This document shows, one piece after another, positions 1 to 64,000 of a stretch of 64,000 nucleotides of DNA. How positions within the stretch are numbered: the first letter of the stretch is position 1; each line of letters starts with the position of its first letter. A model generated the notes under the pieces. That model made no database searches and was not told the DNA's origin. It was given only the letters and a program-made list of their open reading frames with translations. The stretch is from Nitrospirales bacterium (GTDB lineage Bacteria > Nitrospirota > Nitrospiria > Nitrospirales > UBA8639), in NCBI GenBank assembly GCA_029261295.1, contig JAJDBP010000024.1, positions 62,001 to 126,000 of the forward strand, in the 5' to 3' direction. A program made the translations under genes and the position numbers.

Positions 1-137
1 GCAGAAATGATTTTGTTGACAGGCTTACCTTCTGCGCACCCCAATTGATCGCAGGTTTGTATGGAGGCATCGGTCATCTTTTGCTGGAGTTCAAACCGTT
101 TTTCACAACTGGTACATTGATATTCGTAAATCGGCAC
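1..137 (-). CDS. FmdB-family zinc-ribbon protein, C-terminus cut by window edge
   Basis: A reading frame from a GTG at 137 runs off the left edge, giving about 45 residues beginning MPIYEYQCTSCEKRFELQQ. The MPIYEYxC start and the first Cys-x2-Cys knuckle (CTSC), followed by a second cysteine pair (CDQLGC), are typical of FmdB/CxxC_CxxC_SSSS small zinc-ribbon proteins, which are regulators or of unknown role. GAGGAGG at 144-150 is a strong ribosome binding site and decides the GTG start. It lies 142 bases downstream of the aminotransferase gene on the same strand and may be its operon partner. The rest of the protein is not visible. Confidence 0.8.
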   Translation of the reverse strand, partial: MPIYEYQCTSCEKRFELQQKMTDASIQTCDQLGCAEGKPVNKIIS

Positions 138-279
138 CGGCAACCTCCTCTAATCAAACAATAAGCAAATGTTCACACGACCATGCGTCAAGTATAGATA
201 AGGCATTTTCCCCATAGGTCAAGAGACATGCCTCTTCTTTACTGAGAGTATTGGGCTGCGTTTTCCATGAATCCAGACG

Positions 280-1473
280 TTATTCCAGGCGGGCAATGGC
301 TTGCGTCAATTGCTGCAAGCCTTCTTCAATGACCGGTAAGGATTCGGTATAGGAAAACCGGAGGTGGGCATTGGTACCAAAGGGTTCTCCTGGCACACAC
401 GCCACTTTGGCCTCATTGAGAAAAAAGTTGGCCAGATCAAAGGGTGTTGATAACACTTGACCTTGATATCGTCGGCCTAATAAGCCGGTGATATTGGGGA
501 ACGCGTAAAAGGCTCCGGCTGGCATCGGGCAGTGAATGCCTTCTATTTGATTGAATCCTGTCACAATCGCACGACGTCTGATATCTAATTCCTTGACCAA
601 ATGGTCAATATAGGTTCTTCCTCCCTGCATGGCACCGACGGCGGCTTTTTGGGCAATGGAAGTGGGATTGGAGGTGCTTTGGCTTTGAATATTTCCCATG
701 GCCTTGAGTATCGGTTCTGGGCCAGCCGCGTATCCTATGCGCCAACCAGTCATCGAATAGGTTTTTGAGACGCCATTCACAATCACCGTTTGCTGTGCCA
801 TGTCAGGGTGGACGGTGGCGATGGAGCAATGGTGGTGGTCGTCATAGACCATCTGTTCGTAAATTTCGTCAGAAATAACCAAGAGGTTATGTTGTATGGC
901 TAGCGAGGCAATGCCTTCGAGAGTTTTTCGCGTATACATACTCCCCGTGGGATTACACGGGGAATTTAAAATGATGGCCTTGGTGCGTTCTGTAATGAGG
1001 TTTTTTAAGGTAGACAGATCAATTGCGAAATTTTCAGACTCTGACGTTGGCAGAAAAACCGGCGTAGCATCAGCGACAAGAATTTGCTCCGGATAGGAGA
1101 CCCAGTAGGGGGCGGGGATAATCACTTCATCCCCAGTTTCAAACAGGGCCAGGGCTAAGTTGAAGAGTGTATGTTTCGCTCCGCAAGAGACGACAATTTG
1201 TGCGCGTGAATAGGTGAGGCCTTGATCACGGGTGAATTTCTCGATGATGGCATCTTTTAATTCATCGATACCGGTGACAGCAGTATATTTTGTAAATCCA
1301 GCCTGGATGGCAGAAATAGCGGCATCTTTGGCTTCGTCGGGGGAATCGAGCCAAGGCTCCCCGGCCGTGAAATTAAAGACCTGTTGCCCTTGTGCCACTA
1401 AAGATTTCACGGTGGCGGAAAGCTGTAACGTGGGCGAGGGCGTGATTCGTGTGGTTCGAGTTGCGAGATTCAT
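280..1473 (-). CDS. Class I pyridoxal-phosphate aminotransferase (aspartate aminotransferase type)
   Basis: A 397-residue fold-type I aminotransferase, cytosolic, transferring the amino group between aspartate (or a similar amino acid) and 2-oxoglutarate. Visible landmarks are the substrate-loop FTAGEP near 35-40, the cofactor phosphate site SCGAKH at 96-101, NPTG at 174-177, D202 and Y205 for the pyridine ring, the Schiff-base lysine K237 in GVSKTYSMTGWR, and a C-terminal carboxylate-binding arginine in LRFSYT. Length matches the Thermus/Bacillus-type AspAT subgroup. The start overlaps the coaD stop (CAT/TCA at 1470-1473), so translation is probably coupled. Substrate cannot be told from sequence; prephenate or other amino acids are possible in this subgroup. 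Confidence 0.92.
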   Translation of the reverse strand: MNLATRTTRITPSPTLQLSATVKSLVAQGQQVFNFTAGEPWLDSPDEAKDAAISAIQAGFTKYTAVTGIDELKDAIIEKFTRDQGLTYSRAQIVVSCGAKHTLFNLALALFETGDEVIIPAPYWVSYPEQILVADATPVFLPTSESENFAIDLSTLKNLITERTKAIILNSPCNPTGSMYTRKTLEGIASLAIQHNLLVISDEIYEQMVYDDHHHCSIATVHPDMAQQTVIVNGVSKTYSMTGWRIGYAAGPEPILKAMGNIQSQSTSNPTSIAQKAAVGAMQGGRTYIDHLVKELDIRRRAIVTGFNQIEGIHCPMPAGAFYAFPNITGLLGRRYQGQVLSTPFDLANFFLNEAKVACVPGEPFGTNAHLRFSYTESLPVIEEGLQQLTQAIARLE

Positions 1474-1958
1474 GATCGAGTTAATCGTAATTGGGTGACA
1501 AGCCGTTCAGCGACTTCTGGATGTAAAAAGTCATGAAGAGGTCCTCCGACCAAGGCAACCTCTTTCACCATGCTGGAGGTCAGATACGAATATTCTTCGC
1601 TGGCCATGAGAAACATGGTTTCTAAGTTTTGATCGAGTTTGCGGTTCAATAAGGCCATCTGAAATTCATGTTCAAAGTCAGAAACGGCGCGGAGTCCACG
1701 GATGATGGCTTGCGCGCCACGACGCCGAACATATTCTACCAGTAAACCCTCAAACGGTTCGACGACGACCCCAGGGAGGTCTCTTGTCACAATTTTTGCC
1801 AATTCGACGCGATCTTTTAAATCAAACAACGGGGCTTTTCGTGGATTAGGGGCCACCGCTACCACCACTTGCTGAACGACATGAAGGCTACGGGCAATTA
1901 CGTCGGCGTGGCCGCGTGTAATAGGATCAAACGTGCCAGGATAAATTCCGGTGGTCAT
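1470..1958 (-). CDS. coaD: Phosphopantetheine adenylyltransferase
   Basis: A 162-residue protein catalysing the fourth step of coenzyme A synthesis, 4'-phosphopantetheine plus ATP to dephospho-CoA. The N-terminal YPGTFDPITRGHADVI carries the nucleotidyltransferase T/HxGH signature. RGLRAVSDFEHE near the middle and YSYLTSSMVKEVA near the C-terminus are the family's substrate and ATP-binding segments. Length is normal for bacterial CoaD. It lies three bases after rsmD and overlaps the aminotransferase gene, forming an rsmD-coaD-aminotransferase operon; the rsmD-coaD pairing is common in bacteria. Confidence 0.97.
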   Translation of the reverse strand: MTTGIYPGTFDPITRGHADVIARSLHVVQQVVVAVAPNPRKAPLFDLKDRVELAKIVTRDLPGVVVEPFEGLLVEYVRRRGAQAIIRGLRAVSDFEHEFQMALLNRKLDQNLETMFLMASEEYSYLTSSMVKEVALVGGPLHDFLHPEVAERLVTQLRLTRS

Positions 1959-1961
1959 ACT

Positions 1962-2564
1962 TTACAACTCATCCTTTGTTGAACCGGTGTCGGGGGGCTG
2001 GGGTCGATAAAAGCTCAAGCGCGTATCTCCATACCGGGCCGTTCGTGCTAGGTGCCATTGTCCAATATCAGATGGCGGGGTGTGTTTGGCAAAATGTTCA
2101 TAAACGACATAGCCATTCCGGGCGACCAAATCTGCCTTTTCAATATTTGTCAGCAGTTGATAACTCTGTTCAAATTTATAGGGCGGATCAATATACAGCA
2201 CATCAAACGGGCGCCATCCTACCAAATGGGGGTTTTGGATGGCGAGTGCCATGTCCTGGATAATGACCTGACTTTGTGCCCCTAACTTGAATTGGGTCAG
2301 GGTGTGCTCAAGTATTTGCCCAGCGGCGGAATGCTGTTCGACAAACATCACCTTCTTCGCGCCTCGGCTTAAAGCCTCTAGGCCAATGGCCCCACTACCC
2401 GCAAACAAGTCAGCCATGCATGCCCCAGGAATGATTGACCCCAGGATGGAAAATAACGCCTCTCGGGCCCTGAGTGCGGTGGGTCGAATCCCTTGACCCT
2501 GTAACGTGGGGATTTTTCGACCTTTTAAGGATCCGGCAATGATACGAATCGAAGATAATTCCAT
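1962..2564 (-). CDS. rsmD: 16S rRNA (guanine(966)-N2)-methyltransferase
   Basis: Encodes about 200 residues from the ATG at 2564, beginning MELSSIRIIAGSLKGRK. The open frame extends upstream to 2705 but the extra 47 residues do not resemble the family, whose members start just before IIAGxxxGR. The SAM-binding motif is ADLFAGSGAIGLEALSRGA and the catalytic motif is YIDPPY (DPPY, N2-guanine methylation). The enzyme methylates one guanine of 16S rRNA during 30S assembly. It heads the minus-strand operon with coaD and diverges from radC. No clear ribosome binding site supports the chosen start, so it rests on family alignment. Confidence 0.93.
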   Translation of the reverse strand: MELSSIRIIAGSLKGRKIPTLQGQGIRPTALRAREALFSILGSIIPGACMADLFAGSGAIGLEALSRGAKKVMFVEQHSAAGQILEHTLTQFKLGAQSQVIIQDMALAIQNPHLVGWRPFDVLYIDPPYKFEQSYQLLTNIEKADLVARNGYVVYEHFAKHTPPSDIGQWHLARTARYGDTRLSFYRPQPPDTGSTKDEL

Positions 2565-2642
2565 GATGATGCAGAATACCATAGCGAAAGAAAGCTCAAC
2601 AATTATGCGTTTTGGAAGGTGGGGACTCGACGAAACGCCGTT

Positions 2643-2672
2643 TTGACTGCACAAAATTTTGCTGCGTATAGT
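2643..2672 (+). promoter_or_regulatory. Sigma70-type promoter for radC
   Basis: TTGACT (2643-2648) and TATAGT (2667-2672) are separated by 18 bases, a near-consensus housekeeping promoter. Transcription would begin near 2680, about 30 bases before the radC ATG. It lies in the divergent rsmD/radC intergenic region. Confidence 0.7.
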
Positions 2673-2710
2673 GTGGGCCAACCTTAACGGTACAGGAAAG
2701 AACACTCAAA

Positions 2711-3418
2711 ATGGTCCTTGTCAAAAAAGGTATTCAATCATGGCCGGAACAAGAACGACCGCGAGAGCTCTTGTTTCTGAAGGGCCCCCAAGGACTCTCT
2801 GATGCCCAATTATTGGCGATTCTTCTTCGGGTGGGGCGGACTGATTTCACCGCAGTCGAAGTGGCGATGGATGTGTTAAATCAATTAGACGGGTTGCGAG
2901 GGTTGGCTAATCGTAGCCTGGAAGAGCTGTGTGTGGTTTCGGGGATTGGTCCGGCGAAAGCTGCCCAAATATTGGCGGCCATTGAGTTAGGGAAACGGGC
3001 CTTGGCCACTCCCTTATCTGAAGGAAAACGGATTCAAGGAAGTACGCATATCTATCAGCATTACTATCCGCTCTTGCGAGACCTTCGGCATGAAGTTTTT
3101 AAAGCGGTGCTCTTAGATGCGAAGCATATGGTGATTCGGGATTACACGGTGTCCCAAGGCAGCTTGACGGTGAGCATTGTTCATCCTCGTGAGGTCTTTA
3201 ATCTGGCGGTGCGAGAATCAGCTGCCGCAATTATTTTTGTGCATAACCATCCCAGTGGCGATCCGCACCCGAGCCCAGAAGACCATGCGCTGACTCAACG
3301 CCTTATGGCTGCTGGAGAGATTTTAGGAATCCGGGTCTTGGATCATGTGGTCATCGGTGATGGGAAATACGTCAGTTTTGCTGATGAGGGGTATCTCGCC
3401 AATCCGTCCTCTTCATAA
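2711..3418 (+). CDS. radC: RadC family JAMM/MPN+ protein
   Basis: 235 residues. An N-terminal helix-hairpin-helix region (VVSGIGPAKAAQILAA near 75-90) precedes the RadC metalloprotease-like domain, whose zinc ligands are visible as H178 and H180 in HNHPSG and D191 in SPED, with E129 upstream. The family was once linked to DNA repair, but its function is unsettled. GGAAAG just upstream is a usable ribosome binding site, and a strong promoter lies at 2643-2672. Length is normal. Only the family assignment is secure. Confidence 0.93.
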   Translation: MVLVKKGIQSWPEQERPRELLFLKGPQGLSDAQLLAILLRVGRTDFTAVEVAMDVLNQLDGLRGLANRSLEELCVVSGIGPAKAAQILAAIELGKRALATPLSEGKRIQGSTHIYQHYYPLLRDLRHEVFKAVLLDAKHMVIRDYTVSQGSLTVSIVHPREVFNLAVRESAAAIIFVHNHPSGDPHPSPEDHALTQRLMAAGEILGIRVLDHVVIGDGKYVSFADEGYLANPSSS

Positions 3419-3577
3419 CCTATCCAGAATATGCCCCTGAATGTGTCTTGTCGCATGAGTGAATCAAAGTAGCTTTTAAAGAGAAATTCATGGTAAAAAT
3501 ACGTGTGCAACCTAGGCAATTTCACGGATTTTTGCATTGATCATAGCTTCGAATCTCTGGGACTTCTGAAAAACGCC

Positions 3578-3871
3578 ATGGCGGATATTTCTCAAAAAGA
3601 AGTTGAACATGTGGCTCACTTGGCCAAGCTTGATTTGACTGAGCCTGAAAAAACCCTGTTTGGGGAACAACTGAGCCAAATTTTGACCTTTGTCGAACAA
3701 TTACAAGAGGTCTCGACTGAGGGAGTTCCCCTCACCTCTTCTGTCGCAGACCAAGAGTCATTCTTGAGAGAAGATTTGCCGCGAAAAGGACTGTCTCAAG
3801 AAGAGGCGTTGAGCAATGCACCAGAAGCGAATGAGGGATTTTTTGTGGTACCCAAAATTATCGCGAAATAG
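3578..3871 (+). CDS. gatC: Asp-tRNA(Asn)/Glu-tRNA(Gln) amidotransferase subunit C
   Basis: A 97-residue GatC beginning MADISQKEVEHVAHLAKL; the frame is open from 3503 but family members start at the MADIS-like segment. GatC wraps around and stabilises GatA in the GatCAB complex that amidates mischarged Glu-tRNA(Gln) and Asp-tRNA(Asn). The conserved core AHLAKLDLTEPE and the FxEQL segment are present, as is the C-terminal APEANEGFFVVPKII that contacts GatA. It is followed by panD and then gatA. Confidence 0.95.
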   Translation: MADISQKEVEHVAHLAKLDLTEPEKTLFGEQLSQILTFVEQLQEVSTEGVPLTSSVADQESFLREDLPRKGLSQEEALSNAPEANEGFFVVPKIIAK

Positions 3872-3920
3872 CCAGAAGTACATTTATCTATCTATCAGTA
3901 ATTAATTAATAGGACTTCCC

Positions 3921-4283
3921 ATGTATCGACAATTATTACGTTGCAAAATTCATCGAGCTACCGTGACCGAATCGAACTTGGAATATGAAGGGAGTATGAC
4001 CATTGATGAAGAACTGATGGATCGTGCCGGCATTCTTCCCTATGAAATGGTCATGGTTTCCAATTTGAATAATGGCGAGCGATTTTCAACCTATGCCCTT
4101 CCTGGAACACGCGGAAAAGGTGAGATCATTCTCAATGGTCCCACCGCTCGCAAGGGTGTGACGGGTGATATGATCATCATTTTTTGTTATGAGTTTTTTA
4201 ATGATGATGAGGCCAAGCGCCATGTTCCCAAAGTTATTCAGGTTGATGAACGCAATGCGATTCGTCTCACTGAACCCGCTTGA
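3921..4283 (+). CDS. panD: Aspartate 1-decarboxylase proenzyme
   Basis: 120 residues; makes beta-alanine from L-aspartate for pantothenate and CoA synthesis. The enzyme self-cleaves between G24 and S25 in YEGSMTID to create the pyruvoyl group, and both residues are present at the same numbering as in the E. coli enzyme. Y58-region and the ARKG segment typical of the family are also seen. It sits between gatC (49 bases upstream) and gatA (52 bases downstream), an unusual place for a CoA-pathway gene, with spacing consistent with one transcript. Confidence 0.96.
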   Translation: MYRQLLRCKIHRATVTESNLEYEGSMTIDEELMDRAGILPYEMVMVSNLNNGERFSTYALPGTRGKGEIILNGPTARKGVTGDMIIIFCYEFFNDDEAKRHVPKVIQVDERNAIRLTEPA

Positions 4284-4335
4284 TCGGCCAGTCGTCTCGC
4301 ATCATCTTCCGCACAGTTGAAGGTTTCCCTATTGC

Positions 4336-5808
4336 ATGGCCTTATTTAAACTGACATTAAAAGAGTTACAGGAGAAGTTTACCAGCGGAGAAATCACGGC
4401 TGGGGAAATTGCCCGGGCTTATTTGCTCCGCATCAGCCAAGTTGAACCTAAAATTAAGTCGTATATTAGTTTGACTCCGAGGGAAGATCTTTTAATGAAC
4501 GCGCAAGCCATTGATGACGGGTTGAAAGCGTGGCGTAAAACCGAGCCGCTGATGGCCATGCCCCTGGGAATTAAAGACAATATCTGTACAAAAGGGATGC
4601 GGACGACCTGTGGTTCGCGGATGCTGGAAACGTTTGTCCCGCCATATGATGCGACGGTGATGACGAAATTCAACGCCCAAAAGCCCTTAATTCTGGGAAA
4701 AACAAATTTAGATGAATTTGCCATGGGCTCCTCTACTGAACATTCGGCCTTTGGTCCTTCCAGAAACCCATGGAATCAACAGCATATTCCTGGAGGGTCT
4801 AGTGGGGGGTCTGCGGCGGCCGTGGCTGCTGATGAATGCGTAGCGGCTTTGGGCTCTGATACCGGAGGATCCATTCGTCAACCGGCAGCTTGTTGCGGCG
4901 TGGTTGGTTTGAAGCCAACCTATGGACGGGTTTCTCGCTATGGGTTAGTCGCGTTTGCCTCGTCGTTAGATCAAATTGGGCCAATCACGAAAACGGTGAC
5001 CGATGCGGCAATTATGTTGAATGCGTTAGTCGGGCACGACCCTCTGGATTCCACTTCTGCGAAACGAGACTTTCCAGATTTCACCAAATCCGCAAAAAAG
5101 AAAGATATTAAAAAATTAGTAGTTGGTGTACCTCAAGAATATTTTGCCGAAGGATTGGATCCGGAAGTGTCGGAGAAAATTCAAGATGCCATCGCGGTGT
5201 TTGAAGGGATCGGGGGAAAGATTCAAGAAGTGACCTTGCCTTCGACGGAACGTGCCATTGCGACCTATTATCTCATTGCGACGGCCGAGGCGAGTTCTAA
5301 TTTAGCTCGCTATGATGGGGTAAAATATGGTTTTCGCGCCAAAGAATGCAAAGAATTAGCGGAGATGTACCATAGTACTCGATCGCAGGGATTTGGCCCA
5401 GAGGTCAAACGTCGGATTATGTTAGGGACCTACGCCTTGAGTGCCGGATATTACGATGCCTTTTATGCCAAAGCTCAGGCCGTCCGCACGTTGATTCAGC
5501 GTGATTTTGAGGCCGTTTTCCAGGAAGTTGATTTCTTAGTCAGTCCGGTAATGCCCACTCCGGCTTTTCGGCTAGGGGAGCGTTTAGAAGATCCCTTACA
5601 GATGTATTTGTCTGATATTTACACCATTCCAGCCAGTCTGGCGGGCTTGCCTGCTATTTCTCTGCCGTGTGGCCACAGTTCAAAAGGGTTGCCGATAGGA
5701 TTGCAATTAATGGGGCGTCCGTTTGAAGAAAATATTGTCCTTCGAGCGGCTTTTGCCTATGAACATGCCACCAATTGGCGAACCAAGCGACCGATTATTC
5801 GGTCTTGA
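4336..5808 (+). CDS. gatA: Asp-tRNA(Asn)/Glu-tRNA(Gln) amidotransferase subunit A
   Basis: A 490-residue amidase-signature enzyme, the glutaminase subunit of GatCAB that releases ammonia from glutamine for transamidation. The Ser-cisSer-Lys triad is visible: K80 in GIKDNI, S155 in GGSSGGSA and S179 in GSDTGGSI. Length matches bacterial GatA. It is followed 14 bases later by the DUF948 gene. The complex partners gatC and gatB flank it at about 0.5 and 0.8 kb. Confidence 0.97.
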   Translation: MALFKLTLKELQEKFTSGEITAGEIARAYLLRISQVEPKIKSYISLTPREDLLMNAQAIDDGLKAWRKTEPLMAMPLGIKDNICTKGMRTTCGSRMLETFVPPYDATVMTKFNAQKPLILGKTNLDEFAMGSSTEHSAFGPSRNPWNQQHIPGGSSGGSAAAVAADECVAALGSDTGGSIRQPAACCGVVGLKPTYGRVSRYGLVAFASSLDQIGPITKTVTDAAIMLNALVGHDPLDSTSAKRDFPDFTKSAKKKDIKKLVVGVPQEYFAEGLDPEVSEKIQDAIAVFEGIGGKIQEVTLPSTERAIATYYLIATAEASSNLARYDGVKYGFRAKECKELAEMYHSTRSQGFGPEVKRRIMLGTYALSAGYYDAFYAKAQAVRTLIQRDFEAVFQEVDFLVSPVMPTPAFRLGERLEDPLQMYLSDIYTIPASLAGLPAISLPCGHSSKGLPIGLQLMGRPFEENIVLRAAFAYEHATNWRTKRPIIRS

Positions 5809-5822
5809 AAGGATAAGCACGT

Positions 5823-6239
5823 ATGGTGGATTTGGCTGTGATGATCATTGCCGTGGCCGTGGTGGTTTTAGTGGCCTATTTGGTGCCCACGATTTTTCAG
5901 GTGAAGAAAACCTTGAGCCAATCGGAACGTCTACTTATTCGGCTGAATCATGAATTGCCGGGGATGCTGAAAGATGTCAAAGGGACGAATGAAAATATTC
6001 GTGCTCTCACGGATCAAGCTCGTGTGGGTGTCGATCGAGCGACCGTGTTTTTAGATGCGGTTGGCGATGTGGGACAAACCGTCCATCAGGTCCATCAAAG
6101 TGTGCGGGGAAAAGGCGGGACGATGATGGTGGGCCTCACAAGTCTACTCGCCGGTATTAAGGCTGTGACTTCGTCGGTGAAACACCGTGTTCATAAAGAA
6201 CCGAGAGAACAACAAGGAGGATCGAACTATGGCGACTAA
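5823..6239 (+). CDS. DUF948 domain membrane-anchored protein
   Basis: 138 residues with one N-terminal transmembrane helix (about 4-27, rich in V, A and I) followed by a soluble, helical region resembling DUF948 (LNHELPGMLKDVKGTNENIRAL, then VDRATVFLDAVGDVGQ). DUF948 proteins are general-stress or envelope proteins of unknown function and commonly sit beside YtxH-like genes, as here. Its stop overlaps the start of the next gene by 11 bases, so the two are almost certainly co-translated. Confidence 0.8.
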   Translation: MVDLAVMIIAVAVVVLVAYLVPTIFQVKKTLSQSERLLIRLNHELPGMLKDVKGTNENIRALTDQARVGVDRATVFLDAVGDVGQTVHQVHQSVRGKGGTMMVGLTSLLAGIKAVTSSVKHRVHKEPREQQGGSNYGD

Positions 6240-6540
6240 CTCAGGTGCTTCAGCAGGATCCGTTGCATTGGCATTTTTGAGTGGAGCGTTGTTAGGGGCG
6301 GTGACCGCAGTGATGTTAGCTCCTCAACCAGGTCGTGACTCTCGGGAACGGGTAACGGGATATGCTCGACGAACCGGTGAAGATCTGCTTGGGTTAAAAG
6401 ATCGGGCGACGGATACGGTCGAAGAAGTGGTCGGTCGAGGTCGAGAACTGGTTGATGAGATTTCCTGTGCCGTACGCGAAGCCCTGGACGCTGGACGCGA
6501 TGCCATGCGTCGTGAACGTGAGATCAATTCCCTAGATTAG
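6229..6540 (+). CDS. YtxH-like small membrane protein
   Basis: 103 residues from the ATG at 6229, set by AAGGAGG at 6214-6220 with 8 bases spacing. The frame is open from 6187 but the strong site fixes the start. One glycine/alanine-rich transmembrane helix (about 9-31, ending MLAPQPGRDSR) precedes a charged amphipathic tail of repeated D/E and R residues. This is the YtxH (gas-vesicle-like) pattern of stress-associated proteins with unknown role. It overlaps the DUF948 gene upstream and lies 34 bases before gatB. Confidence 0.8.
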   Translation: MATNSGASAGSVALAFLSGALLGAVTAVMLAPQPGRDSRERVTGYARRTGEDLLGLKDRATDTVEEVVGRGRELVDEISCAVREALDAGRDAMRREREINSLD

Positions 6541-6574
6541 TCTTCCTGGTCGTTGAGTTGAATCATATTTTGTT

Positions 6575-8005
6575 ATGACCTATGAACCCGTCATTGGAGT
6601 GGAAGTGCATGCCCAACTCCACACGCAGACAAAACTTTTTTGCGGGTGTCCTACTTCGTTTGGGCTTCCGCCGAATACTCAGGTGTGTCCGGTCTGTTTA
6701 GGCCTCCCCGGGAGCTTACCCGTCCTCAATCAGCAAGCTGTTGAAATGGCTGTGCGTACCGGCCTCGCCCTCAATTGCGAATTGTCTCCAACTAATCAAT
6801 TCTCCCGCAAAAATTATTTTTACCCTGATTTACCAAAGGGCTATCAAATTTCTCAATACGATCTGCCGATATGCGGGCCGGGATGGTTAGAAATATCCGT
6901 GAACGACAAGAAGAAGCGTGTTCGCATTACACGTGCGCATTTGGAAGAAGATGCGGGGAAAAATGTGCATGAAGAGGGTGCTGAAGGGAGTCATGTGGAT
7001 CTCAATCGAGCGGGGACTCCGCTGCTGGAAATTGTGACTGAACCTGACTTGTTTTCTTCAGAAGAAGTCGATGCGTATTTGAAAGCCTTGCGGGACTTGT
7101 TGGTTTATTTGGACGTGTGTGACGGAAATATGGAACAGGGCAGCTTCCGATGCGAACCCAATGTGTCCATTCGCCCGAAGGGACAACAGACCTTGGGCAC
7201 GAAGGTGGAATTAAAAAATATTAATTCGTTCCGCTATGCCAAGGATGCCTTGGATTATGAAATCAGTCGTCAGGCCGAACTCCTTGATGAAGGAGGCAAA
7301 GTCCAACAGGAGACTCGGCTGTGGAATGTCCAACTTGGCCAAACGGCCGTGATGCGGAGCAAAGAGGGCGCGCATGACTATCGCTATTTCCCCGATCCCG
7401 ATTTGCTGCCGGTGAGCATTGATGCTGAATGGATAGAAGAACTGGGTGGCACCATTCCTGAGATCCCATCTGCGCGGCTTCAACGGTTTGTCAAAGACTA
7501 TCAATTGTCTGAATATGATGCCGGAATTCTGACCGACTCCAAAGAATTGGCTGATTACTTTGAAGCTTGTGTGAAATTATTTGCCCACCCTAAAACAGTA
7601 AGTAACTGGGTGACAGGAGAATTGCTTCGTGAGCTTCATTCTTCCGGTGTGACTCCGGAAGATTCCCCACTGAAACCTGAACGACTTGTTGAACTTTTGG
7701 AGCTTGTGGATTCAGGAACCGTCAGTTTGAAGGCGGCACGGGAATTATTCCCTGAGTTGTATTCGACGGACAAGACTGCTGAGCAAGTGGTGAAGGAAAA
7801 AGGGCTGGTTCAAGTTTCTGATGAAGGGACGTTACAAACGATTATTGAGGAAGTCCTGGCAGCCCATCCTGCTCAAGTGGAACAATATCGTGGGGGCAAG
7901 GAGGCGGTAATTGGATATTTAGTCGGCCAAGTCATGAAAGCCTCCAAAGGGAAAGCCAATCCTGGCAAAGTGAATGAGATGTTGAAACGTTCATTAACAT
8001 CTTGA
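6575..8005 (+). CDS. gatB: Asp-tRNA(Asn)/Glu-tRNA(Gln) amidotransferase subunit B
   Basis: 476 residues; activates the mischarged tRNA by phosphorylation and transfers ammonia from GatA. The start [20 protein letters not shown] and the central [18 protein letters not shown] are family signatures. Cys residues near 23-40 ([17 protein letters not shown]) form the zinc site, and the C-terminal YqeY-like tRNA-binding tail ends [11 protein letters not shown]. Length is normal. GatCAB presence implies the organism lacks a dedicated glutaminyl- and/or asparaginyl-tRNA route. Confidence 0.97.
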
Positions 8006-8075
8006 TCTAAGGGACCTTTCAGGGTACACCAATAGAGAGAGACCTCGAGTCATTCAAAGGAACAGAGGAACAGGA

Positions 8076-9394
<1,319 letters not shown>

Positions 9395-9399
9395 ATTTC

Positions 9400-9753
9400 A
9401 TGAGACCGAATAATAAAAAACAGGTTTCGCGTGGATTTTGGGGAGATGTGTGCGACCGGCTTCCTTTAGTTGGGGCCTTTATTCTCATGAGCCTGTTAGC
9501 CGGCACCATGTTTTTCAATGCCGATGGGTTACCGTTGTATTTTAAAATGCGGGATAGTCGACAGCATCTGATTGAACAAATCCAACAGTTGGAGTACATT
9601 AATGTCGCCATGCAAGAGGACATTACTCGGATACAAGGTGATCCTCAACGATTGGAAGAACTTGCCCGCAACCGATTAGGTATGGTTCGTCCAGGTGAAA
9701 CGGTGTATCAATTTGTTGAGCCGGCTCCTTCCTCTATTACGGCCCAGCGGTAG
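9400..9753 (+). CDS. ftsB: FtsB/DivIC-type septum formation initiator
   Basis: 117 residues of the bitopic division protein family: a short basic cytoplasmic N-terminus, one transmembrane helix (about 21-39), then a periplasmic coiled coil (about 50-80) with heptad-spaced L and I residues, and the C-terminal DPQRLEELARNRLGMVRPGE typical of DivIC/FtsB. FtsB works with FtsL and FtsQ at the division septum. Its position directly after eno matches the order in many Gram-negative bacteria. Confidence 0.88.
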   Translation: MRPNNKKQVSRGFWGDVCDRLPLVGAFILMSLLAGTMFFNADGLPLYFKMRDSRQHLIEQIQQLEYINVAMQEDITRIQGDPQRLEELARNRLGMVRPGETVYQFVEPAPSSITAQR

Positions 9754-9841
9754 TTGGCTGTGGTACCTCTCCTCTTCTTTAATCGTTAGCCGATAGTCTT
9801 CCGGGTTCGTCAAACTATTTTCTCATTAAGGTTGTGTAATT

Positions 9842-10753
9842 ATGAAATCTGGCCAACTTGCCATTCTGGGGCGTCCCAATGTGGGCAAATCGACATTGCT
9901 GAACGCCCTTGTTCGAGAAAAAGTCGCCATTGTCTCTGATAAGCCGCAAACAACTCGAATGCCTATATTGGGGGTGGGCCATTATCCTGAAGGCCAATTG
10001 ATATTGGTTGATACGCCGGGCCTACATACGCCGCATCATCGCCTGAATGCTCAAATGGTTCAAGCCGCGTTAGGGACGTTGACGGATTCTGATGTGGTCT
10101 ATGTCCTCGCAGATAGTCAGGTGCCTCCAGGGCCTGGTGATCAATTTGTGATTGACCAAGTCATTCAGGCGAATAACGATCGACCGTTTCAAGCGGTGTT
10201 CCTGCTCTTAACAAAAGCAGATCTCGTCGCCAAGTCCCGCTTACTTCCACTGATTGAGGCATTCAAAACCCGATACCCCTGGACAGAAATTATCCCCATT
10301 TCTGCGAAAACGGGGGTGAATGTGTCTCGACTGGTTGAGCTGACGTTTGGCTGCCTACCAGATTCTGAGGTATTGCAGTATGAGGAAGACTTTCTGACCA
10401 ATCAATCCATGCGGCAGATGGCTGGTGAAATGATACGCGAGAAAGTCCTGGCTTCCACGCATGCTGAGTTGCCCTATTCCGTGGGCGTGTTCATTGAGCA
10501 GTTTGAGGAAACGAAGAAAATAACGAATATTCTTGCAACGATTTTAGTGGAAAAAGACAGCCAAAAAGGCATTATCATTGGCAAAGGTGGGCGTCGTCTG
10601 AAAGAAGTGGGCCAATTAGCGCGTGAGGAAATGGAGCAAATTTTTGCCATGAAAATTTATCTGGAGATGTGGGTGAAGGTGCAGGCGGGCTGGCGGGATA
10701 ATCCACGAATCTTGACAGATTTAGGATATGGCATGGGAGAAATGCCCCGTTAG
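9842..10753 (+). CDS. era: GTPase Era
   Basis: 303 residues; a Ras-like GTPase that binds the 3' end of 16S rRNA during 30S maturation. The G domain shows GRPNVGKS (10-17), the switch-I segment KPQTTRMPILG, DTPGL for G3, LTKAD for G4 and SAKTG for G5. The C-terminal KH RNA-binding domain is marked by KGIIIGKGGRRLKEVG. Length is standard. It lies 28 bases upstream of recO, a common Era-RecO pairing. Confidence 0.97.
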   Translation: MKSGQLAILGRPNVGKSTLLNALVREKVAIVSDKPQTTRMPILGVGHYPEGQLILVDTPGLHTPHHRLNAQMVQAALGTLTDSDVVYVLADSQVPPGPGDQFVIDQVIQANNDRPFQAVFLLLTKADLVAKSRLLPLIEAFKTRYPWTEIIPISAKTGVNVSRLVELTFGCLPDSEVLQYEEDFLTNQSMRQMAGEMIREKVLASTHAELPYSVGVFIEQFEETKKITNILATILVEKDSQKGIIIGKGGRRLKEVGQLAREEMEQIFAMKIYLEMWVKVQAGWRDNPRILTDLGYGMGEMPR

Positions 10754-10781
10754 GAGGGAAAAGGAAGCTGAACACATCTCT

Positions 10782-11531
10782 ATGCCATTAGTCCGAACAC
10801 GAGGAATTATTCTTCGAAGCCTGAAGTGGGGTGATGCCGATCGTATTGTGACGGTCTATTCACCAACGTTAGGGAAGATTCGAGGAGCAGCTCGTGGGGC
10901 CCGTCGTATGAAAACCAGGTTTGGCGGGGTGCTCGAACCTTTCGGACTCGTGGATTTAACGCTCTTTCAAAAAACCCCTGAAGCGTTAGGACAGATTAGC
11001 CAAATTGATTTGGTGACGAGCTATTCGTCGATACGAGAAGATTTAACCGTCATGACTGCCGCCGCCCGAATGGTAAAAATGGTGGAGGCCATTACGGTAG
11101 ACCGAGACCCTAATCCAAGTATGTATGCGGCGCTTGTTCACGGGCTCGAATCTTTGCGGCCCGACACTGATGTGGCTCTGACGACACTGTTGTTTCAAAT
11201 TCATGTGCTGGGACACACAGGATTTCGTCCTCAATTTGATTCTTGCACGGAATGTGGAACAAAGGCACAGCCACAGCGGCCGCAGTGGTTTTCTCCTCGT
11301 TTAGGAGGCGTGGTGTGTCACGATTGTGGCCAACGAGGGGTAGGCCAGATGCTCTCATTATCGAAGGGTAGTGTGGCGTTTATTGAGCAAGCTCGACGAT
11401 TATCCATGTCGAATTTGTCACGCTTAAAAGCCATGGGTAGTGTTCGCCTTGAAGTGGAAACAGCCATGGAAGCGTATTTTTACGCAGTTGTGGGAAAATC
11501 ATTGCCCACATTTGAACAGTGGGTATCCTAG
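10782..11531 (+). CDS. recO: DNA repair protein RecO
   Basis: 249 residues from the ATG at 10782 (MPLVRTRGIILRSLKWG...); the frame is open from 10728 but the added residues overlap era and lack family resemblance. The N-terminal OB fold is followed by a helical domain with a zinc-binding set CTEC...CHDC. RecO loads RecA on SSB-coated DNA in the RecFOR pathway. The ribosome binding site is weak or distant (AAGGAA about 15 bases away). Confidence 0.92.
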   Translation: MPLVRTRGIILRSLKWGDADRIVTVYSPTLGKIRGAARGARRMKTRFGGVLEPFGLVDLTLFQKTPEALGQISQIDLVTSYSSIREDLTVMTAAARMVKMVEAITVDRDPNPSMYAALVHGLESLRPDTDVALTTLLFQIHVLGHTGFRPQFDSCTECGTKAQPQRPQWFSPRLGGVVCHDCGQRGVGQMLSLSKGSVAFIEQARRLSMSNLSRLKAMGSVRLEVETAMEAYFYAVVGKSLPTFEQWVS

Positions 11532-11573
11532 AAAATTATAATAATTCAACTTTCAATGAAGCCATTTCAGAAA

Positions 11574-11614
11574 TCCCTCGCCCTTGAGGGACTTGGCCTC
11601 GAAGAGAGGCCAAG
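11574..11614. repeat. Two adjacent perfect hairpins (REP-like palindromic element)
   Basis: TCCCTC/GAGGGA (11574-11579 and 11586-11591, 6-base loop) is directly followed by CTTGGCCTC/GAGGCCAAG (11592-11600 and 11606-11614, 5-base loop). There is no U-tract after either, so they are not typical intrinsic terminators. Tandem GC-rich palindromes between genes resemble REP/BIME elements. Only one copy is visible in the window. Confidence 0.55.
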
Positions 11615-11681
11615 CTTGGGGTGAGGCTGAACGGCGTATTTGATTGTTAAAAACACTATAGAAGCGGAAAGATAATAAAAG

Positions 11682-12032
11682 ATGACAAACGACCAATCAC
11701 TCCAACCAATCGATATGGAATGGCTCGACAAAGGCGTACTAAGCATTACGTGGAGCGATAAACACAAAGGCGTCTATCCTGTGAGGCATCTGCGCCAAAA
11801 TTGCCCGTGCGCGGCCTGTGTTGATGAATGGACCGGAGAGCGACGCTTAAAGCCTGATTCAATTCCGTTACTCATATTATTAGAAGATATTGAACCGGTC
11901 GGTCTTTATGCCTTCCGCATCAAATGGAGTGATGGCCATGATACAGGCCTTTATTCCTACACATCCCTTCGCAATATGTGCCAATGCGACATCTGCGTCC
12001 CCAATAAGCCAAAATCCAAACAGTTGATGTAA
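11682..12032 (+). CDS. DUF971 (gamma-butyrobetaine hydroxylase N-terminal-like) protein
   Basis: 116 residues. The core ITWSDKHKGVYPVRHLRQNCPCAACVDEWTG and the later IKWSDGHDTGLYSYTSLR are hallmarks of DUF971, the small domain also found at the N-terminus of gamma-butyrobetaine hydroxylase. Cysteines CPCAAC and CQCDIC could bind zinc or an iron-sulfur species; stand-alone members often accompany Fe-S assembly ATPases (Mrp/ApbC), but none is seen here. It is preceded by a paired-hairpin intergenic element. The exact function is unknown. Confidence 0.85.
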   Translation: MTNDQSLQPIDMEWLDKGVLSITWSDKHKGVYPVRHLRQNCPCAACVDEWTGERRLKPDSIPLLILLEDIEPVGLYAFRIKWSDGHDTGLYSYTSLRNMCQCDICVPNKPKSKQLM

Positions 12033-12195
12033 TGTGAACTGATAGTTTCATCGCGAGATGAATGACGAAGAAAAACGGGAGAGACTCGAAAGGTTCTCAT
12101 CTATCCTGTTCTGCGCATTTATGAAGACGCATTACAGGATTTACCACCGATAATTTTTGTGTAGAATTTCTATTCTTCGCTCTGATTCTGTGTGA

Positions 12196-12468
12196 ATGAG
12201 GAATCCGAAAGTTGACAGAGGTGAAACATCTAAAGAGCTTAATCTTACAACAACAGACTTCAGGCCTAAATCAAATTTAATTATGCACAATCACGAATTT
12301 TCTCCAAGATTACTTTTAAATAAAGAAGAAATCGAACTTCTTCAGATGTTGACTTCCAATTCTTTAAAAGGAGTCTATGTTCAAGAGGGCAGCTTTTTCC
12401 CCCGTATCAAAGAACCCATACAGGGAAATATTCGATCCCAGGTTTATGGATCGACTGTGGAGTTATGA
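12196..12468 (+). CDS. Unrecognised small protein, overlaps next gene
   Basis: 90 residues, not recognised. No signal peptide, transmembrane segment or cysteine motif is visible; the centre (LLLNKEEIELLQML) looks helical. An internal ATG at 12283 is an alternative start, and neither has a good ribosome binding site. The stop overlaps the next start as ATGA (12465-12468), so both are probably one translational unit, or one gene broken by a frameshift. Composition is more AT-rich than the neighbouring housekeeping genes. Confidence 0.5.
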   Translation: MRNPKVDRGETSKELNLTTTDFRPKSNLIMHNHEFSPRLLLNKEEIELLQMLTSNSLKGVYVQEGSFFPRIKEPIQGNIRSQVYGSTVEL

Positions 12469-12827
12469 TTCGTCTGGGAGTTCACAGCTGTGATAATAAA
12501 GAAAAGGAAGAACTTTTTCATTTGGCAATTTCTGAAGACAAGGAATTTTCTGGTATTGAAACCGATCCGATCTGTCGGCCAAAGCGTGAAAAAGTAACCA
12601 ACTTTCCAGATGATTTTCGCCTTGACGAGTTTTTTAATTCCAAAACGACTGTACTTGAACCAAGACCAAGTATGGAGATTATTGATTCAGAGTCGTTTCA
12701 GATCCATGACCGGGTAGAATTCATCAATAATACTGGGCAGAAATTAATATTGGAGACTGATGAAGATATTCTATGTAACCTAGTTTTATGGATTGATAAG
12801 TTAGGAAAAGGAAGCCCTGTTCGTTAA
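12465..12827 (+). CDS. Unrecognised acidic protein
   Basis: 120 residues, not recognised. It is acidic and soluble, with no membrane segment. Its beginning (MIRLGVHSCDNKEKEELFHL) continues smoothly in sense from the end of the preceding ORF, which it overlaps by four bases in the -1 frame. The C-terminal half (FINNTGQKLILETDEDILCNLVLWIDK) looks like a compact alpha/beta domain. No function can be assigned. Confidence 0.5.
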   Translation: MIRLGVHSCDNKEKEELFHLAISEDKEFSGIETDPICRPKREKVTNFPDDFRLDEFFNSKTTVLEPRPSMEIIDSESFQIHDRVEFINNTGQKLILETDEDILCNLVLWIDKLGKGSPVR

Positions 12828-12954
12828 TTTCCCAGCTTGTTTTTTATTAGGGTTAGGAGTCAAATTTTTTTGTGAATAAATTTTCTTGTGGGTGTCTCAG
12901 CAAAATTTTTAATTCGATTCCGCAAGGTTGGTGTATAGTTTATCTGTAAAATAA

Positions 12955-13233
12955 TTAATCCTTCTGCCCTGTTTTTTTGATGATGTGGTAGCCAAATTGG
13001 GTTTTGACCACGTTGCTCAGACTTCCATGCCCCATCCGTTTGACGGCATCTTCAAAAGCCTTCACCATTTTACCTGGCCCAAACCACCCCAGATCCCCAC
13101 TCTTTGATTTGCTGGGGCAGGTGGAAAATTCTTTGGCTAAGTCCCGAAATTTCGCTCCGCTTTTCAGACGTTTTCGCAGGTCGTCAGCTAACCCCTTTTC
13201 TTTCACTAAAATATGACTGGCTCTCCACTCCAT
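12955..13233 (-). CDS. Parvulin-type peptidyl-prolyl isomerase
   Basis: A stand-alone 92-residue parvulin, the size of E. coli PpiC. Family landmarks are ASHILVKEKG, the substrate-pocket SGDLGWFGPGKMVKAFEDA, and the C-terminal VVKTQFGYHIIKKTG. It catalyses cis-trans isomerisation of X-Pro bonds; lacking a signal peptide, it is probably cytoplasmic. AAGGAG just before the ATG is a good ribosome binding site. It is a single minus-strand gene between unrelated plus-strand genes. Confidence 0.92.
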   Translation of the reverse strand: MEWRASHILVKEKGLADDLRKRLKSGAKFRDLAKEFSTCPSKSKSGDLGWFGPGKMVKAFEDAVKRMGHGSLSNVVKTQFGYHIIKKTGQKD

Positions 13234-13451
13234 ACGTTCTCCTTTTTCTTTCTCAACCTACATCTGTCGATACTATTCACTTTCCATTGGTCGGATAAAA
13301 AAGTACCAGAGAAGTTGAGAACCGTCAATTACAGCTTTCATGGTTTCGCTTTCTACCTTCCTAGGGCAAGTTTTCTCTTTTTCCTGTCGATAGAATTTTA
13401 TAGATAAAGAATCTTAAACAAGTGTTAATCCGGAGTGAGGTTTTTTCTAGT

Positions 13452-14075
13452 ATGAAATTGCTTGCAGCAATCTTGGTCTTTGGTGTGGTGTTGGGTGGGT
13501 TGTATGGAATGGGGATTATCGGCCCACCGGCTTTCCCCCTTGATTCAAATGAAATTCAGCAGCTTAAAAGTGCTCCACTTGAATCCATTGATCAATCCAT
13601 GGGTGTCTCTCAGGCTTATCAAGCTATTCCTCATAAACAAGTAACTTTCCGTTCCAATCAGTCTGTGCTGACCAGGAAGGAAGCGAAGTACTTGGAGCAA
13701 GCTTTTGCTTTGGTCGATCTTGCTGTGGTGGAACGAGTGACGCTGATGCGAACTTTAAAGCGAAAAGGAAATCGACCGCTCCGCTTAGACAATTATGACC
13801 AAATTCTTAAACGGTTGTTGGCTCTCGACGTTTCGCCAGGACTAGAGTATTTTCATGAGCAGGTGATGGCGTCAATTGTGGAAGAAAAAGAGTATTATCG
13901 GAGCCTTCAAGACCAACCCTCTGTTACCGTCGTGGATCGACGGCATTCTCTCATTCAACAGACCCATCGACGCCTTATGGCTTCCCACAAGTTTTTGATC
14001 AAACGATATCCCGATGAATCTCGGAGTAATTATCAGGCCTTTTACGAACACTTGTGTGCATTAGACTTTATCTAA
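13452..14075 (+). CDS. Unrecognised exported protein with N-terminal signal/anchor
   Basis: 207 residues from the ATG at 13452; the frame is open from 13422 but the signal sequence starts at MKLLAAILVFGVVLGGLYG and GAGG lies about 11 bases upstream. After the hydrophobic segment the chain is mostly helical and charged, with several H and R residues (VDRRHSLIQQTHRRLMASHKF). No lipobox, zinc motif or catalytic signature was recognised. It is probably periplasmic or membrane-anchored. Confidence 0.6.
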   Translation: MKLLAAILVFGVVLGGLYGMGIIGPPAFPLDSNEIQQLKSAPLESIDQSMGVSQAYQAIPHKQVTFRSNQSVLTRKEAKYLEQAFALVDLAVVERVTLMRTLKRKGNRPLRLDNYDQILKRLLALDVSPGLEYFHEQVMASIVEEKEYYRSLQDQPSVTVVDRRHSLIQQTHRRLMASHKFLIKRYPDESRSNYQAFYEHLCALDFI

Positions 14076-14327
14076 TCTGCCATTTTCTTTCCGTTTATAG
14101 CTTCCTCTTTCGCTATCCCTTTCACTTTTATTCGCCTTCTGGTTCTTTTCCTAGATAATGAAGAGGAAATATTTCCTTGTTGGTTTTATGCAGCTAGATT
14201 CTCAAATCAGAGTGGATATAGCCACGATCGAATTCTTGGAAACATCTCGAATCGGGCCATTTTGGAAGACGCAAGTTTGCTCGACTCAAAGCCTAGAACA
14301 GGAGTGCGTGTAAGAAAATGTTGAAAT

Positions 14328-14864
14328 TTAGCGAACGAGCGAATGGTGAGTTGAAAGAGAGGCTGGGCGGACTGCTGAGAATTCTTCAATGGCTTGTGAA
14401 GCCGCTGAGACGTAAAACGCATATTGAGGCTCTGGGAAATTGTCTATGATTGATTGGTAGGTGCGAAGGGAGGCCTCCCAATTTAAGGATTGCCGGGAGA
14501 CTTCTGCCAGGTGGATGGAGCATGAAGCCGCCATGGCTCGGGGGTCTACAGCTAACCGGGAATTTCTTACGCTTGACAGTTTCTTGATAAATTTTGGGAT
14601 GGGGATAGGGGAGTCATCTAACGAGATCGGGGTTGGTGCCTCTTGCAAGATTTCTAGGTTCTCTTGAATGTCTTGAAAATTTGATCCTGCCTGGCAGTTA
14701 TTATAGGCATCCCACAATCCAATGAAATCGTGGTTTTTAAGGGCCAGTTCTCCAGGGGTCTTTGGCTGAAGACTTTGGCAGCCAAACAGACTCATGCAAA
14801 GGAGGGTGAACCCTAGCAGTCTTTGAAGATTTCTTGTGGTTAATGAATGGTTCATTTGTTTCAA
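14328..14864 (-). CDS. Putative lipoprotein
   Basis: 178 residues with an N-terminal signal and lipobox LFGC (cysteine near 29), predicting an outer-membrane or periplasmic lipoprotein. The mature part is helical; SLNWEASLRTYQSIIDNFPEPQYAFYVSAA resembles a tetratricopeptide-like pair of helices. The conserved-looking WDAYNNCQAGSNFQDIQENL region was not matched to a family. It is isolated on the minus strand. No function is assigned. Confidence 0.6.
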   Translation of the reverse strand: MKQMNHSLTTRNLQRLLGFTLLCMSLFGCQSLQPKTPGELALKNHDFIGLWDAYNNCQAGSNFQDIQENLEILQEAPTPISLDDSPIPIPKFIKKLSSVRNSRLAVDPRAMAASCSIHLAEVSRQSLNWEASLRTYQSIIDNFPEPQYAFYVSAASQAIEEFSAVRPASLSTHHSLVR

Positions 14865-15096
14865 AAATGACTCATTGGGATATGGTCAATTTACTCCAAG
14901 ATGTGAAATAGTGCAATTTATGTGCTGGAAATAAAAAAGGAGTAAAGTAAGGGATTTATTGACATTATACACTATTTGGCGATGGTGATGCTTTGTTAGA
15001 GTTTTATCTTTGCAACAAGGTGGATTATTTATGCCACAAATTTACGTGCATAATTTTAGTTAAATTAAAGTAAATTTTTAGATTTTTTGCCAAAAG

Positions 15097-16137
15097 TTAA
15101 CGATAAGGTTTAAATTCATATTCGTTGAAAAGACGCTTGGTTTCCGGGTGAAACCGATACCCTTTTTGTTGTTGAATATCTCGGTTTTCTAGTAAGGGAA
15201 CCAGTTGACCTGATGGGTGTAAATAGAGAGCTCGTAGGGGAACAGACCGTTTCGTGTGCCGAATAAGGTGGCAGGAAGTTGTCGGGCGAATTGCCGTTAA
15301 CCATTCAGCTAATTCCTGAGGATTTCCAATTGACGCCGAAAGCAGAAGGAGACGTGTTTGCGTAGGGCAGAGAATGAGGGTTTCTTCCCAGACCACTCCT
15401 CGTTCGGGATCGGCTAAATATTGGGATTCGTCCAGAATTACCAGGCCTAAAGTGTGAAGACGGAGGTCAAGGTCTCCACTTGTGGCATCATAGAGAATAT
15501 TTCGCAGAATTTCTGTGGTCATGATCAGCAGAGGAGCCTGAGAATTGTCCCGACGATCTCCAGTAAGAATGCCGACTTGATCTTTGCCAAAAAACTGAGA
15601 GAATTCCATATATTTCGTATTGGAAAGGGCTTTCAATGGAGAGGTGTATATAACCGTTTGGTTTCTGGCCATGGCCTGTTGGATGGCTTCGGTTGCTACA
15701 AATGTTTTTCCGCTTCCTGTAGGCGCACTCACAATGACATCCGAGTGGGCAATGGCTTCCACTGCTTCCTTCTGCCAGTCATCTGGAATAAATGGCTTAG
15801 GCTCTGGGACCCCTATGCCTTCTAGAAGGTCTTGCAAGCCAATGGCTGAGGAGGGCGGGGCAGACTTTGAGAGTTTTTTAGGGGAAGACCGTTTGGGATA
15901 AAAGGGCGATGATGATTTAGGGTTGCCCGATGTGGCCGGGGATTTTTTCGGGCTGGTAGAAATCTGTTCGACCTCATGAGCGATGGCCATTTTTTGCTCG
16001 GATGGGAGTGCCAGTATAGAGTCAATGAGCCGTCGTTTACTCAAGCGAAAATGACGATGAATTCGCCCTTTTGCAAATTTATGCAAATACTTGATAGGCA
16101 GGGAGACTAACTCACGCTGGAGATCGGCATCGTTCAT
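15097..16137 (-). CDS. Split Ski2-like helicase, RecA1 (ATP-binding) subunit
   Basis: 346 residues ending right after the first RecA domain. A basic SAP-like N-terminus (1-60) and a low-complexity S/P/K linker (60-98) precede the helicase part: Q122, Walker A APTGSGKT at 138-145, motif Ia TSPLKALSNTK at 165-175, Ib TTEILRN at 207-213, motif II DESQ at 236-239, motif III SAS at 267-269 with IGNPQELAEWL, typical of Ski2/Mtr4/HelY. Motifs IV-VI are absent; they are encoded by the gene 22 bases upstream (16160-18019). So the ATPase half is the second cistron, though in normal proteins it is N-terminal. The DESQ box in place of DExH is unusual. RNA unwinding or remodelling is inferred. Confidence 0.85.
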   Translation of the reverse strand: MNDADLQRELVSLPIKYLHKFAKGRIHRHFRLSKRRLIDSILALPSEQKMAIAHEVEQISTSPKKSPATSGNPKSSSPFYPKRSSPKKLSKSAPPSSAIGLQDLLEGIGVPEPKPFIPDDWQKEAVEAIAHSDVIVSAPTGSGKTFVATEAIQQAMARNQTVIYTSPLKALSNTKYMEFSQFFGKDQVGILTGDRRDNSQAPLLIMTTEILRNILYDATSGDLDLRLHTLGLVILDESQYLADPERGVVWEETLILCPTQTRLLLLSASIGNPQELAEWLTAIRPTTSCHLIRHTKRSVPLRALYLHPSGQLVPLLENRDIQQQKGYRFHPETKRLFNEYEFKPYR

Positions 16138-16159
16138 TTCAAATAATCACTTTCAAATT

Positions 16160-18019
16160 CTAGGGCAATTCTGCCAGCACTTCCCGACGCATATTGACCA
16201 TGGCCTGATGGGCCGTATCTGCTAATCCCGGATGTGTGGCTTTGAGTCCATATATTTGTGAAAGAAATTCTAAGGTTCTCGCCAACAATCGATAGACATC
16301 TCCTTCGGCCATTGAGGTTGAGCGCACCAAAGATGCCCAACTGAGTTCTGTTTGCCCAATCCATCGTTCGGCAATGGCCGCCACATCCGAACGTAATAAA
16401 GGGGTGGGTTCATAGGCCCTGAGGGAATCAGCGACTTGGCGGACTTGTGCCAGCATGGTAGCCAGGCCCGGTGTCAGACGCATGTATGAACTCGGGCGAT
16501 CATCGTCATGGGCAATACTCGCCATCACACCTGCTAATAACTCTGGTGCGATCCCAGAGAAGGCCTCCATGCGAATGAGTTCCGTAATGAGTAGCGAATG
16601 ATTGATGCGAATGAGCCGTCCCCATTCTCCCGTATCCGTTAATTGAAGTGTGGCTGTGAGATAGCCAAATTTATGTAACACATCTGCTTTTCTTTGAAAT
16701 TGATGCCAGAGTCCATCGCGTAAGGCTTGAATAGTTTTGGTGGCTTGTTGAGCTTTTAATTGAAGGCGTGAAGCCACGGCGACATCTTTTTTACATGCTT
16801 CATGGGAGGGACAGGTAGGACAGGCAAATTCCTCAGTTAAAATGTTGGACAAAAGAGGATCGTCTGGTTCTTGGCTGGCTTCGAGTATCGGCAAGGTTGG
16901 TGGTCGTACTGGTAGTTGAGAGAGGATGTTCTTGAACTGATGGAGTGTCCTTGGTGGACACCAGGGCAGGTTGCGGATGGGTTGAAATTCATGGACCTGA
17001 TCATAGATCTCAACCACCCGTTGGGCCTGGCATTCTCCCAGGGTGCCTTTGGCATGGAGCACGGATAACATTGGAGTTCCCGTACCTCGACTTCGATATT
17101 GTCGAAGAATTATAGCTGGACCTTTGGCCAATCCGATGAGTCTTCCGGCAGTGAGAAATGGTAAGCAGGCGGTGAGGTAGGGAGAATCGGTATTGACGAC
17201 TGGCCGTCGATGGGCTTTGCGACGTCGGGCGAGATCAAAGACTTTCCATTGGGCAACCCAATCGGCACATTCTCTTGGCCCATAAGGTTTCAATTGTTCC
17301 TGAAGTTCACCTAACCGGTCTTGGTGAATGGCCGCTCGCTGATTTAATTGAAATTGCGCAAAACTTTTTGCCAATAGGCCTTCAATTTGATCTAAGGCAT
17401 GAGCCTTCAACAGATTCAGAACCATGGGAAAGGAGACGACAAATTGGCTGTCTATTGGTTCCGGTTGCCCGGTTAGGCCTTTGCCCAGAACATGCAGGTC
17501 GATATATGGCGAGGGGGTGACCACGACAAATCCCACAAAATCTTTTCCTCTCCGACCTCCTCGTCCAGCTAATTGCTGAATTTCACTGACCGTCAAGTCT
17601 GCGAAGTCTTGAGATTTGCGTACACTGGACTGGCTGACGACGACCGTGCGGGCTGGGAAATCCACCCCGGCTGCCAAGGTAGTCGTGGCAAATACGGCAT
17701 CAAGTAGGCCCTGGCGCATGAGTTCTTCAATGGCAATTTTCCAGGAAGGTAGATGTCCTGCGTGATGTGCTGCTACGCCATAGTCTTGGACCACCGGAAT
17801 GAGGGGATGGTTGGCGATACTTGGGAATTCCTTGGAAAATTTTTCGAGAAAGGTTCGGATTTCTTCGCTTCGAGAAGCTGAGACACCAGCGGTGCTATGG
17901 ATAAAGGTATCGATAGCCTCGTCGCATCCTCGCCGTGAGGTCAAGAAAATAATGGCTGGGGTTAAGCGATGTTGGCGAAGAATATCGACAAGATCAATCG
18001 GGTGAATGGCTGGTGGCAT
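16160..18019 (-). CDS. Split Ski2-like helicase, RecA2 plus C-terminal subunit
   Basis: 619 residues that begin directly at the second RecA domain: motif IV IFLTSRRGCDEA (24-35), AAHHAGHLP (83-91), motif V ATTTLAAGVDFP (111-122), motif VI QQLAGRGGRRG (148-158). The last resembles QxxGRxGR but has G where A is usual. A helical region follows with cysteines C399, C402 and C408 (CPTCPSHEAC), like the cysteine stretch of HelY, then a DSHCT-like C-terminus. No Walker A or B is present, so it cannot work alone as a helicase; its partner is the next gene. It is the first cistron of the pair, transcribed away from the STAS gene. Confidence 0.85.
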   Translation of the reverse strand: MPPAIHPIDLVDILRQHRLTPAIIFLTSRRGCDEAIDTFIHSTAGVSASRSEEIRTFLEKFSKEFPSIANHPLIPVVQDYGVAAHHAGHLPSWKIAIEELMRQGLLDAVFATTTLAAGVDFPARTVVVSQSSVRKSQDFADLTVSEIQQLAGRGGRRGKDFVGFVVVTPSPYIDLHVLGKGLTGQPEPIDSQFVVSFPMVLNLLKAHALDQIEGLLAKSFAQFQLNQRAAIHQDRLGELQEQLKPYGPRECADWVAQWKVFDLARRRKAHRRPVVNTDSPYLTACLPFLTAGRLIGLAKGPAIILRQYRSRGTGTPMLSVLHAKGTLGECQAQRVVEIYDQVHEFQPIRNLPWCPPRTLHQFKNILSQLPVRPPTLPILEASQEPDDPLLSNILTEEFACPTCPSHEACKKDVAVASRLQLKAQQATKTIQALRDGLWHQFQRKADVLHKFGYLTATLQLTDTGEWGRLIRINHSLLITELIRMEAFSGIAPELLAGVMASIAHDDDRPSSYMRLTPGLATMLAQVRQVADSLRAYEPTPLLRSDVAAIAERWIGQTELSWASLVRSTSMAEGDVYRLLARTLEFLSQIYGLKATHPGLADTAHQAMVNMRREVLAELP

Positions 18020-18116
18020 GGAAGTAAGGAGTGTATCAGGAGTGAAACGCCAAAAACACTAATGACACCTATATGGATGAAACAATCAATAACGATATGT
18101 AGCAGGGGTAATTGCT

Positions 18117-18548
18117 GTGAACTTGGAAGAGATTCGAAGAACAAATGGTAACGCAGAACCATTCAAAAAAAGTTTTAAGGCTGCCACCAAAGGGCCGATA
18201 AGGTTCTATAAGATCATGGCAATAGACGTAATTGTACGAGGAAGTCAGGGCGCCACAGTGGTGGATTTTCATGGGCGGCTTGATATGCATTCTCGCTGGC
18301 ATGTTAAAGCCATTATCAACCAATGTTGCCATACTGAGTTTGAACATCTTATTTTGAATTTACAGGGCTTGACGTTTGTAGATAGTGCAGGTCTGGGGTT
18401 TTTGGTGCTCTGTTCCCAAAAATTCAAAGATTTAGAGCGGCGGATTACCTGGATTGAACCACAAGGGTTTGTGGGTGACTTAGTCCGAAATTTACAATTG
18501 CATGAACTCATTCCTATTTGTCCTACCGAACAAGACGCTTTGTCTTAA
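18117..18548 (+). CDS. STAS domain (anti-anti-sigma-like) protein
   Basis: Up to 143 residues. The STAS core starts at MAIDVIVRGSQGATVVDFHGRLD and has the phosphorylatable-serine signature FVDSAGLGFL, followed by the helix and ILP-like end typical of SpoIIAA/RsbV proteins, which bind anti-sigma kinases in partner-switch systems. GTG at 18117 follows AGGGG at good spacing; the ATG at 18216 would give a 110-residue classical STAS protein with a weaker site. No cognate kinase or phosphatase gene is in the window. The N-terminal 33 residues are of uncertain reality. Confidence 0.82.
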   Translation: MNLEEIRRTNGNAEPFKKSFKAATKGPIRFYKIMAIDVIVRGSQGATVVDFHGRLDMHSRWHVKAIINQCCHTEFEHLILNLQGLTFVDSAGLGFLVLCSQKFKDLERRITWIEPQGFVGDLVRNLQLHELIPICPTEQDALS

Positions 18549-18578
18549 AAATTTCGCATTACTACGGGGAGTTTTTGA

Positions 18579-18650
18579 ATGTTAATCATGGGATTTTGGT
18601 GGCTCGTTCGGCGTTGTTTTAAGCCGAAGAATGAGACTTCGGAATCCTAG
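18579..18650 (+). CDS. Possible 23-residue micro-protein
   Basis: ATG at 18579 encodes MLIMGFWWLVRRCFKPKNE and four more residues, ending at TAG 18650. GGGGAG at 18566-18571 gives a strong ribosome binding site with 7 bases spacing. The hydrophobic, tryptophan-rich N-terminus with a basic middle looks like a membrane-inserting peptide. It lies just after the STAS gene and ends three bases before the convergent channel gene. Short length limits confidence. Confidence 0.35.
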   Translation: MLIMGFWWLVRRCFKPKNETSES

Positions 18651-18653
18651 AAA

Positions 18654-19985
18654 TTATCGCTCCCCTTCAGTCGTGTCTCTCAGGTGCTTTTCTTCAGTCC
18701 CCATATTCCCTTTTCCCGCATCCAATTCTCCTATTTCTTGATTGATGGGCCCTTGTAGCGTCGGAGCTTTAGAAAATTGCAGCAGTTGTGTGGGAATGGC
18801 ACTTCGATGTCCAGAAAGCAAGTAGGCCATGGTACAACTGAGTAAAAGATACGGCCCGCTATTCACCCCAAAAAATTCTATTCCTAAGACGAAAGCTGTT
18901 AAGGGAGTGTTGATCGCTCCAGCTAGGAGGCCGGCTAAACCTAACGCGGCAAAGATGCTCGGATCTTGACCAAGCAGCCATCCGAGTGCAGAGCCGCTTG
19001 TGGCTCCGACAAAGCAGATGGGTAAGATAATCCCACCACTGCCACCCATATTCAGTGTGAGAGCGGTGGTGAGTATTTTTCCGAGAATCAAGGCCCAGAC
19101 TATGGTGCCTCCTTCTAAGGCACGTTGAATGGTTTCCTTTCCCAATCCCAACACTTCAGGCGAGGCGAGCCAAGCGATACTGAGAAGAAGGCCGCCTCCA
19201 ATGATACCTTGAATGGGGGGGGAAGCTGGCATGTAATACAGAATGCGTTTCCCACCATTAAGACATTCAACAAAGATCATGGAGATGATGCCGAACGTCG
19301 CTCCTGCGACTAATGAGAGCAATAGCAAGGTGGTATTGAATTGAGGAAATGGAGACGCGACAAAATTCATATCAGGCATCCCAAGGAAGACGGCAGTGAG
19401 ATGCCCAACAAGGGCTGCGATGACAGATGGAAAAAGCACTTGGTAGGCCAAGGATCCAACAAACAATGCTTCAAGCCCAAATAATGCACCCGCTAATGGT
19501 GCTCCGAAGATTGCAGCAAATCCTGCGCTGAGCCCGCAGATGACTGCTGTTTTTCGATCATAAGAATCAAATTGCAACGTATCGGCAAGAAAGGAAGATA
19601 GCCCACTTCCAATTTGCACACAGGGGCCGACGTTGCCGGCTGAACCTCCAGCACCAATAGTAAGAATGGTTGCGGCAATTTTGGCAGGAATAACTTGCCA
19701 TCGCATTTTTCCTGAATGTAAGTGAATAGCTCGAATGACTCGTTCGACACCTTGTCCTCCCGCCTCGGGAACAAGAGCGGAAGTGAGCCATGCCGATAGA
19801 GCCAGGCCGAATGGGAGTAACCAGAAAGACCAACCCGTATGAGAAACCGTCTTAATTGCCAGGTTGAGTGCAAGGACAAACCCGGTGCTCGTGGCCCCAA
19901 CCAGGATGCCGACAATGGCCGCAAGAAACAGCCATTTGATGAGGTGGATAAAGAGGGTACCCTCTTCTGAAAGTTGTCGAATCAT
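18654..19985 (-). CDS. ClC-family chloride channel protein
   Basis: 443 residues with about ten or more hydrophobic helices. The ClC anion pathway is recognisable: GSAGNVGPCVQIGSG at 114-128 corresponds to the GREGPxVQ segment, and NMGGSGGIILP lies later. The external gating glutamate (E148 in E. coli ClC-ec1) is V119 here, and the first filter segment reads GGQGVERV rather than GSGIPEV. Loss of that glutamate usually means uncoupled, channel-like anion flow instead of Cl-/H+ exchange (inference). No C-terminal CBS domains are visible. It is divergent from the MFS gene, separated by 272 bases. Confidence 0.9.
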   Translation of the reverse strand: MIRQLSEEGTLFIHLIKWLFLAAIVGILVGATSTGFVLALNLAIKTVSHTGWSFWLLPFGLALSAWLTSALVPEAGGQGVERVIRAIHLHSGKMRWQVIPAKIAATILTIGAGGSAGNVGPCVQIGSGLSSFLADTLQFDSYDRKTAVICGLSAGFAAIFGAPLAGALFGLEALFVGSLAYQVLFPSVIAALVGHLTAVFLGMPDMNFVASPFPQFNTTLLLLSLVAGATFGIISMIFVECLNGGKRILYYMPASPPIQGIIGGGLLLSIAWLASPEVLGLGKETIQRALEGGTIVWALILGKILTTALTLNMGGSGGIILPICFVGATSGSALGWLLGQDPSIFAALGLAGLLAGAINTPLTAFVLGIEFFGVNSGPYLLLSCTMAYLLSGHRSAIPTQLLQFSKAPTLQGPINQEIGELDAGKGNMGTEEKHLRDTTEGER

Positions 19986-20257
19986 TTCAAGTCATGAGTC
20001 CTCTTTGGACACCATAACAATGGTTGTGTCCTAACAATAGTGTTTTTGTGAATGAATTCCGAAGACCCTTCTCCAGAGATACGGTAGGCCATTACATTAT
20101 TATTGGCGGAGTACGACTTCCGTTGACAGCTTCATGAGCCATTGGTAGCGTCTGTAGGGTTATATCCTCAAGCACTATTGCAGCCTTTCGAATACGCAGC
20201 AATTTTTCTCCCAATCATTAGAGATAAAGAGTCTTTCAGGAATATTTTTAGGGTGGT

Positions 20258-21445
20258 ATGAAAGCGACACGGTCTTTTGTTTTTCTCTGTTTAGTTGGGT
20301 TTTGTTGTTTTGTCAGCTATGACATGGTTCGTCGTCCGGCGTTGGCCTTGCTTGCTGACTCGCTGGGTGCCGATCCTTTCATGGTTGGAATGATTGTGGC
20401 TCTTTCGACGGTGACGGGCATTTTTTTGAAATTGCCGATGGGCCTCCTGTCAGATGTCCTGAATCGCCAACGTTTGATGATTGGTGGTGTCCTCGCATTT
20501 GCCCTTCCACCATTTTTCTATCCTTTCATTTCCGATTTGCCGACGCTGGGGGTGCTGCGGTTGTTCCATGGTTTAGCCACCGCCATGTTTACGCCCCTGG
20601 CTTTAGCGATGGTCGGGGACTGGTTTGCCCAACAACGGGGTGAAGCGTTTGGCTGGTACACCTCGGCAACACAAGGCGGTGGGCTGTTAGGTCCCATGAT
20701 TGGAGGAGTCATTGTCTATCATTATGGGTTTTCCCCTGCCTTTATCCTGGCCGGAGGGTTTGGCCTGCTGGCCGTATTGTTCTTTTGGCTTATTCCGAAG
20801 GAGCCTTCTCCGGCCTCCAGTTCCAGCCAGTCTTTAGCGAATCTCTGGTCAGAAATGCGTGAAGGACTTCGACGTGTCTGTCAAAGCCCACCCATTCTTA
20901 TGACCAGTTTGGTGGAAGCAGCCAAAATGGTTGGCAATGGAACGCTCATGGCTTTTCTTCCTTTATATGGGCTGCTAATTGGGTTGAATGCGGCGGAGAT
21001 TGGAGTTCTTTTTGGTGTTCAAGCCTTCACGTCATTTATTTCCAAGCCGGTTATGGGGCGCATTTCAGATCGGAGCGCACGGCAACCGCTGATTTTTGGG
21101 GGCCTGTGTTTGTGTGGGCTCATGGTCATCCTCATCCCCCATATTCAAGAATATCTCCTATTACTGATTGTAGCCGGGACGTTTGGATTTGGAGAGGCCG
21201 TGGTGACATCATCAACGACGGCCATGGTAGCCGATTTCTCACAAGGCAAAGGGTTGGGCGCCGGCATGGGATTGCGCGGGACGATTATGGACGTTGGGCA
21301 TGCAGGTGGACCCCTAGTAGCTGGAATACTGATTAGTCAATGGGATTATGTCGGCGGGTTTCTTTGTATTGGCCTTATTTTGTTAGTTACAGCTGTATTT
21401 TTCGGTGTCATGATGATAGGGATCAAGAAACCTGCCATGCTATAA
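20258..21445 (+). CDS. Major facilitator superfamily transporter
   Basis: 395 residues with about 12 hydrophobic helices and the MFS cytoplasmic-loop motif GLLSDVLNRQRLM between helices 2 and 3 and its counterpart GRISDRSARQP in the second half. The first half holds MVRRPALALLADSLGAD and the second starts near PPILMTSLVEAAKMVG. The substrate is not predictable; the family moves sugars, drugs or organic anions across the inner membrane. It is followed 28 bases later by a 44-residue membrane protein gene and then ribE. Confidence 0.9.
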   Translation: MKATRSFVFLCLVGFCCFVSYDMVRRPALALLADSLGADPFMVGMIVALSTVTGIFLKLPMGLLSDVLNRQRLMIGGVLAFALPPFFYPFISDLPTLGVLRLFHGLATAMFTPLALAMVGDWFAQQRGEAFGWYTSATQGGGLLGPMIGGVIVYHYGFSPAFILAGGFGLLAVLFFWLIPKEPSPASSSSQSLANLWSEMREGLRRVCQSPPILMTSLVEAAKMVGNGTLMAFLPLYGLLIGLNAAEIGVLFGVQAFTSFISKPVMGRISDRSARQPLIFGGLCLCGLMVILIPHIQEYLLLLIVAGTFGFGEAVVTSSTTAMVADFSQGKGLGAGMGLRGTIMDVGHAGGPLVAGILISQWDYVGGFLCIGLILLVTAVFFGVMMIGIKKPAML

Positions 21446-21473
21446 TGCCCAGTCAACGGAGGTGTAATCAGAC

Positions 21474-21608
21474 ATGGATGAAGCAACGGGAACGGGCGAT
21501 ATTATTGTTGGAGTTCTGGCAGCACTTGGTGTTCTTATTCTTATTGTTGTTTTTTTTGTTGTGGTGAAAACCAAAATTTTAATAAAAGACGAAGAGAGCG
21601 ATGAGTAA
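21474..21608 (+). CDS. 44-residue single-helix membrane protein
   Basis: ATG at 21474 after GGAGGTG (21458-21464) encodes a 44-residue protein with an acidic N-terminus, one long transmembrane helix (about 9-31, rich in V, I and L) and a charged tail ending EDEESDE-like residues. Topology predicts N-out or N-in single span; no family recognised. It lies between the MFS gene and ribE, 14 bases before the ribE start, so is likely co-transcribed. It may be a small regulator of the adjacent transporter (speculative). Confidence 0.6.
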   Translation: MDEATGTGDIIVGVLAALGVLILIVVFFVVVKTKILIKDEESDE

Positions 21609-21622
21609 TCCTAGGGAACCAT

Positions 21623-22279
21623 ATGTTTAGTGGCATTGTGGAGGAAATGGGCGCGGTCCAATCCGTTGAAAAGGGATTGGCTGGGGCGAAGTTTTCTATT
21701 CTGGCTTCGGCCATTTTGGAGGATCTCAAGGTCGGAGATAGCGTCAGTGTCTCAGGGGCTTGTTTAACCGCAACCTCAATTGATGAGCAGAGTTTTCTTG
21801 TTGATGTTTCGACAGAAACCCTCAATTGCACGAATTTTGGAACGATTGTGGTGGGGACACCGCTTAATCTGGAACGAGCCATGAAGCTGAATGCCCGAAT
21901 GAACGGTCATTTGGTGACAGGGCATGTGGATGGCTTAGGGACGTTGCGAGTACGTGAGCAAGATGGCAATGCCATCTACCTGACCATGGAAGCCGAAGAA
22001 GACATCATGCGTTATTGTGTGCCTAAAGGATCGATTACGATTGATGGCATTAGCTTGACCATTAATTCTGTGACCGCCCATTCATTTTCGGTGGCGATTA
22101 TTCCTCATACGGCAAAAGTCACCACCATTGGCTTGAAGCAAGTTGGAGATGCGGTCAATCTTGAATCCGATCTCATAGGGAAATATGTTGAGCGCCTGCT
22201 TCAGGCTAATGGGACACTCATCCCATCTGTAGCACCCGTGATTGATAAAGATTATCTTCAGAAGCGTGGGTTACTGTAA
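21623..22279 (+). CDS. ribE: Riboflavin synthase, alpha subunit
   Basis: 218 residues in two repeated beta-barrel halves. The N-terminal MFSGIVEEMGAV is the family signature; the halves each carry the substrate region, CLTATS near 50 and ISLTINS near 148, and the second-half GHLVTGHVDG starts near 95. The enzyme dismutates two 6,7-dimethyl-8-ribityllumazine to riboflavin. Length is normal. No other rib gene is nearby. Named ribE by the common Gram-negative/Bacillus convention (ribC in some organisms). Confidence 0.95.
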   Translation: MFSGIVEEMGAVQSVEKGLAGAKFSILASAILEDLKVGDSVSVSGACLTATSIDEQSFLVDVSTETLNCTNFGTIVVGTPLNLERAMKLNARMNGHLVTGHVDGLGTLRVREQDGNAIYLTMEAEEDIMRYCVPKGSITIDGISLTINSVTAHSFSVAIIPHTAKVTTIGLKQVGDAVNLESDLIGKYVERLLQANGTLIPSVAPVIDKDYLQKRGLL

Positions 22280-22290
22280 GTTTTTTACTC

Positions 22291-22470
22291 ATGTCAATTG
22301 AATCTTCTTCCAAAACGAAACACCCTTTATGGCGTCTTTTTGCCACGGTGACTATCTTTGTCATTGTGATCCCAGCCACGTTATGGGGCATCGTTCAGCT
22401 GTATGAAGTGCTCTGTGCATGGTGGGGAGGGTGTGAAGGAATGGTTCGCCCTCGCGGACCTAAATCATAA
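22291..22470 (+). CDS. 59-residue membrane protein
   Basis: ATG at 22291, 11 bases after the ribE stop, encodes 59 residues: a polar N-terminus (MSIESSSKTKHPLWR), one transmembrane helix about 15-38 (ATVTIFVIVIPATLWGIVQ), then CAWWGGCEG and a basic tail. The frame ends at 22470, 20 bases before the aldo/keto reductase start, so it fits neatly between two genes on the same strand. Ribosome binding site is weak. No family recognised. Confidence 0.5.
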   Translation: MSIESSSKTKHPLWRLFATVTIFVIVIPATLWGIVQLYEVLCAWWGGCEGMVRPRGPKS

Positions 22471-22489
22471 CAGGAAGTGTAGAAATAGC

Positions 22490-23335
22490 ATGGATAACCT
22501 TAAGGCATATAATGATGTGGGTGTGCCACCCTTTATGTATGGCACGGCGTGGAAGAAAGACGAGACAACGAGGCTCGTTGAACTTGCTGTCGATTCTGGT
22601 TTTGCCGCCATCGATACCGCCAATCAACTCATTCACTATCAGGAAACCCTTGTTGGCGAGGCCTTGTTATCGTTAGCGAAGAAAGGCCTTAAACGGGAGT
22701 CACTATTTCTCCAAACCAAATTTACCTCAGTCTCCGGCCAGGATCATCGAACGCCTTACGATCAAGCTGCTGATCTCCCCACGCAAGTTCAACAGTCGTT
22801 TGAGAGTTCGCTGCAACATCTTCATACCGACTATTTGGATTCATATGTGTTACATGGCCCGTACTCTCGTTGGGGATTGAGCCAAGCGGATTGGGATGTA
22901 TGGGGGGCAATGGAAGCGTTTTATCACGCAGGCACAACGAAGATGATTGGAATCAGTAACGTGCAAGCCGATCAATTGCGTGAATTATGTGAAAAATCTT
23001 CGGTGAAACCCATGATGGTGCAAAACCGATGCTATGCGGTCATGGGCTGGGATAAAGACGTTCGGGAAATTTGCCAGGCTCATGGCATCATCTACCAAGG
23101 GTTTTCCCTTCTCACGGCCAATCAAGATGTTCTACGAGATCCGCAGGTGTGGGATATTGCCAAACGGGTAGGGGCTAATCCGATGCAAATCATCTTTCGC
23201 TTTGCTCTACAAATTGGCATGCTCCCCCTCACTGGGACAACTGATGAATCCCATATGAAAGATGATCTCGCCGTTCTCACTCAGTTCGAACTCGCTCAAA
23301 GCGATCTTCAAACTATCGAAGCTCTTGCTCTTTAG
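22490..23335 (+). CDS. Aldo/keto reductase
   Basis: 281 residues from the ATG at 22490; the open frame extends to 22403, but that part overlaps the upstream small ORF and lacks family resemblance. AIDTANQLIHYQE carries the catalytic D and Y, LQTKF the catalytic K, and YVLHGP the catalytic H of the NAD(P)H-dependent TIM-barrel reductases. The IDTANQ..HYxE form with two extra residues is a known subgroup. Substrate is unknown. The 3' end overlaps the convergent small ORF at 23313. Confidence 0.9.
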   Translation: MDNLKAYNDVGVPPFMYGTAWKKDETTRLVELAVDSGFAAIDTANQLIHYQETLVGEALLSLAKKGLKRESLFLQTKFTSVSGQDHRTPYDQAADLPTQVQQSFESSLQHLHTDYLDSYVLHGPYSRWGLSQADWDVWGAMEAFYHAGTTKMIGISNVQADQLRELCEKSSVKPMMVQNRCYAVMGWDKDVREICQAHGIIYQGFSLLTANQDVLRDPQVWDIAKRVGANPMQIIFRFALQIGMLPLTGTTDESHMKDDLAVLTQFELAQSDLQTIEALAL

Positions 23336-23636
23336 AACGCAGGCTCTTTAGCCCTTTTTGTATGTGTTCTGAGAATGTAATAGAGGGATCTTTGGCTAAG
23401 GTTTCCATGATTTGTTGGGATTGATCAGATGAGGGAAGAGTTTCCTCAATGAAGGAAAGTGAGTCTACTACCAAATCAGTTTTTTCTTCACTGGATGGCA
23501 AAATGAAAGGACTGAATAGCAACAAACTGAAGAGGATGGGGCCGATGATCGGCCTTTTCCAAGGACAACAGGGAATATTGCCTGAGGCCATTCTTTTTCG
23601 TGCTGTTTGTCTTGCGCAATAATTTTGGTAAGACAT
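23313..23636 (-). CDS. Possible small membrane protein
   Basis: Up to 107 residues with one hydrophobic segment (KRPIIGPILFSLLLFSPFIL, about 27-46) and an acidic helical tail. Internal ATG at 23591 would give 92 residues. Its 3' end overlaps the end of the aldo/keto reductase gene by 23 bases on the opposite strand. No strong ribosome binding site or family match is visible, so it could be a non-coding frame; the transmembrane pattern is the main support. Confidence 0.35.
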   Translation of the reverse strand: MSYQNYCARQTARKRMASGNIPCCPWKRPIIGPILFSLLLFSPFILPSSEEKTDLVVDSLSFIEETLPSSDQSQQIMETLAKDPSITFSEHIQKGLKSLRSKEQELR

Positions 23637-23813
23637 GATTGTAAGGAACGACCTTTTGAAGACTAAAAAATATGTGCGAACGTTTCTCGCGAATCTTTAA
23701 GGCAGTGAGCCTTGATCTTCTGATCTATCGGTTATCTTGAAAAATTCCTAAAGTTCCTCCACGATTTGGTTGTTGTTCTTAGCGATTACCGACCGTTCAT
23801 TTCTGTTTAATCA

Positions 23814-25700
23814 TTATTCGTCCAAGGTTGAGATATCGCCTGGATCCTGTCCGAGTTCTTTGGCTTTTAAAACGCGGCGCATGATTTTTCCAGAACGGGT
23901 TTTGGGAAGTGACTGGACGATATCAATTTCCCGAGGTGCAGCGATTTTCCCTAATTCTTGTTGGACATGATTTTTTAATTCTTTAATGAGGTCTGGCGAT
24001 TCAGTCTGACCTTGTTTGAGAATGACAAAGGCTTTGATCATTTCGCCGGCAGTTTTATGGGGTTTCCCAATCACGGCGGCTTCGACTACGGCCTTATGGC
24101 TGACTAACGCACTTTCCACTTCGGCCGTCCCAATGCGATTGCCGGCTACTTTCACCACATCGTCTGCACGCCCCATAAACCACATATACCCATCTTCGTC
24201 TTTGTGACAGACATCTCCTGCCGTATAGACCCCTGGAATGGTGTTCCAGTACAGCAGATAGCGTTCGGGTTCTTTGTAGATCGTGCGCATCATGGAAGGC
24301 CAGGGTTTTTTGATGACGGCAAACCCACCGCCATGGGGAATGCTGTTGCCTTCACGATCGGTGACATCAGCTTCAATACCTAAAAACGGTCGGGTGGCTG
24401 ACCCTGGTTTGAGATCAACGCAAGGCAAGGGCGTCACCATGATGGCCCCGGTTTCCGTTTGCCACCAGGTATCCATAATGGGTTTGGTGCCTCCGGTGAC
24501 ACGATGAAACCATTCCCAGGCTTCCGGGTTAATTGGTTCGCCGACTGACCCCAGGATTTTGAGTGAGGAAAGGTCATATTTTGCTGGCCAATCTTCTCCA
24601 TATTTCATCAGGAGGCGAATGGCCGTGGGCGTGGTGTAGAAGGTTGAGACACCATAATGCTCAATGAGATCCCACCAGCGACCAGGGTTTGGATAGTCAG
24701 GTTTTCCTTCGGCTGTGAGAATCGTGGCGCCGTTGAGGAGTGGGCCATAGACAATATAACTGTGTCCTGTGACCCAGCCTGGATCCGCAACACAAAAGAA
24801 GACATCTTCTTCTTTTAGATCGAAGACATATTTGGTGGTGATATAGGTCCCAACCATATATCCGCCATGCACATGTAACACACCTTTGGGTTTCCCCGTG
24901 GTTCCTGAGGTATACAGAATATAGAGGGGATCTTCCGCATCCAGTTGCTCGGCTTCGCATTTCGTCGATTGGTCCTTGAGCAAGTCATCCCAATTTATTT
25001 CTTTTGGAGCCTGGATGGGAGTGGAAGTTGTTTCTCTTTGAACGACAATCACCTTTTCCACCGTTGGACAGTTAGCCACGGCTTCATCGACCACAGGTTT
25101 AAGAGGAATGGTTTTACTGCGGTCATAGCCCACATCTGCCGTTATGACGACCTTGGATTCACAATCATGAATGCGCGTTTGAAGTGCTGGCGCACTAAAG
25201 CCTGAATAGACGACGGAGTGAATAACACCAATACGCGCACAGGCCAACATGGCGACAATTTGTTCAGGAATTTTTGGTAAATAAATTGTGACTCGATCGC
25301 CTTTTGTGAGGCCAAGCTCTTTCAGAGCATTGGCGCATTTATTCACCTGTCGATACAGTTCTGCATAGGTGAAGATACGTTCTTCTCCTTTCTCCCCAAC
25401 CCAGATCACCGCGACTTTGTTTCGTCTCCAGGTTTGCACATGGCGGTCTAAACAGTTGTAGGAAATATTGCAGGTGGCGCCCAGGAACCATTTAGCCCAG
25501 GGATAGTTCCACTCTAGAACTTTATGCCAGGGTGAAAACCAGTGGAGTTCTTTGGCGATGCCTTCCCAAAATTTTTCAGGATCGGCAATTGAGGCCTTAT
25601 AGGCCGTTTCGTAATCTTGAATATGAGCCTGAGCTTTCATTTCCGGCGGGGCGGGGATGACTCGAGTTGATCGTTGTAAGGTTTCAATGTTCTCACTCAT
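23814..25700 (-). CDS. acs: Acetyl-coenzyme A synthetase
   Basis: 628 residues of the AMP-forming acyl-CoA synthetase superfamily; activates acetate to acetyl-CoA via acetyl-AMP. Visible are the P-loop-like YTSGTTGKPKGVLHVHGGY, the A5 motif DTWWQTETG, the GEPINPEAW region, and the C-terminal catalytic lysine in PKTRSGKIMRRVL, a site commonly acetylated by Pat-type enzymes. The IGPADDVVKVAGNRIGTAEVE hinge region (here MGRADDVVK) is present. Length is slightly under the E. coli enzyme. Transcribed alone; a candidate promoter lies at 25740-25768. Confidence 0.96.
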   Translation of the reverse strand: MSENIETLQRSTRVIPAPPEMKAQAHIQDYETAYKASIADPEKFWEGIAKELHWFSPWHKVLEWNYPWAKWFLGATCNISYNCLDRHVQTWRRNKVAVIWVGEKGEERIFTYAELYRQVNKCANALKELGLTKGDRVTIYLPKIPEQIVAMLACARIGVIHSVVYSGFSAPALQTRIHDCESKVVITADVGYDRSKTIPLKPVVDEAVANCPTVEKVIVVQRETTSTPIQAPKEINWDDLLKDQSTKCEAEQLDAEDPLYILYTSGTTGKPKGVLHVHGGYMVGTYITTKYVFDLKEEDVFFCVADPGWVTGHSYIVYGPLLNGATILTAEGKPDYPNPGRWWDLIEHYGVSTFYTTPTAIRLLMKYGEDWPAKYDLSSLKILGSVGEPINPEAWEWFHRVTGGTKPIMDTWWQTETGAIMVTPLPCVDLKPGSATRPFLGIEADVTDREGNSIPHGGGFAVIKKPWPSMMRTIYKEPERYLLYWNTIPGVYTAGDVCHKDEDGYMWFMGRADDVVKVAGNRIGTAEVESALVSHKAVVEAAVIGKPHKTAGEMIKAFVILKQGQTESPDLIKELKNHVQQELGKIAAPREIDIVQSLPKTRSGKIMRRVLKAKELGQDPGDISTLDE

Positions 25701-25739
25701 GTGGAAAACTCCTGGTTGTGCATTTTTATATCAAAAGTT

Positions 25740-25768
25740 TTTATAGTTCTTTTCTCAATGCTAGTCAT
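25740..25768 (-). promoter_or_regulatory. Candidate promoter for acs
   Basis: Reading the minus strand, ATGACT (25763-25768) and TATAAA (25740-25745) are 17 bases apart, about 40-65 bases upstream of the acs start. The -10 matches consensus in five of six bases. The area is AT-rich, so a chance match is possible. Confidence 0.4.
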
Positions 25769-25885
25769 ATTATGCTGTGTCATGACTCTACCTTCAAGTG
25801 GGAGCCTAAACAGGCACTTTTAAATTTTGAAAATACGTGAAAAGAATATTGATTGAGTGAAGATAAAGAGTCAAAAATAAGAGGG

Positions 25886-26575
25886 CTAGTTTAATGTCGA
25901 TCCGAGTGAGGTGAGTTGAGCCTGTAATTGTCCAAATTTAGCGGCATAATCCGCTTGACTACGACGAATCACGTCATGGGCTTCATCTCGGCTATAGACG
26001 TGGGTGATCTCGCAATTCTTTTTTTGTGATCCTGGGGCATCTTTGTAGGTCAGAAAATAATGCATCAAGCGTTCAACGAACGAGACGGGGCAGTCTTTGA
26101 TGTCTGTCCACTGTTCGTGCATCGCATCTCCTTTTAATATCGCAACAATCTTATCGTCAGCTTCATCTCCATCAATCATTCGAAGACCTCCAATCGGAAT
26201 GGCCTCCAGCAGGATATCACCATGAGTGATGGTTTTTTCTGTCAGGACACAAATATCCAAAGGGTCATGATCGCCGATTAAGCTAGGCCGATTGGTTTGT
26301 CGGGCACTTAATTCGGCTACGGATTGGCCGCAATATGTTTGGGGGATAAGGCCATAGAGTGTCGGGCAGACGTTGGAATATCGTTGAGGCCGATCGACTC
26401 GTAAGTGTCCCGATTTCTTATCCAGTTCATATTTCACTGTGTCGGTAGGGACAATTTCAATGTAGACCGTCAGGCAATGCGGGGCCTCTTGTCCAATTTC
26501 GACTCCATGCCAGGGATGGGATTTACAAGGGAATCCAAGATTTTGCCATAAGGAGAAGAATTCTTGATCAGTCAT
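25886..26575 (-). CDS. ppa: Family I inorganic pyrophosphatase
   Basis: 229 residues; hydrolyses pyrophosphate to phosphate. The active-site aspartates are seen in GDHDPLDICVLTE and IDGDEADDKIVAIL, and the N-terminal part contains VEIVPTDTVKYELDKKSG. It is longer than the ~175-residue E. coli enzyme because of an N-terminal segment (SLWQNLGFPCKSHPWHGVEIG) like that of a larger bacterial subgroup. It lies 185 bases upstream of acs on the same strand; removal of pyrophosphate would favour the Acs reaction. Confidence 0.9.
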   Translation of the reverse strand: MTDQEFFSLWQNLGFPCKSHPWHGVEIGQEAPHCLTVYIEIVPTDTVKYELDKKSGHLRVDRPQRYSNVCPTLYGLIPQTYCGQSVAELSARQTNRPSLIGDHDPLDICVLTEKTITHGDILLEAIPIGGLRMIDGDEADDKIVAILKGDAMHEQWTDIKDCPVSFVERLMHYFLTYKDAPGSQKKNCEITHVYSRDEAHDVIRRSQADYAAKFGQLQAQLTSLGSTLN

Positions 26576-27245
26576 TGATGGTAGCCAATGTATTGATTTT
26601 TTTTGTGTGGCACATGATTCATTAGTTTGTCGGTTGAAAAATAGCCTTATGTGAGACCAAATCGTTAGAGGGAAAGGTATTTCTCAAGAACCTTCCGTTT
26701 CGGCTAAAAACCAAAAAGAACATCATCATTCTCTCATAAATGTTCTAACGATTGTCCCCTTACTCTTGTTCGGAGACTGGGACCGAAGAAGGCGGTTGAT
26801 GATTCGGATAGAGCCAGTCTAGAAATGTTTTCAACGGATTAAATAAGGAACTCAAAATTTCAATAAATAAGTTGATCCAAGCATCTATTTCTGGATCTGG
26901 TACCTTCAAAAATGCCTTTATTAAAAATTTTTAAAGATAAAGCCTGATGAAACACAAAAATTGGGTTATAAACAAGAGAGAAAATCATAGCTTCAAATCA
27001 TGCCTGTAAAATCCCACAATAGGGTATTCTTTATCCACTTAATCAAATTACATGGTTTCTAAGTTATTTCTTAAACGACATTCCAAGGAATAGATTAGCT
27101 ATTTTAGTTAATCAAAGTATATGCTTTTGGTGTGACATATAATTGAGATTATGATAGTTAATTTCGAGATGTACATGTTTGTAATTTGTACTCTGAGCTG
27201 GATTGATCATTCTGTACAGAACTAGATGAGAAAAAGAGATTTTTT
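26576..27245. other. AT-rich intergenic region upstream of the Nudix-TIR gene
   Basis: 670 bases without a confident gene. It contains nested inverted repeats (ATCGTTAGA at 26661-26669 with TCTAACGAT at 26744-26752; AGAACAT at 26717-26723 with ATGTTCT at 26740-26746). It also holds a minus-strand frame of 49 residues (26760-26909) and, nearer the TIR gene, short palindromes TGTACA and CTGTACAG around 27171-27220 that could be operator sites. No tRNA, transposase or clear promoter was found. Confidence 0.6.
26760..26909 (-). pseudogene. Possible gene remnant or small ORF
   Basis: A 49-residue minus-strand frame with a TTG as its only plausible start encodes protein-like sequence (IDAWINLFIEILSSLFNPL, then a proline-rich end PNHQPPSSVPVSEQE). 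The lack of an ATG and the short upstream frame suggest a decayed gene at the edge of the AT-rich island. It may also be chance. Confidence 0.25.
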
Positions 27246-28778
27246 ATGAAAAAGCGCGGGTGGTTAAATACATTTTCTGGAAATCGGGTCTATACACTTC
27301 GGAATGCCCAAAATAGTCTTCTTCAGGTATTACTGAAAAAATTTACAATAATAAAAGATGGACATGGGATTACTCTCCACGTCAAATTTGATGAAAAAAG
27401 TCCCGCTATCAGACAGAGAGAGGCAAAAAACACTATTAGAGGTCAAATGCCTGGTTATCCTAAGCAGGTAAAAGAAATTTCCGAAAAAATCGAAAGTGTA
27501 TTTTTTGGAAATGCCAAGTCTTACCAATTTAAAAGCCAGGATTTTGCCTTTCGTTTCGCTAGTGGTGGCACCCTTCCTATTATTTCTATTGATGGCCAAG
27601 AATATTATTGCTTTTTTTATCGAGACATAGACCCCGTTGGCTGGAATATTGCTAACGGGGCTTGTGATTCTTATAGTGAATTACGAAATCCCAAACTTGC
27701 GATTGAACGTGAGTTACGTGAAGAACTAATAATTTATGATCTGCGAACAGAACCATATAAAGATTACATTTTTTCTTGGAAAAATCAGAAAACGATTGAA
27801 GTTCCGGAATTTAGGGATGTAAGAAATTTATGGAACAAAATATTATTTTTAGAAGGTGGTTTGTCTGGAGGTTTCGAAAAGGTCGGAGTTGCAGTTGAAT
27901 GGGCAGATCTTGGCCCAGATAATCTTGTTTTAGATTTTGACGGTTATGCTAATCCTCAAGGTGGTTTTTATCTGAATATAAACGCAGAAGACTTTGGAAT
28001 TGAATTTGATCGAATAGGGAAAATTAAATTAAATTCTGGTCTCGTACTTCTAGATGGTGAAATGAATAATAACCGCCTTCTTAAAAGACCAATAGGTCTC
28101 TTTGAAGTGGAAAAAACGCAAGAAGCAGTGTTCGATGGCACTCTTACTTTTTTGCCTGATCGGCTGTTCTATGACGGTAGTCTGGTCGCAAATAGTTCAT
28201 TGCGGTCAACTAAAATTTTCACTCGAAAAATACTAGAAAAATATTTTAAATATCTAGTAGAAAATGGAATTCGAAAACCAAAAGAAATACAGAATTGGCG
28301 AAACCTTGTTCAAGGAAAACCTCCCAACCCTCAATTTAATTTATGCCCCGTTACTCGGAAAATTATACGTCGTCATATGCACACAGAAAGACACCTAATT
28401 TTTATATGTTATAGCCACGATGATCGGGAATTGGCTGAAAAAATCCATTCTGCTATGGAATTGAAGGGAATAAAGGCCTGGAGAGATTTAAGGGAAATTC
28501 CGGCAGGCAAAGATGGCGATAGTGTTATTCAGAAGGCAATAGAAGATTGTACGCATGTTATCTTTCTCGCGTCTCCTCGTTCTGTTCAAAGTTCTTATAT
28601 AAAAAATGAATTGCAATATGCTAGTGATCTTGGAAAAGGGGGAGTGGTATTAATGCTTGAAGCATGTGAAGGAATTCCTTTAAGCGTGGTTCGTTGGCCA
28701 ATAATTTACTTTAAAAATAGATTTAGCAAAGGTCTAGTAGAAATGTTTTTGACAATAAGTAGTTCTAATTCTCGTTAA
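27246..28778 (+). CDS. Nudix-like domain / TIR domain fusion protein
   Basis: 510 residues. The middle carries a Nudix-like box: G138, E145, R155-E156-L157 and E159-E160 (AIERELREELII), with about three residues more than the canonical spacing. The C-terminus from about 383 is a TIR domain: HLIFICYSHDDRELAEKI, AWRDLREIPAGKDG, THVIFLASPRSVQSSYIKNELQYA, where E455 aligns with the catalytic glutamate of NAD+-consuming TIRs. No transmembrane segment. TIR enzymes act as cell-suicide or signalling effectors in phage defence; Nudix domains act on ADP-ribose-like nucleotides, so both halves point to NAD metabolism (inference). The gene is AT-rich and preceded by 670 bases without a gene. The first 100 residues were not recognised. 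Confidence 0.75.
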   Translation: MKKRGWLNTFSGNRVYTLRNAQNSLLQVLLKKFTIIKDGHGITLHVKFDEKSPAIRQREAKNTIRGQMPGYPKQVKEISEKIESVFFGNAKSYQFKSQDFAFRFASGGTLPIISIDGQEYYCFFYRDIDPVGWNIANGACDSYSELRNPKLAIERELREELIIYDLRTEPYKDYIFSWKNQKTIEVPEFRDVRNLWNKILFLEGGLSGGFEKVGVAVEWADLGPDNLVLDFDGYANPQGGFYLNINAEDFGIEFDRIGKIKLNSGLVLLDGEMNNNRLLKRPIGLFEVEKTQEAVFDGTLTFLPDRLFYDGSLVANSSLRSTKIFTRKILEKYFKYLVENGIRKPKEIQNWRNLVQGKPPNPQFNLCPVTRKIIRRHMHTERHLIFICYSHDDRELAEKIHSAMELKGIKAWRDLREIPAGKDGDSVIQKAIEDCTHVIFLASPRSVQSSYIKNELQYASDLGKGGVVLMLEACEGIPLSVVRWPIIYFKNRFSKGLVEMFLTISSSNSR

Positions 28779-28878
28779 GCTAATTTTATGAAAATCTTTA
28801 TCAGATTGTGTTCTTGATGTTCTAGTATTCAAGTGAGTTTTATGAGATTTGGAAAAAAATAATGTTCAGGAGGATTTT

Positions 28879-29820
28879 GTGGAAACAAGAATTATCATAA
28901 ATTTTTCATATAGTGGATTTAAAAAAGAAACAAAAATGGAAGATTTGTTTTGGAAGGCTATTGATGTAGCTGAACGGGCGACAAGCAGGCGAAATTTACT
29001 TATAGTTCTGAATAACGATACTGTAGCTCGTGGTCAAGCAAAAGCTTTCTTGAAAGATACTCGAAGCGCAGATTTAGAGATTCTTCGTGTCTGGTCCGTT
29101 GATACGTGTCAAATGTGGCTAAGTGGTTGGGGGTACGTTATTGATAAATATAAAAAGGCGGATCGCATCGTCCAAATTCCTGGAGATTTAGACGCAATAA
29201 AAGAGCCGGCGGATTTTTATGCAAAATTGGGAAATTTCTTTTGTTTAGGAGGTCCTTTTGATTTAACGATAGGAGATTTTCAAACCGGGGATCAATTTGG
29301 TTCAAAAAGTCTTATCGACACCTATGGTACCTATCCACTGATGACAAATTGGTTTCCTGATTTGACCAAGGAAATATTTTATTTGCCTCTGGAGCGTCCA
29401 AGGTCAGAATTTCTAAACCTAAAAATTAGTTCTTTAAAAAAATTATTATATTATAGGAAATTTGCATATGAACAAACTCTTAATATGTTAATTCGTTCTT
29501 GGAACTTTAAAACTAAAGAGTGGGAGTGCAACGTTCAGCCTCATGATTTAGGAGAAATTCGAGATGATAGCAGTAAGCGTAAATACTTAAGTTGCATGGA
29601 TCAGATTGAACGTACAGAACGAATGTTAAAGGTTATTTGGAAGGAAATAAATGGTCCCAAGAATCATGCATATAGTAAAAGTTATCGAAAGTTTATTCAT
29701 GATTATAATATTTTGGAACGACTTTCAACCTCTATGAGAGAAACTGCAGGGATAACAATAAGAGGGTTACTAGGCCTTGGTGATGGACCAGATATGCTCT
29801 CTCCTCATCCTAATAATTAA
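28879..29820 (+). CDS. Possible GT-A-fold sugar/nucleotide transferase-like protein
   Basis: 313 residues from a GTG at 28879, chosen because AGGAGG at 28868-28873 sits five bases upstream; the frame is open to a TTG at 28849. The N-terminal half looks alpha/beta: LLIVLNNDTVARGQAKAFL, then DRIVQIPGDLDAIKEP with a DxD-like GDLD (102-105), and a distinctive TIGDFQTGDQFGSKSLID followed by GTYPLMTNWFPD. This pattern resembles GT-A nucleotide-diphospho-sugar enzymes but the match is weak. The C-terminal third is helical and charged. It follows the Nudix-TIR gene by 100 bases on the same strand. Confidence 0.4.
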   Translation: METRIIINFSYSGFKKETKMEDLFWKAIDVAERATSRRNLLIVLNNDTVARGQAKAFLKDTRSADLEILRVWSVDTCQMWLSGWGYVIDKYKKADRIVQIPGDLDAIKEPADFYAKLGNFFCLGGPFDLTIGDFQTGDQFGSKSLIDTYGTYPLMTNWFPDLTKEIFYLPLERPRSEFLNLKISSLKKLLYYRKFAYEQTLNMLIRSWNFKTKEWECNVQPHDLGEIRDDSSKRKYLSCMDQIERTERMLKVIWKEINGPKNHAYSKSYRKFIHDYNILERLSTSMRETAGITIRGLLGLGDGPDMLSPHPNN

Positions 29821-29877
29821 GTCTTTAGGGCAAAATAAGATCTATTTCCGTCATTAGAGAGGTGCAATAGTCTGGTG

Positions 29878-31431
29878 TTACTTATGAAGAAGGTCAAATA
29901 CGGTCTTAACAGGATTAAAAGTTGAAGGAGGGACTTCAATAAATACTGTATTCCAGTATGCCATTGCTTCATTCCACAGACCTGGCAATTCTAATGCACG
30001 AATATTTTGTCCTTCATGAAATTTCATGGAAATTAGCCCGCCTTTTAAGTTTGCAAAATCATGAAGTTTAAAAGGTTTATTCCTGAAATTTCGCACGCCG
30101 CAAACAATGTCTACGGGATTAAAATGAGTCCCACTCCTCCAGATCATCTGCTGTTCGTTTGAATCGTTATCAAATTGGGTAGGTTCAACAATTTGAAGAG
30201 CTTTTGAACCATCCGATTGCCTAACCCAAAAAGGGCCACCACCTGGTTGGCTAATATTGGGAACTAAACCACACACTCGTAAAGGTCGGTTTAATCTTTT
30301 AAATAAAAATTGTTGCTGTAGCTCGGGGGATTGGGCTTTGGTGTTACTTGGTGTCGAGATGCCTAATATTCGTTGTGCAAATTCAAATATTTCGCTTAGT
30401 TGATTCTCTTGAAGGTATTTAAGTGAAAGCTTTTCTAGGTATGTGAATAATTGCTGTTGTATGGTGACCAAATATCCAGCTAAAGCTGTTTTATGAAAAT
30501 TGTGTTGATCTGCTAGGCATTCGGGTACGACATTATCAATATTTTTTATGAATACGATGTCTCCTTGGAGATTGCAAAGATTTTCAAGCAGTGCTCCGTG
30601 TCCTCCGGGGCGGAAGATAAGCTCCCCAGATGAATTTCGAATTGGATGATTATCAAGATCAACCGCAATTGTGTCAGTATATGACGGTTGATATGAAAGC
30701 GTGATGTCAAAATTAATGTTTGAGCTTTGAATCCTCTTAAGTACTTGAGTGATATGTTCTTGGATAAGTTGTTCATGTTCTTGTGAAATGGCGAAATGAA
30801 TTCTTACGGTTTCCGAAGAATCTATTGTGTAGGCGCAACCTTCCCGAATGTGTTCTTCAATGGGAGTCCGAATATGATCAGCATATTGATGAAAGGGTAA
30901 TATGCCTTTCGGAAGGTTTGCATAATTTAAGCCTGAGGGAAAAAGCAATGTTTTTAAAATGGCTCTCCAGTTTTTCGGATAAGTTTTTTCAGGATTCTGT
31001 ATTCCTTGGTCTGCAAGTTTGGCTTTTAAATCTGCAAAGAAAGCGAAGGATTCTAATTTATGGAAGAAAAGTTCCATCCCTTCTATATCTTTGCTTCGAG
31101 AAGAAAGGTTATTGGATAATATTTGGGCGCCTTGCTCTAAGTGATTTTGTTCAAAAGTAGTGAGCAAAGTTTTGAACATACGAGATGCTGCCCCTGCAGC
31201 CGGGACAAACTTAGTTATTCTTCCAGAAGCCATGGCCTGTTTGAATAAATAAGCATAATGCTCCAGGTCTGTGTGGCTGAATTGTTTGATGCCGTCGTCA
31301 ATTTTACAAGGACGATCAAGTATCGTGTGGGAAATTCCTTTGCGAAAAGTCTGAAGTTGTTGGTAAAAAAAATCTGGTGATATACCTTTTTCTTCTAAGA
31401 GTTTTCGATCTTTTAAAGTTAAGGGAATCAT
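29878..31431 (-). CDS. DUF4301 family protein
   Basis: 517 residues resembling DUF4301 proteins, known mostly from Bacteroidetes. Landmarks are KFVPAAGAASRMFKTLL at 74-90 (a nucleotidyltransferase-like glycine/arginine loop), GGHGALLENLCNLQGDIVFIKNIDNVVPE in the middle, and PGGGPFWVRQSDG with QIVEPTQFD toward the end. The PAAGxxSRM loop and the IKNIDN segment suggest a sugar-nucleotidyltransferase fold, but no activity is established. It is convergent with the putative transferase gene (57 bases) and shares the AT-rich composition of the island. Confidence 0.75.
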   Translation of the reverse strand: MIPLTLKDRKLLEEKGISPDFFYQQLQTFRKGISHTILDRPCKIDDGIKQFSHTDLEHYAYLFKQAMASGRITKFVPAAGAASRMFKTLLTTFEQNHLEQGAQILSNNLSSRSKDIEGMELFFHKLESFAFFADLKAKLADQGIQNPEKTYPKNWRAILKTLLFPSGLNYANLPKGILPFHQYADHIRTPIEEHIREGCAYTIDSSETVRIHFAISQEHEQLIQEHITQVLKRIQSSNINFDITLSYQPSYTDTIAVDLDNHPIRNSSGELIFRPGGHGALLENLCNLQGDIVFIKNIDNVVPECLADQHNFHKTALAGYLVTIQQQLFTYLEKLSLKYLQENQLSEIFEFAQRILGISTPSNTKAQSPELQQQFLFKRLNRPLRVCGLVPNISQPGGGPFWVRQSDGSKALQIVEPTQFDNDSNEQQMIWRSGTHFNPVDIVCGVRNFRNKPFKLHDFANLKGGLISMKFHEGQNIRALELPGLWNEAMAYWNTVFIEVPPSTFNPVKTVFDLLHK

Positions 31432-31946
31432 CTAGTGGCAGGAAAGAATTGGCAGGGAAATTTCAAGGAGCAGGAACAAAGATATTGTATTCTTGGCATA
31501 ACTTAAATGATGCTTTAGGGCTAATTATTTTGGAGTAGGTGTGTGGATTGCCGAAATATACAGGAAAGAATGATCAAATTATATAATTGGTTACAATCCC
31601 GAAACTTTTTCTCGACTGTTCTCTAACCTTCAGTTCCCTTCCCTTTCTTCGGATAGCGCTAAGCTTATCGGTAATTTTTGACTCGTCATTAAAGCTCGAA
31701 TTTTTTCTATGTATAGAGGAGATATTAGGATTTAGAATCATAAATGAAATGGAACAGGTTTAAGTTTTTCATCCCAATATCAATCTTTAGGTTCGCGACT
31801 ACTTATCTTCTTTGTCTATTAGAGTAGTCCGCACACGAAATTTTAGATCGGATTAATTTTGGCTACCTACTTTATTAAAAATGGTAGTCGACAATAAATA
31901 ATCCGTCAATTGTCTTTGCCAATAATTTCGAGAATGTTCCTCTACA
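31432..31946. other. AT-rich intergenic region, nothing identified
   Basis: 515 bases between DUF4301 and the methyltransferase gene. Only very short frames occur and none has a ribosome binding site. A 6-base inverted repeat GACTAC/GTAGTC near 31800-31835 has a long loop and no U-tract. It probably marks the right border of the AT-rich segment; no tRNA or repeat boundary is visible. Confidence 0.6.
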
Positions 31947-32702
31947 TCAAGTTCGAGGTCGGCGATGGCAAATGATCAGGACTTCATCAATATTCTCGTC
32001 ATGAGCCAGTCCTGGCTTAAATTGCAGTCTTTTTTGTAATTTGAGGCCAAGGGGGAAGAAAAAACGATTATGAAAAGACATGGCTGTTTCATAATGGTTG
32101 CATAACCACCAGGTGCTTAGTTGAATCATCAGTTTGCTTTTTGGCCGCATACCAAATGGAACGCTCCGTTCGATACCGAAGGCATGTGTATCAAGAATGT
32201 TTTGCAAATCCTGAGGATCATACCTGCGATAATGTCCGACTAAGGTGTCGAAGGCCGTCCAGGCATGACTATGGAGAGGGACAGAAAAGAAGAGGGTTCC
32301 ACCGTCGACCAGTAAGTTACTGAGTTGGGTGAAGACTGCCTGATCATTCGGGATGTGTTCAATGACATCGAAAAGGCAGATGAGATCGAAACTGCTTTCC
32401 GGAAATTGAAAGGTTTCGAAGAGACCAACGTGGACTTGGCCGCCCACTTCTTGAAGACGTTGACAGGCAACCTTGCTGGCATCCACAAAGACCGTTCCAG
32501 GAATAGGTAGGCGTGGACGAAGCCCAGGCCCAATCTCAAGACGTCGTGGGGCATGGCAACTGAGTTCAGAAAGTATGTCCCAAGTATTGAAATGTTCAGG
32601 CCCATAGAATTGTGAGTTAGCCCACAGGCGCTGATAGAAATCTTGATTGATCTCGGCCATGCGATGTCGATTTTCCTGTTGTACTTGTTTCATGGATTTC
32701 AT
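31947..32702 (-). CDS. Class I SAM-dependent methyltransferase
   Basis: About 251 residues from the ATG at 32702 (MKSMKQVQQENRHRM...); the open frame reaches 32786, and 32693 is another possible start. The Rossmann methyltransferase motifs are LEIGPGLRPRLP (motif I), FVDASKVACQRL, FDLICLFDVIEHIPND (motif post-II/IV region) and GGTLFFSVPLHSHAW. This matches UbiE/type-11 methyltransferases; the substrate is unknown. It is divergent from the DUF3015 lipoprotein gene. Confidence 0.87.
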   Translation of the reverse strand: MKSMKQVQQENRHRMAEINQDFYQRLWANSQFYGPEHFNTWDILSELSCHAPRRLEIGPGLRPRLPIPGTVFVDASKVACQRLQEVGGQVHVGLFETFQFPESSFDLICLFDVIEHIPNDQAVFTQLSNLLVDGGTLFFSVPLHSHAWTAFDTLVGHYRRYDPQDLQNILDTHAFGIERSVPFGMRPKSKLMIQLSTWWLCNHYETAMSFHNRFFFPLGLKLQKRLQFKPGLAHDENIDEVLIICHRRPRT

Positions 32703-32892
32703 GAGGGAGAAAATCCTATGTAAAAGAATAGTCGTTGGGAAGGGCGTGAATCTCAGAAATTTCCCATGGAAACCATTTCTGGACATTTGCTAGGGTAGCA
32801 GGCATAAGGATGAACCCAACTTCTACTAACACCGGAATTGGGTATTGGTAAAACCACATCTATTAACGAAATATTATAAGGGAAAAAGAATC

Positions 32893-33312
32893 ATGGCAAT
32901 TCTTCTGTTGCTTCTCTGGACTGTTTTGGGTTTGGGTCTTAGTGGTTGCACCATCAAAGCAACAACCGATACTACCACTGATGGCACGACAGAATTTGTT
33001 TCTTCGAGTACTGGGAAATCCTGGTGGACTGAAGAGGGTCTCGTGAAACAGGGACACCAGGCCGAAGCATTTATCTCCGTCAACTATGATAACCTGCTGC
33101 AGGATATTGCCAAGGGCGAGGGAGAGTATTTGTTAGCCTTCGGAAAGCTCCTCCATATGCCTCTTGTGCATCAGAAGACGTTTGCTCATCATTTGCAGCA
33201 ACACTATCCCAAATTATCCGCCATCAACTTCAGCCAGGACCCCATTGCTTTTAAGAAATTTATGCATCAGGTTGTTATGGTCACAAAGGATTCTTCGTCG
33301 CCAAATCTGTAG
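32893..33312 (+). CDS. DUF3015-type lipoprotein
   Basis: 139 residues from the ATG at 32893 (AAGGGA upstream); the frame is open to 32845. A signal sequence MAILLLLLWTVLGLGLSGC ends in a lipobox, so it is probably anchored to the envelope. The mature part has TGKSWWTEEGLVKQGHQAEAF and the DIAKGEGEYLLAFGKLL segment recalled from DUF3015 proteins, a family of unknown function in Gram-negative bacteria. Confidence 0.7.
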   Translation: MAILLLLLWTVLGLGLSGCTIKATTDTTTDGTTEFVSSSTGKSWWTEEGLVKQGHQAEAFISVNYDNLLQDIAKGEGEYLLAFGKLLHMPLVHQKTFAHHLQQHYPKLSAINFSQDPIAFKKFMHQVVMVTKDSSSPNL

Positions 33313-33405
33313 GATTCAATCTTAGATCGGGGTTTGAAGGTAGAGCGAAGCCAATGCTGAATTGACTCTCATGGTTTTCCCATTGGTGTTGTTGAAATTC
33401 CTCTT

Positions 33406-33576
33406 TTAGCTATCTGCTCCTCCTTTTAAGTAGCCTAATCCAATTTTTAAGGCTCGCCGCGTTATTTCGGCCCATCGTGCTTCTGGGTATTCCGCCAAGA
33501 CTTTGGCAGCCTTGGCATCCTGTATGTCCAATTCTTTTATACGAATAATGCCATCTTCTAGTTTCACATCAGCCAC
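33406..33576 (-). CDS. 56-residue protein, possibly ribbon-helix-helix-like
   Basis: A GTG at 33576 preceded by AGGAG (7 bases) encodes 56 residues beginning VADVKLEDGIIRIKELDIQD. The end ARWAEITRRALKIGLGYLK is helical and resembles the second half of small ribbon-helix-helix regulators or antitoxins, but no toxin partner is adjacent. It sits alone between two plus-strand lipoprotein genes, in a 400-base gap. The clean ribosome binding site and coherent sequence support it; the family call is tentative. Confidence 0.6.
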   Translation of the reverse strand: MADVKLEDGIIRIKELDIQDAKAAKVLAEYPEARWAEITRRALKIGLGYLKGGADS

Positions 33577-33712
33577 TGAACACTCCTTTTGTTGACGACA
33601 TGCCTTTTCCTGAGAGGAAAAAGAAATGTCAAATGAATGCAGAATGAATTGAACGCTTGGTTTTCTTGACAGGTTGTAAGGCCAATGCTAGCATTTTCTT
33701 AGTGCTTCTGAA

Positions 33713-34336
33713 ATGAAAATTCCACAAAAACCTCAAGAACTTCTTTCTCCCAACAAAATGACTATGGCAGTATTCAGAGCAGCTATGCCTAATTGTGTGT
33801 CTCAAATAAGCCTTATCGCAGGGTTCTGTTTTTTATTTGCCGCATGCGGAGGACCTCCAAATTGGGTTAAAGAAGGCTCTGGCGTTATGAACCAAGATGA
33901 TACCCAAGCTATTTATGGAGTGGGGGCCATCGTTGGTGTGAAAAATGAACCACTCGCCTGGGAGGCCGCAGAAAACCGAGCGAGAGCCGAACTAGCTAAA
34001 TCCTTCCGCTCATATACGGCTTATCTTATGCAAGATTATGCCGCTTCTACCACGGCAGGAAATTTTACGAAATCTACCGAAGAGCAAAATGTGGAGCGTG
34101 CAGTCAAAACATTTACTGCCGTTACCCTGAATGGAGTTCGACCCGTTGATCGTTATAAAGATGACGAAACAACCACGTATTATGTCTTGACCAAGCTATC
34201 TGTTCAAGAAATGAAGAATGTTTTGCAGGAAGCAAAGGAACTTGATGCAGAGGTTCGTGAGTATGTCAAAAAAAATGCGGACCGAGTATTCAAACAGCTC
34301 CAAGAAGAAGAAGGGAAACGCCCTGGTGGCTTGTAA
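33713..34336 (+). CDS. LPP20 family lipoprotein
   Basis: 207 residues. An N-terminal signal ends in the lipobox LFAAC (cysteine near 43), then GGPPNWVKEGSG and AIYGVGAIVGVKNEPLAWEAAENRARAELAKSF, the typical LPP20/FlgP-like pattern of PxW followed by A-x-x-x-A-R-x-x-L. The C-terminal third is helical. Members are outer-membrane lipoproteins; FlgP relatives stabilise flagellar outer rings, others have unknown roles. Several internal ATGs precede the signal, so the exact start is uncertain. First gene of a four-lipoprotein operon. Confidence 0.82.
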   Translation: MKIPQKPQELLSPNKMTMAVFRAAMPNCVSQISLIAGFCFLFAACGGPPNWVKEGSGVMNQDDTQAIYGVGAIVGVKNEPLAWEAAENRARAELAKSFRSYTAYLMQDYAASTTAGNFTKSTEEQNVERAVKTFTAVTLNGVRPVDRYKDDETTTYYVLTKLSVQEMKNVLQEAKELDAEVREYVKKNADRVFKQLQEEEGKRPGGL

Positions 34337-34375
34337 GGAATTCCTTGCATTATCCCAATCCCATATTGTACGAAT

Positions 34376-35017
34376 ATGATGACGCATTTCTTTCTGAAAG
34401 GGTTTAAACCTTTCATAAAACACTTTTTTCTTGGCTGTTGTATGGTAAGCCTTTTCTTCTTATCCGGATGTGGAAAAGAAAAAAAGGTGACCCGTGTTGA
34501 CCCCGGTGTGGTTACCGATTTGAGTGGGCGCTGGAATGATACTGATTCAAAGTTGGTGGCCGAAACCATGATGAAAGAAATGGTGAGTCGGCCTTGGTTA
34601 GATAAATTTACTGGAAGCCACGGGCGTGAGCCTGTGGTCATCGTTGGGACGATTCTGAATAAAAGTCATGAACATATCGATGTGGGCACCTTTGTCACTG
34701 ATTTAGAGCGGGAAATGACCAATTCCCAGAAAGTAATGTTTGTGGCAAGCAAAAGTGAACGAGAAGAAGTGAGAGAAGAACGTAAGGAGCAAGCTATCTA
34801 TTCTCGTGAAGACACCCAAAAACGTCCCGGACAAGAGCTTGGGGCTGATTTTATGATGAAAGGCACGATTGCCACGATCCTTGATGAATCTGCAGGGACG
34901 AAAGCGATCTATTATCAAATAGATTTAGATTTGATTGATTTAGAAAACAATGTCAAATCTTGGTATGGTCAGAAAAAGATTAAGAAAGTTGTAGAACGAA
35001 AGCGCACATTGTTTTAA
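34376..35017 (+). CDS. lpoB: LpoB-like penicillin-binding protein activator lipoprotein
   Basis: 213 residues with signal and lipobox LSGC (near 32). The mature part VTRVDPGVVTDLSGRWNDTDSKLVAETMM is the hallmark of LpoB family proteins, followed by the beta-rich domain IVGTILNKSHEHIDVGTF, GADFMMKGTIATI and YYQIDLDLIDLENN. In E. coli LpoB activates PBP1b from the outer membrane. Here it lies between LPP20 and COG3014 genes, a context seen in several Gram-negative groups, where its partner may differ. Confidence 0.85.
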   Translation: MMTHFFLKGFKPFIKHFFLGCCMVSLFFLSGCGKEKKVTRVDPGVVTDLSGRWNDTDSKLVAETMMKEMVSRPWLDKFTGSHGREPVVIVGTILNKSHEHIDVGTFVTDLEREMTNSQKVMFVASKSEREEVREERKEQAIYSREDTQKRPGQELGADFMMKGTIATILDESAGTKAIYYQIDLDLIDLENNVKSWYGQKKIKKVVERKRTLF

Positions 35018-35031
35018 TTCCATGCGTCTCC

Positions 35032-36588
35032 GTGGCATTGGCTCTTACACGTCACGCACCTCAAGCCTCCTGTTTTCTATCTTTTCCCCTCTCAAATCTC
35101 TGTTCTCTTAATCCAGCGTTGGATCTTTCTTCATTTCTCCATTTTTTCTTTTGCCGTTTGATCGGTCTTAGTTTCGTGCTGGGCTCACTCATCTTTATCG
35201 GCTGTAGCGGGCCGATGGCTCACTATGGAGGAGTGGAACGTAGTTTATTAGCTGGTCAGACAACACAAGCTATTCAAATCATGCAGGCGGCGAAAAAGGA
35301 ATACGGGACCAAAAGCCAATTATTGTATTTGATGGATCATGGCATGGTCCTGCATTTAGCTGGTCAGTATGTGGAGAGTAATGAGGTTTTAGAGCAAGCG
35401 CATCTCTTGATTGAAGATTTATACACCAAGCGTCTTCGTGATGAAGCCTCTGCCTTGTTAGTCAATGAGGCGCGAAAACCCTATGAAGGGGGTCCGCATG
35501 AACATGTCATGGTCAATGTTGTGAAGGCACTCAACTATGCGGCACTTCAGCAATGGAATGAGGGCTTGGTTGAAGCGCGAAGAATTGATCATCGTCTCAA
35601 TGTGTTGAGCGATCAAGAAGAAGAAAACGATTCGTATCAAGAAGATCCCTTTGCCCGTTATCTGGTTGGGCTCTTGTATGATATTGTGGGTGATACCAAT
35701 AATGCCTATGTGGGCTATCGGAAAGCGGAAAAGATTTATCAACAAGGGCAAGAGTGGATACGTATTTCCTTGCCCAATGTTCTGAAACGTGATCTTATTC
35801 GTACGGCTAATTCGTTAGGTTTGAAAGAAGAGTCCACACAGTATCAGGAAAAATATGGTGAAGTCGTTCATCAACTTGACCTACATTCGAACCAAAATCT
35901 CGCCCAAATAGTCATTCTGACCTATCATGGTCATGGACCCAAAAAAGAAGATCTGTTGATTGATGTACCTATCAGTTTGGATGCTCTCCGTTTAGTGGCC
36001 TTAACCAAACCTGGGTTCCGTGGCAGTACCAGAAAAACGCGAGGCGGGAAAGCGTTGCTCTATGGAATTCATGGGCGAATAGCACGGATTGCTTTACCTC
36101 GATTTACGCCATATCAATCCTCTCCCATTCTTGATGCCATTCAGGTAAGAAGTGAAACAACCGCAATAACTGCGCAGTCAGAACGAATGTATGATGTTCA
36201 TGCTGTGGCGGAGAAGACCTTAGCCGATAAATACGATAGTTTGGTTCTGAGGGCGGTTGCCCGGACTGCCATGAAAATGGCTGCTGCTGAAGGCCTCGCG
36301 ATTGGGGCGCGAGCGGCTGCCGGGAAAAAAAATCGAGATTGGGTCGGCCCTTTGGTTGGAGGCTTGGCTCGAGTGTTTGCTTTGGCGACAGAAGAAGCGG
36401 ATATTCGATCATGGCGAACCCTGCCTGGAGAAATTCAATTGGCTCGGATATGGGTTGAACCTGGGGAATATTCGGTGGAGCTTGCCACAGAGCCTTCTTC
36501 CCGAGGAGAGGCAGGGTTTGTTCAAAACGGAAAATTTTCTCTAAAAAAGGGAGAGACAAAATTTTTCCTTTATCAGGGTAGGCCATAG
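35032..36588 (+). CDS. COG3014 family TPR-like lipoprotein
   Basis: Up to 518 residues from a GTG; the lipobox IFIGCSG places the acylated cysteine near 58, so the real start may be further in (TTG codons are available). The mature protein begins with TPR-like helices (LLAGQTTQAIQIMQAAKKEYG, LHLAGQYVESNEVLEQAHLL) and contains the conserved block NYAALQQWNEGLVEARRIDHRLN and FARYLVGLLYDIVGDTNNA. The C-terminal half has YHGHGPKK and a glycine/alanine-rich RTAMKMAAAEGLAIGARAAAG. The family's function is unknown. It follows lpoB by 14 bases and precedes the second LPP20 gene by three. Confidence 0.8.
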   Translation: MALALTRHAPQASCFLSFPLSNLCSLNPALDLSSFLHFFFCRLIGLSFVLGSLIFIGCSGPMAHYGGVERSLLAGQTTQAIQIMQAAKKEYGTKSQLLYLMDHGMVLHLAGQYVESNEVLEQAHLLIEDLYTKRLRDEASALLVNEARKPYEGGPHEHVMVNVVKALNYAALQQWNEGLVEARRIDHRLNVLSDQEEENDSYQEDPFARYLVGLLYDIVGDTNNAYVGYRKAEKIYQQGQEWIRISLPNVLKRDLIRTANSLGLKEESTQYQEKYGEVVHQLDLHSNQNLAQIVILTYHGHGPKKEDLLIDVPISLDALRLVALTKPGFRGSTRKTRGGKALLYGIHGRIARIALPRFTPYQSSPILDAIQVRSETTAITAQSERMYDVHAVAEKTLADKYDSLVLRAVARTAMKMAAAEGLAIGARAAAGKKNRDWVGPLVGGLARVFALATEEADIRSWRTLPGEIQLARIWVEPGEYSVELATEPSSRGEAGFVQNGKFSLKKGETKFFLYQGRP

Positions 36589-36591
36589 AGG

Positions 36592-37695
36592 ATGATAGAA
36601 ATTTCAAGAACGCTGTTTTTTTTGGGGTGGTTGTTTCTATTGATCGAGGGCTGTTCCTGGTGGGGAGTTCAAGATCCTCCTGCCTGGATCGTCTCCACTT
36701 CTCAGGTATATCCTATCGAGCAATTTCTGACAGGTCTTGGTCAAGGAACCTCTCGAGAACAAGCTGAGCAACGGGCGTATGCGGCCGTCGCTCGAATATT
36801 CTCTGCCAACATCCAGGCAAAATCCATTGATCAAGAATCCTACTCAATGCAAGGTTCTGAAAGTCGAAGCCAAACTCAACACACCCTAGCTCTCGAGCAA
36901 CGTACGCAAGTGACGACGAATAAGGTTTTGGAAAATGTGAAAGTCTTGAACTCCTGGGCTCAACCTGCGGGGCGTAAGTTTTTCGTCTTAGCAGGATTAA
37001 ATCGGCAGCAAGCCGAGCAAGCTATCTTGGATCGTTTGGGAGAATGGGATGAAACGATTCAAGCTATGGTGCTTCAAGGGCGCTCCCATTTTCAAAAAAT
37101 CCAACGGATACGGGGCTATAAAGAAGCCATCGGTCTTCTTACTAATCGAAATCAACTGAATGATGATTTGCGGATCATTCGTTCAAGTGGAAAAACCCAA
37201 CCACCACCATATCAGCTGACAAGTATTCAACGAGAGTTCCAAGAATTTGTGGCCAAAGAGGTTGTAATCAGAGTTGCGATGAAAGGAGAAAACATTGAGG
37301 AAATAGAACGAGCTATCCTTGAGGGATTAGAACGTGAAGGTTTGTTGGGTAATGCAGATTCTATGATGATCGACTCAAGGACAAGACATGAAGATCTCTT
37401 AATCGTTGGCCAAGTACAGTTGTGGCAGATTGATTTACCTGACCCACTCTTCAAATACGTTCGATGGTGTGGGGATCTTGAGGTTTACGAAAAGCCTTCT
37501 GGCCAATTAATCGGAGTCATTGCTGAATCAGGTCGGGAGGGACATCTCACTGTTTCAGAAGCCCGGACGAGGGCCCATGGAGCCATGCAAGACATCTTGG
37601 GTGTAAAAGTCGCTCGTTTATTGACTCACTCCCTTTTTAACCAAAATGCCACGAAAGCTTTGAGGCCAGAAAACCCCCAAGCTTGTCCTCGGTGA
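36592..37695 (+). CDS. LPP20-domain lipoprotein, long form
   Basis: 367 residues with signal MIEISRTLFFLGWLFLLIEGC ending in a lipobox cysteine (about 21). PPAWIVSTSQVYPIEQFLTGLGQGTSREQAEQRAYAAVARIF is the LPP20 signature, followed by a helical stretch, FFVLAGLNRQQAEQAILDRL, and a C-terminal domain (VVIRVAMKGENIEEIERAILEGL) resembling a FlgT/CsgG-like alpha/beta fold. The start is three bases after the COG3014 stop, so the four genes from 33713 form one operon. It could partner the others at the outer membrane. Confidence 0.75.
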   Translation: MIEISRTLFFLGWLFLLIEGCSWWGVQDPPAWIVSTSQVYPIEQFLTGLGQGTSREQAEQRAYAAVARIFSANIQAKSIDQESYSMQGSESRSQTQHTLALEQRTQVTTNKVLENVKVLNSWAQPAGRKFFVLAGLNRQQAEQAILDRLGEWDETIQAMVLQGRSHFQKIQRIRGYKEAIGLLTNRNQLNDDLRIIRSSGKTQPPPYQLTSIQREFQEFVAKEVVIRVAMKGENIEEIERAILEGLEREGLLGNADSMMIDSRTRHEDLLIVGQVQLWQIDLPDPLFKYVRWCGDLEVYEKPSGQLIGVIAESGREGHLTVSEARTRAHGAMQDILGVKVARLLTHSLFNQNATKALRPENPQACPR

Positions 37696-37762
37696 CCCCC
37701 CTCCATGATTTTTATGGGAACTCAATGGGGTTTGGCCTGAGCACTCAACTTTTCTGTTGAAT

Positions 37763-38269
37763 CTATTTGCATTCCAATTCGGTATAGAATTCTTTGAAGA
37801 GACTGTCCCAATCCTCATTTTTCCTCAGATAATCCTCCCGTAGTTTTGTGATATTTTTCAAAGAACCAAGGGGTATTTGATGTAACCACTCCCTGGATGT
37901 CTTCAATTTTTTTGTTCCCTGTAGGAGGAGATTACAGACTCCGGCAGGTGCAGGAGGGATATTTCCTGTCTGTTCATAAATGGCTAATGCTTTAAGTCCG
38001 AGTTCTTGGCCGCGGTAAAGAGATGAAGCCGCTTGGTATATCATTTTCATGTTAGGCTCTTTTGTTTTTTTTAATAGAATGTCAGCCATCATAGCGGCTT
38101 TGCCAATTGCCAAAGAGGCTCCTTCTGAATCATTTTGTGAGGCCAGGTCTTCAGCCTGGCGTTCTAAGCGTTCCATCTCGGCCTGAGGGCCAGTACGTTG
38201 TGCAGCGGAAATGGTGGAGATAAAAATTCCGATGAATACGAGCAACATGAAGCCTATCTGTCGCTTCAT
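37763..38269 (-). CDS. Unrecognised periplasmic protein
   Basis: 168 residues with a cleavable signal peptide (MKRQIGFMLLVFIGIFISTISA, cleavage after ISA). The mature part is helical and charged: QAEMERLERQAEDLASQ, then LKKTKEPNMKMIYQAASSLYRGQELGLKAL. Two cysteines are visible (VCNLLL and the terminal ECK). No family recognised. Convergent with the LPP20 operon and same strand as the HEAT proteins downstream in coordinates. Confidence 0.6.
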   Translation of the reverse strand: MKRQIGFMLLVFIGIFISTISAAQRTGPQAEMERLERQAEDLASQNDSEGASLAIGKAAMMADILLKKTKEPNMKMIYQAASSLYRGQELGLKALAIYEQTGNIPPAPAGVCNLLLQGTKKLKTSREWLHQIPLGSLKNITKLREDYLRKNEDWDSLFKEFYTELECK

Positions 38270-38368
38270 GATGAGATCCCTAAAAGATAAAAAAATGACT
38301 TTGCGCCTTTTTTACTAACGCTTTTTCGAAATTTAGGAAACCAAGAGATGGTGGGAGCGGATTGATGA

Positions 38369-39469
38369 TTATTGAATTTGACCATCCATATCCACCATTT
38401 TCACTGTCCAATTGGTGGCATCTCGAAGTTCGGTCATTTCCTTTGATGTGTCATAGATTAACCAAACCTTTTCCTCTAACTCCCTTATCGGAGGAATTGA
38501 ATCTTCGTTTCGAAGTTTCCCTAAGCTCCAGACGACCTCTGTCAGAACTGGGAAGTCGATGTCCGCAGATGTTTTCATCTGTTTGAGATTTTCAATGAGG
38601 TAATTGAGAATAGGTGGAGTAATTGAAGGATCTCCTGTATGGGCTCCTATTTCACCTAACGCCTTAGCGGCGGCGGCTCGAATATGCGATTTCGTGTTAT
38701 TTTTAAAGACTTCTACTACCAGAGGAATAGCGTCACTTCCAGTTGCTGCCAAAGCAACAATAGCTGGTTCAGCTAATTCTGGATCCTGAAGGAATTCTTT
38801 AAGATAAGGAAACGCCTTATGGGATTGCATTTCAGGCAGGAGAGTTAGGATTTTTAATTTTCGAGCTTTAGTTGTGCTGGGGTCATTGAGTAAGGTGAAA
38901 AGGCGAGTATCGTGCCCCCATTCAGCTGCCAGCATGGTAGGGAAATCAAATGTTTGAAGGCGTTCAGCTAATTGGGCCATAGCATAGGGACCTGACTTAG
39001 GTGCAGAGGCTGCCTTCGCTGCGCTGATCGGATCCTCAAAGTCAGTTCTAGCTTCTTTTTGCCAACCTAAATCTCGTCCATTGAGACGGTAGGAAAAGTG
39101 ACAAGAAGGCCCTGTCCATAACCGTGCTGGTGAGTCTGCATGATCTGCATCACCACCAGCTCGAGTGGTGCCGGACCATTTCTTTCGTTCTTCACACTTC
39201 ACCATGAGCATCACATCGGATGGTTCTTCACGGTTGGTGGAGATGCCATACCCAAGTTTTTGGAGTCTTTCTTGGATAATCTCCTGGATGGCTTGGCCGT
39301 CACCTTTCCCTCGTTCCGTCAGTGCCAAGACCTTTACCCAGATTCTTTGAATGGCCAAGAGTTGGGTCTTTTGTTCCGGGGTAAAATAAGTGCGTCTGGC
39401 AAATCCATCAGAGACACCCATCCCAACGAAGATAGTGGCTAATAGGGTACTTATTATCCAAACCCGCAT
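38369..39469 (-). CDS. Exported HEAT-repeat protein (paralogue 1)
   Basis: 366 residues with a signal peptide ending near DGFA. The N-terminal part has YFTPEQKTQLLAIQRIWVKVLALTE and VMLMVKCEERKKWSGTT with later PSCHFSYRLNGRDLGW. The C-terminal half carries HEAT-type helical repeats (FPYLKEFLQDPELAEPAIVALAATG, PLVVEVFKNNTKSHIRAAAAKALGEIG, LTEVVWSLGKLRNEDSIPPI). Such repeats bind other proteins; no enzyme motif is visible. It is a close relative of the gene at 39504-40634, 34 bases upstream, an obvious tandem duplication. Confidence 0.78.
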   Translation of the reverse strand: MRVWIISTLLATIFVGMGVSDGFARRTYFTPEQKTQLLAIQRIWVKVLALTERGKGDGQAIQEIIQERLQKLGYGISTNREEPSDVMLMVKCEERKKWSGTTRAGGDADHADSPARLWTGPSCHFSYRLNGRDLGWQKEARTDFEDPISAAKAASAPKSGPYAMAQLAERLQTFDFPTMLAAEWGHDTRLFTLLNDPSTTKARKLKILTLLPEMQSHKAFPYLKEFLQDPELAEPAIVALAATGSDAIPLVVEVFKNNTKSHIRAAAAKALGEIGAHTGDPSITPPILNYLIENLKQMKTSADIDFPVLTEVVWSLGKLRNEDSIPPIRELEEKVWLIYDTSKEMTELRDATNWTVKMVDMDGQIQ

Positions 39470-39503
39470 GCGTAGACCTCCTCAGAGTCGGTTCAACGGT
39501 GTA

Positions 39504-40634
39504 TTAACTCACATGACCATCTAGATCTAATTGCTTATATGTCCAGCTTGTGGCTTCACGGAGTGTGGCCATTTCCTTCGAATTGTCAAAAATTAGCCAA
39601 ACTTTTTCCTGTAGTTTTCCGATCGGCTCTAGTGAAGCCTCCCACCGAGATTTCCCAATGGCCCATACCACCTCGGTTAACAGTGGAAAATCAATATCTT
39701 CAGATGACTTGAGCCCCGGTAAAATCGTCGTTACATATTGGACTAAAGGAGGAATTGTTCGAGGGTCCCCAGATTTGGCGGCGATGGTACCTAATGCCTT
39801 TGCCGCTTCAGCCCGTATGCGCGATTCACTGTTGGTTTGAAAAAAATCAATCAAGAGAGGAATCGAATCAATGCCGGCTCCTCCTAAGGCATTGATGATT
39901 TCTTGTTGTAAATCAGTGGATCCAAGAAGCTGTGTTAATTTTGGCAGGGCTTCTTCCGAATTTAATTCACTGAGTACTGATAAAATCTTTGCTTTTCGAA
40001 GTCGTGTCGTCTTGGGATTTTCTAATAGTTGGAGTAGTCGGTCAACTTGCCCCCATTCTGCAGAGAGTAAAATGGGGAATTCATATTCCGCCAAGCGCTG
40101 ATTCAATTGCGTCATAGCATACTGTCCAGCAGTTGACCCCTTGGCTTTTTGCGCGGCTTGAACCGCGTCCGAAAACGAGGTGCGAATTTCCTTTTTCCAT
40201 TCCAAATCTCGATGTTCAAGCTGATAGGTTAACAAACAAGCCGGACCTTTCCAGAGCCGATCTGGAGCATCAGCAAGATCCACATCTCCTCCGGTTGTAG
40301 AGGTACCAGTCCACGTTTTTCGTTCTTCACATTTGACCTTAAATTCAATGTCATGTGGTTGGGTTGCGTCAGAAACAACCGTATAGTTGAGTTCTTGTAA
40401 TCGAGTAGTAATGGTTTTGATGAAAATAGTGGAGTCGGTAGGCCCTTTTTCCGTGAGAGCTAAGACTCTGACCAGAATTGAATTAACTTTCCCTAATTGT
40501 GACTGTTGTTCTGGGGTGAGATGAATTCTTCTTGCTTCCGTTGGAGAAATGCCCAGACTAAGACATAATCCAACGAGAACTACAATCCATCTTTTTGGCG
40601 ACTTTTTTTTCTGATGATAAGGAGAATTTTCCAT
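39504..40634 (-). CDS. Exported HEAT-repeat protein (paralogue 2)
   Basis: 376 residues from the ATG at 40634, set by AAGGAGG nine bases upstream (the frame is open to 40676). It has a signal sequence with a basic front (MENSPYHQKKKSPKRW) and then the same plan as its neighbour: IHLTPEQQSQLGKVNSILVRVLALTEKG, EFKVKCEERKTWTGTS, GPACLLTYQLEHRDLEWKKE, then HEAT repeats ending LTEVVWAIGKSRWEASLEPI. The C-termini even share SKEMxxLRxAT-W-type endings. Transcribed first, with paralogue 1 following after 34 bases. Function unknown; presumably periplasmic scaffolds. Confidence 0.8.
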   Translation of the reverse strand: MENSPYHQKKKSPKRWIVVLVGLCLSLGISPTEARRIHLTPEQQSQLGKVNSILVRVLALTEKGPTDSTIFIKTITTRLQELNYTVVSDATQPHDIEFKVKCEERKTWTGTSTTGGDVDLADAPDRLWKGPACLLTYQLEHRDLEWKKEIRTSFSDAVQAAQKAKGSTAGQYAMTQLNQRLAEYEFPILLSAEWGQVDRLLQLLENPKTTRLRKAKILSVLSELNSEEALPKLTQLLGSTDLQQEIINALGGAGIDSIPLLIDFFQTNSESRIRAEAAKALGTIAAKSGDPRTIPPLVQYVTTILPGLKSSEDIDFPLLTEVVWAIGKSRWEASLEPIGKLQEKVWLIFDNSKEMATLREATSWTYKQLDLDGHVS

Positions 40635-40847
40635 CGGAAAGAACCTCCTTGGAGAGGGGAAATGGGGAGTTAGCATTATTGAATTAGAACAAACGAGAGT
40701 GGCTACCTTTCAATATACCTTTCTAGCAGAGAGGGGATCAACAATTATGGCTTTGAACGTGAGGATCTCAAGTCCCTTGCTCTGTATACAGTTGTTTCCC
40801 TAGTGATATTGGTTGAACCCATGAAAAGGTCAGGCTATACTCGCCCC

Positions 40848-41660
40848 ATGACGCAGAACACTAAAGTAGCATTTCTTGGCGCCGGGAATATGGCGGAAGC
40901 TTTGGTGGCTGGCATAATCAAAAGTAAGATGGCTGCCCCTGATTGCCTTCTTGCCACAGACATTTCTCCCACACGATTATCCGTTCTTCAGGACCGCTAC
41001 CTCATTCGAACTGGCTCGAAAAATTCGGATGCGGTTTTGTGGGCCGATGTCATTATTCTCTGCGTTAAACCTCAGGTAATCAATGAAGTCCTAACTGAGA
41101 TTCAGGAAGGGGTTTCTGATAAACAACTGGTCATTTCTGTCGCAGCCGGAGTCCCTTTAAAAAATATACAGGATAAAGTGGGCCACACGATACCTCTCGT
41201 TCGGGCTATGCCTAATACACCCGCTGTCATTCAAGAGGGCGTGACAGCCCTGTCAGGATCCTGTGGGCTTGCCTCAAGTCATCTTGAGTTGGCCAAAAAG
41301 ATTTTTGAGTCGGTCGGACAAGTGGTGGTGGTGGATGAATCTTTAATGGATGCGGTGACGGGGCTAAGTGGAAGTGGGCCAGCTTATATTTACTTAGCGA
41401 TTGAAGCCTTAATCGATGGAGGGGTGAGAGTCGGACTTCCTCGCAATGTTGCCCACGTTTTAGCCGTACAAACTGTTCTTGGGACGGCAAAAATGGTGAA
41501 AGAGACGGGTGAACATCCAGCTGTGCTCAAAGATCGAGTAACTTCGCCTGGCGGAACGACCATTGCGGGGTTGCAACGGTTAGAGGAAGGTGGGTTAAGG
41601 GCGACCCTTATCGAGGCCATTGAAGCGGCTGCACATCGTTCCAGGGAACTGGGGACATAA
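40848..41660 (+). CDS. proC: Pyrroline-5-carboxylate reductase
   Basis: 270 residues from the ATG at 40848 (MTQNTKVAFLGAGNMAEAL); longer starts at 40803 and 40821 add sequence outside the family's usual length. The NAD(P) site FLGAGNMAEA, the VKPQVI segment, RAMPNTPA and the C-terminal signature LKDRVTSPGGTTIAGLQRLEEGGLR are all present. The enzyme makes proline from pyrroline-5-carboxylate, the product of ProB/ProA and cyclisation; proA lies 3 kb downstream. Confidence 0.96.
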   Translation: MTQNTKVAFLGAGNMAEALVAGIIKSKMAAPDCLLATDISPTRLSVLQDRYLIRTGSKNSDAVLWADVIILCVKPQVINEVLTEIQEGVSDKQLVISVAAGVPLKNIQDKVGHTIPLVRAMPNTPAVIQEGVTALSGSCGLASSHLELAKKIFESVGQVVVVDESLMDAVTGLSGSGPAYIYLAIEALIDGGVRVGLPRNVAHVLAVQTVLGTAKMVKETGEHPAVLKDRVTSPGGTTIAGLQRLEEGGLRATLIEAIEAAAHRSRELGT

Positions 41661-41734
41661 TTTGAATTGGTAAAATAGAATAAAATTTTTAATAATCAGC
41701 GTTCATTTGAGCTCATTCGAGAAAGGAATTTATA

Positions 41735-41932
41735 ATGCAGTATTGGGTAAAAGTTGTGTTTGTGGATAATAAAGAGGTTGAATTTAAAGATGCCGTGCGA
41801 CATACCATTAGTGATGATATGGAAATTTTAGAGATAGATACCCCCAAAGAAGTCACGATTATTCCCCTCAAACAGATTAAGTACTTTTCTTGTGACGCGA
41901 CAGTTTTTTCGGGGCAACAGTCCGGGTCATAA
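41735..41932 (+). CDS. Conserved-looking small protein
   Basis: 65 residues with a good AAAGGA ribosome binding site. The pattern MQYWVKVVFVDNKEVEFKDAVRHTISDDMEILEIDTP, then ITIIPLKQIKYFSCD, suggests a small beta-barrel-like soluble domain. No family was recognised. It follows proC by 74 bases on the same strand. Confidence 0.6.
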   Translation: MQYWVKVVFVDNKEVEFKDAVRHTISDDMEILEIDTPKEVTIIPLKQIKYFSCDATVFSGQQSGS

Positions 41933-42239
41933 CTAACGGATGAGGATTGATTTAATATATGGGGAAGGTTATCCGAAACTACTAGTGAGTAGAAATTGTG
42001 GAAGATTGGTGTATGTTGTGGTAAGCCAAAATCATTTACGATAATGTTTTTTCTGTCATTAATTGTTTATTAATAAAGAGGGTAGTTCATTCGAAATACT
42101 ATGACCTATAGCGCGGAAGGCTTGTTTGAATTGAAAGCATGTGCGATCATGTTGTTCTCTGCTTTGTCAGATTCTTGGTCTTATTCATTTTATCAAAATC
42201 ACCTGGGTTTCTCGGAACGTTTCTAAGAGAATTGGACAA
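41933..42239. other. Intergenic region before the transglycosylase gene
   Basis: About 307 bases with no convincing gene. The transglycosylase frame extends back to a GTG at 42141, so the real leader could be as short as 208 bases. No clear terminator or promoter pair was found. Confidence 0.5.
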
Positions 42240-42977
42240 ATGATCGCGACCTTAAAGTACAGTCTTCAGCAATTTTTTCTTGTCGTTCTCGTGATTGCAG
42301 GATTTCTCCTATTGTGGGAGATTCCGCATTATGAAAAAAACGCCCTGTCACATAAAGACCAAGTCCTACAATTAGGGACTGATCTCTCTTCATATGATAT
42401 CAACACCTTTCTTAAGCATATTTCAACTCGTTTGCCTCACTATCGAGAAGAATTTCAGCAAGCCGAAGATAGAACAGGAATTCCCTGGATCTTATTAGCT
42501 TCGATATCCTATCAAGAGTCGAAGTGGAATCGATATGCAGTGAGCCATACAGGGGTTCGTGGCCTGATGATGTTAACTCGTTCTACGGCGGCTGATTTGG
42601 GCATTAAGAATCGCTTAGACCCGAAAAAAAGTATCGCTGGTGGTGCCCGGTATCTTTCTCACCTGTATAAAAGGCTCCCAAAGGTCATTCAAGAGGATGA
42701 TCGAATGCAATTTGCTTTGGCCTCATATAATGTCGGAATTGGCCATGTCAAAGATGCCCAGTTGCTTGGTAGCCAATTAGGCAAAAATACTAATAGCTGG
42801 AGTGAACTAAAGGAAGTACTGCCATTACTAGCCAAGAAAAAATATTACGAAAATCTTCCCCACCGCTATGCTCGAGGATGGGAACCTGTCCAGTATGTCA
42901 AACGGATCAGTGAATATCGAAAAATTCTCGAACAAGTTGTGAAGCATGAAGATAAAAAGCCGCTAGTCGAAATCTAA
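42240..42977 (+). CDS. Lytic transglycosylase (SLT domain)
   Basis: 245 residues from the ATG at 42240; an upstream GTG at 42141 is possible. A hydrophobic signal anchor (QFFLVVLVIAGFLLLW, about 9-27) is followed by the SLT fold: WILLASISYQESKWNRYAVSHTGVRGLMML with the catalytic glutamate in YQESKW, then GGARYLSHLY and FALASYNVGIGHVKDA. It cleaves the glycan strand of peptidoglycan to 1,6-anhydromuropeptides from the periplasmic side. This is the catalytic half of MltF-like enzymes without the substrate-binding domain. Confidence 0.9.
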   Translation: MIATLKYSLQQFFLVVLVIAGFLLLWEIPHYEKNALSHKDQVLQLGTDLSSYDINTFLKHISTRLPHYREEFQQAEDRTGIPWILLASISYQESKWNRYAVSHTGVRGLMMLTRSTAADLGIKNRLDPKKSIAGGARYLSHLYKRLPKVIQEDDRMQFALASYNVGIGHVKDAQLLGSQLGKNTNSWSELKEVLPLLAKKKYYENLPHRYARGWEPVQYVKRISEYRKILEQVVKHEDKKPLVEI

Positions 42978-43151
42978 CTCAGTCTCTTGGTCTGATAAAA
43001 GGGGCATTGCCCTTCCCTCCGTTTCCTCCCTCTTGGCCCGAGTTCTTTCTAGAAAATTCAGTTAGTACCCTGAAAGTATGTTTGGAACATTAATTATTCT
43101 TTGAACAGACTGTCTTGACTGTGGTGGTGAGGAAAAACCTTGGAAGGAAGA

Positions 43152-44177
43152 TTAGTTCGAGGTAATTCCAATAGAGTCGTTTGAACCGGCACGATCGATT
43201 GTGAGGGCTTTGTCGTTGGGGAGCACTTCGGCTTTAATTCGATCACCATAATCGAAGGATTCCGACACAACCGTCTTTGGTGTCACCTCGATTCGAATTT
43301 CTCCTCTCTCCCCCCGGAGAATATAGAAATCTCCATCAACCATTAATACGTCCGCCACAATGATACGGGTAGAAGGGGTCGTCTCCCCAATGGCTTCTGG
43401 CGTTTTAGGTGGGATAGTGGTTGAAGGGACTTGAGCAGGGGACACGGTAGGAGGTACTAGTTGAACAGGGCTTGGCTTTGAATCAACGAGAGGCTCGGCT
43501 TCTTCATGAATACCCTTTGGCTCATCTTTCCCGGCTCGAACCACAGAAAGCGCTTTGTCGGTTGCTGTAACGCGTGCTTTTATCGTATCCCCAAATTTAA
43601 AATTTTCGTCTAATTGGGTTTCAGGGGTAATTTCAATTTGAATTTCCCCGAATTCGCTCCGAACAATATAAAAACTGCCGTCAATCATGAGGATGTCTTC
43701 AATGATCACACGAACTTTCGGTACTTGATAAGCTTTATACAAAGGTGACGTACCCGGTTCCTCTTCAGAAGTTGAACTTATTTCTGTTGGGGTAGGAGCT
43801 GACGATAGTTCTGGTGGTTCGTTGTTGGTAGTCCCAATCGGTTCATCAGGTGCTGCTCGAGTAATAATTTGAGCCACGTCGTTAGGCAGTAATATCGCTT
43901 TTATACGATCTCCAAATGTAAACTCCTCAGATACCTTAGTGTCTGGTGTCACTTCGATACGGATTTCTCCTCGTTCCCCTCGAACGATATGGAAGTCTCC
44001 TTCAACTTCTAAGACTTCTGCGATAACAGTCCTTGTTGGCGATGAGGAACTAGATAGGACATTATTTTCAGCAAGAAGAGGACTATTTAATCCGCAGCAA
44101 AACAGGATAAGAATAAAAGAAGACGTTTTTTGTGGGGAGAAAAAACGAGGAGTGACCATACTCATGATGTTCACCAA
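43152..44177 (-). CDS. Exported protein with three repeated modules
   Basis: 341 residues; start at 44177 or 44165. A signal sequence ends near LLAEN (about 37). Three imperfect copies of a roughly 65-residue module lie at about 50-115, 156-221 and 271-338, each with the plan VIxxVLxVxGDFxIVRGExGEIxIEVTPxT then FxxGDxIKAxVxxxDxAxxxxRA. The copies are joined by proline/threonine-rich linkers. The beta-rich, glycine-punctuated pattern looks like small OB- or SH3-like domains. No family recognised. Convergent with the transglycosylase gene. Confidence 0.75.
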   Translation of the reverse strand: MVNIMSMVTPRFFSPQKTSSFILILFCCGLNSPLLAENNVLSSSSSPTRTVIAEVLEVEGDFHIVRGERGEIRIEVTPDTKVSEEFTFGDRIKAILLPNDVAQIITRAAPDEPIGTTNNEPPELSSAPTPTEISSTSEEEPGTSPLYKAYQVPKVRVIIEDILMIDGSFYIVRSEFGEIQIEITPETQLDENFKFGDTIKARVTATDKALSVVRAGKDEPKGIHEEAEPLVDSKPSPVQLVPPTVSPAQVPSTTIPPKTPEAIGETTPSTRIIVADVLMVDGDFYILRGERGEIRIEVTPKTVVSESFDYGDRIKAEVLPNDKALTIDRAGSNDSIGITSN

Positions 44178-44229
44178 TTGTTTGAGGACAACTTTAGAGC
44201 ATTACAGAGAGTAATGGAAGATTATTTAT

Positions 44230-44305
44230 GGTGCCGAGGCGCAGAATCGAACTGCGGACACCAGCCTTTTCAGGGCTGTGCTCTACCAACTGAGCTACCT
44301 CGGCA
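44230..44305 (-). tRNA. tRNA-Phe (GAA)
   Basis: On the minus strand a full 76-base cloverleaf is seen: acceptor GCCGAGG/CCTCGGC, discriminator A and encoded CCA (44230-44232), D-arm TAGCTCAGTTGGTAGAGC, anticodon stem AGCCC/GGGCT-type pairing around loop CTGAAAA with anticodon GAA at 44270-44272, and T-arm with GTTCGATTC. A small hairpin CATTAC/GTAATG lies just downstream (44200-44216) but lacks a U-tract. Confidence 0.97.
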
Positions 44306-44554
44306 CGCCAATATCTAAGAAACGTGACACAAAGACGGTGCAGAAAAGGCCAATGTGTGTACCAGGATTTTACCTATAAAATCAAGCAAAAGGATAGAGC
44401 ACTCCTAAGTGAGAAGCACAAGACCATTTCTTGACGGTTTTTATAACTGCCAGGTATTCTGACTGACTGTTTTGCTCGTTATGGTTACTTGGGATAGCCA
44501 GGTCCAGCAATCATCTCTCCCTGTGTTTTACATGATATAAAGGCTTACGTCATT

Positions 44555-45892
44555 ATGGAAGAAAATGTTTCTGAAGAAAACCTTGAAGTTTTAGATGAAT
44601 CAAAGGAAGAGGAAGTTCTAGAAGAGGAAAAGGAACTCACTCATGAGGAATACCTTGATCTAGTCTTACATAAAGCCAAAGAAGCAACTCGCTCTCTTAG
44701 CGGAATGATAGCCATGAAAAAAAATGCCGCGTTGCTGGCTATGGCTGACGGGCTTGAGGAAGCTGAAGAAGCCCTTCTCGAGGCTAACGCGGAAGACCTG
44801 AAGGCCTTCGAAGGAGACGAGTCCCGTGAAGCTATGGCAGATCGTCTTCGCCTAACGCCTGAACGAATTGGGGATATGGCCACGCAAATTCGTGAAATTG
44901 CCAAACTTCGTGATCCCGTTGGGGAATCAAAAGGATTCTGGCAACGTCCGAATGGGATGAGGGTTGGACGGGTACGTGTGCCGATTGGAGTGATCGGAAT
45001 GATTTATGAGTCGCGTCCAAATGTGACCGCTGATGCGGCGGCCTTATGCTTGAAATCGGGAAACGTCTGTGTTTTGCGCGGAGGCTCTGAGGCAATTCAT
45101 TCCAATACGGCCATTGCGAAAGTTTTGGGAGAAGCCGCTGAGAAATCCGGGATTCCTGAAGGGGCGATTACCTTTATTGAACGACCTGATCGTGAAGTGG
45201 TCTTAGACTTGCTGAAAAGAGACCGATATATTGATCTCATTATCCCGCGTGGTGGGGATGCCCTGATGAAAACTGTGAATGAACATGCCACTATTCCAGT
45301 GATCAAACATGATAAAGGCGTGTGCCATGTCTATATTGATTCAGATGTCGATCTGGCTATGGCTCAACGTATTAGCGTCAATGCTAAAGTTCAGCGGCCA
45401 TCCACTTGTAATGCCATGGAAACGTTGTTGGTTCATGAAAAAGTGGCTAAAAAACTGTTGCCAGCATTAGCCGCGGACTTTAACGAAGCCAGGGTTGAAA
45501 TGAGGGGGTGTCCTAAAACCTGTCAGATTGTGCCTGAAGCTAAGCCCGCAGAAGATGAGGATTTCGGCCAGGAGTTTTTGGCCTTAGTTGTGGCCATCAA
45601 AGTAGTCAAAGATATTGATGCGGCCATGGAACATATTCATCAATATGGTTCTCGGCATACGGAAACCATTGTCAGCAAGGATTATGATCGAACCTTACGA
45701 TTTTTACGAGAAGTCGATGCTGGAGCTGTCATGGTTAATGCCTCAACACGCTTGAATGATGGATATGAATTTGGACTGGGCGCGGAAATTGGTATTAGTA
45801 CGACCCGTATTCATGCACGTGGACCGATGGGGCTAGAAGATTTGACCTGCTCAAAGTACCTCGTCTATGGCACTGGCCAAATTCGCGAATAG
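44555..45892 (+). CDS. proA: Gamma-glutamyl phosphate reductase (glutamate-5-semialdehyde dehydrogenase)
   Basis: 445 residues, about 25-30 longer than usual because of a very acidic N-terminus (MEENVSEENLEVLDESKEEE) rich in E and L. The aldehyde-dehydrogenase fold shows VPIGVIGMIYESRPNVT, LRGGSEAIHSN, the catalytic cysteine C285 in QRPSTCNAMETLL, and EFGLGAEIGISTTRIHARGPMG. It reduces gamma-glutamyl phosphate to glutamate semialdehyde in proline synthesis. proB is not adjacent; proC is 3 kb upstream. Whether the acidic extension is translated depends on the first ATG, which has an AAAGG-like site. Confidence 0.95.
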   Translation: MEENVSEENLEVLDESKEEEVLEEEKELTHEEYLDLVLHKAKEATRSLSGMIAMKKNAALLAMADGLEEAEEALLEANAEDLKAFEGDESREAMADRLRLTPERIGDMATQIREIAKLRDPVGESKGFWQRPNGMRVGRVRVPIGVIGMIYESRPNVTADAAALCLKSGNVCVLRGGSEAIHSNTAIAKVLGEAAEKSGIPEGAITFIERPDREVVLDLLKRDRYIDLIIPRGGDALMKTVNEHATIPVIKHDKGVCHVYIDSDVDLAMAQRISVNAKVQRPSTCNAMETLLVHEKVAKKLLPALAADFNEARVEMRGCPKTCQIVPEAKPAEDEDFGQEFLALVVAIKVVKDIDAAMEHIHQYGSRHTETIVSKDYDRTLRFLREVDAGAVMVNASTRLNDGYEFGLGAEIGISTTRIHARGPMGLEDLTCSKYLVYGTGQIRE

Positions 45893-45986
45893 CATTTTTT
45901 CTTAGCCAACCGCAATTCTTGTTACTGCCTTTTGTCGACATTGATCGAGGGGAGGCGGTCATCTGTCGCTTATCACTGATCTCGCC

Positions 45987-47759
45987 ATGAATATCTCGAC
46001 CATCTTGCAGCACCCAGAAGCTATTCGATTTCCTGGAAATCAGATCTATAAAGACAGGTGGCAAACTTCGAATGGACGTATGCTGGAGTTACCTTCTGGG
46101 CATCGTGTTCTGTATGGGGAACATGGCCAACGAATCTTGCTAACTGATCCTGATGGGCATCCCCTTCACGAATGTCTTTGGGGAACGAACACTAGCGGTT
46201 TTCCCAAATTACTCCTTTCAAGATTTCGATTAGATTGGGGAAAATGGGTGGGGATTAAACCTGAGGGCCTGGTGAATACCATCTCTTTGGATCTCTCAAG
46301 ACGCCCAGGTTGGGAGCGGCTGACACGAGATGATCTTCGTGAAATGGCTGCTCGGGCCATGAATGCCGATATTGCTACGATCAGATTTTTTTATCGTGAT
46401 GAAGATTTAGAAATTCATGCGGATGGCCAAGCCTTTATTCGCCAGGTCAAAGACGCCTTCTATGTGTTGAAGGATGGATCATTTGAGGGTGCGAGGTTCA
46501 TGTCATGTATGAGTCGAATGGAATGGGGGCACATTGATTACCTGCCAGTCGTGGAACTGTTTTTGTCTCTGCTCCCTGGTACTGGAAGCGCGACCTTTGA
46601 ATTGATCCGTGGTCTCTACGATGATCAGCAGAAGGGGCTGCCGACTTCTCTTCGTTATCGAGGGATTCCTGCTTATCCGTCCGTTGGAGCTTATCGATTA
46701 TTCAGTGCATTTTTTACGCCATCCACTCAATCAGGAGAGGTTCCTCAAGAGGTGTTTTTGGACGTAAATCGTTCCCATGAAGTGGGATGGACCGCATCAG
46801 ATGACCATCCAGTACGTTACGTTGATGACCAACAACGGCTCAGTCTGACGAGTCAGGCTCGGAAGGTTCAAAAAGTCACGTGCTGGGATGATCCATCAGG
46901 TTTGCCCTATTTGGCCACGACAACTTCTGGCGAGACAAAGTCTGATGGGCGTGGAGCTCAAATGATTGATCGGAAATTGCGTCTGTATGATGGCCCTCAT
47001 CATCAGATAGTAAACATTTCGGAATCTTGGTCTTTATCGATTCAGGAACCTAGCGAAGAATGGAAAGTGCCTCCAACTTCATGGCGGCAATGTTTTCCAG
47101 ATGGACATCCCGAGATACCTGCAGCGCAGGCTTTTTCTGCCGTCTTGCTCTATCCGGATGATGCACAAATTATTGGCGAAAAAGAAAGCCAACCCTTTGT
47201 TTTTGATTACGTGGATGACTTTGTCGACGAACACATAGAACTGCGCCAATGTCGTGAAATGGCTGATCACATTTTAGTGGTTGGATGTGAGGCAAGTCTT
47301 GGAGCTTGTCTCAAGTATGAACGCTCACAACGGTATACGATCTGGTATCAATGGCCAGAATTTGCCCAAAAACATGCGCAGCTGATTTGGAATACACTGC
47401 ACCGTCGTCATGCCATGTCTTGGTTGCCTAATTTTCAGTTTTTCTCCACAAGTCAAAAGTCTCTCACTCAAGCCTATGCTCCGTTTGATTGGATAAATAT
47501 CTGGATTCCATTCTCGGCCTATGACAATCAACAGGAGTTGAGGCAATGGACTCATTTTCTTGCTCATCATCTTGTGCCGGGAGGGATTGCCTGTGTCGGA
47601 GGTCCAAGGAGTTTAGGGCATCTGTTACAAGAGCAAGGGCTGTCTGTCGTCCATGCAGAACAGGGAGGGTCTCTTCCCCCTTATAAGATTCATCAAGCGA
47701 TTCTCCAAAACAGTCGGCTCCTGGATGAGTTAACTGTTTGGATTCTTCAACAATCATAG
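45987..47759 (+). CDS. Large unrecognised protein
   Basis: 590 residues, not recognised. The first 120 residues (RMLELPSGHRVLYGEHGQRILLTDPDG, DWGKWVGIKPEGLVNT) look beta-rich. A middle region resembles neither known enzymes nor repeats, with motifs PSVGAYRLFSAFF and PQEVFLDVNRSHE. The last 170 residues resemble a Rossmann or methyltransferase-like fold (HILVVGCEASLGACL, LVPGGIACVGGPRSLG), though the catalytic motif is not intact. No signal peptide or transmembrane helix is evident. Possibly co-transcribed with the coiled-coil gene 51 bases later. Confidence 0.6.
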   Translation: MNISTILQHPEAIRFPGNQIYKDRWQTSNGRMLELPSGHRVLYGEHGQRILLTDPDGHPLHECLWGTNTSGFPKLLLSRFRLDWGKWVGIKPEGLVNTISLDLSRRPGWERLTRDDLREMAARAMNADIATIRFFYRDEDLEIHADGQAFIRQVKDAFYVLKDGSFEGARFMSCMSRMEWGHIDYLPVVELFLSLLPGTGSATFELIRGLYDDQQKGLPTSLRYRGIPAYPSVGAYRLFSAFFTPSTQSGEVPQEVFLDVNRSHEVGWTASDDHPVRYVDDQQRLSLTSQARKVQKVTCWDDPSGLPYLATTTSGETKSDGRGAQMIDRKLRLYDGPHHQIVNISESWSLSIQEPSEEWKVPPTSWRQCFPDGHPEIPAAQAFSAVLLYPDDAQIIGEKESQPFVFDYVDDFVDEHIELRQCREMADHILVVGCEASLGACLKYERSQRYTIWYQWPEFAQKHAQLIWNTLHRRHAMSWLPNFQFFSTSQKSLTQAYAPFDWINIWIPFSAYDNQQELRQWTHFLAHHLVPGGIACVGGPRSLGHLLQEQGLSVVHAEQGGSLPPYKIHQAILQNSRLLDELTVWILQQS

Positions 47760-47810
47760 TTTTTCTAACCATTTATTATTCAAGGCTCATATGAGTTGGG
47801 AGTAAGCATC

Positions 47811-48110
47811 ATGAATGAACAGGAGAAACAATTAGTTGTGATGGCCCACGCTCTCGCCCATCAAGAAAATGAAATTCAATATCTTAAAGCCTTACTGATT
47901 GAAAAAATGGATATGAAAATTGAAGAATTCCAACAGGAACAAGATGATTTTTGGGCCAAAAGTAAACATTACCGAATTTACGAAACCCTTAAAAATCTTC
48001 AAACATTAGAAGAAGAAATGGAAGCCATTCCCGAAAATGTCGATTTGGATATGTATCGAGACCATCTCCGTTGGCCCACGGATCCTCCTGACAGTCCCTT
48101 AGCCTCCTAA
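47811..48110 (+). CDS. Small coiled-coil protein
   Basis: 99 residues from the ATG at 47811 (GGGAG eight bases upstream); a TTG at 47796 is an unlikely alternative. The chain is highly charged and helical (EKQLVVMAHALAHQENEIQYL, EKMDMKIEEFQQEQDDFW), probably a coiled coil, with a proline-rich end. No family recognised. Located between the large unknown gene and the pyrimidine leader. Confidence 0.6.
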   Translation: MNEQEKQLVVMAHALAHQENEIQYLKALLIEKMDMKIEEFQQEQDDFWAKSKHYRIYETLKNLQTLEEEMEAIPENVDLDMYRDHLRWPTDPPDSPLAS

Positions 48111-48173
48111 ATGCCAAGATTTTGTGACTGTTAAGGATGAGGCCGCAGAAATGAGTTAAGGGGGGGAGATCTC

Positions 48174-48202
48174 TTGACAGGAAGAAGTCCCATGAATAGG
48201 AT
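48174..48202 (+). promoter_or_regulatory. Promoter of the pyrR-pyrB-pyrC-carA-carB operon
   Basis: TTGACA (48174-48179) and TAGGAT (48197-48202) are 17 bases apart: a perfect -35 and a partial -10. Transcription would begin near 48209, so the PyrR-binding hairpin would be at the very 5' end of the RNA. Confidence 0.75.
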
Positions 48203-48209
48203 GAAGAAA

Positions 48210-48241
48210 CCTTTAAGACTCATCCAGTGAGGTGAGTAAGG
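48210..48241 (+). promoter_or_regulatory. PyrR-binding RNA hairpin (anti-antiterminator)
   Basis: CATCCAGTGAGGTG at 48221-48234 matches the known PyrR-binding loop consensus ARUCCNGNGAGGYU in 12 of 14 positions, with the whole central RUCCNGNGAGGY intact. The flanks pair: ACTCA/TGAGT (48218-48222 with 48233-48237) and CCTT/AAGG (48210-48213 with 48238-48241), with a purine-rich bulge TAAG as in PyrR sites. UMP-bound PyrR would stabilise this hairpin and let the downstream terminator form. Confidence 0.8.
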
Positions 48242-48287
48242 AGATAAAAAAGATGATGGTGCGCGTCCAAGGGGGCAAACTATATTG

Positions 48288-48321
48288 ACCTTTCTCATGC
48301 AATAAGGAGAAAGGTTTTTTT
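48288..48321 (+). terminator. Intrinsic terminator (attenuator) in the pyr leader
   Basis: ACCTTTCTC (48288-48296) pairs with GAGAAAGGT (48307-48315) over a 10-base loop and is followed by a seven-T run (48315-48321). It lies 45 bases before the pyrR start, within the leader RNA, the place expected for a PyrR-controlled attenuator. Confidence 0.85.
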
Positions 48322-48365
48322 ATGTCCTCATTTCTCAATTTTCAAGGAACAGTGTAATTACAGAC

Positions 48366-48923
48366 ATGTCTTCAAGTTTTCAAGAACGGCAGTTGATGGA
48401 TGCCCAAGAGGTCTCAAGAGCCTTATCCAGAATCAGCCATGAAATTCTGGAGAGGAATAAAGGTTCTCAAGATTTAGCGCTCATTGGAATTCGTACCGGA
48501 GGCGTGTATTTAGGCCAACGCTTGGTTACCCGGCTTCAACAAATTGAGCAACGAGAAATCCCTTTCGGAGAGCTCGATATCACGTTATATCGAGATGATT
48601 TGTCCATCAGGAAAGACCAACCAGAGATACGAAAAACGTTAATACCTTTTAACATTTCAGATTTGAAGGTTGTCTTGGTTGATGATGTGCTCTTTACTGG
48701 TCGTACAATTCGGGCAGCATTGGATGGTTTGATGGACTTGGGTCGTCCTGCAGAAATTCAACTCGCTGTCTTGGTTGATCGTGGCCATCGACAACTTCCA
48801 ATTCGTGCTAACTATGTTGGGAAAAGCATTCCAACGGCTCGTGAGGAAAATGTTCAGGTATTTTTCGAAGAAGTTGGGCAGGTGGATCGAGTTTCGATCA
48901 TCACAGGATCACATGACCAATGA
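48366..48923 (+). CDS. pyrR: Bifunctional pyr operon regulator / uracil phosphoribosyltransferase
   Basis: 185 residues. PyrR binds the pyr leader RNA when UMP is plentiful and also carries uracil phosphoribosyltransferase activity. The PRPP-binding motif [18 protein letters not shown] and the N-terminal [24 protein letters not shown] are typical. A PyrR-binding hairpin and terminator lie directly upstream, giving autoregulation. Its stop overlaps the pyrB start (ATGA at 48920-48923). Length is normal. Confidence 0.95.
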
Positions 48924-49840
48924 CGTGGACGCGCAAAGATTTACTGACTATTTCGGAATTATCGGTTGAGGAAATAGAGCTTATTTTAACAACAGCGGAG
49001 TCGTTAAAAGAAGTTGGGGGACGGGATATCAAAAAGGTGCCTGCTCTTCGTGGGAAAACGGTCGTCAACTTGTTTTTTGAGCCGAGCACTCGGACACGGA
49101 CTTCTTTCGAATTGGCGGCGAAACGATTGAGCGCCGATGTGATAAACTTTTCCCCATCAACCAGTAGCGTTGTTAAGGGAGAAACACTCATTGACACCGC
49201 ACGTAATATCGAGTCTATGCAAGCTGATATTATTGTTCTTCGGCATTCTTCCCCTGGCGCAGCCGATCATTTAGCACGATTTGTTCATTCTTCGGTTATT
49301 AATGCCGGAGACGGCTGGCATGAACATCCTACCCAAGCTCTCTTGGATGTTTTTACAATTAAAGAAAAAAAGAAACAGATCAAAGGACTGACCATTGTGA
49401 TCGTTGGGGATGTGGCCCATAGTCGCGTCGCCCGATCGAATATCGCTGCCTTAACGAAGTTAGGGGCGGAGGTACGAGTTGTGGCCCCGCCGACTATGTT
49501 GCCTCTTTTCTTGGAAAGTCTTGGGGTGAAGGTTTTTTACCAATTTGAGAAAGCACTCGATGGGGCGGATGTGGTGATGATGTTGCGCTTACAGCGCGAG
49601 AGACTTGGGCGAGCCTTGCTTCCCAGTACGCGGGAATATGCCAAATTATTTTGTCTGAACTCAGAAAGGCTCAAACTCGCCAAGCCTGAAGCGATCGTGA
49701 TGCATCCAGGCCCCTTGAATAGAGGCGTTGAAATTTCGCCGACTGTGGCTGATAGTTCTGCTGCAGTCATTTTAGATCAGGTGACCAATGGGGTTTCTGT
49801 CCGGATGGCATTAATGTATTTATTGTCAGGAGCAACCTAA
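48920..49840 (+). CDS. pyrB: Aspartate carbamoyltransferase, catalytic subunit
   Basis: 306 residues; forms N-carbamoyl-aspartate from carbamoyl phosphate and aspartate. The carbamoyl-phosphate loop [19 protein letters not shown] is intact, as are [12 protein letters not shown] and the aspartate-loop segment near [20 protein letters not shown] is also present. No pyrI regulatory gene is seen. It is coupled to pyrR by a four-base overlap and followed by pyrC after 21 bases; PyrB-PyrC pairs often form complexes. Confidence 0.97.
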
Positions 49841-49861
49841 CTTTTATCGAAAAAGAGAATC

Positions 49862-51181
49862 ATGAACCACGTATCATCGAAGCAAACTGAAATGCACACT
49901 GTCTGTATCCAGGGTGGAATTGTTATTGATCCTGGCCAGGTCAATGGACGAGCTGATGTCCTTATTCAACATGGGAAAATTGTGGAAGTCGGGTATCCAC
50001 TGAAGCAGTCCATCAACAAGGATCCTTCTGTGACCATCATCGATGCGAGTGGTTGGATTGTTGCTCCAGGTCTCGTAGATCTTCATTGTCATTTACGTGA
50101 ACCAGGGTTCGAATATAAAGAAACCATTCAAACGGGTTCCGCCTCAGCCGTCGCGGGAGGTTTTACTTCAATTTGTGCGATGCCCAATACTCAACCAGTG
50201 AACGATAATGCAGCCATTACTCAATTTATGTTGACTAAGGGCAAAGAGGCTGGAATGGCGCGAGTATTCCCAATAGGCGCAATTACGAAAAATTCAGATG
50301 GGGAAGAGCTTGCAAACATTGGTGAATTGGTCGGTGCGGGATGTGTTGCGATTTCCGATGATGGACGTCCCGTCATGAATAGTTTAGTCATGCGCCGTGC
50401 GCTGGAATATGCGAAGGCATTTGGTGTTCCAGTTGTCGACCATTGTGAAGATTTACATTTGACAGATGGTGGATGTATGAACGAGGGGGTTGTCTCGACG
50501 GAGTTAGGTATGCCCGGAATTCCCGATGCTTCGGAAGAGGTCATGGTGGCTCGCAATCTTGCCTTGGCCGATCTCACTGGGGTCTGTGTCCATTTGGCAC
50601 ATTTAAGCACCGCACGTTCGGTGGAACTTGTTCGCCATGCCAAAGCCCAAGGGCTTCCCGTGAGTGCAGAGGTCTGCCCACACCATTTCTCCATTACCGA
50701 AGAGGCCGTCCGTGGTTATCAAGCGAATGCGAAAATGAACCCACCGCTACGAACGGATGAGGATATGCAAGCTCTCAGACAGGGTCTCATTGATGGGACG
50801 ATTGATGTCATTGCCACTGATCATGCCCCACATGCTCTTCAAGAAAAACAATTGGAGTTTGATGCGGCTCCATTTGGCATTGTTGGTTTTGAAACAGCTC
50901 TAGCGTTGACACTCGGTCTTGTTCAGGAGGGCGTCTTGTCTCTGGAGCAGGCCCTTGATAAGTTGACCCGTGCTCCGGCCCAATTGTTTCATTTGCCTGT
51001 CGGAACATTGTCCCCAGGCAGTCTCGCGGATGTGGTGATATTTGATGCTGAAGAAGAATGGGTTATTGACCCTGAACAATTTCAATCTAAAAGTCGCAAT
51101 ACGCCCTTTGGTGGTATGACGGTTAAAGGAAAAGTCAAGATGACCTTCGTTGAAGGTCACGTAGTTTATGATGGTCGATAA
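49862..51181 (+). CDS. pyrC: Dihydroorotase
   Basis: 439 residues; closes carbamoyl-aspartate to dihydroorotate. The class I signature DLHCHLREPGFEYKET (zinc histidines) opens the barrel, followed by TSICAMPNTQPVND, CPHHFS and ATDHAPH containing the catalytic aspartate. Length fits the larger, Gram-positive/Aquifex-like type that associates with PyrB, not the short E. coli type. The next gene starts two bases after its stop. Confidence 0.96.
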   Translation: MNHVSSKQTEMHTVCIQGGIVIDPGQVNGRADVLIQHGKIVEVGYPLKQSINKDPSVTIIDASGWIVAPGLVDLHCHLREPGFEYKETIQTGSASAVAGGFTSICAMPNTQPVNDNAAITQFMLTKGKEAGMARVFPIGAITKNSDGEELANIGELVGAGCVAISDDGRPVMNSLVMRRALEYAKAFGVPVVDHCEDLHLTDGGCMNEGVVSTELGMPGIPDASEEVMVARNLALADLTGVCVHLAHLSTARSVELVRHAKAQGLPVSAEVCPHHFSITEEAVRGYQANAKMNPPLRTDEDMQALRQGLIDGTIDVIATDHAPHALQEKQLEFDAAPFGIVGFETALALTLGLVQEGVLSLEQALDKLTRAPAQLFHLPVGTLSPGSLADVVIFDAEEEWVIDPEQFQSKSRNTPFGGMTVKGKVKMTFVEGHVVYDGR

Positions 51182-51183
51182 TC

Positions 51184-51717
51184 ATGGGAAAGAAGGGTGT
51201 GAATTGGGGATTGATAGGATTTTTTGTAGAAATGTTTGCCTTAACCCTATGGGTAGGTGGGTTGGTTGTCATTATTGCGGTGGTTATTCCAGCAGTGTTT
51301 AATTCGTTTGGGATGGAGCCTGCCGGTCGATTCTTGCGCCGCGTGTTTGACGGGTATGGTTACATGACTGTGGCAATTTTATGCGTGCTGAGTCTCATAG
51401 CTTTCCTTCGTTTTCGGGGTTTCGGACAAGACCCTTTTGAATTATTTTCTGTGACATCAGGTGAATGGTGGCTTCTTGGAGGAATGTTGGTGGTGACCGT
51501 TGGCATTTTGGGAATTTTGGGCCCTCAAGCAGTGGCCTTGCAAGAAGAAGCTTTTGAGGCTATTTCCAAAGATCAAAAAGAATTGGCCTACGCCCAATTT
51601 TTTCGCCTCCATATGATCGTTCGCGCCTTACATTTAGTTAATGTAGGGTTAGCCTTTTCGTTATTTATTATTAAATTACGGAAAACTCTTATTCATCGAG
51701 TCGCTCTTAGTTCCTGA
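51184..51717 (+). CDS. DUF4149 domain membrane protein
   Basis: 177 residues with four hydrophobic helices (about 9-38, 55-72, 92-112 and 145-165). The front LIGFFVEMFALTLWVGGLVVI with AVVIPAVFNSFG and the middle AGRFLRRVFDGYGYM match DUF4149/TMEM205-type proteins of unknown function. It lies two bases after pyrC and 47 before carA, so it is embedded in the pyrimidine operon. No link of this family to pyrimidine synthesis is known. Confidence 0.75.
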   Translation: MGKKGVNWGLIGFFVEMFALTLWVGGLVVIIAVVIPAVFNSFGMEPAGRFLRRVFDGYGYMTVAILCVLSLIAFLRFRGFGQDPFELFSVTSGEWWLLGGMLVVTVGILGILGPQAVALQEEAFEAISKDQKELAYAQFFRLHMIVRALHLVNVGLAFSLFIIKLRKTLIHRVALSS

Positions 51718-51764
51718 AAGGTAATCTTAGGCCTTATGAAAAGAAACACTCGAGGAATAAACGT

Positions 51765-52955
51765 ATGAAACCGGCTATTTTGGTTTTAGCTGACGGGACC
51801 GCGTTTCGAGGACAAGCTCTTGGTTTTGAAGGGGAAACGACTGGTGAAGTCGTCTTCAATACCGCGATGAGTGGGTATCAAGAGATCCTGACTGACCCTT
51901 CCTATAAAGGCCAAATTGTGCTGATGACCAGTACTCAAATCGGAAATTATGGTGTGTCACCGGAAGATGATGAATCTCGTCGGATTTGGGCAGAAGGATT
52001 TATCGTACGAGAAGCCTCCCATCGAATGAGCAATTGGCGTGGGAGGCAATCCTTTGAGGACTATTTATTGGAACATAAGATCGTGAGTATTCAGGGGATT
52101 GATACCCGAGCTTTAACCAGGCATTTACGAGAAAAAGGTTCTCAAATAGGAGTGATTTCCCATGTCAATCTTCATGAAGAAGCCCTCTGTGCCAAAGCGC
52201 AGACTGCCCCTTCAATTGTTGGTCGAGACTTAGTTCAGGCCGTGACGTGTGACTCCTCCTATCCCTGGAAAGAGGGCAGTGTCTCTTGGTGTTCAAATGG
52301 GAATGGCTCTTCTCCATTGAAACCGGATCCACCTTCCTCTTATAAAGTGGTGGTCATGGATTTTGGAGTGAAGCATCATATCCTTCGAAGTTTGGTAGAT
52401 GTGGGCTGTTCTGTTCAGGTTGTTCCGGCTTCCACACATGCTGACCATATTCGTGACCTACAGCCTGACGGCCTTTTCCTATCCAATGGCCCAGGCGACC
52501 CTGAAGGTGTTCCGTATGCCGTAAGCACGGTCAAAGCTCTCCTTGGATGGAAGCCGATTTTTGGTATTTGTTTGGGGCATCAGATATTAGGATTAGCGTT
52601 AGGTCTGGAGACTCATAAATTACCCTTTGGGCATCATGGAGCTAACCATCCAGTGATGGATCTCCGGACAAGAAAGATCGAAATTACTTCTCAAAACCAT
52701 AATTTTGCTGTGAGCCTTCCTCATAAAGAACAAGAAGGAGCCCTTTGGGCTCCGCAGCATTTTGATACCGCTATTGGCAGAATGGAAGTGACGCATCGAA
52801 GTTTGAATGATGGGTGTTGTGAGGGAATGCTTGGGCTTGATTCTCCAGTCCTTTCTGTCCAGTATCATCCCGAAGCGTCACCGGGTCCTCATGATTCGTC
52901 CTATCTTTTTCAACAATTTATCGACATGATGAAAGGGGTGAGTCATGGGGGTTAA
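51765..52955 (+). CDS. carA: Carbamoyl-phosphate synthase small subunit
   Basis: 396 residues; the glutaminase subunit that feeds ammonia to CarB. The N-terminal domain has LADGTAFRGQALGFEGETTGEVVFNTAMSGYQEIL, and the class I amidotransferase domain has the nucleophile in FGICLGHQILGLALG and the YHPEASPGP catalytic His and Glu. Length is normal. Its 3' end overlaps sppA by 11 bases. carB is the fourth gene on, separated by two protease genes. Confidence 0.96.
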   Translation: MKPAILVLADGTAFRGQALGFEGETTGEVVFNTAMSGYQEILTDPSYKGQIVLMTSTQIGNYGVSPEDDESRRIWAEGFIVREASHRMSNWRGRQSFEDYLLEHKIVSIQGIDTRALTRHLREKGSQIGVISHVNLHEEALCAKAQTAPSIVGRDLVQAVTCDSSYPWKEGSVSWCSNGNGSSPLKPDPPSSYKVVVMDFGVKHHILRSLVDVGCSVQVVPASTHADHIRDLQPDGLFLSNGPGDPEGVPYAVSTVKALLGWKPIFGICLGHQILGLALGLETHKLPFGHHGANHPVMDLRTRKIEITSQNHNFAVSLPHKEQEGALWAPQHFDTAIGRMEVTHRSLNDGCCEGMLGLDSPVLSVQYHPEASPGPHDSSYLFQQFIDMMKGVSHGG

Positions 52956-53910
52956 AAAGAGTTGGGCTCTCCTCTTTCTGTTCATATTGAGTGGATGTAT
53001 CCATGTAGATGTATTTTCTGGAAAAGGAAAGTTGCAGGAAACCATCATATCCGGGGAAGGTTCGGCCAAAATTCTATTAATCGATATTTCTGGGGCGTTA
53101 ACGACGAGTAAAGATTCTGGAATCTTTTCTGGACCAAGCTTGCCGGCACGGCTAAAAGAAGAATTATCGAAAGCGGAAAAAGACGACGATATTAAAGCGA
53201 TTATTCTACGGATCAATACACCAGGCGGGACCGTCACGTCATCAGATATTTTGTATCACGAGTTACAGGAATTTAAACAGAAGCGTAAGGTTCCCATTAT
53301 TACGTCGATTATGGATATGGGAACTTCCGGTGGGTATTATGTAGCGATGGCTTCTGACTATATTTTTGCCCATCCTTCTACCATTACGGGAAGCATCGGA
53401 GTCATCATGCTCACACTCAACGGGCAAGGGTTACTGGAAAAAATTGGGATTGAGCCGACAGCAATAGTTTCAGGTCCAAAGAAATCCATGGGGTCACCTT
53501 TTCGAGCGATGAAGGATGAAGAACGAGCCATTTTTCAGGATGTGATTGATCGGTTATACGCACGTTTTCTCGCGGTCGTGAAGGAGGGAAGACCTAATTT
53601 AACGAAGGCAAAAATTCGTGAATTGGCCGATGGGCGAATTTACACCTCAGATCTTGCTAAATCTGAAGGACTCATTGATCAGATTGGGTATTTAGATGAT
53701 GCCATCGATCGTGCAAAAAAAGAGGCGGAGTTAACAGAGGCGCAAGTGGTGACCTATACTCGGAGTAGTCCTGATACCCATCAAAATATTTATTCTCAAT
53801 TTGAATCTCCCACGGTTGGCCCGTTGGGGTTCCCTCCACTCAATGCCAAGTCTGTCATTGGCGCGTTACAAGGAGGAACTCCCCAAATGATGTATATGTG
53901 GATACCTTGA
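52945..53910 (+). CDS. sppA: Signal peptide peptidase SppA (S49), lipoprotein form
   Basis: 321 residues with an N-terminal signal ending in the lipobox LSGC (C18), unusual for SppA, which is normally a transmembrane protein. The S49 domain has INTPGGTVTSSDILYHEL, the nucleophile S128 in MGTSGGYYVA and the general-base lysine K180 in SGPKKSMGSPF, with 52 residues between as in the Bacillus enzyme. It degrades leftover signal peptides in the envelope. It overlaps carA by 11 bases and the M48 gene by a TGATG junction. Confidence 0.9.
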   Translation: MGVKKSWALLFLFILSGCIHVDVFSGKGKLQETIISGEGSAKILLIDISGALTTSKDSGIFSGPSLPARLKEELSKAEKDDDIKAIILRINTPGGTVTSSDILYHELQEFKQKRKVPIITSIMDMGTSGGYYVAMASDYIFAHPSTITGSIGVIMLTLNGQGLLEKIGIEPTAIVSGPKKSMGSPFRAMKDEERAIFQDVIDRLYARFLAVVKEGRPNLTKAKIRELADGRIYTSDLAKSEGLIDQIGYLDDAIDRAKKEAELTEAQVVTYTRSSPDTHQNIYSQFESPTVGPLGFPPLNAKSVIGALQGGTPQMMYMWIP

Positions 53911-54791
53911 TGAATGTGAAACGTTCCACGCGTTTTTCAATAGGGCTGAGACGTATTATCTTTCAAGCAATGTGTGTCGCTCTTATGGGCTTGTTTGTCG
54001 TCGCTTGTCAAAAAGCTCCTGGAACCGCTCGCGATCAATTAATTTATATTTCAGAAGAAAAAGAGATTGCCTTAGGTCTTGCAGCATTTCGGGAAGTCTT
54101 AAAAAGTGCTCGTCTCAGTAAAGATCCAGAAGTGACCCTCATGGTCAATCGTGTCGGCCACCGAATTGCGAAAGGTGCAAATAAGCCTGAGTATAGCTGG
54201 GAATTTGCGGTTATCGAGGATGATGAACAAGTGAATGCATTCGCCTTACCTGGTGGGAAGGTTGCCATTTTCACCGGAATTTTAAAATTCACAAAAACGG
54301 AAGCTGGTCTGGCTACCGTGATGGCGCATGAAGTTGCGCATGCCCTGCAACGACATGGTGCTGAACGCTATAGCCGAGGCATTCTTGAACAGATTGGTCA
54401 ATTGGGAGCTCTGGCTGGGGCCGCAGTTGGAGGGATAGACCCTGGTGTGGCCATCGGAGCCATGAGTGCCTATGGTGTGGGTGTTGGCTTGCCCAATTCC
54501 CGAGCACAAGAAACGGAAGCTGATTTCATTGGCCTACAATTAATGGCCAAAGCTGGATATGACCCAAAGGAAGCCGTCCCATTTTGGGAACGAATGAGTG
54601 GATGCCCGAGAAAAATGATTGGGAAGTTTTGTTTTCGTAGTCAAAATGCTGTTCCAGAATTTTTGTCGACCCACCCCTCAGACGTCACGCGGATTAACCA
54701 AATCGAATCCTGGATTCCTCAGGCTATGAGATTTTATCACCCTGAGGTTCCAGAGCCTACAACTGAGAACCCATCTGATCCTTCAAATTAA
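53910..54791 (+). CDS. M48-family metalloprotease, lipoprotein
   Basis: 293 residues from the ATG at 53910, which overlaps the sppA stop as TGATG; a GTG at 53898 is an alternative. The signal ends in the lipobox VVAC (C33). The zinc site HEVAH is at 140-144 and the third ligand is in ETEAD at 201-205. VNAFALPGGKVAIFTGIL precedes it as in BepA/LoiP. Such periplasmic proteases help outer-membrane protein quality control. No TPR domain follows, so it is LoiP-like rather than BepA-like. Position inside the pyr operon is notable. Confidence 0.92.
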   Translation: MNVKRSTRFSIGLRRIIFQAMCVALMGLFVVACQKAPGTARDQLIYISEEKEIALGLAAFREVLKSARLSKDPEVTLMVNRVGHRIAKGANKPEYSWEFAVIEDDEQVNAFALPGGKVAIFTGILKFTKTEAGLATVMAHEVAHALQRHGAERYSRGILEQIGQLGALAGAAVGGIDPGVAIGAMSAYGVGVGLPNSRAQETEADFIGLQLMAKAGYDPKEAVPFWERMSGCPRKMIGKFCFRSQNAVPEFLSTHPSDVTRINQIESWIPQAMRFYHPEVPEPTTENPSDPSN

Positions 54792-54822
54792 TTAATCGTC
54801 ATATTTTTCTGAGATTTATTCT

Positions 54823-57800
54823 ATGCCTCGTCGAACTGATATTAAACGTATTTTTCTTATAGGATCAGGCCCTATTGTTATTGGGCAGGGTTGTGAATTT
54901 GATTATTCTGGGACCCAAGCCTGTCGAGCACTTAAAGAGGAAGGCTTTGAAGTCATCTTGCTCAATAGTAATCCCGCCACGATCATGACCGACCCGGATC
55001 TTGCCGATCGAACTTATGTTGAACCTATTACGACGGAAGTGGTGGAAGCCATATTTGAGCGAGATCGCCCCGACGCACTCTTGCCGACCATGGGTGGTCA
55101 GACGGCATTGAATGTCACAGTTGAACTCGTAAAAAAAGGGCTCTTAGAAAAATATGGCGTCACACTTATTGGCGCGTCTTATGCCTCCATTCAAAAAGCG
55201 GAAGATCGGGATCTTTTCAAGCAGGCGATGGAGAAGATCGGTCTCAAAACGGCTTCCAGTGGATCGATACGTTCAAGAGAAGAGGCCTTACAACTCATTG
55301 AAGAGATTGGATTTCCGGCTATTGTTCGCCCCTCTTTCACTCTTGGTGGGGCAGGAGGGAACATTGCCTATAATCGGGAAGAGTTTGATCGATATATCGA
55401 TTGGGCTTTGGTGACGAGCCCTGTCGGTCAAGTTCTTGTAGAAAAATCCTTATTAGGTTGGAAAGAATATGAATTAGAAGTCATGCGGGATTCAAAAGAC
55501 AATGTGGTTATTGTTTGTCCTATTGAGAATGTCGATCCCATGGGTGTGCATACGGGGGATAGCATCACGGTCGCACCAGCTATGACTTTATCGGATAAAG
55601 AATATCAATATATGCGTGATGCGGCGATGCGGGTCATTCGTGAAATTGGGGTTGATACCGGTGGGTCGAACATTCAATTCGCTGTGAATCCAGAAGATGG
55701 GGATCTCATCGTCATTGAAATGAATCCGAGAGTCTCTCGTAGTTCCGCATTGGCGTCAAAGGCTACGGGTTTTCCTATTGCGAAAATAGCCGCAAAGTTA
55801 GCAGTTGGCTATACCCTAGATGAAATTCCTAATGACATCACTCAAGTCACCAAAGCCTGCTTTGAACCATCCATCGACTATGTTGTCGTCAAAATTCCAC
55901 GATTTACCTTTGAGAAATTCGAAGGAATAGATCGAACATTAACGACTCATATGAAATCGGTTGGAGAAGCGATGGCCCTTGGCGGAACGTTCAAAGAAGC
56001 CTTACAGAAAGCCATCAGGTCGCTTGAAACAGACCGATTCGGTTTAATGTCGCTACATGGGTTGGATGGCAAACAAGAACGCTATTCAACATCTCACTCG
56101 TTATTTGATGAGATTCAAATTTCACTGAGCATTCCAACGGCTGACCGACTCTGGCATGTGGCAGATGCGTTCAGAATTGGGATATCTGTTGAAGATATTT
56201 ATGAATGGACAAAAATTGACCCGTGGTTTTTAGAGGAAATACTCCAAATTGTCGTTTTCGAAGCCGAATGGGTTCGCGCGTGTCAGCCCTATTTTGGCAC
56301 TGGATCTACACCTGAAAAAGCTGTGGGGTTGCCGGATCCCATCATTTCCTTACTTCACCACGCTAAAAAGATTGGGTTTTCTGACCACCGATTGGGACAA
56401 TTAATCGGGCGGCATGAAGATTGGATTCGACAGACGAGACAAATTTATCTCACCCCTTCAGAGACGGTGTTTAAGCGTGTTGATACCTGTGGCGGAGAGT
56501 TTGAAGCCCATACGCCTTATTTGTATTCATCCTCGGGAACACAGTGTGAAGCCGATCCCACCCAACGGCGAAAGATCATGATATTGGGAGGTGGGCCCAA
56601 TCGGATTGGACAAGGAATTGAATTTGACTATTGTTGTGTGCATGCGGCAATGGCTCTGCGCGAAGAAGGCATTGAGACGATCATGGTCAATTGTAACCCG
56701 GAAACGGTGAGCACAGATTATGATATCTCTGATCGGTTGTATTTTGAACCCCTTACCAAAGAAGAAGTCTTACGCATTATCCAAACCGAACAACCTGAAA
56801 GTGTGGTCGTGCAATTTGGAGGACAAACTCCTCTGAAGTTGGCGGTGCCTTTGTCCCAAGAAGGGGTCAAGATTGTCGGAACCCAACCAGATGCCATTGA
56901 TCGTGCAGAAGATCGAAAACGATTCAGTGATATGTTGACGGAATTAAGTCTCCAACAACCTAAGAATGGTATGGCTCGTTCGGTACATGAAGCTCATATC
57001 ATCGCTGTCAACATTGGCTATCCTGTGATGGTTCGTCCTTCATATGTTTTGGGAGGACGAGCCATGCAGATTATTTATGACAGTGAATCGCTGGATCACT
57101 ATCTTAAAAAAACGGCCTTTGACTTAGAGACACATCCTTTACTCGTTGATGATTATTTAGAAGATGCCATTGAAGTTGATGTTGATGCGATTGGAGACGG
57201 AACGGATGTTGTGGTCGCAGGAATTATGGAACATGTGGAAATGGCAGGCATTCATTCTGGTGACTCAGCCTGTTCTTTGCCTCCGCATTCTCTTTCTGAA
57301 AATATTATTCAGACCATTAAGACGCAAACGATATTGTTAGCTAGAGAACTCCAGGTCATTGGTCTCATGAATATTCAATTTGCCGTCAAAAAAGAGCAGG
57401 TGTATATCCTGGAGGTGAATCCTCGAGCCTCTCGAACGGTCCCATTTGTGAGTAAAACCATTGGTGTTCCCTTAGCCAAGTTAGCCATGAAGGTGATGGC
57501 TGGAAAAAGGTTACGAGAACTTAATTTTCTTGATGCCCCAGAATGCTCCCATATTGCCATTAAAGAGGCCGTATTCCCGTTTACGAAGTTAGGAGTGTCC
57601 GATGTGTTACTAGGTCCAGAAATGAGATCGACTGGTGAAGTGATGGGAATTGATCAAAGCTTTGGATGGGCTTTTGCCAAATCTCAAGCATCGACGGGGA
57701 TGGCAATGCCACTTTCCGGCGCCGCATTGTTAAGCGTGAAAGACGCAGATAAGGTTGTGACTCTAAAAATCGCTCAACAGTTATCTCAGCTAGGCTTTTC

Positions 57801-58119
57801 GATTACCGCAACGAAGGGGACCGCTGCGTTTCTGCAGCAACATGGAATGACGGTTCGAACCGTCAATAAAGTCAAAGAGGGTCGACCACATATTGGAGAT
57901 TTGATTAAAAATAAGGATCTTGCCATGGTGATTAATACGGTGGGAGATAAAACTTCACAAGAAGATTCTGCTTCAATTCGTACGGAAGCGGTGTTTGGGG
58001 GCATTCCCTATTTCACGACCATGCAAGGAGCGCAAGCTGCTGTGTTTGGAATTGAGGCCATGAAGCAGTCCGATTTAACAGTAAAAAGTCTACAGGAGTA
58101 TCATCAACCCCCCGTTTAG
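54823..58119 (+). CDS. carB: Carbamoyl-phosphate synthase large subunit
   Basis: 1098 residues, slightly longer than the 1073 of E. coli. Two homologous ATP-grasp halves start at [23 protein letters not shown] and at [20 protein letters not shown], each with its own metal-binding segment ([20 protein letters not shown] and [20 protein letters not shown]). The C-terminal MGS-like regulatory domain runs from about 960, where UMP binds in other species. The enzyme makes carbamoyl phosphate for pyrimidines and arginine. It lies 31 bases after the protease gene. Confidence 0.97.
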
Positions 58120-58183
58120 CGTTTGAGTCAAAAAAATCCTTGTCCTTTCGCAAGCTCAAGACCTTGAGATGGAGTAATTGATT

Positions 58184-58663
58184 ATGAAAGTTCCCATGAC
58201 GAAAAAAGGCTATGACGCCCTGCAAGCTGAACTGACGCGTTTGAGGAGAGAAGAACGGCCAAAAAATATTCAAGCCATTACTGAAGCTCGTGAACATGGC
58301 GATTTAAAGGAAAACGCAGAGTATAAAGCTGCGAAAGAGCATCAACAATTCTTAAGCACGCGAATGGCCGAATTAGAACATAAGCTTGGTAGTGCCCAAG
58401 TAGTGGAAATCACGGGAGGTGAAAGTGAAACCGTCGTGTTTGGTGTGACAGTGGCCTTATTAAATATGGAGAATCAAGAAGAAAAACGGTACACCTTGGT
58501 CGGGCAAGACGAAGCCGATTTGAAGAACGGATCGATCTCGGTTCAGTCGCCGATCGGTCGAGCGCTTATTGGTCACCGAGTCGGGGAGGTTGTCGAAGTA
58601 AATCGACCTGCTGGAATGATCGAATATGAAATTCAGTCCATTTGTTTTGAGGAGCAGCCCTAA
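58184..58663 (+). CDS. greA: Transcription elongation factor GreA
   Basis: 159 residues from the ATG at 58184, preceded by GGAG nine bases upstream; a TTG at 58178 would add two residues. The N-terminal coiled coil MTKKGYDALQAELTRLRREERP leads to the tip and the signature REHGDLKENAEYKAAKEHQ, then the globular C-terminal domain ending IEYEIQSI. GreA stimulates RNA cleavage by stalled RNA polymerase. It follows carB by 64 bases, a pairing found in other Gram-negative genomes. Confidence 0.96.
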   Translation: MKVPMTKKGYDALQAELTRLRREERPKNIQAITEAREHGDLKENAEYKAAKEHQQFLSTRMAELEHKLGSAQVVEITGGESETVVFGVTVALLNMENQEEKRYTLVGQDEADLKNGSISVQSPIGRALIGHRVGEVVEVNRPAGMIEYEIQSICFEEQP

Positions 58664-59463
58664 TGCCATCAGCTATATCACTCGTCACGCTTTTAACCGA
58701 TTTTGGGGAAACGGATTATTTTGTTCCAAGTATGAAAGGGGTCATGCTTGGGATTAATTCTCAAATTCGAACGGTTGATCTCACCCATGCGATACCAGCT
58801 CATGGGATTGAACAGGCCGCATTTTTTTTGAAATCGTGTTATGAATTTTATCCAGACGGCACGGTCCATGTGATTGTGGTTGATCCAGACGTAGGCAGTG
58901 ATCGTCGTGCCCTATTGGTTTCTACGTCCCGGTACTTCTTTCTTGCCCCGGACAATGGAGTGTTAAGTTATATTCTACAAGAAGAAGCGTCTGTTGAAGT
59001 TCGAGCTATTGAGAATAAACAGTACCGATTAGATTCTGCCGGAGCGACATTTGATGGCCGAGATTTATTTGCGCCATCAGCGGCCTGGCTCACCAAGGGA
59101 CAAAGTCCGGGTTCGTATGGACGGTTAATCTATGATTACGTCACCCTTCCCGATCACTCTCCAAAAATGAACGAACAAATTCTTGAAGGGCGTATCCTCT
59201 ATATTGATCACTTTGGAAATGCGATCACCAATATTACGACGTCGGAAATAGAAACCTTTCGAGCAGTCACGAAACAAGAATGTACCGGTCTCAACGTGGG
59301 AGATGTCACGATGAAAGGACTAAAATCCTATTATGGGGAAGGGGCGACCGGGCTTCCAGAGGTGTTGCTCAATAGCAATGGACATCTGGAAATTTTTGTG
59401 AAACAGGGGCGCGCTGTCGATCGTTGTGGGTTACAGGTTGGACAAAAGGTGGAATTGATATAA
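58663..59463 (+). CDS. S-adenosyl-L-methionine hydroxide adenosyltransferase (DUF62)
   Basis: 266 residues; hydrolyses SAM to adenosine and methionine in characterised relatives (fluorinase/DUF62 superfamily). The N-terminal LVTLLTDFGETDYFVPSMKG, IVVDPDVGSDRRALLV, APDNGVL and ATFDGRDLFAPSAAWL motifs are typical, as is the C-terminal IDHFGNAITNI. It starts at the greA stop (TAATG overlap), so it is the last gene of the pyr transcript. Length fits the family. Confidence 0.92.
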   Translation: MPSAISLVTLLTDFGETDYFVPSMKGVMLGINSQIRTVDLTHAIPAHGIEQAAFFLKSCYEFYPDGTVHVIVVDPDVGSDRRALLVSTSRYFFLAPDNGVLSYILQEEASVEVRAIENKQYRLDSAGATFDGRDLFAPSAAWLTKGQSPGSYGRLIYDYVTLPDHSPKMNEQILEGRILYIDHFGNAITNITTSEIETFRAVTKQECTGLNVGDVTMKGLKSYYGEGATGLPEVLLNSNGHLEIFVKQGRAVDRCGLQVGQKVELI

Positions 59464-59515
59464 AGCCGACATCTGAGAATATTTCCAAAGGTGAGGATTA
59501 TGCCGGATAAATTTA

Positions 59516-60910
59516 TTAAGGATTTTTCGAATTGTGTGATGCACGGACAAGTGGAATGGCTACTTTGATAATATCGATCATTTGTTTGAGTTCTTTTAAT
59601 GAAGTAGAAAGAGGTGGCATCAGGATTAGGGTATTTCCAATGGGACGAATAAGAAGGCCAAGTGCTCTGGCGGCTAAAGTCACATGATGACCAATGCGAT
59701 GGCTTAGGGGAAACGGTTTCTTTGTGTGTGGATCCTGAACGAGCTCAATGCCCACCATATAGCCGCATTGCCGGATATCTCCAACCCAGGGATCAGTTGA
59801 GAGCGTTTGTAGAAGAACCGCAAGCTTGGGAATGCGGCGTTGAACTTTGGTTAACGTTCGTTCCGTTTTAAATATGGAAAGATTCGCGAGGGCGGCAGCA
59901 CACCCCAAGGGATTTCCCGTGTAACTATGTCCGTGGAAAAAAGTTTTGCTTTCATCGAATTCCCCTAAAAATGCTGAATAAATATCTTCTGTGGTCAGGG
60001 TGGCTGCTAGCGGAAGATAGCCACCGGTCATGCCTTTAGCAATGGCCATAATATCCGGAATGACGGACTCATGCTCACAGGCGAACATTCGGCCCGTTCG
60101 GCCAAATCCTGTCGCCACTTCATCGGCAATAAATAACACGTGATAGCGCCGACACAATTCACGGATACGTTGCAGATAGCCTGGAGGGGACGGGATGAGA
60201 CCTGCTACTCCTTGTACCATTGGTTCCACAATCACGGCGGCAATTTCTTCATGTTTTTCTTTGAGAATTGATTCCAGTGGATCAATGCAGGCCATCTGAC
60301 ATTGAGGAAATTGTAAGTTGAGAGGGCACCGATAACAAAATGGTGCTTCAATTTGCTGTCGACCAGAAAAGAGAAGGGATGAAAATGGCTTCTGGAATAA
60401 GCCATTTCCACTTAGGCTCATACTCCCTACGGTATCACCATGATAGGCCGCGCTAAGATGAATGAACTCGATTTTTCGTGGTTGTGGAGAGGAGCATTGT
60501 TGCCAATATTGGATCGCCATTTTGAGGGCGATCTCTACAGCGGTTGATCCATTATCTGAAAAAAAGACTTTTCTGAGCCCAGGTGGGGCCAGGTGAACGA
60601 GAGATTTTGCCAATTGAATAGACAGGGGATGGGATAATCCCAATAAAGTGGTATGGGCAATCTGAGTGAGCTGCTTGCGAATGGCTCCATCGATGGTGGG
60701 ATGCCGATGGCCATGTATATTCACCCAGATGGAAGAGGTTCCATCCAAATAGGTGTTACCATCGACATCATAGAGGAATGTCCCTTTCCCTCGATTGATA
60801 AGTAACGGTGGGTGTTGTTCCCATTCCTGCATTTGGGTAAACGGGTGCCAAATATACGACTGAGCGTCCTTTTGTAATTGTTTAACTGATGGAAACGGTT
60901 TCTTTGGCAT
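59516..60910 (-). CDS. bioA: Adenosylmethionine-8-amino-7-oxononanoate aminotransferase
   Basis: 464 residues; biotin synthesis step forming 7,8-diaminononanoate. The class III aminotransferase motifs are WHPFTQM at 21-27, SDNGSTAVEIALKMA, HGDTVGSMSLSG, IADEVATGFGRTG with D263, and the Schiff-base lysine K292 in AIAKGMTGG. The cysteine-containing insertion FCYRCPLNLQFPQCQMAC at 191-208 is seen in many BioA enzymes. No other bio gene is nearby. Convergent with the SAM hydrolase gene and divergent from lepA. Confidence 0.93.
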   Translation of the reverse strand: MPKKPFPSVKQLQKDAQSYIWHPFTQMQEWEQHPPLLINRGKGTFLYDVDGNTYLDGTSSIWVNIHGHRHPTIDGAIRKQLTQIAHTTLLGLSHPLSIQLAKSLVHLAPPGLRKVFFSDNGSTAVEIALKMAIQYWQQCSSPQPRKIEFIHLSAAYHGDTVGSMSLSGNGLFQKPFSSLLFSGRQQIEAPFCYRCPLNLQFPQCQMACIDPLESILKEKHEEIAAVIVEPMVQGVAGLIPSPPGYLQRIRELCRRYHVLFIADEVATGFGRTGRMFACEHESVIPDIMAIAKGMTGGYLPLAATLTTEDIYSAFLGEFDESKTFFHGHSYTGNPLGCAAALANLSIFKTERTLTKVQRRIPKLAVLLQTLSTDPWVGDIRQCGYMVGIELVQDPHTKKPFPLSHRIGHHVTLAARALGLLIRPIGNTLILMPPLSTSLKELKQMIDIIKVAIPLVRASHNSKNP

Positions 60911-60987
60911 CGCTTCAGATATCCCTTGAGCAACATGATAAATTTTGACAACCTTTTAGAGCCTCACTACAATCACTGACATCCTGC

Positions 60988-62802
60988 ATGCGTAAGACTT
61001 TCCCGCAAACCCACATACGAAATTTCTCCATTATTGCTCACATTGACCACGGCAAATCAACGTTGGCCGATCGGTTTTTGGAAGTGACAGGAGCGGTCTC
61101 TCAACGTGAATTTCGCGCTCAATATCTTGACGATATGGATCTGGAGCGTGAACGTGGCATTACCATAAAAGCGCATGCGGTCACCACCCAATTTCGCACA
61201 TCAAAAGGGGAGACCTATCTCTTTAATTTAATCGATACCCCTGGGCATGTTGATTTTGCCTATGAGGTTTCCAGGAGTCTAGCGGCCTGTGAAGGGGCCT
61301 TGTTATTAATCGATGCCACACAAGGCGTGGAAGCACAAACAATCGCGAACGCCTATCTCGCCATTGCCAATGATTTAGTGATCATTCCCGTCATCAATAA
61401 AATCGATTTAGCCAGTGCAGATGTCGAAGGCGTGAAAACGCAAATTCGTGATGTCTTAGGCCTGACAGAGCATGAAGCCTTTCTCGTCAGTGCAAAAGAT
61501 GGACGGGGAGTCCCAGAAGTCCTTGAAGGTCTGGTCGATATTATTCCCTCTCCAAAGGGTCTGGTTGACGAGCCGTTAAAAGCGTTAATTTTTGACTCCT
61601 GGTTTGATAACTATCAAGGAGCCATTGTGCTATTACGGGTTATGGATGGAACGATTCGTCCAAATATGATGATCAAAATGATGTCCTCTGGACAAGATTT
61701 TGAAGTCTTAGAGGTCGGAATGTTTTTGCCCAAACGCACGAAAGTTCCCCAACTGGGTCCAGGTGAAGTGGGCTATATTTGTGCAGGCATGAAAGAACTC
61801 TCTGACACAAAAATCGGAGATACTATTACCGAAGCCAAGCGACCCACTTCCGAGCCGCTCACAGGCTATCGTGACGTGAAGCCTGTCGTCTTTTGTGGAC
61901 TGTATACGACAGATACTTCCAAATATGAAGACCTTCGTGACTCGTTAGAAAAATTACAACTCAATGATTCCTCATTTGGGTATGAACCCGAAACGTCCTT
62001 AGCTCTTGGGTTTGGTTTTCGTTGCGGATTTTTGGGGTTGCTTCATATGGAGATTATCCGTGAGCGTTTGGAGCGAGAATATGGCCTTGATCTAATCAGT
62101 ACCGCTCCCACGGTTGTCTATCGAGTGCATTCGATTACAGGGGAAATTATTGATATTGATAATCCTTCAAAACTTCCTGATCCTTCTCGAATTGACCATA
62201 TTGAAGAGCCCTTCATCAAGGCCACCATTATTGTTCCAGAACGATATATTGGCAGCATACTTCAACTGTGTCAGGAGCGACGGGGGAATCAGCTTGGCTT
62301 AACCTATCTGGATCCCACTCGAGCGATGTTGACCTATGAGCTGCCTTTAAATGAAATTGTGCTAGACTTTTATGATCGCCTGAAATCTCGGACCCAAGGC
62401 TATGCTTCCCTAGACTACGAATTATTGGGGTATCGAAAATCAGAATTAGAAAAGCTTGATTTATTGCTGAATGGGGAGACGGTGGATGCCTTATCCATTA
62501 TCGCGCATAAAGACAAAGTCACAAGTCGTGGAAGGCAATTAGCTGAAAAAATGAAAGAACTGATTCCAAAACAAATGTTTGAAATTGCCATTCAGGCTGC
62601 TATTGGCAAAAGGGTTATTGCTCGAGAAACCATCGGCGCCATTAAGAAAAATGTGACGGCCAAGTGTTATGGTGGAGATATTTCTCGCAAACGCAAATTG
62701 TGGGAAAAGCAAAAGGAAGGGAAAAAGCGAATGAAGCAAATCGGTCGAGTAGAAGTCCCTCAAGAAGCGTTTCTGGCCATACTTAAAACGGATCAAAGTT
62801 AA
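60988..62802 (+). CDS. lepA: Elongation factor 4 (LepA)
   Basis: 604 residues; a translational GTPase that acts on stalled or initiating ribosomes. G1 is AHIDHGKS at 17-24, followed by [23 protein letters not shown] and SAKDG. EF-G-like domains II, III and V follow, and the LepA-specific C-terminal domain has [27 protein letters not shown]. Length is normal. The signal peptidase gene follows seven bases later, the common lepA-lepB order. Confidence 0.98.
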
Positions 62803-62809
62803 CTCGGTG

Positions 62810-63559
62810 ATGTCACAAGAACCCCAGTCAACAGAACCCTCAGAAACGAGTCTTGATAAGCCAACTTCCGAGCCACCGGCGGAATCCGACTCCAGTTATT
62901 CTGGTAAGTCTATTTTTCGAGAATATGCCGAAGCTCTTATTATCGCGATAATATTGGCCTTGACCATACGCGTCTTTGTCGTACAGGCCTTCAAAATACC
63001 ATCTGGATCAATGATCCCAACCTTGCTCATTGGCGATCATATTCTTGTATCGAAACTTGCCTACGGATTCCAATTGCCAAAGGATTGTGAATTTAAGATG
63101 GCCTTTCCTCCCGTCACATGTTTCTCCTCCACTATTGTCATGAATTTCGATCCTCCAGATCGTGGGGACGTCATTGTGTTTCGATATCCTGATGATGAAA
63201 ATAAGGATTTTATTAAGCGTGTTATTGGAACTCCCGGGGATGTCATCGAAATACAGAACAAAAATGTCTTGATCAATGGGGAGTCGTTTGTGGATAAAGA
63301 GTTCACCCAAAGAGTTGATCCGGGCATGATAGATGGGCGAATTAATCCGCGAGATAATTTTGGTCCCATTACGGTCCCGGCCGATTCCTATTTTGTGATG
63401 GGCGACAATCGTGATCAGAGTCTCGATAGTCGTTTTTGGGGATTTGTGAAAATGAATAAAATTAAAGGCCGAGCTTTCTTAGTCTATTGGTCATGGAAAG
63501 GCCAAGGATCATGGACTGACTGGGTTCGTTGGAATCGGATTGGGAAAAGTATTAACTAA
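62810..63559 (+). CDS. lepB: Signal peptidase I
   Basis: 249 residues from the ATG at 62810 (a GTG at 62807 would add one). A polar N-terminus is followed by one transmembrane helix (about 41-60). The catalytic serine S67 is in FKIPSGSMIPTL and the general-base lysine K136 is in FIKRVIGTPGD; GDNRDQSLDSRFWG is the C-terminal family motif. It removes signal peptides from exported proteins at the periplasmic face. The SGSM motif keeps the usual order. Confidence 0.95.
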   Translation: MSQEPQSTEPSETSLDKPTSEPPAESDSSYSGKSIFREYAEALIIAIILALTIRVFVVQAFKIPSGSMIPTLLIGDHILVSKLAYGFQLPKDCEFKMAFPPVTCFSSTIVMNFDPPDRGDVIVFRYPDDENKDFIKRVIGTPGDVIEIQNKNVLINGESFVDKEFTQRVDPGMIDGRINPRDNFGPITVPADSYFVMGDNRDQSLDSRFWGFVKMNKIKGRAFLVYWSWKGQGSWTDWVRWNRIGKSIN

Positions 63560-63606
63560 GCCGAGGCTGATTTTCTATTGTATCTTTTTCCTTATAGCGC
63601 GGTTGA

Positions 63607-64000
63607 ATGAAACATACCTCGTCGGTCCCAACGATTTCTCCTCAAAAACTCAAGACCTACCTTCGTCGCTTTTCTCAAACACGGATTTTAGTGTTGGGGG
63701 ACCTTATCCTGGATCAGTATATCTGGGGAACCGTCAATCGCGTGTCTCCTGAAGCCCCTGTTCCTGTGGTGCATGTGAATTCTGAGTCTCATCGGATGGG
63801 GGGAGCAGCCAATGTGTATCATAATATCGTCACCTTGGGTGGGCAGGTCGAATTGTGTGGTGTGATTGGTGACGATCCTTATGGAAAGCAACTCTTAAAA
63901 GATGTTCGCCAGATTTCTAGGAAGAGTGCCGGAATTTTCATCGATAAAAGTCGACCCACGATAAAAAAAACCAGAGTGATTGCTCACAATCAACAAATAG
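63607..64000 (+). CDS. hldE: D-glycero-beta-D-manno-heptose-7-phosphate kinase, N-terminal part
   Basis: A frame from the ATG at 63607 runs off the right edge. The visible 131 residues begin MKHTSSVPTISPQKLKTYLR and have the PfkB-family plan: RILVLGDLILDQYIWG, NRVSPEAPVPVVHV and MGGAANVYHNIVTLGG, with GVIGDDPYGKQLL. This matches RfaE/HldE kinase domains that phosphorylate heptose-7-phosphate for lipopolysaccharide core synthesis. Whether an adenylyltransferase domain is fused (HldE) or not (HldA) cannot be seen. Confidence 0.85.
   Translation, partial: MKHTSSVPTISPQKLKTYLRRFSQTRILVLGDLILDQYIWGTVNRVSPEAPVPVVHVNSESHRMGGAANVYHNIVTLGGQVELCGVIGDDPYGKQLLKDVRQISRKSAGIFIDKSRPTIKKTRVIAHNQQI

Follow-up and report, generated by a model that had tools for sequence, protein, structure and literature searches.

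Complementary halves of a Ski2-like DSHCT helicase are encoded by two genes in reversed order across Nitrospirales

Introduction

The usual definition of SF1 and SF2 helicases rests on two RecA domains, which follow each other on one chain in a set order. In the SF2 superfamily, motifs I and II of RecA1 bind ATP, and motifs V and VI of RecA2 complete the site. A locus from a Nitrospirales bacterium (assembly GCA_029261295.1, contig JAJDBP010000024.1) raises the question of whether such a motor can be divided between two proteins, as it contains one gene for RecA2 and the C-terminal domains followed by a second gene for RecA1. Here we describe this gene pair in its genomic context, a stretch of 64,000 nucleotides (the window), and in related genomes, and ask whether the two products are parts of one helicase, separate proteins, or fragments.

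Results

Two adjacent genes share out a single set of helicase motifs

Both genes lie on the minus strand of the window, with gene 1 (18019-16160) read first and gene 2 (16137-15097) downstream. Their features are as follows.

16160..18019, minus strand: gene 1, first cistron (P0001), 619 aa, ATG start; RecA2, C-terminal domains and DSHCT
17420..17992, minus strand: gene 1 RecA2 domain with motifs IV-VI, residues ~10-200 (Pfam and Mtr4 comparison)
17546..17575, minus strand: gene 1 motif VI, QLAGRGGRRG, residues 149-158; R153, R156 and R157 invariant in 106 pairs
16793..16822, minus strand: gene 1 C-x2-C-x5-C cluster, residues 400-409; all three Cys invariant in 106 pairs
16178..16648, minus strand: gene 1 DSHCT (NUC185), PF08148, residues 458-614; Pfam E 3.2e-22, above cut-off
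16138..16159, minus strand: intergenic spacer, measured as 22 nt from the gene 1 stop to the gene 2 ATG
15097..16137, minus strand: gene 2, second cistron (P0002), 346 aa, ATG start; RecA1 subunit, Pfam DEAD
15958..16137, minus strand: gene 2 N-terminal basic four-helix domain, residues 1-60; conserved in families f1-f3, absent from f4, no Pfam family
15235..15792, minus strand: gene 2 RecA1 domain, residues 116-301 (Pfam and Mtr4/HelY comparison)
15703..15720, minus strand: gene 2 Walker A, TGSGKT, residues 140-145; invariant in 106 pairs
15421..15432, minus strand: gene 2 motif II, DESQ, residues 236-239; D, E and Q invariant in 106 pairs
15331..15339, minus strand: gene 2 motif III, SAS, residues 267-269; invariant in 106 pairs

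The coordinates, reading frames and domain content given in the initial annotation, with RecA2 motifs IV-VI and the C-terminal domains in one protein and RecA1 in the other, proved exact. In Pfam, gene 1 also matches Helicase_C (E 8.9e-6), and residues 121-274 of gene 2, which terminates past the RecA1 domain and a short linker, match DEAD (E 2.2e-23). The Mtr4-like stalk, PF21408, gave a weak match below the cut-off in a scan of the pair (E 0.0031). Walker A, motif II and motif III occur in gene 2 and not in gene 1, and inspection of the 619-aa gene 1 protein for motifs found neither Walker A nor Walker B. Conversely, the motif IV region (SRRxCDEA), AHHAG, motif V (ATTTLAAGVD) and motif VI occur in gene 1 and not in gene 2. 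Across the two halves, no conserved motif is doubled and none is missing.

In sequence comparisons, Mtr4, Ski2 and FRH score far higher than Hel308 or Brr2 for both proteins, and a search against Ski2, HelY and DSHCT families, which had been proposed at the outset as a check, places both in the DSHCT/Mtr4-Ski2-HelY subfamily. When profiles built from 37 relatives per half were mapped onto the Mtr4 chain 4u4c_A, gene 2 covered residues 34-257 and gene 1 covered residues 322-608 and 777-991; the two are adjacent with zero overlap, and residues 609-776, between the two gene 1 matches, are unmatched. Similarly, gene 2 aligns to RecA1 of Nonomuraea HelY (residues 76-255), while residues 8-616 of gene 1 align to residues 313-947, nearly all of the part that follows RecA1. 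The break therefore corresponds to the RecA1/RecA2 linker. Single-chain models predicted from 12-14 close relatives were poor (mean pLDDT 57 and 46); Foldseek searches with these low-confidence models returned Mtr4, Ski2 and FRH as top matches for both halves, which is consistent with the sequence results and proves nothing about docking. Judged by its sequence, the pair has the domains of a Ski2-like DSHCT helicase (motifs I-III, motifs IV-VI and DSHCT), but is not a single chain with RecA1 first.

The pair is widespread in Nitrospirales and usually present as a whole

The window's genome (38 contigs, 100% complete, 3.5% contamination) carries one copy of each gene. The initial annotation had staked its reading against a full-length gene elsewhere in the same genome; we looked for one, and no full-length single-chain copy is present in these 38 contigs. 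Relatives at 74-92% identity are labelled as Nitrospirales, Nitrospirae, Nitrospirota or Nitrospira. Among 396 sampled Nitrospirota genomes, the DSHCT domain was found in 138 genomes of Nitrospirales and in one other, G185. Except for pieces at contig ends, the DSHCT proteins of the listed Nitrospirales genomes have the short gene 1 form, in frames of ~620-730 aa. A search of viral contigs found no relative.

Both genes are present in 137 of the 144 sampled Nitrospirales genomes and both absent in 3/144 (G105, G331 and G347, with assemblies of 2.0-2.4 Mb). Smaller assemblies of 1.7-1.9 Mb (G161, G165, G317 and G245) keep both. The remaining 4/144 are discordant. In two of them, G216 (gene 2 only) and G235 (a gene 1 fragment), the loci lie at contig starts. 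In the other two, G036 and G151 (loci L091 and L092), gene 1 is intact, and neither gene 2 nor its usual neighbour was found, for which deletion and an assembly gap are equally possible explanations. A sugar-nucleotide (NAD-dependent epimerase-like) gene directly follows gene 1 in L092, L079 and L086; an island therefore seems to have been inserted between the two genes in that clade.

Single-chain relatives with the normal domain order occur in Actinomycetota and in one neighbouring Nitrospiria genome, G185, which belongs to the same class and another family (f11). Its 718-aa DSHCT helicase (L076:2439-4595), the only full-length relative among the 396 genomes, has a RecA1 domain 42% identical to the split RecA1, no N-terminal extension, and DECH as motif II.

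The swapped order recurs, and the genes are retained where they have parted

All 102 distinct pairs that could be read on one locus have both genes on the same strand with the RecA2 gene first. The swapped order for which related genomes were to be inspected thus recurs: in 101/102 pairs the gap is between -4 and 182 nt (median 72), with a 4-nt overlap in 13. Since many independent genomes throughout the order have the pair, some of them assembled as a single contig, the split is no effect of chance or assembly.

In several lineages the genes lie apart. In family f4 they are unlinked, being on different contigs in G311 and G357 and ~13.5 kb apart in G353, where gene 2 is cut by the contig end; elsewhere they are separated by 7 kb in G187 and 25 kb in G193, and lie on different contigs in G335. 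In G187, G193 and G353, gene 2 remains downstream of gene 1 on the same strand, as would be expected if inserts had parted former neighbours. An open frame of 1862 aa lies between the separated genes of G187 (L078:7226-12814). All motifs are kept in unlinked lineages with complete genes. Because both genes are retained in lineages that carry them apart, swapped adjacency is common but not essential.

Both halves are under constraint

No substitution occurs in Walker A, motif III or motif V across 106 distinct pairs, nor in the D, E and Q of motif II or the Q, G, R, G, R and R of motif VI. The start region of gene 1, MPPxIHPxDL, is nearly invariant in the same set. For close pairs, dN/dS ranged over 0.02-0.07 in gene 1 and 0.04-0.17 in gene 2; against the genes of the window itself it was 0.03-0.12, at high dS. 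The invariant cysteine cluster, which sits just ahead of the DSHCT region of gene 1, is a possible metal site. Motif II reads DESQ or, in two relatives, DEAQ, so that all 106 pairs have DExQ and not the DExH of Mtr4. Going by these alignments, the split lineage is fixed for Q at this position, as opposed to DECH in the single chain of G185.

Trees of the two halves each place Nitrospirales in one clade (100/99), with a similar grouping into families; long outgroup branches leave the position of the root inside the order uncertain. The distance matrices of gene 1 and gene 2 are correlated (0.93), which is expected for co-inherited genes and is not by itself evidence of binding.

The initial annotation had also described a basic, SAP-like tail on the RecA1 protein and suggested that it might help docking. 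A basic unit does exist, as an N-terminal extension: in the predicted model, residues 1-60 form a conserved unit of four helices (block pLDDT 70-89), and the linker behind it has low confidence. The SAP identity did not hold, as Pfam gave no SAP match at this terminus in any of 37 members; nor did the domain show any other Pfam relative in these members, or a PDB relative. The docking idea is weak because gene 2 of family f4 lacks the extension. On sequence grounds, the domain would not be required for pairing in f4, if pairing occurs there, and a role in nucleic-acid binding is a guess.

Other features of the window

Elsewhere in the window, a 510-aa protein (27246-28778, plus strand) has a TIR domain at its C-terminal end (PF13676, 1.4e-18) and an N-terminal part without a named Pfam family. 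Together with an adjoining 323-aa protein that has no Pfam match (28849-29820), it is possibly a defence or NAD-related pair. A 590-aa open frame at 45987-47759 (plus strand) likewise has no Pfam match.

Discussion

Taken together, these results make it very likely that the two genes encode two subunits of one HelY/Ski2-type (DSHCT) SF2 helicase, with the ATPase cleft between the chains. The proposal that a DSHCT-type Ski2 helicase has undergone fission, with its gene order swapped, is well supported by the complementary halves, the lack of a full-length copy, the existence of single-chain relatives and conservation throughout the order. In the two-subunit arrangement, the RecA1 subunit would bind ATP via motifs I and II, and the RecA2-ratchet-DSHCT subunit would supply motifs IV-VI, including the motif VI arginines, as well as C-terminal domains that guide the nucleic acid. 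The subunits would meet as RecA1 and RecA2 do in Mtr4 and Ski2, forming the ATPase cleft at their interface, and co-transcription with short gaps or ATGA overlaps could keep their synthesis balanced.

Alternatively, the two conserved proteins could act separately, with the RecA1 protein as a nucleic-acid-stimulated ATPase or switch and the RecA2-DSHCT protein as an RNA-binding scaffold that is not an ATPase. Each gene has its own start and stop, the RecA1 protein carries an extra N-terminal domain, and the genes are far apart in some lineages, all of which would fit such a division. However, it takes both RecA domains to form an SF2 ATPase site, the essentially invariant motifs V and VI of gene 1 would be purposeless if they never met ATP, and the genes are mostly present or lost jointly. 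We therefore regard separate action as improbable. Since invariance of both motif sets in separate proteins makes sense only if the proteins meet, a heterodimer that reproduces the Mtr4/HelY core is most likely; motif invariance, mostly concordant presence and absence, and retention when unlinked all argue strongly for assembly of the halves. As each half holds half of the ATP site and both genes are kept intact across Nitrospirales, the helicase very probably needs both halves to come together in order to work. Physical assembly, ATPase and unwinding activity, and RNA as the substrate are inferred.

It is less probable still that the halves differ in origin and were brought together, for example by horizontal arrival of one of them. 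The long outgroup branches, the uncertain root and the small number of single-chain relatives compared leave some room for this idea, but the two halves are members of a single subfamily, DSHCT/Mtr4-Ski2-HelY, and are cut at one and the same boundary, and their trees give one origin and similar family splits. A degenerate remnant of a decaying helicase gene, for which nothing speaks beyond the split itself, can be practically dismissed given the intact frames across Nitrospirales, dN/dS of 0.02-0.17, invariant motifs and retention even in assemblies of 1.7-1.9 Mb. An anti-phage defence reading of the pair was also considered and rejected, the resemblance to HamB and others being general helicase similarity.

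If the pair is a two-subunit helicase, the split probably arose once, before Nitrospirales diversified, when a gene for a single chain was divided at the RecA1/RecA2 linker and its halves were reversed. One possible route is a tandem duplication after which one copy lost its 5' part and the other its 3' part. Tandem duplication with complementary end loss would be the simplest account of fission with reversal; the route is unproven, because a search beside the genes found no remnants of a duplication.

We found no report in the open-access literature of DSHCT helicases in Nitrospira or of split SF2 helicase motors, and to our knowledge, which is not exhaustive, an SF2 motor whose two RecA domains have been parted, with the split fixed throughout an order, is new. 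Automatic annotation would probably label each half as an ordinary or truncated helicase and thereby hide the split. A natural, conserved split with reversed order offers a system for asking which linkage a helicase motor needs, how balance persists once the genes have moved apart, and how a permuted fission reaches fixation. We see about an even chance that Nitrospirales possess, order-wide, an SF2 motor with an obligatory ATP site between separately encoded RecA subunits, in which supply or docking of a subunit could switch the motor on or off.

Among known systems, the closest in domain content are single chains. HelY of Actinomycetota (references Nonomuraea, L116, and Microbacterium, L117) shares RecA1, RecA2, the C-terminal domains and DSHCT with the split pair, but is one chain with RecA1 first and DEVH as motif II, whereas the pair consists of two chains with the RecA2 gene first and DESQ. 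The eukaryotic exosome helicases and their relatives, Mtr4/Dob1, Ski2 and FRH, are the closest relatives in the PDB for either half, both in sequence and in Foldseek searches, and are single chains of ~1000 aa or more, in contrast to the two chains of the pair. Chloroplast ISE2, which is presumably related to DSHCT proteins and is set beside the pair by description, is again a single chain, unlike the pair. As a helicase, ISE2 has a role in the splicing of chloroplast RNA (PMC9497791). In Streptomyces, HelY is listed as an RNA helicase associated with the ribosome (PMC7157823), so by analogy the Nitrospirales pair may have a part in quality control of RNA or ribosomes. Enzymes encoded by split genes are themselves known, as topoisomerase 3 of Nanoarchaeum equitans is a heterodimer from a split gene (PMC4200833); it belongs to another enzyme class and is not a helicase motor.
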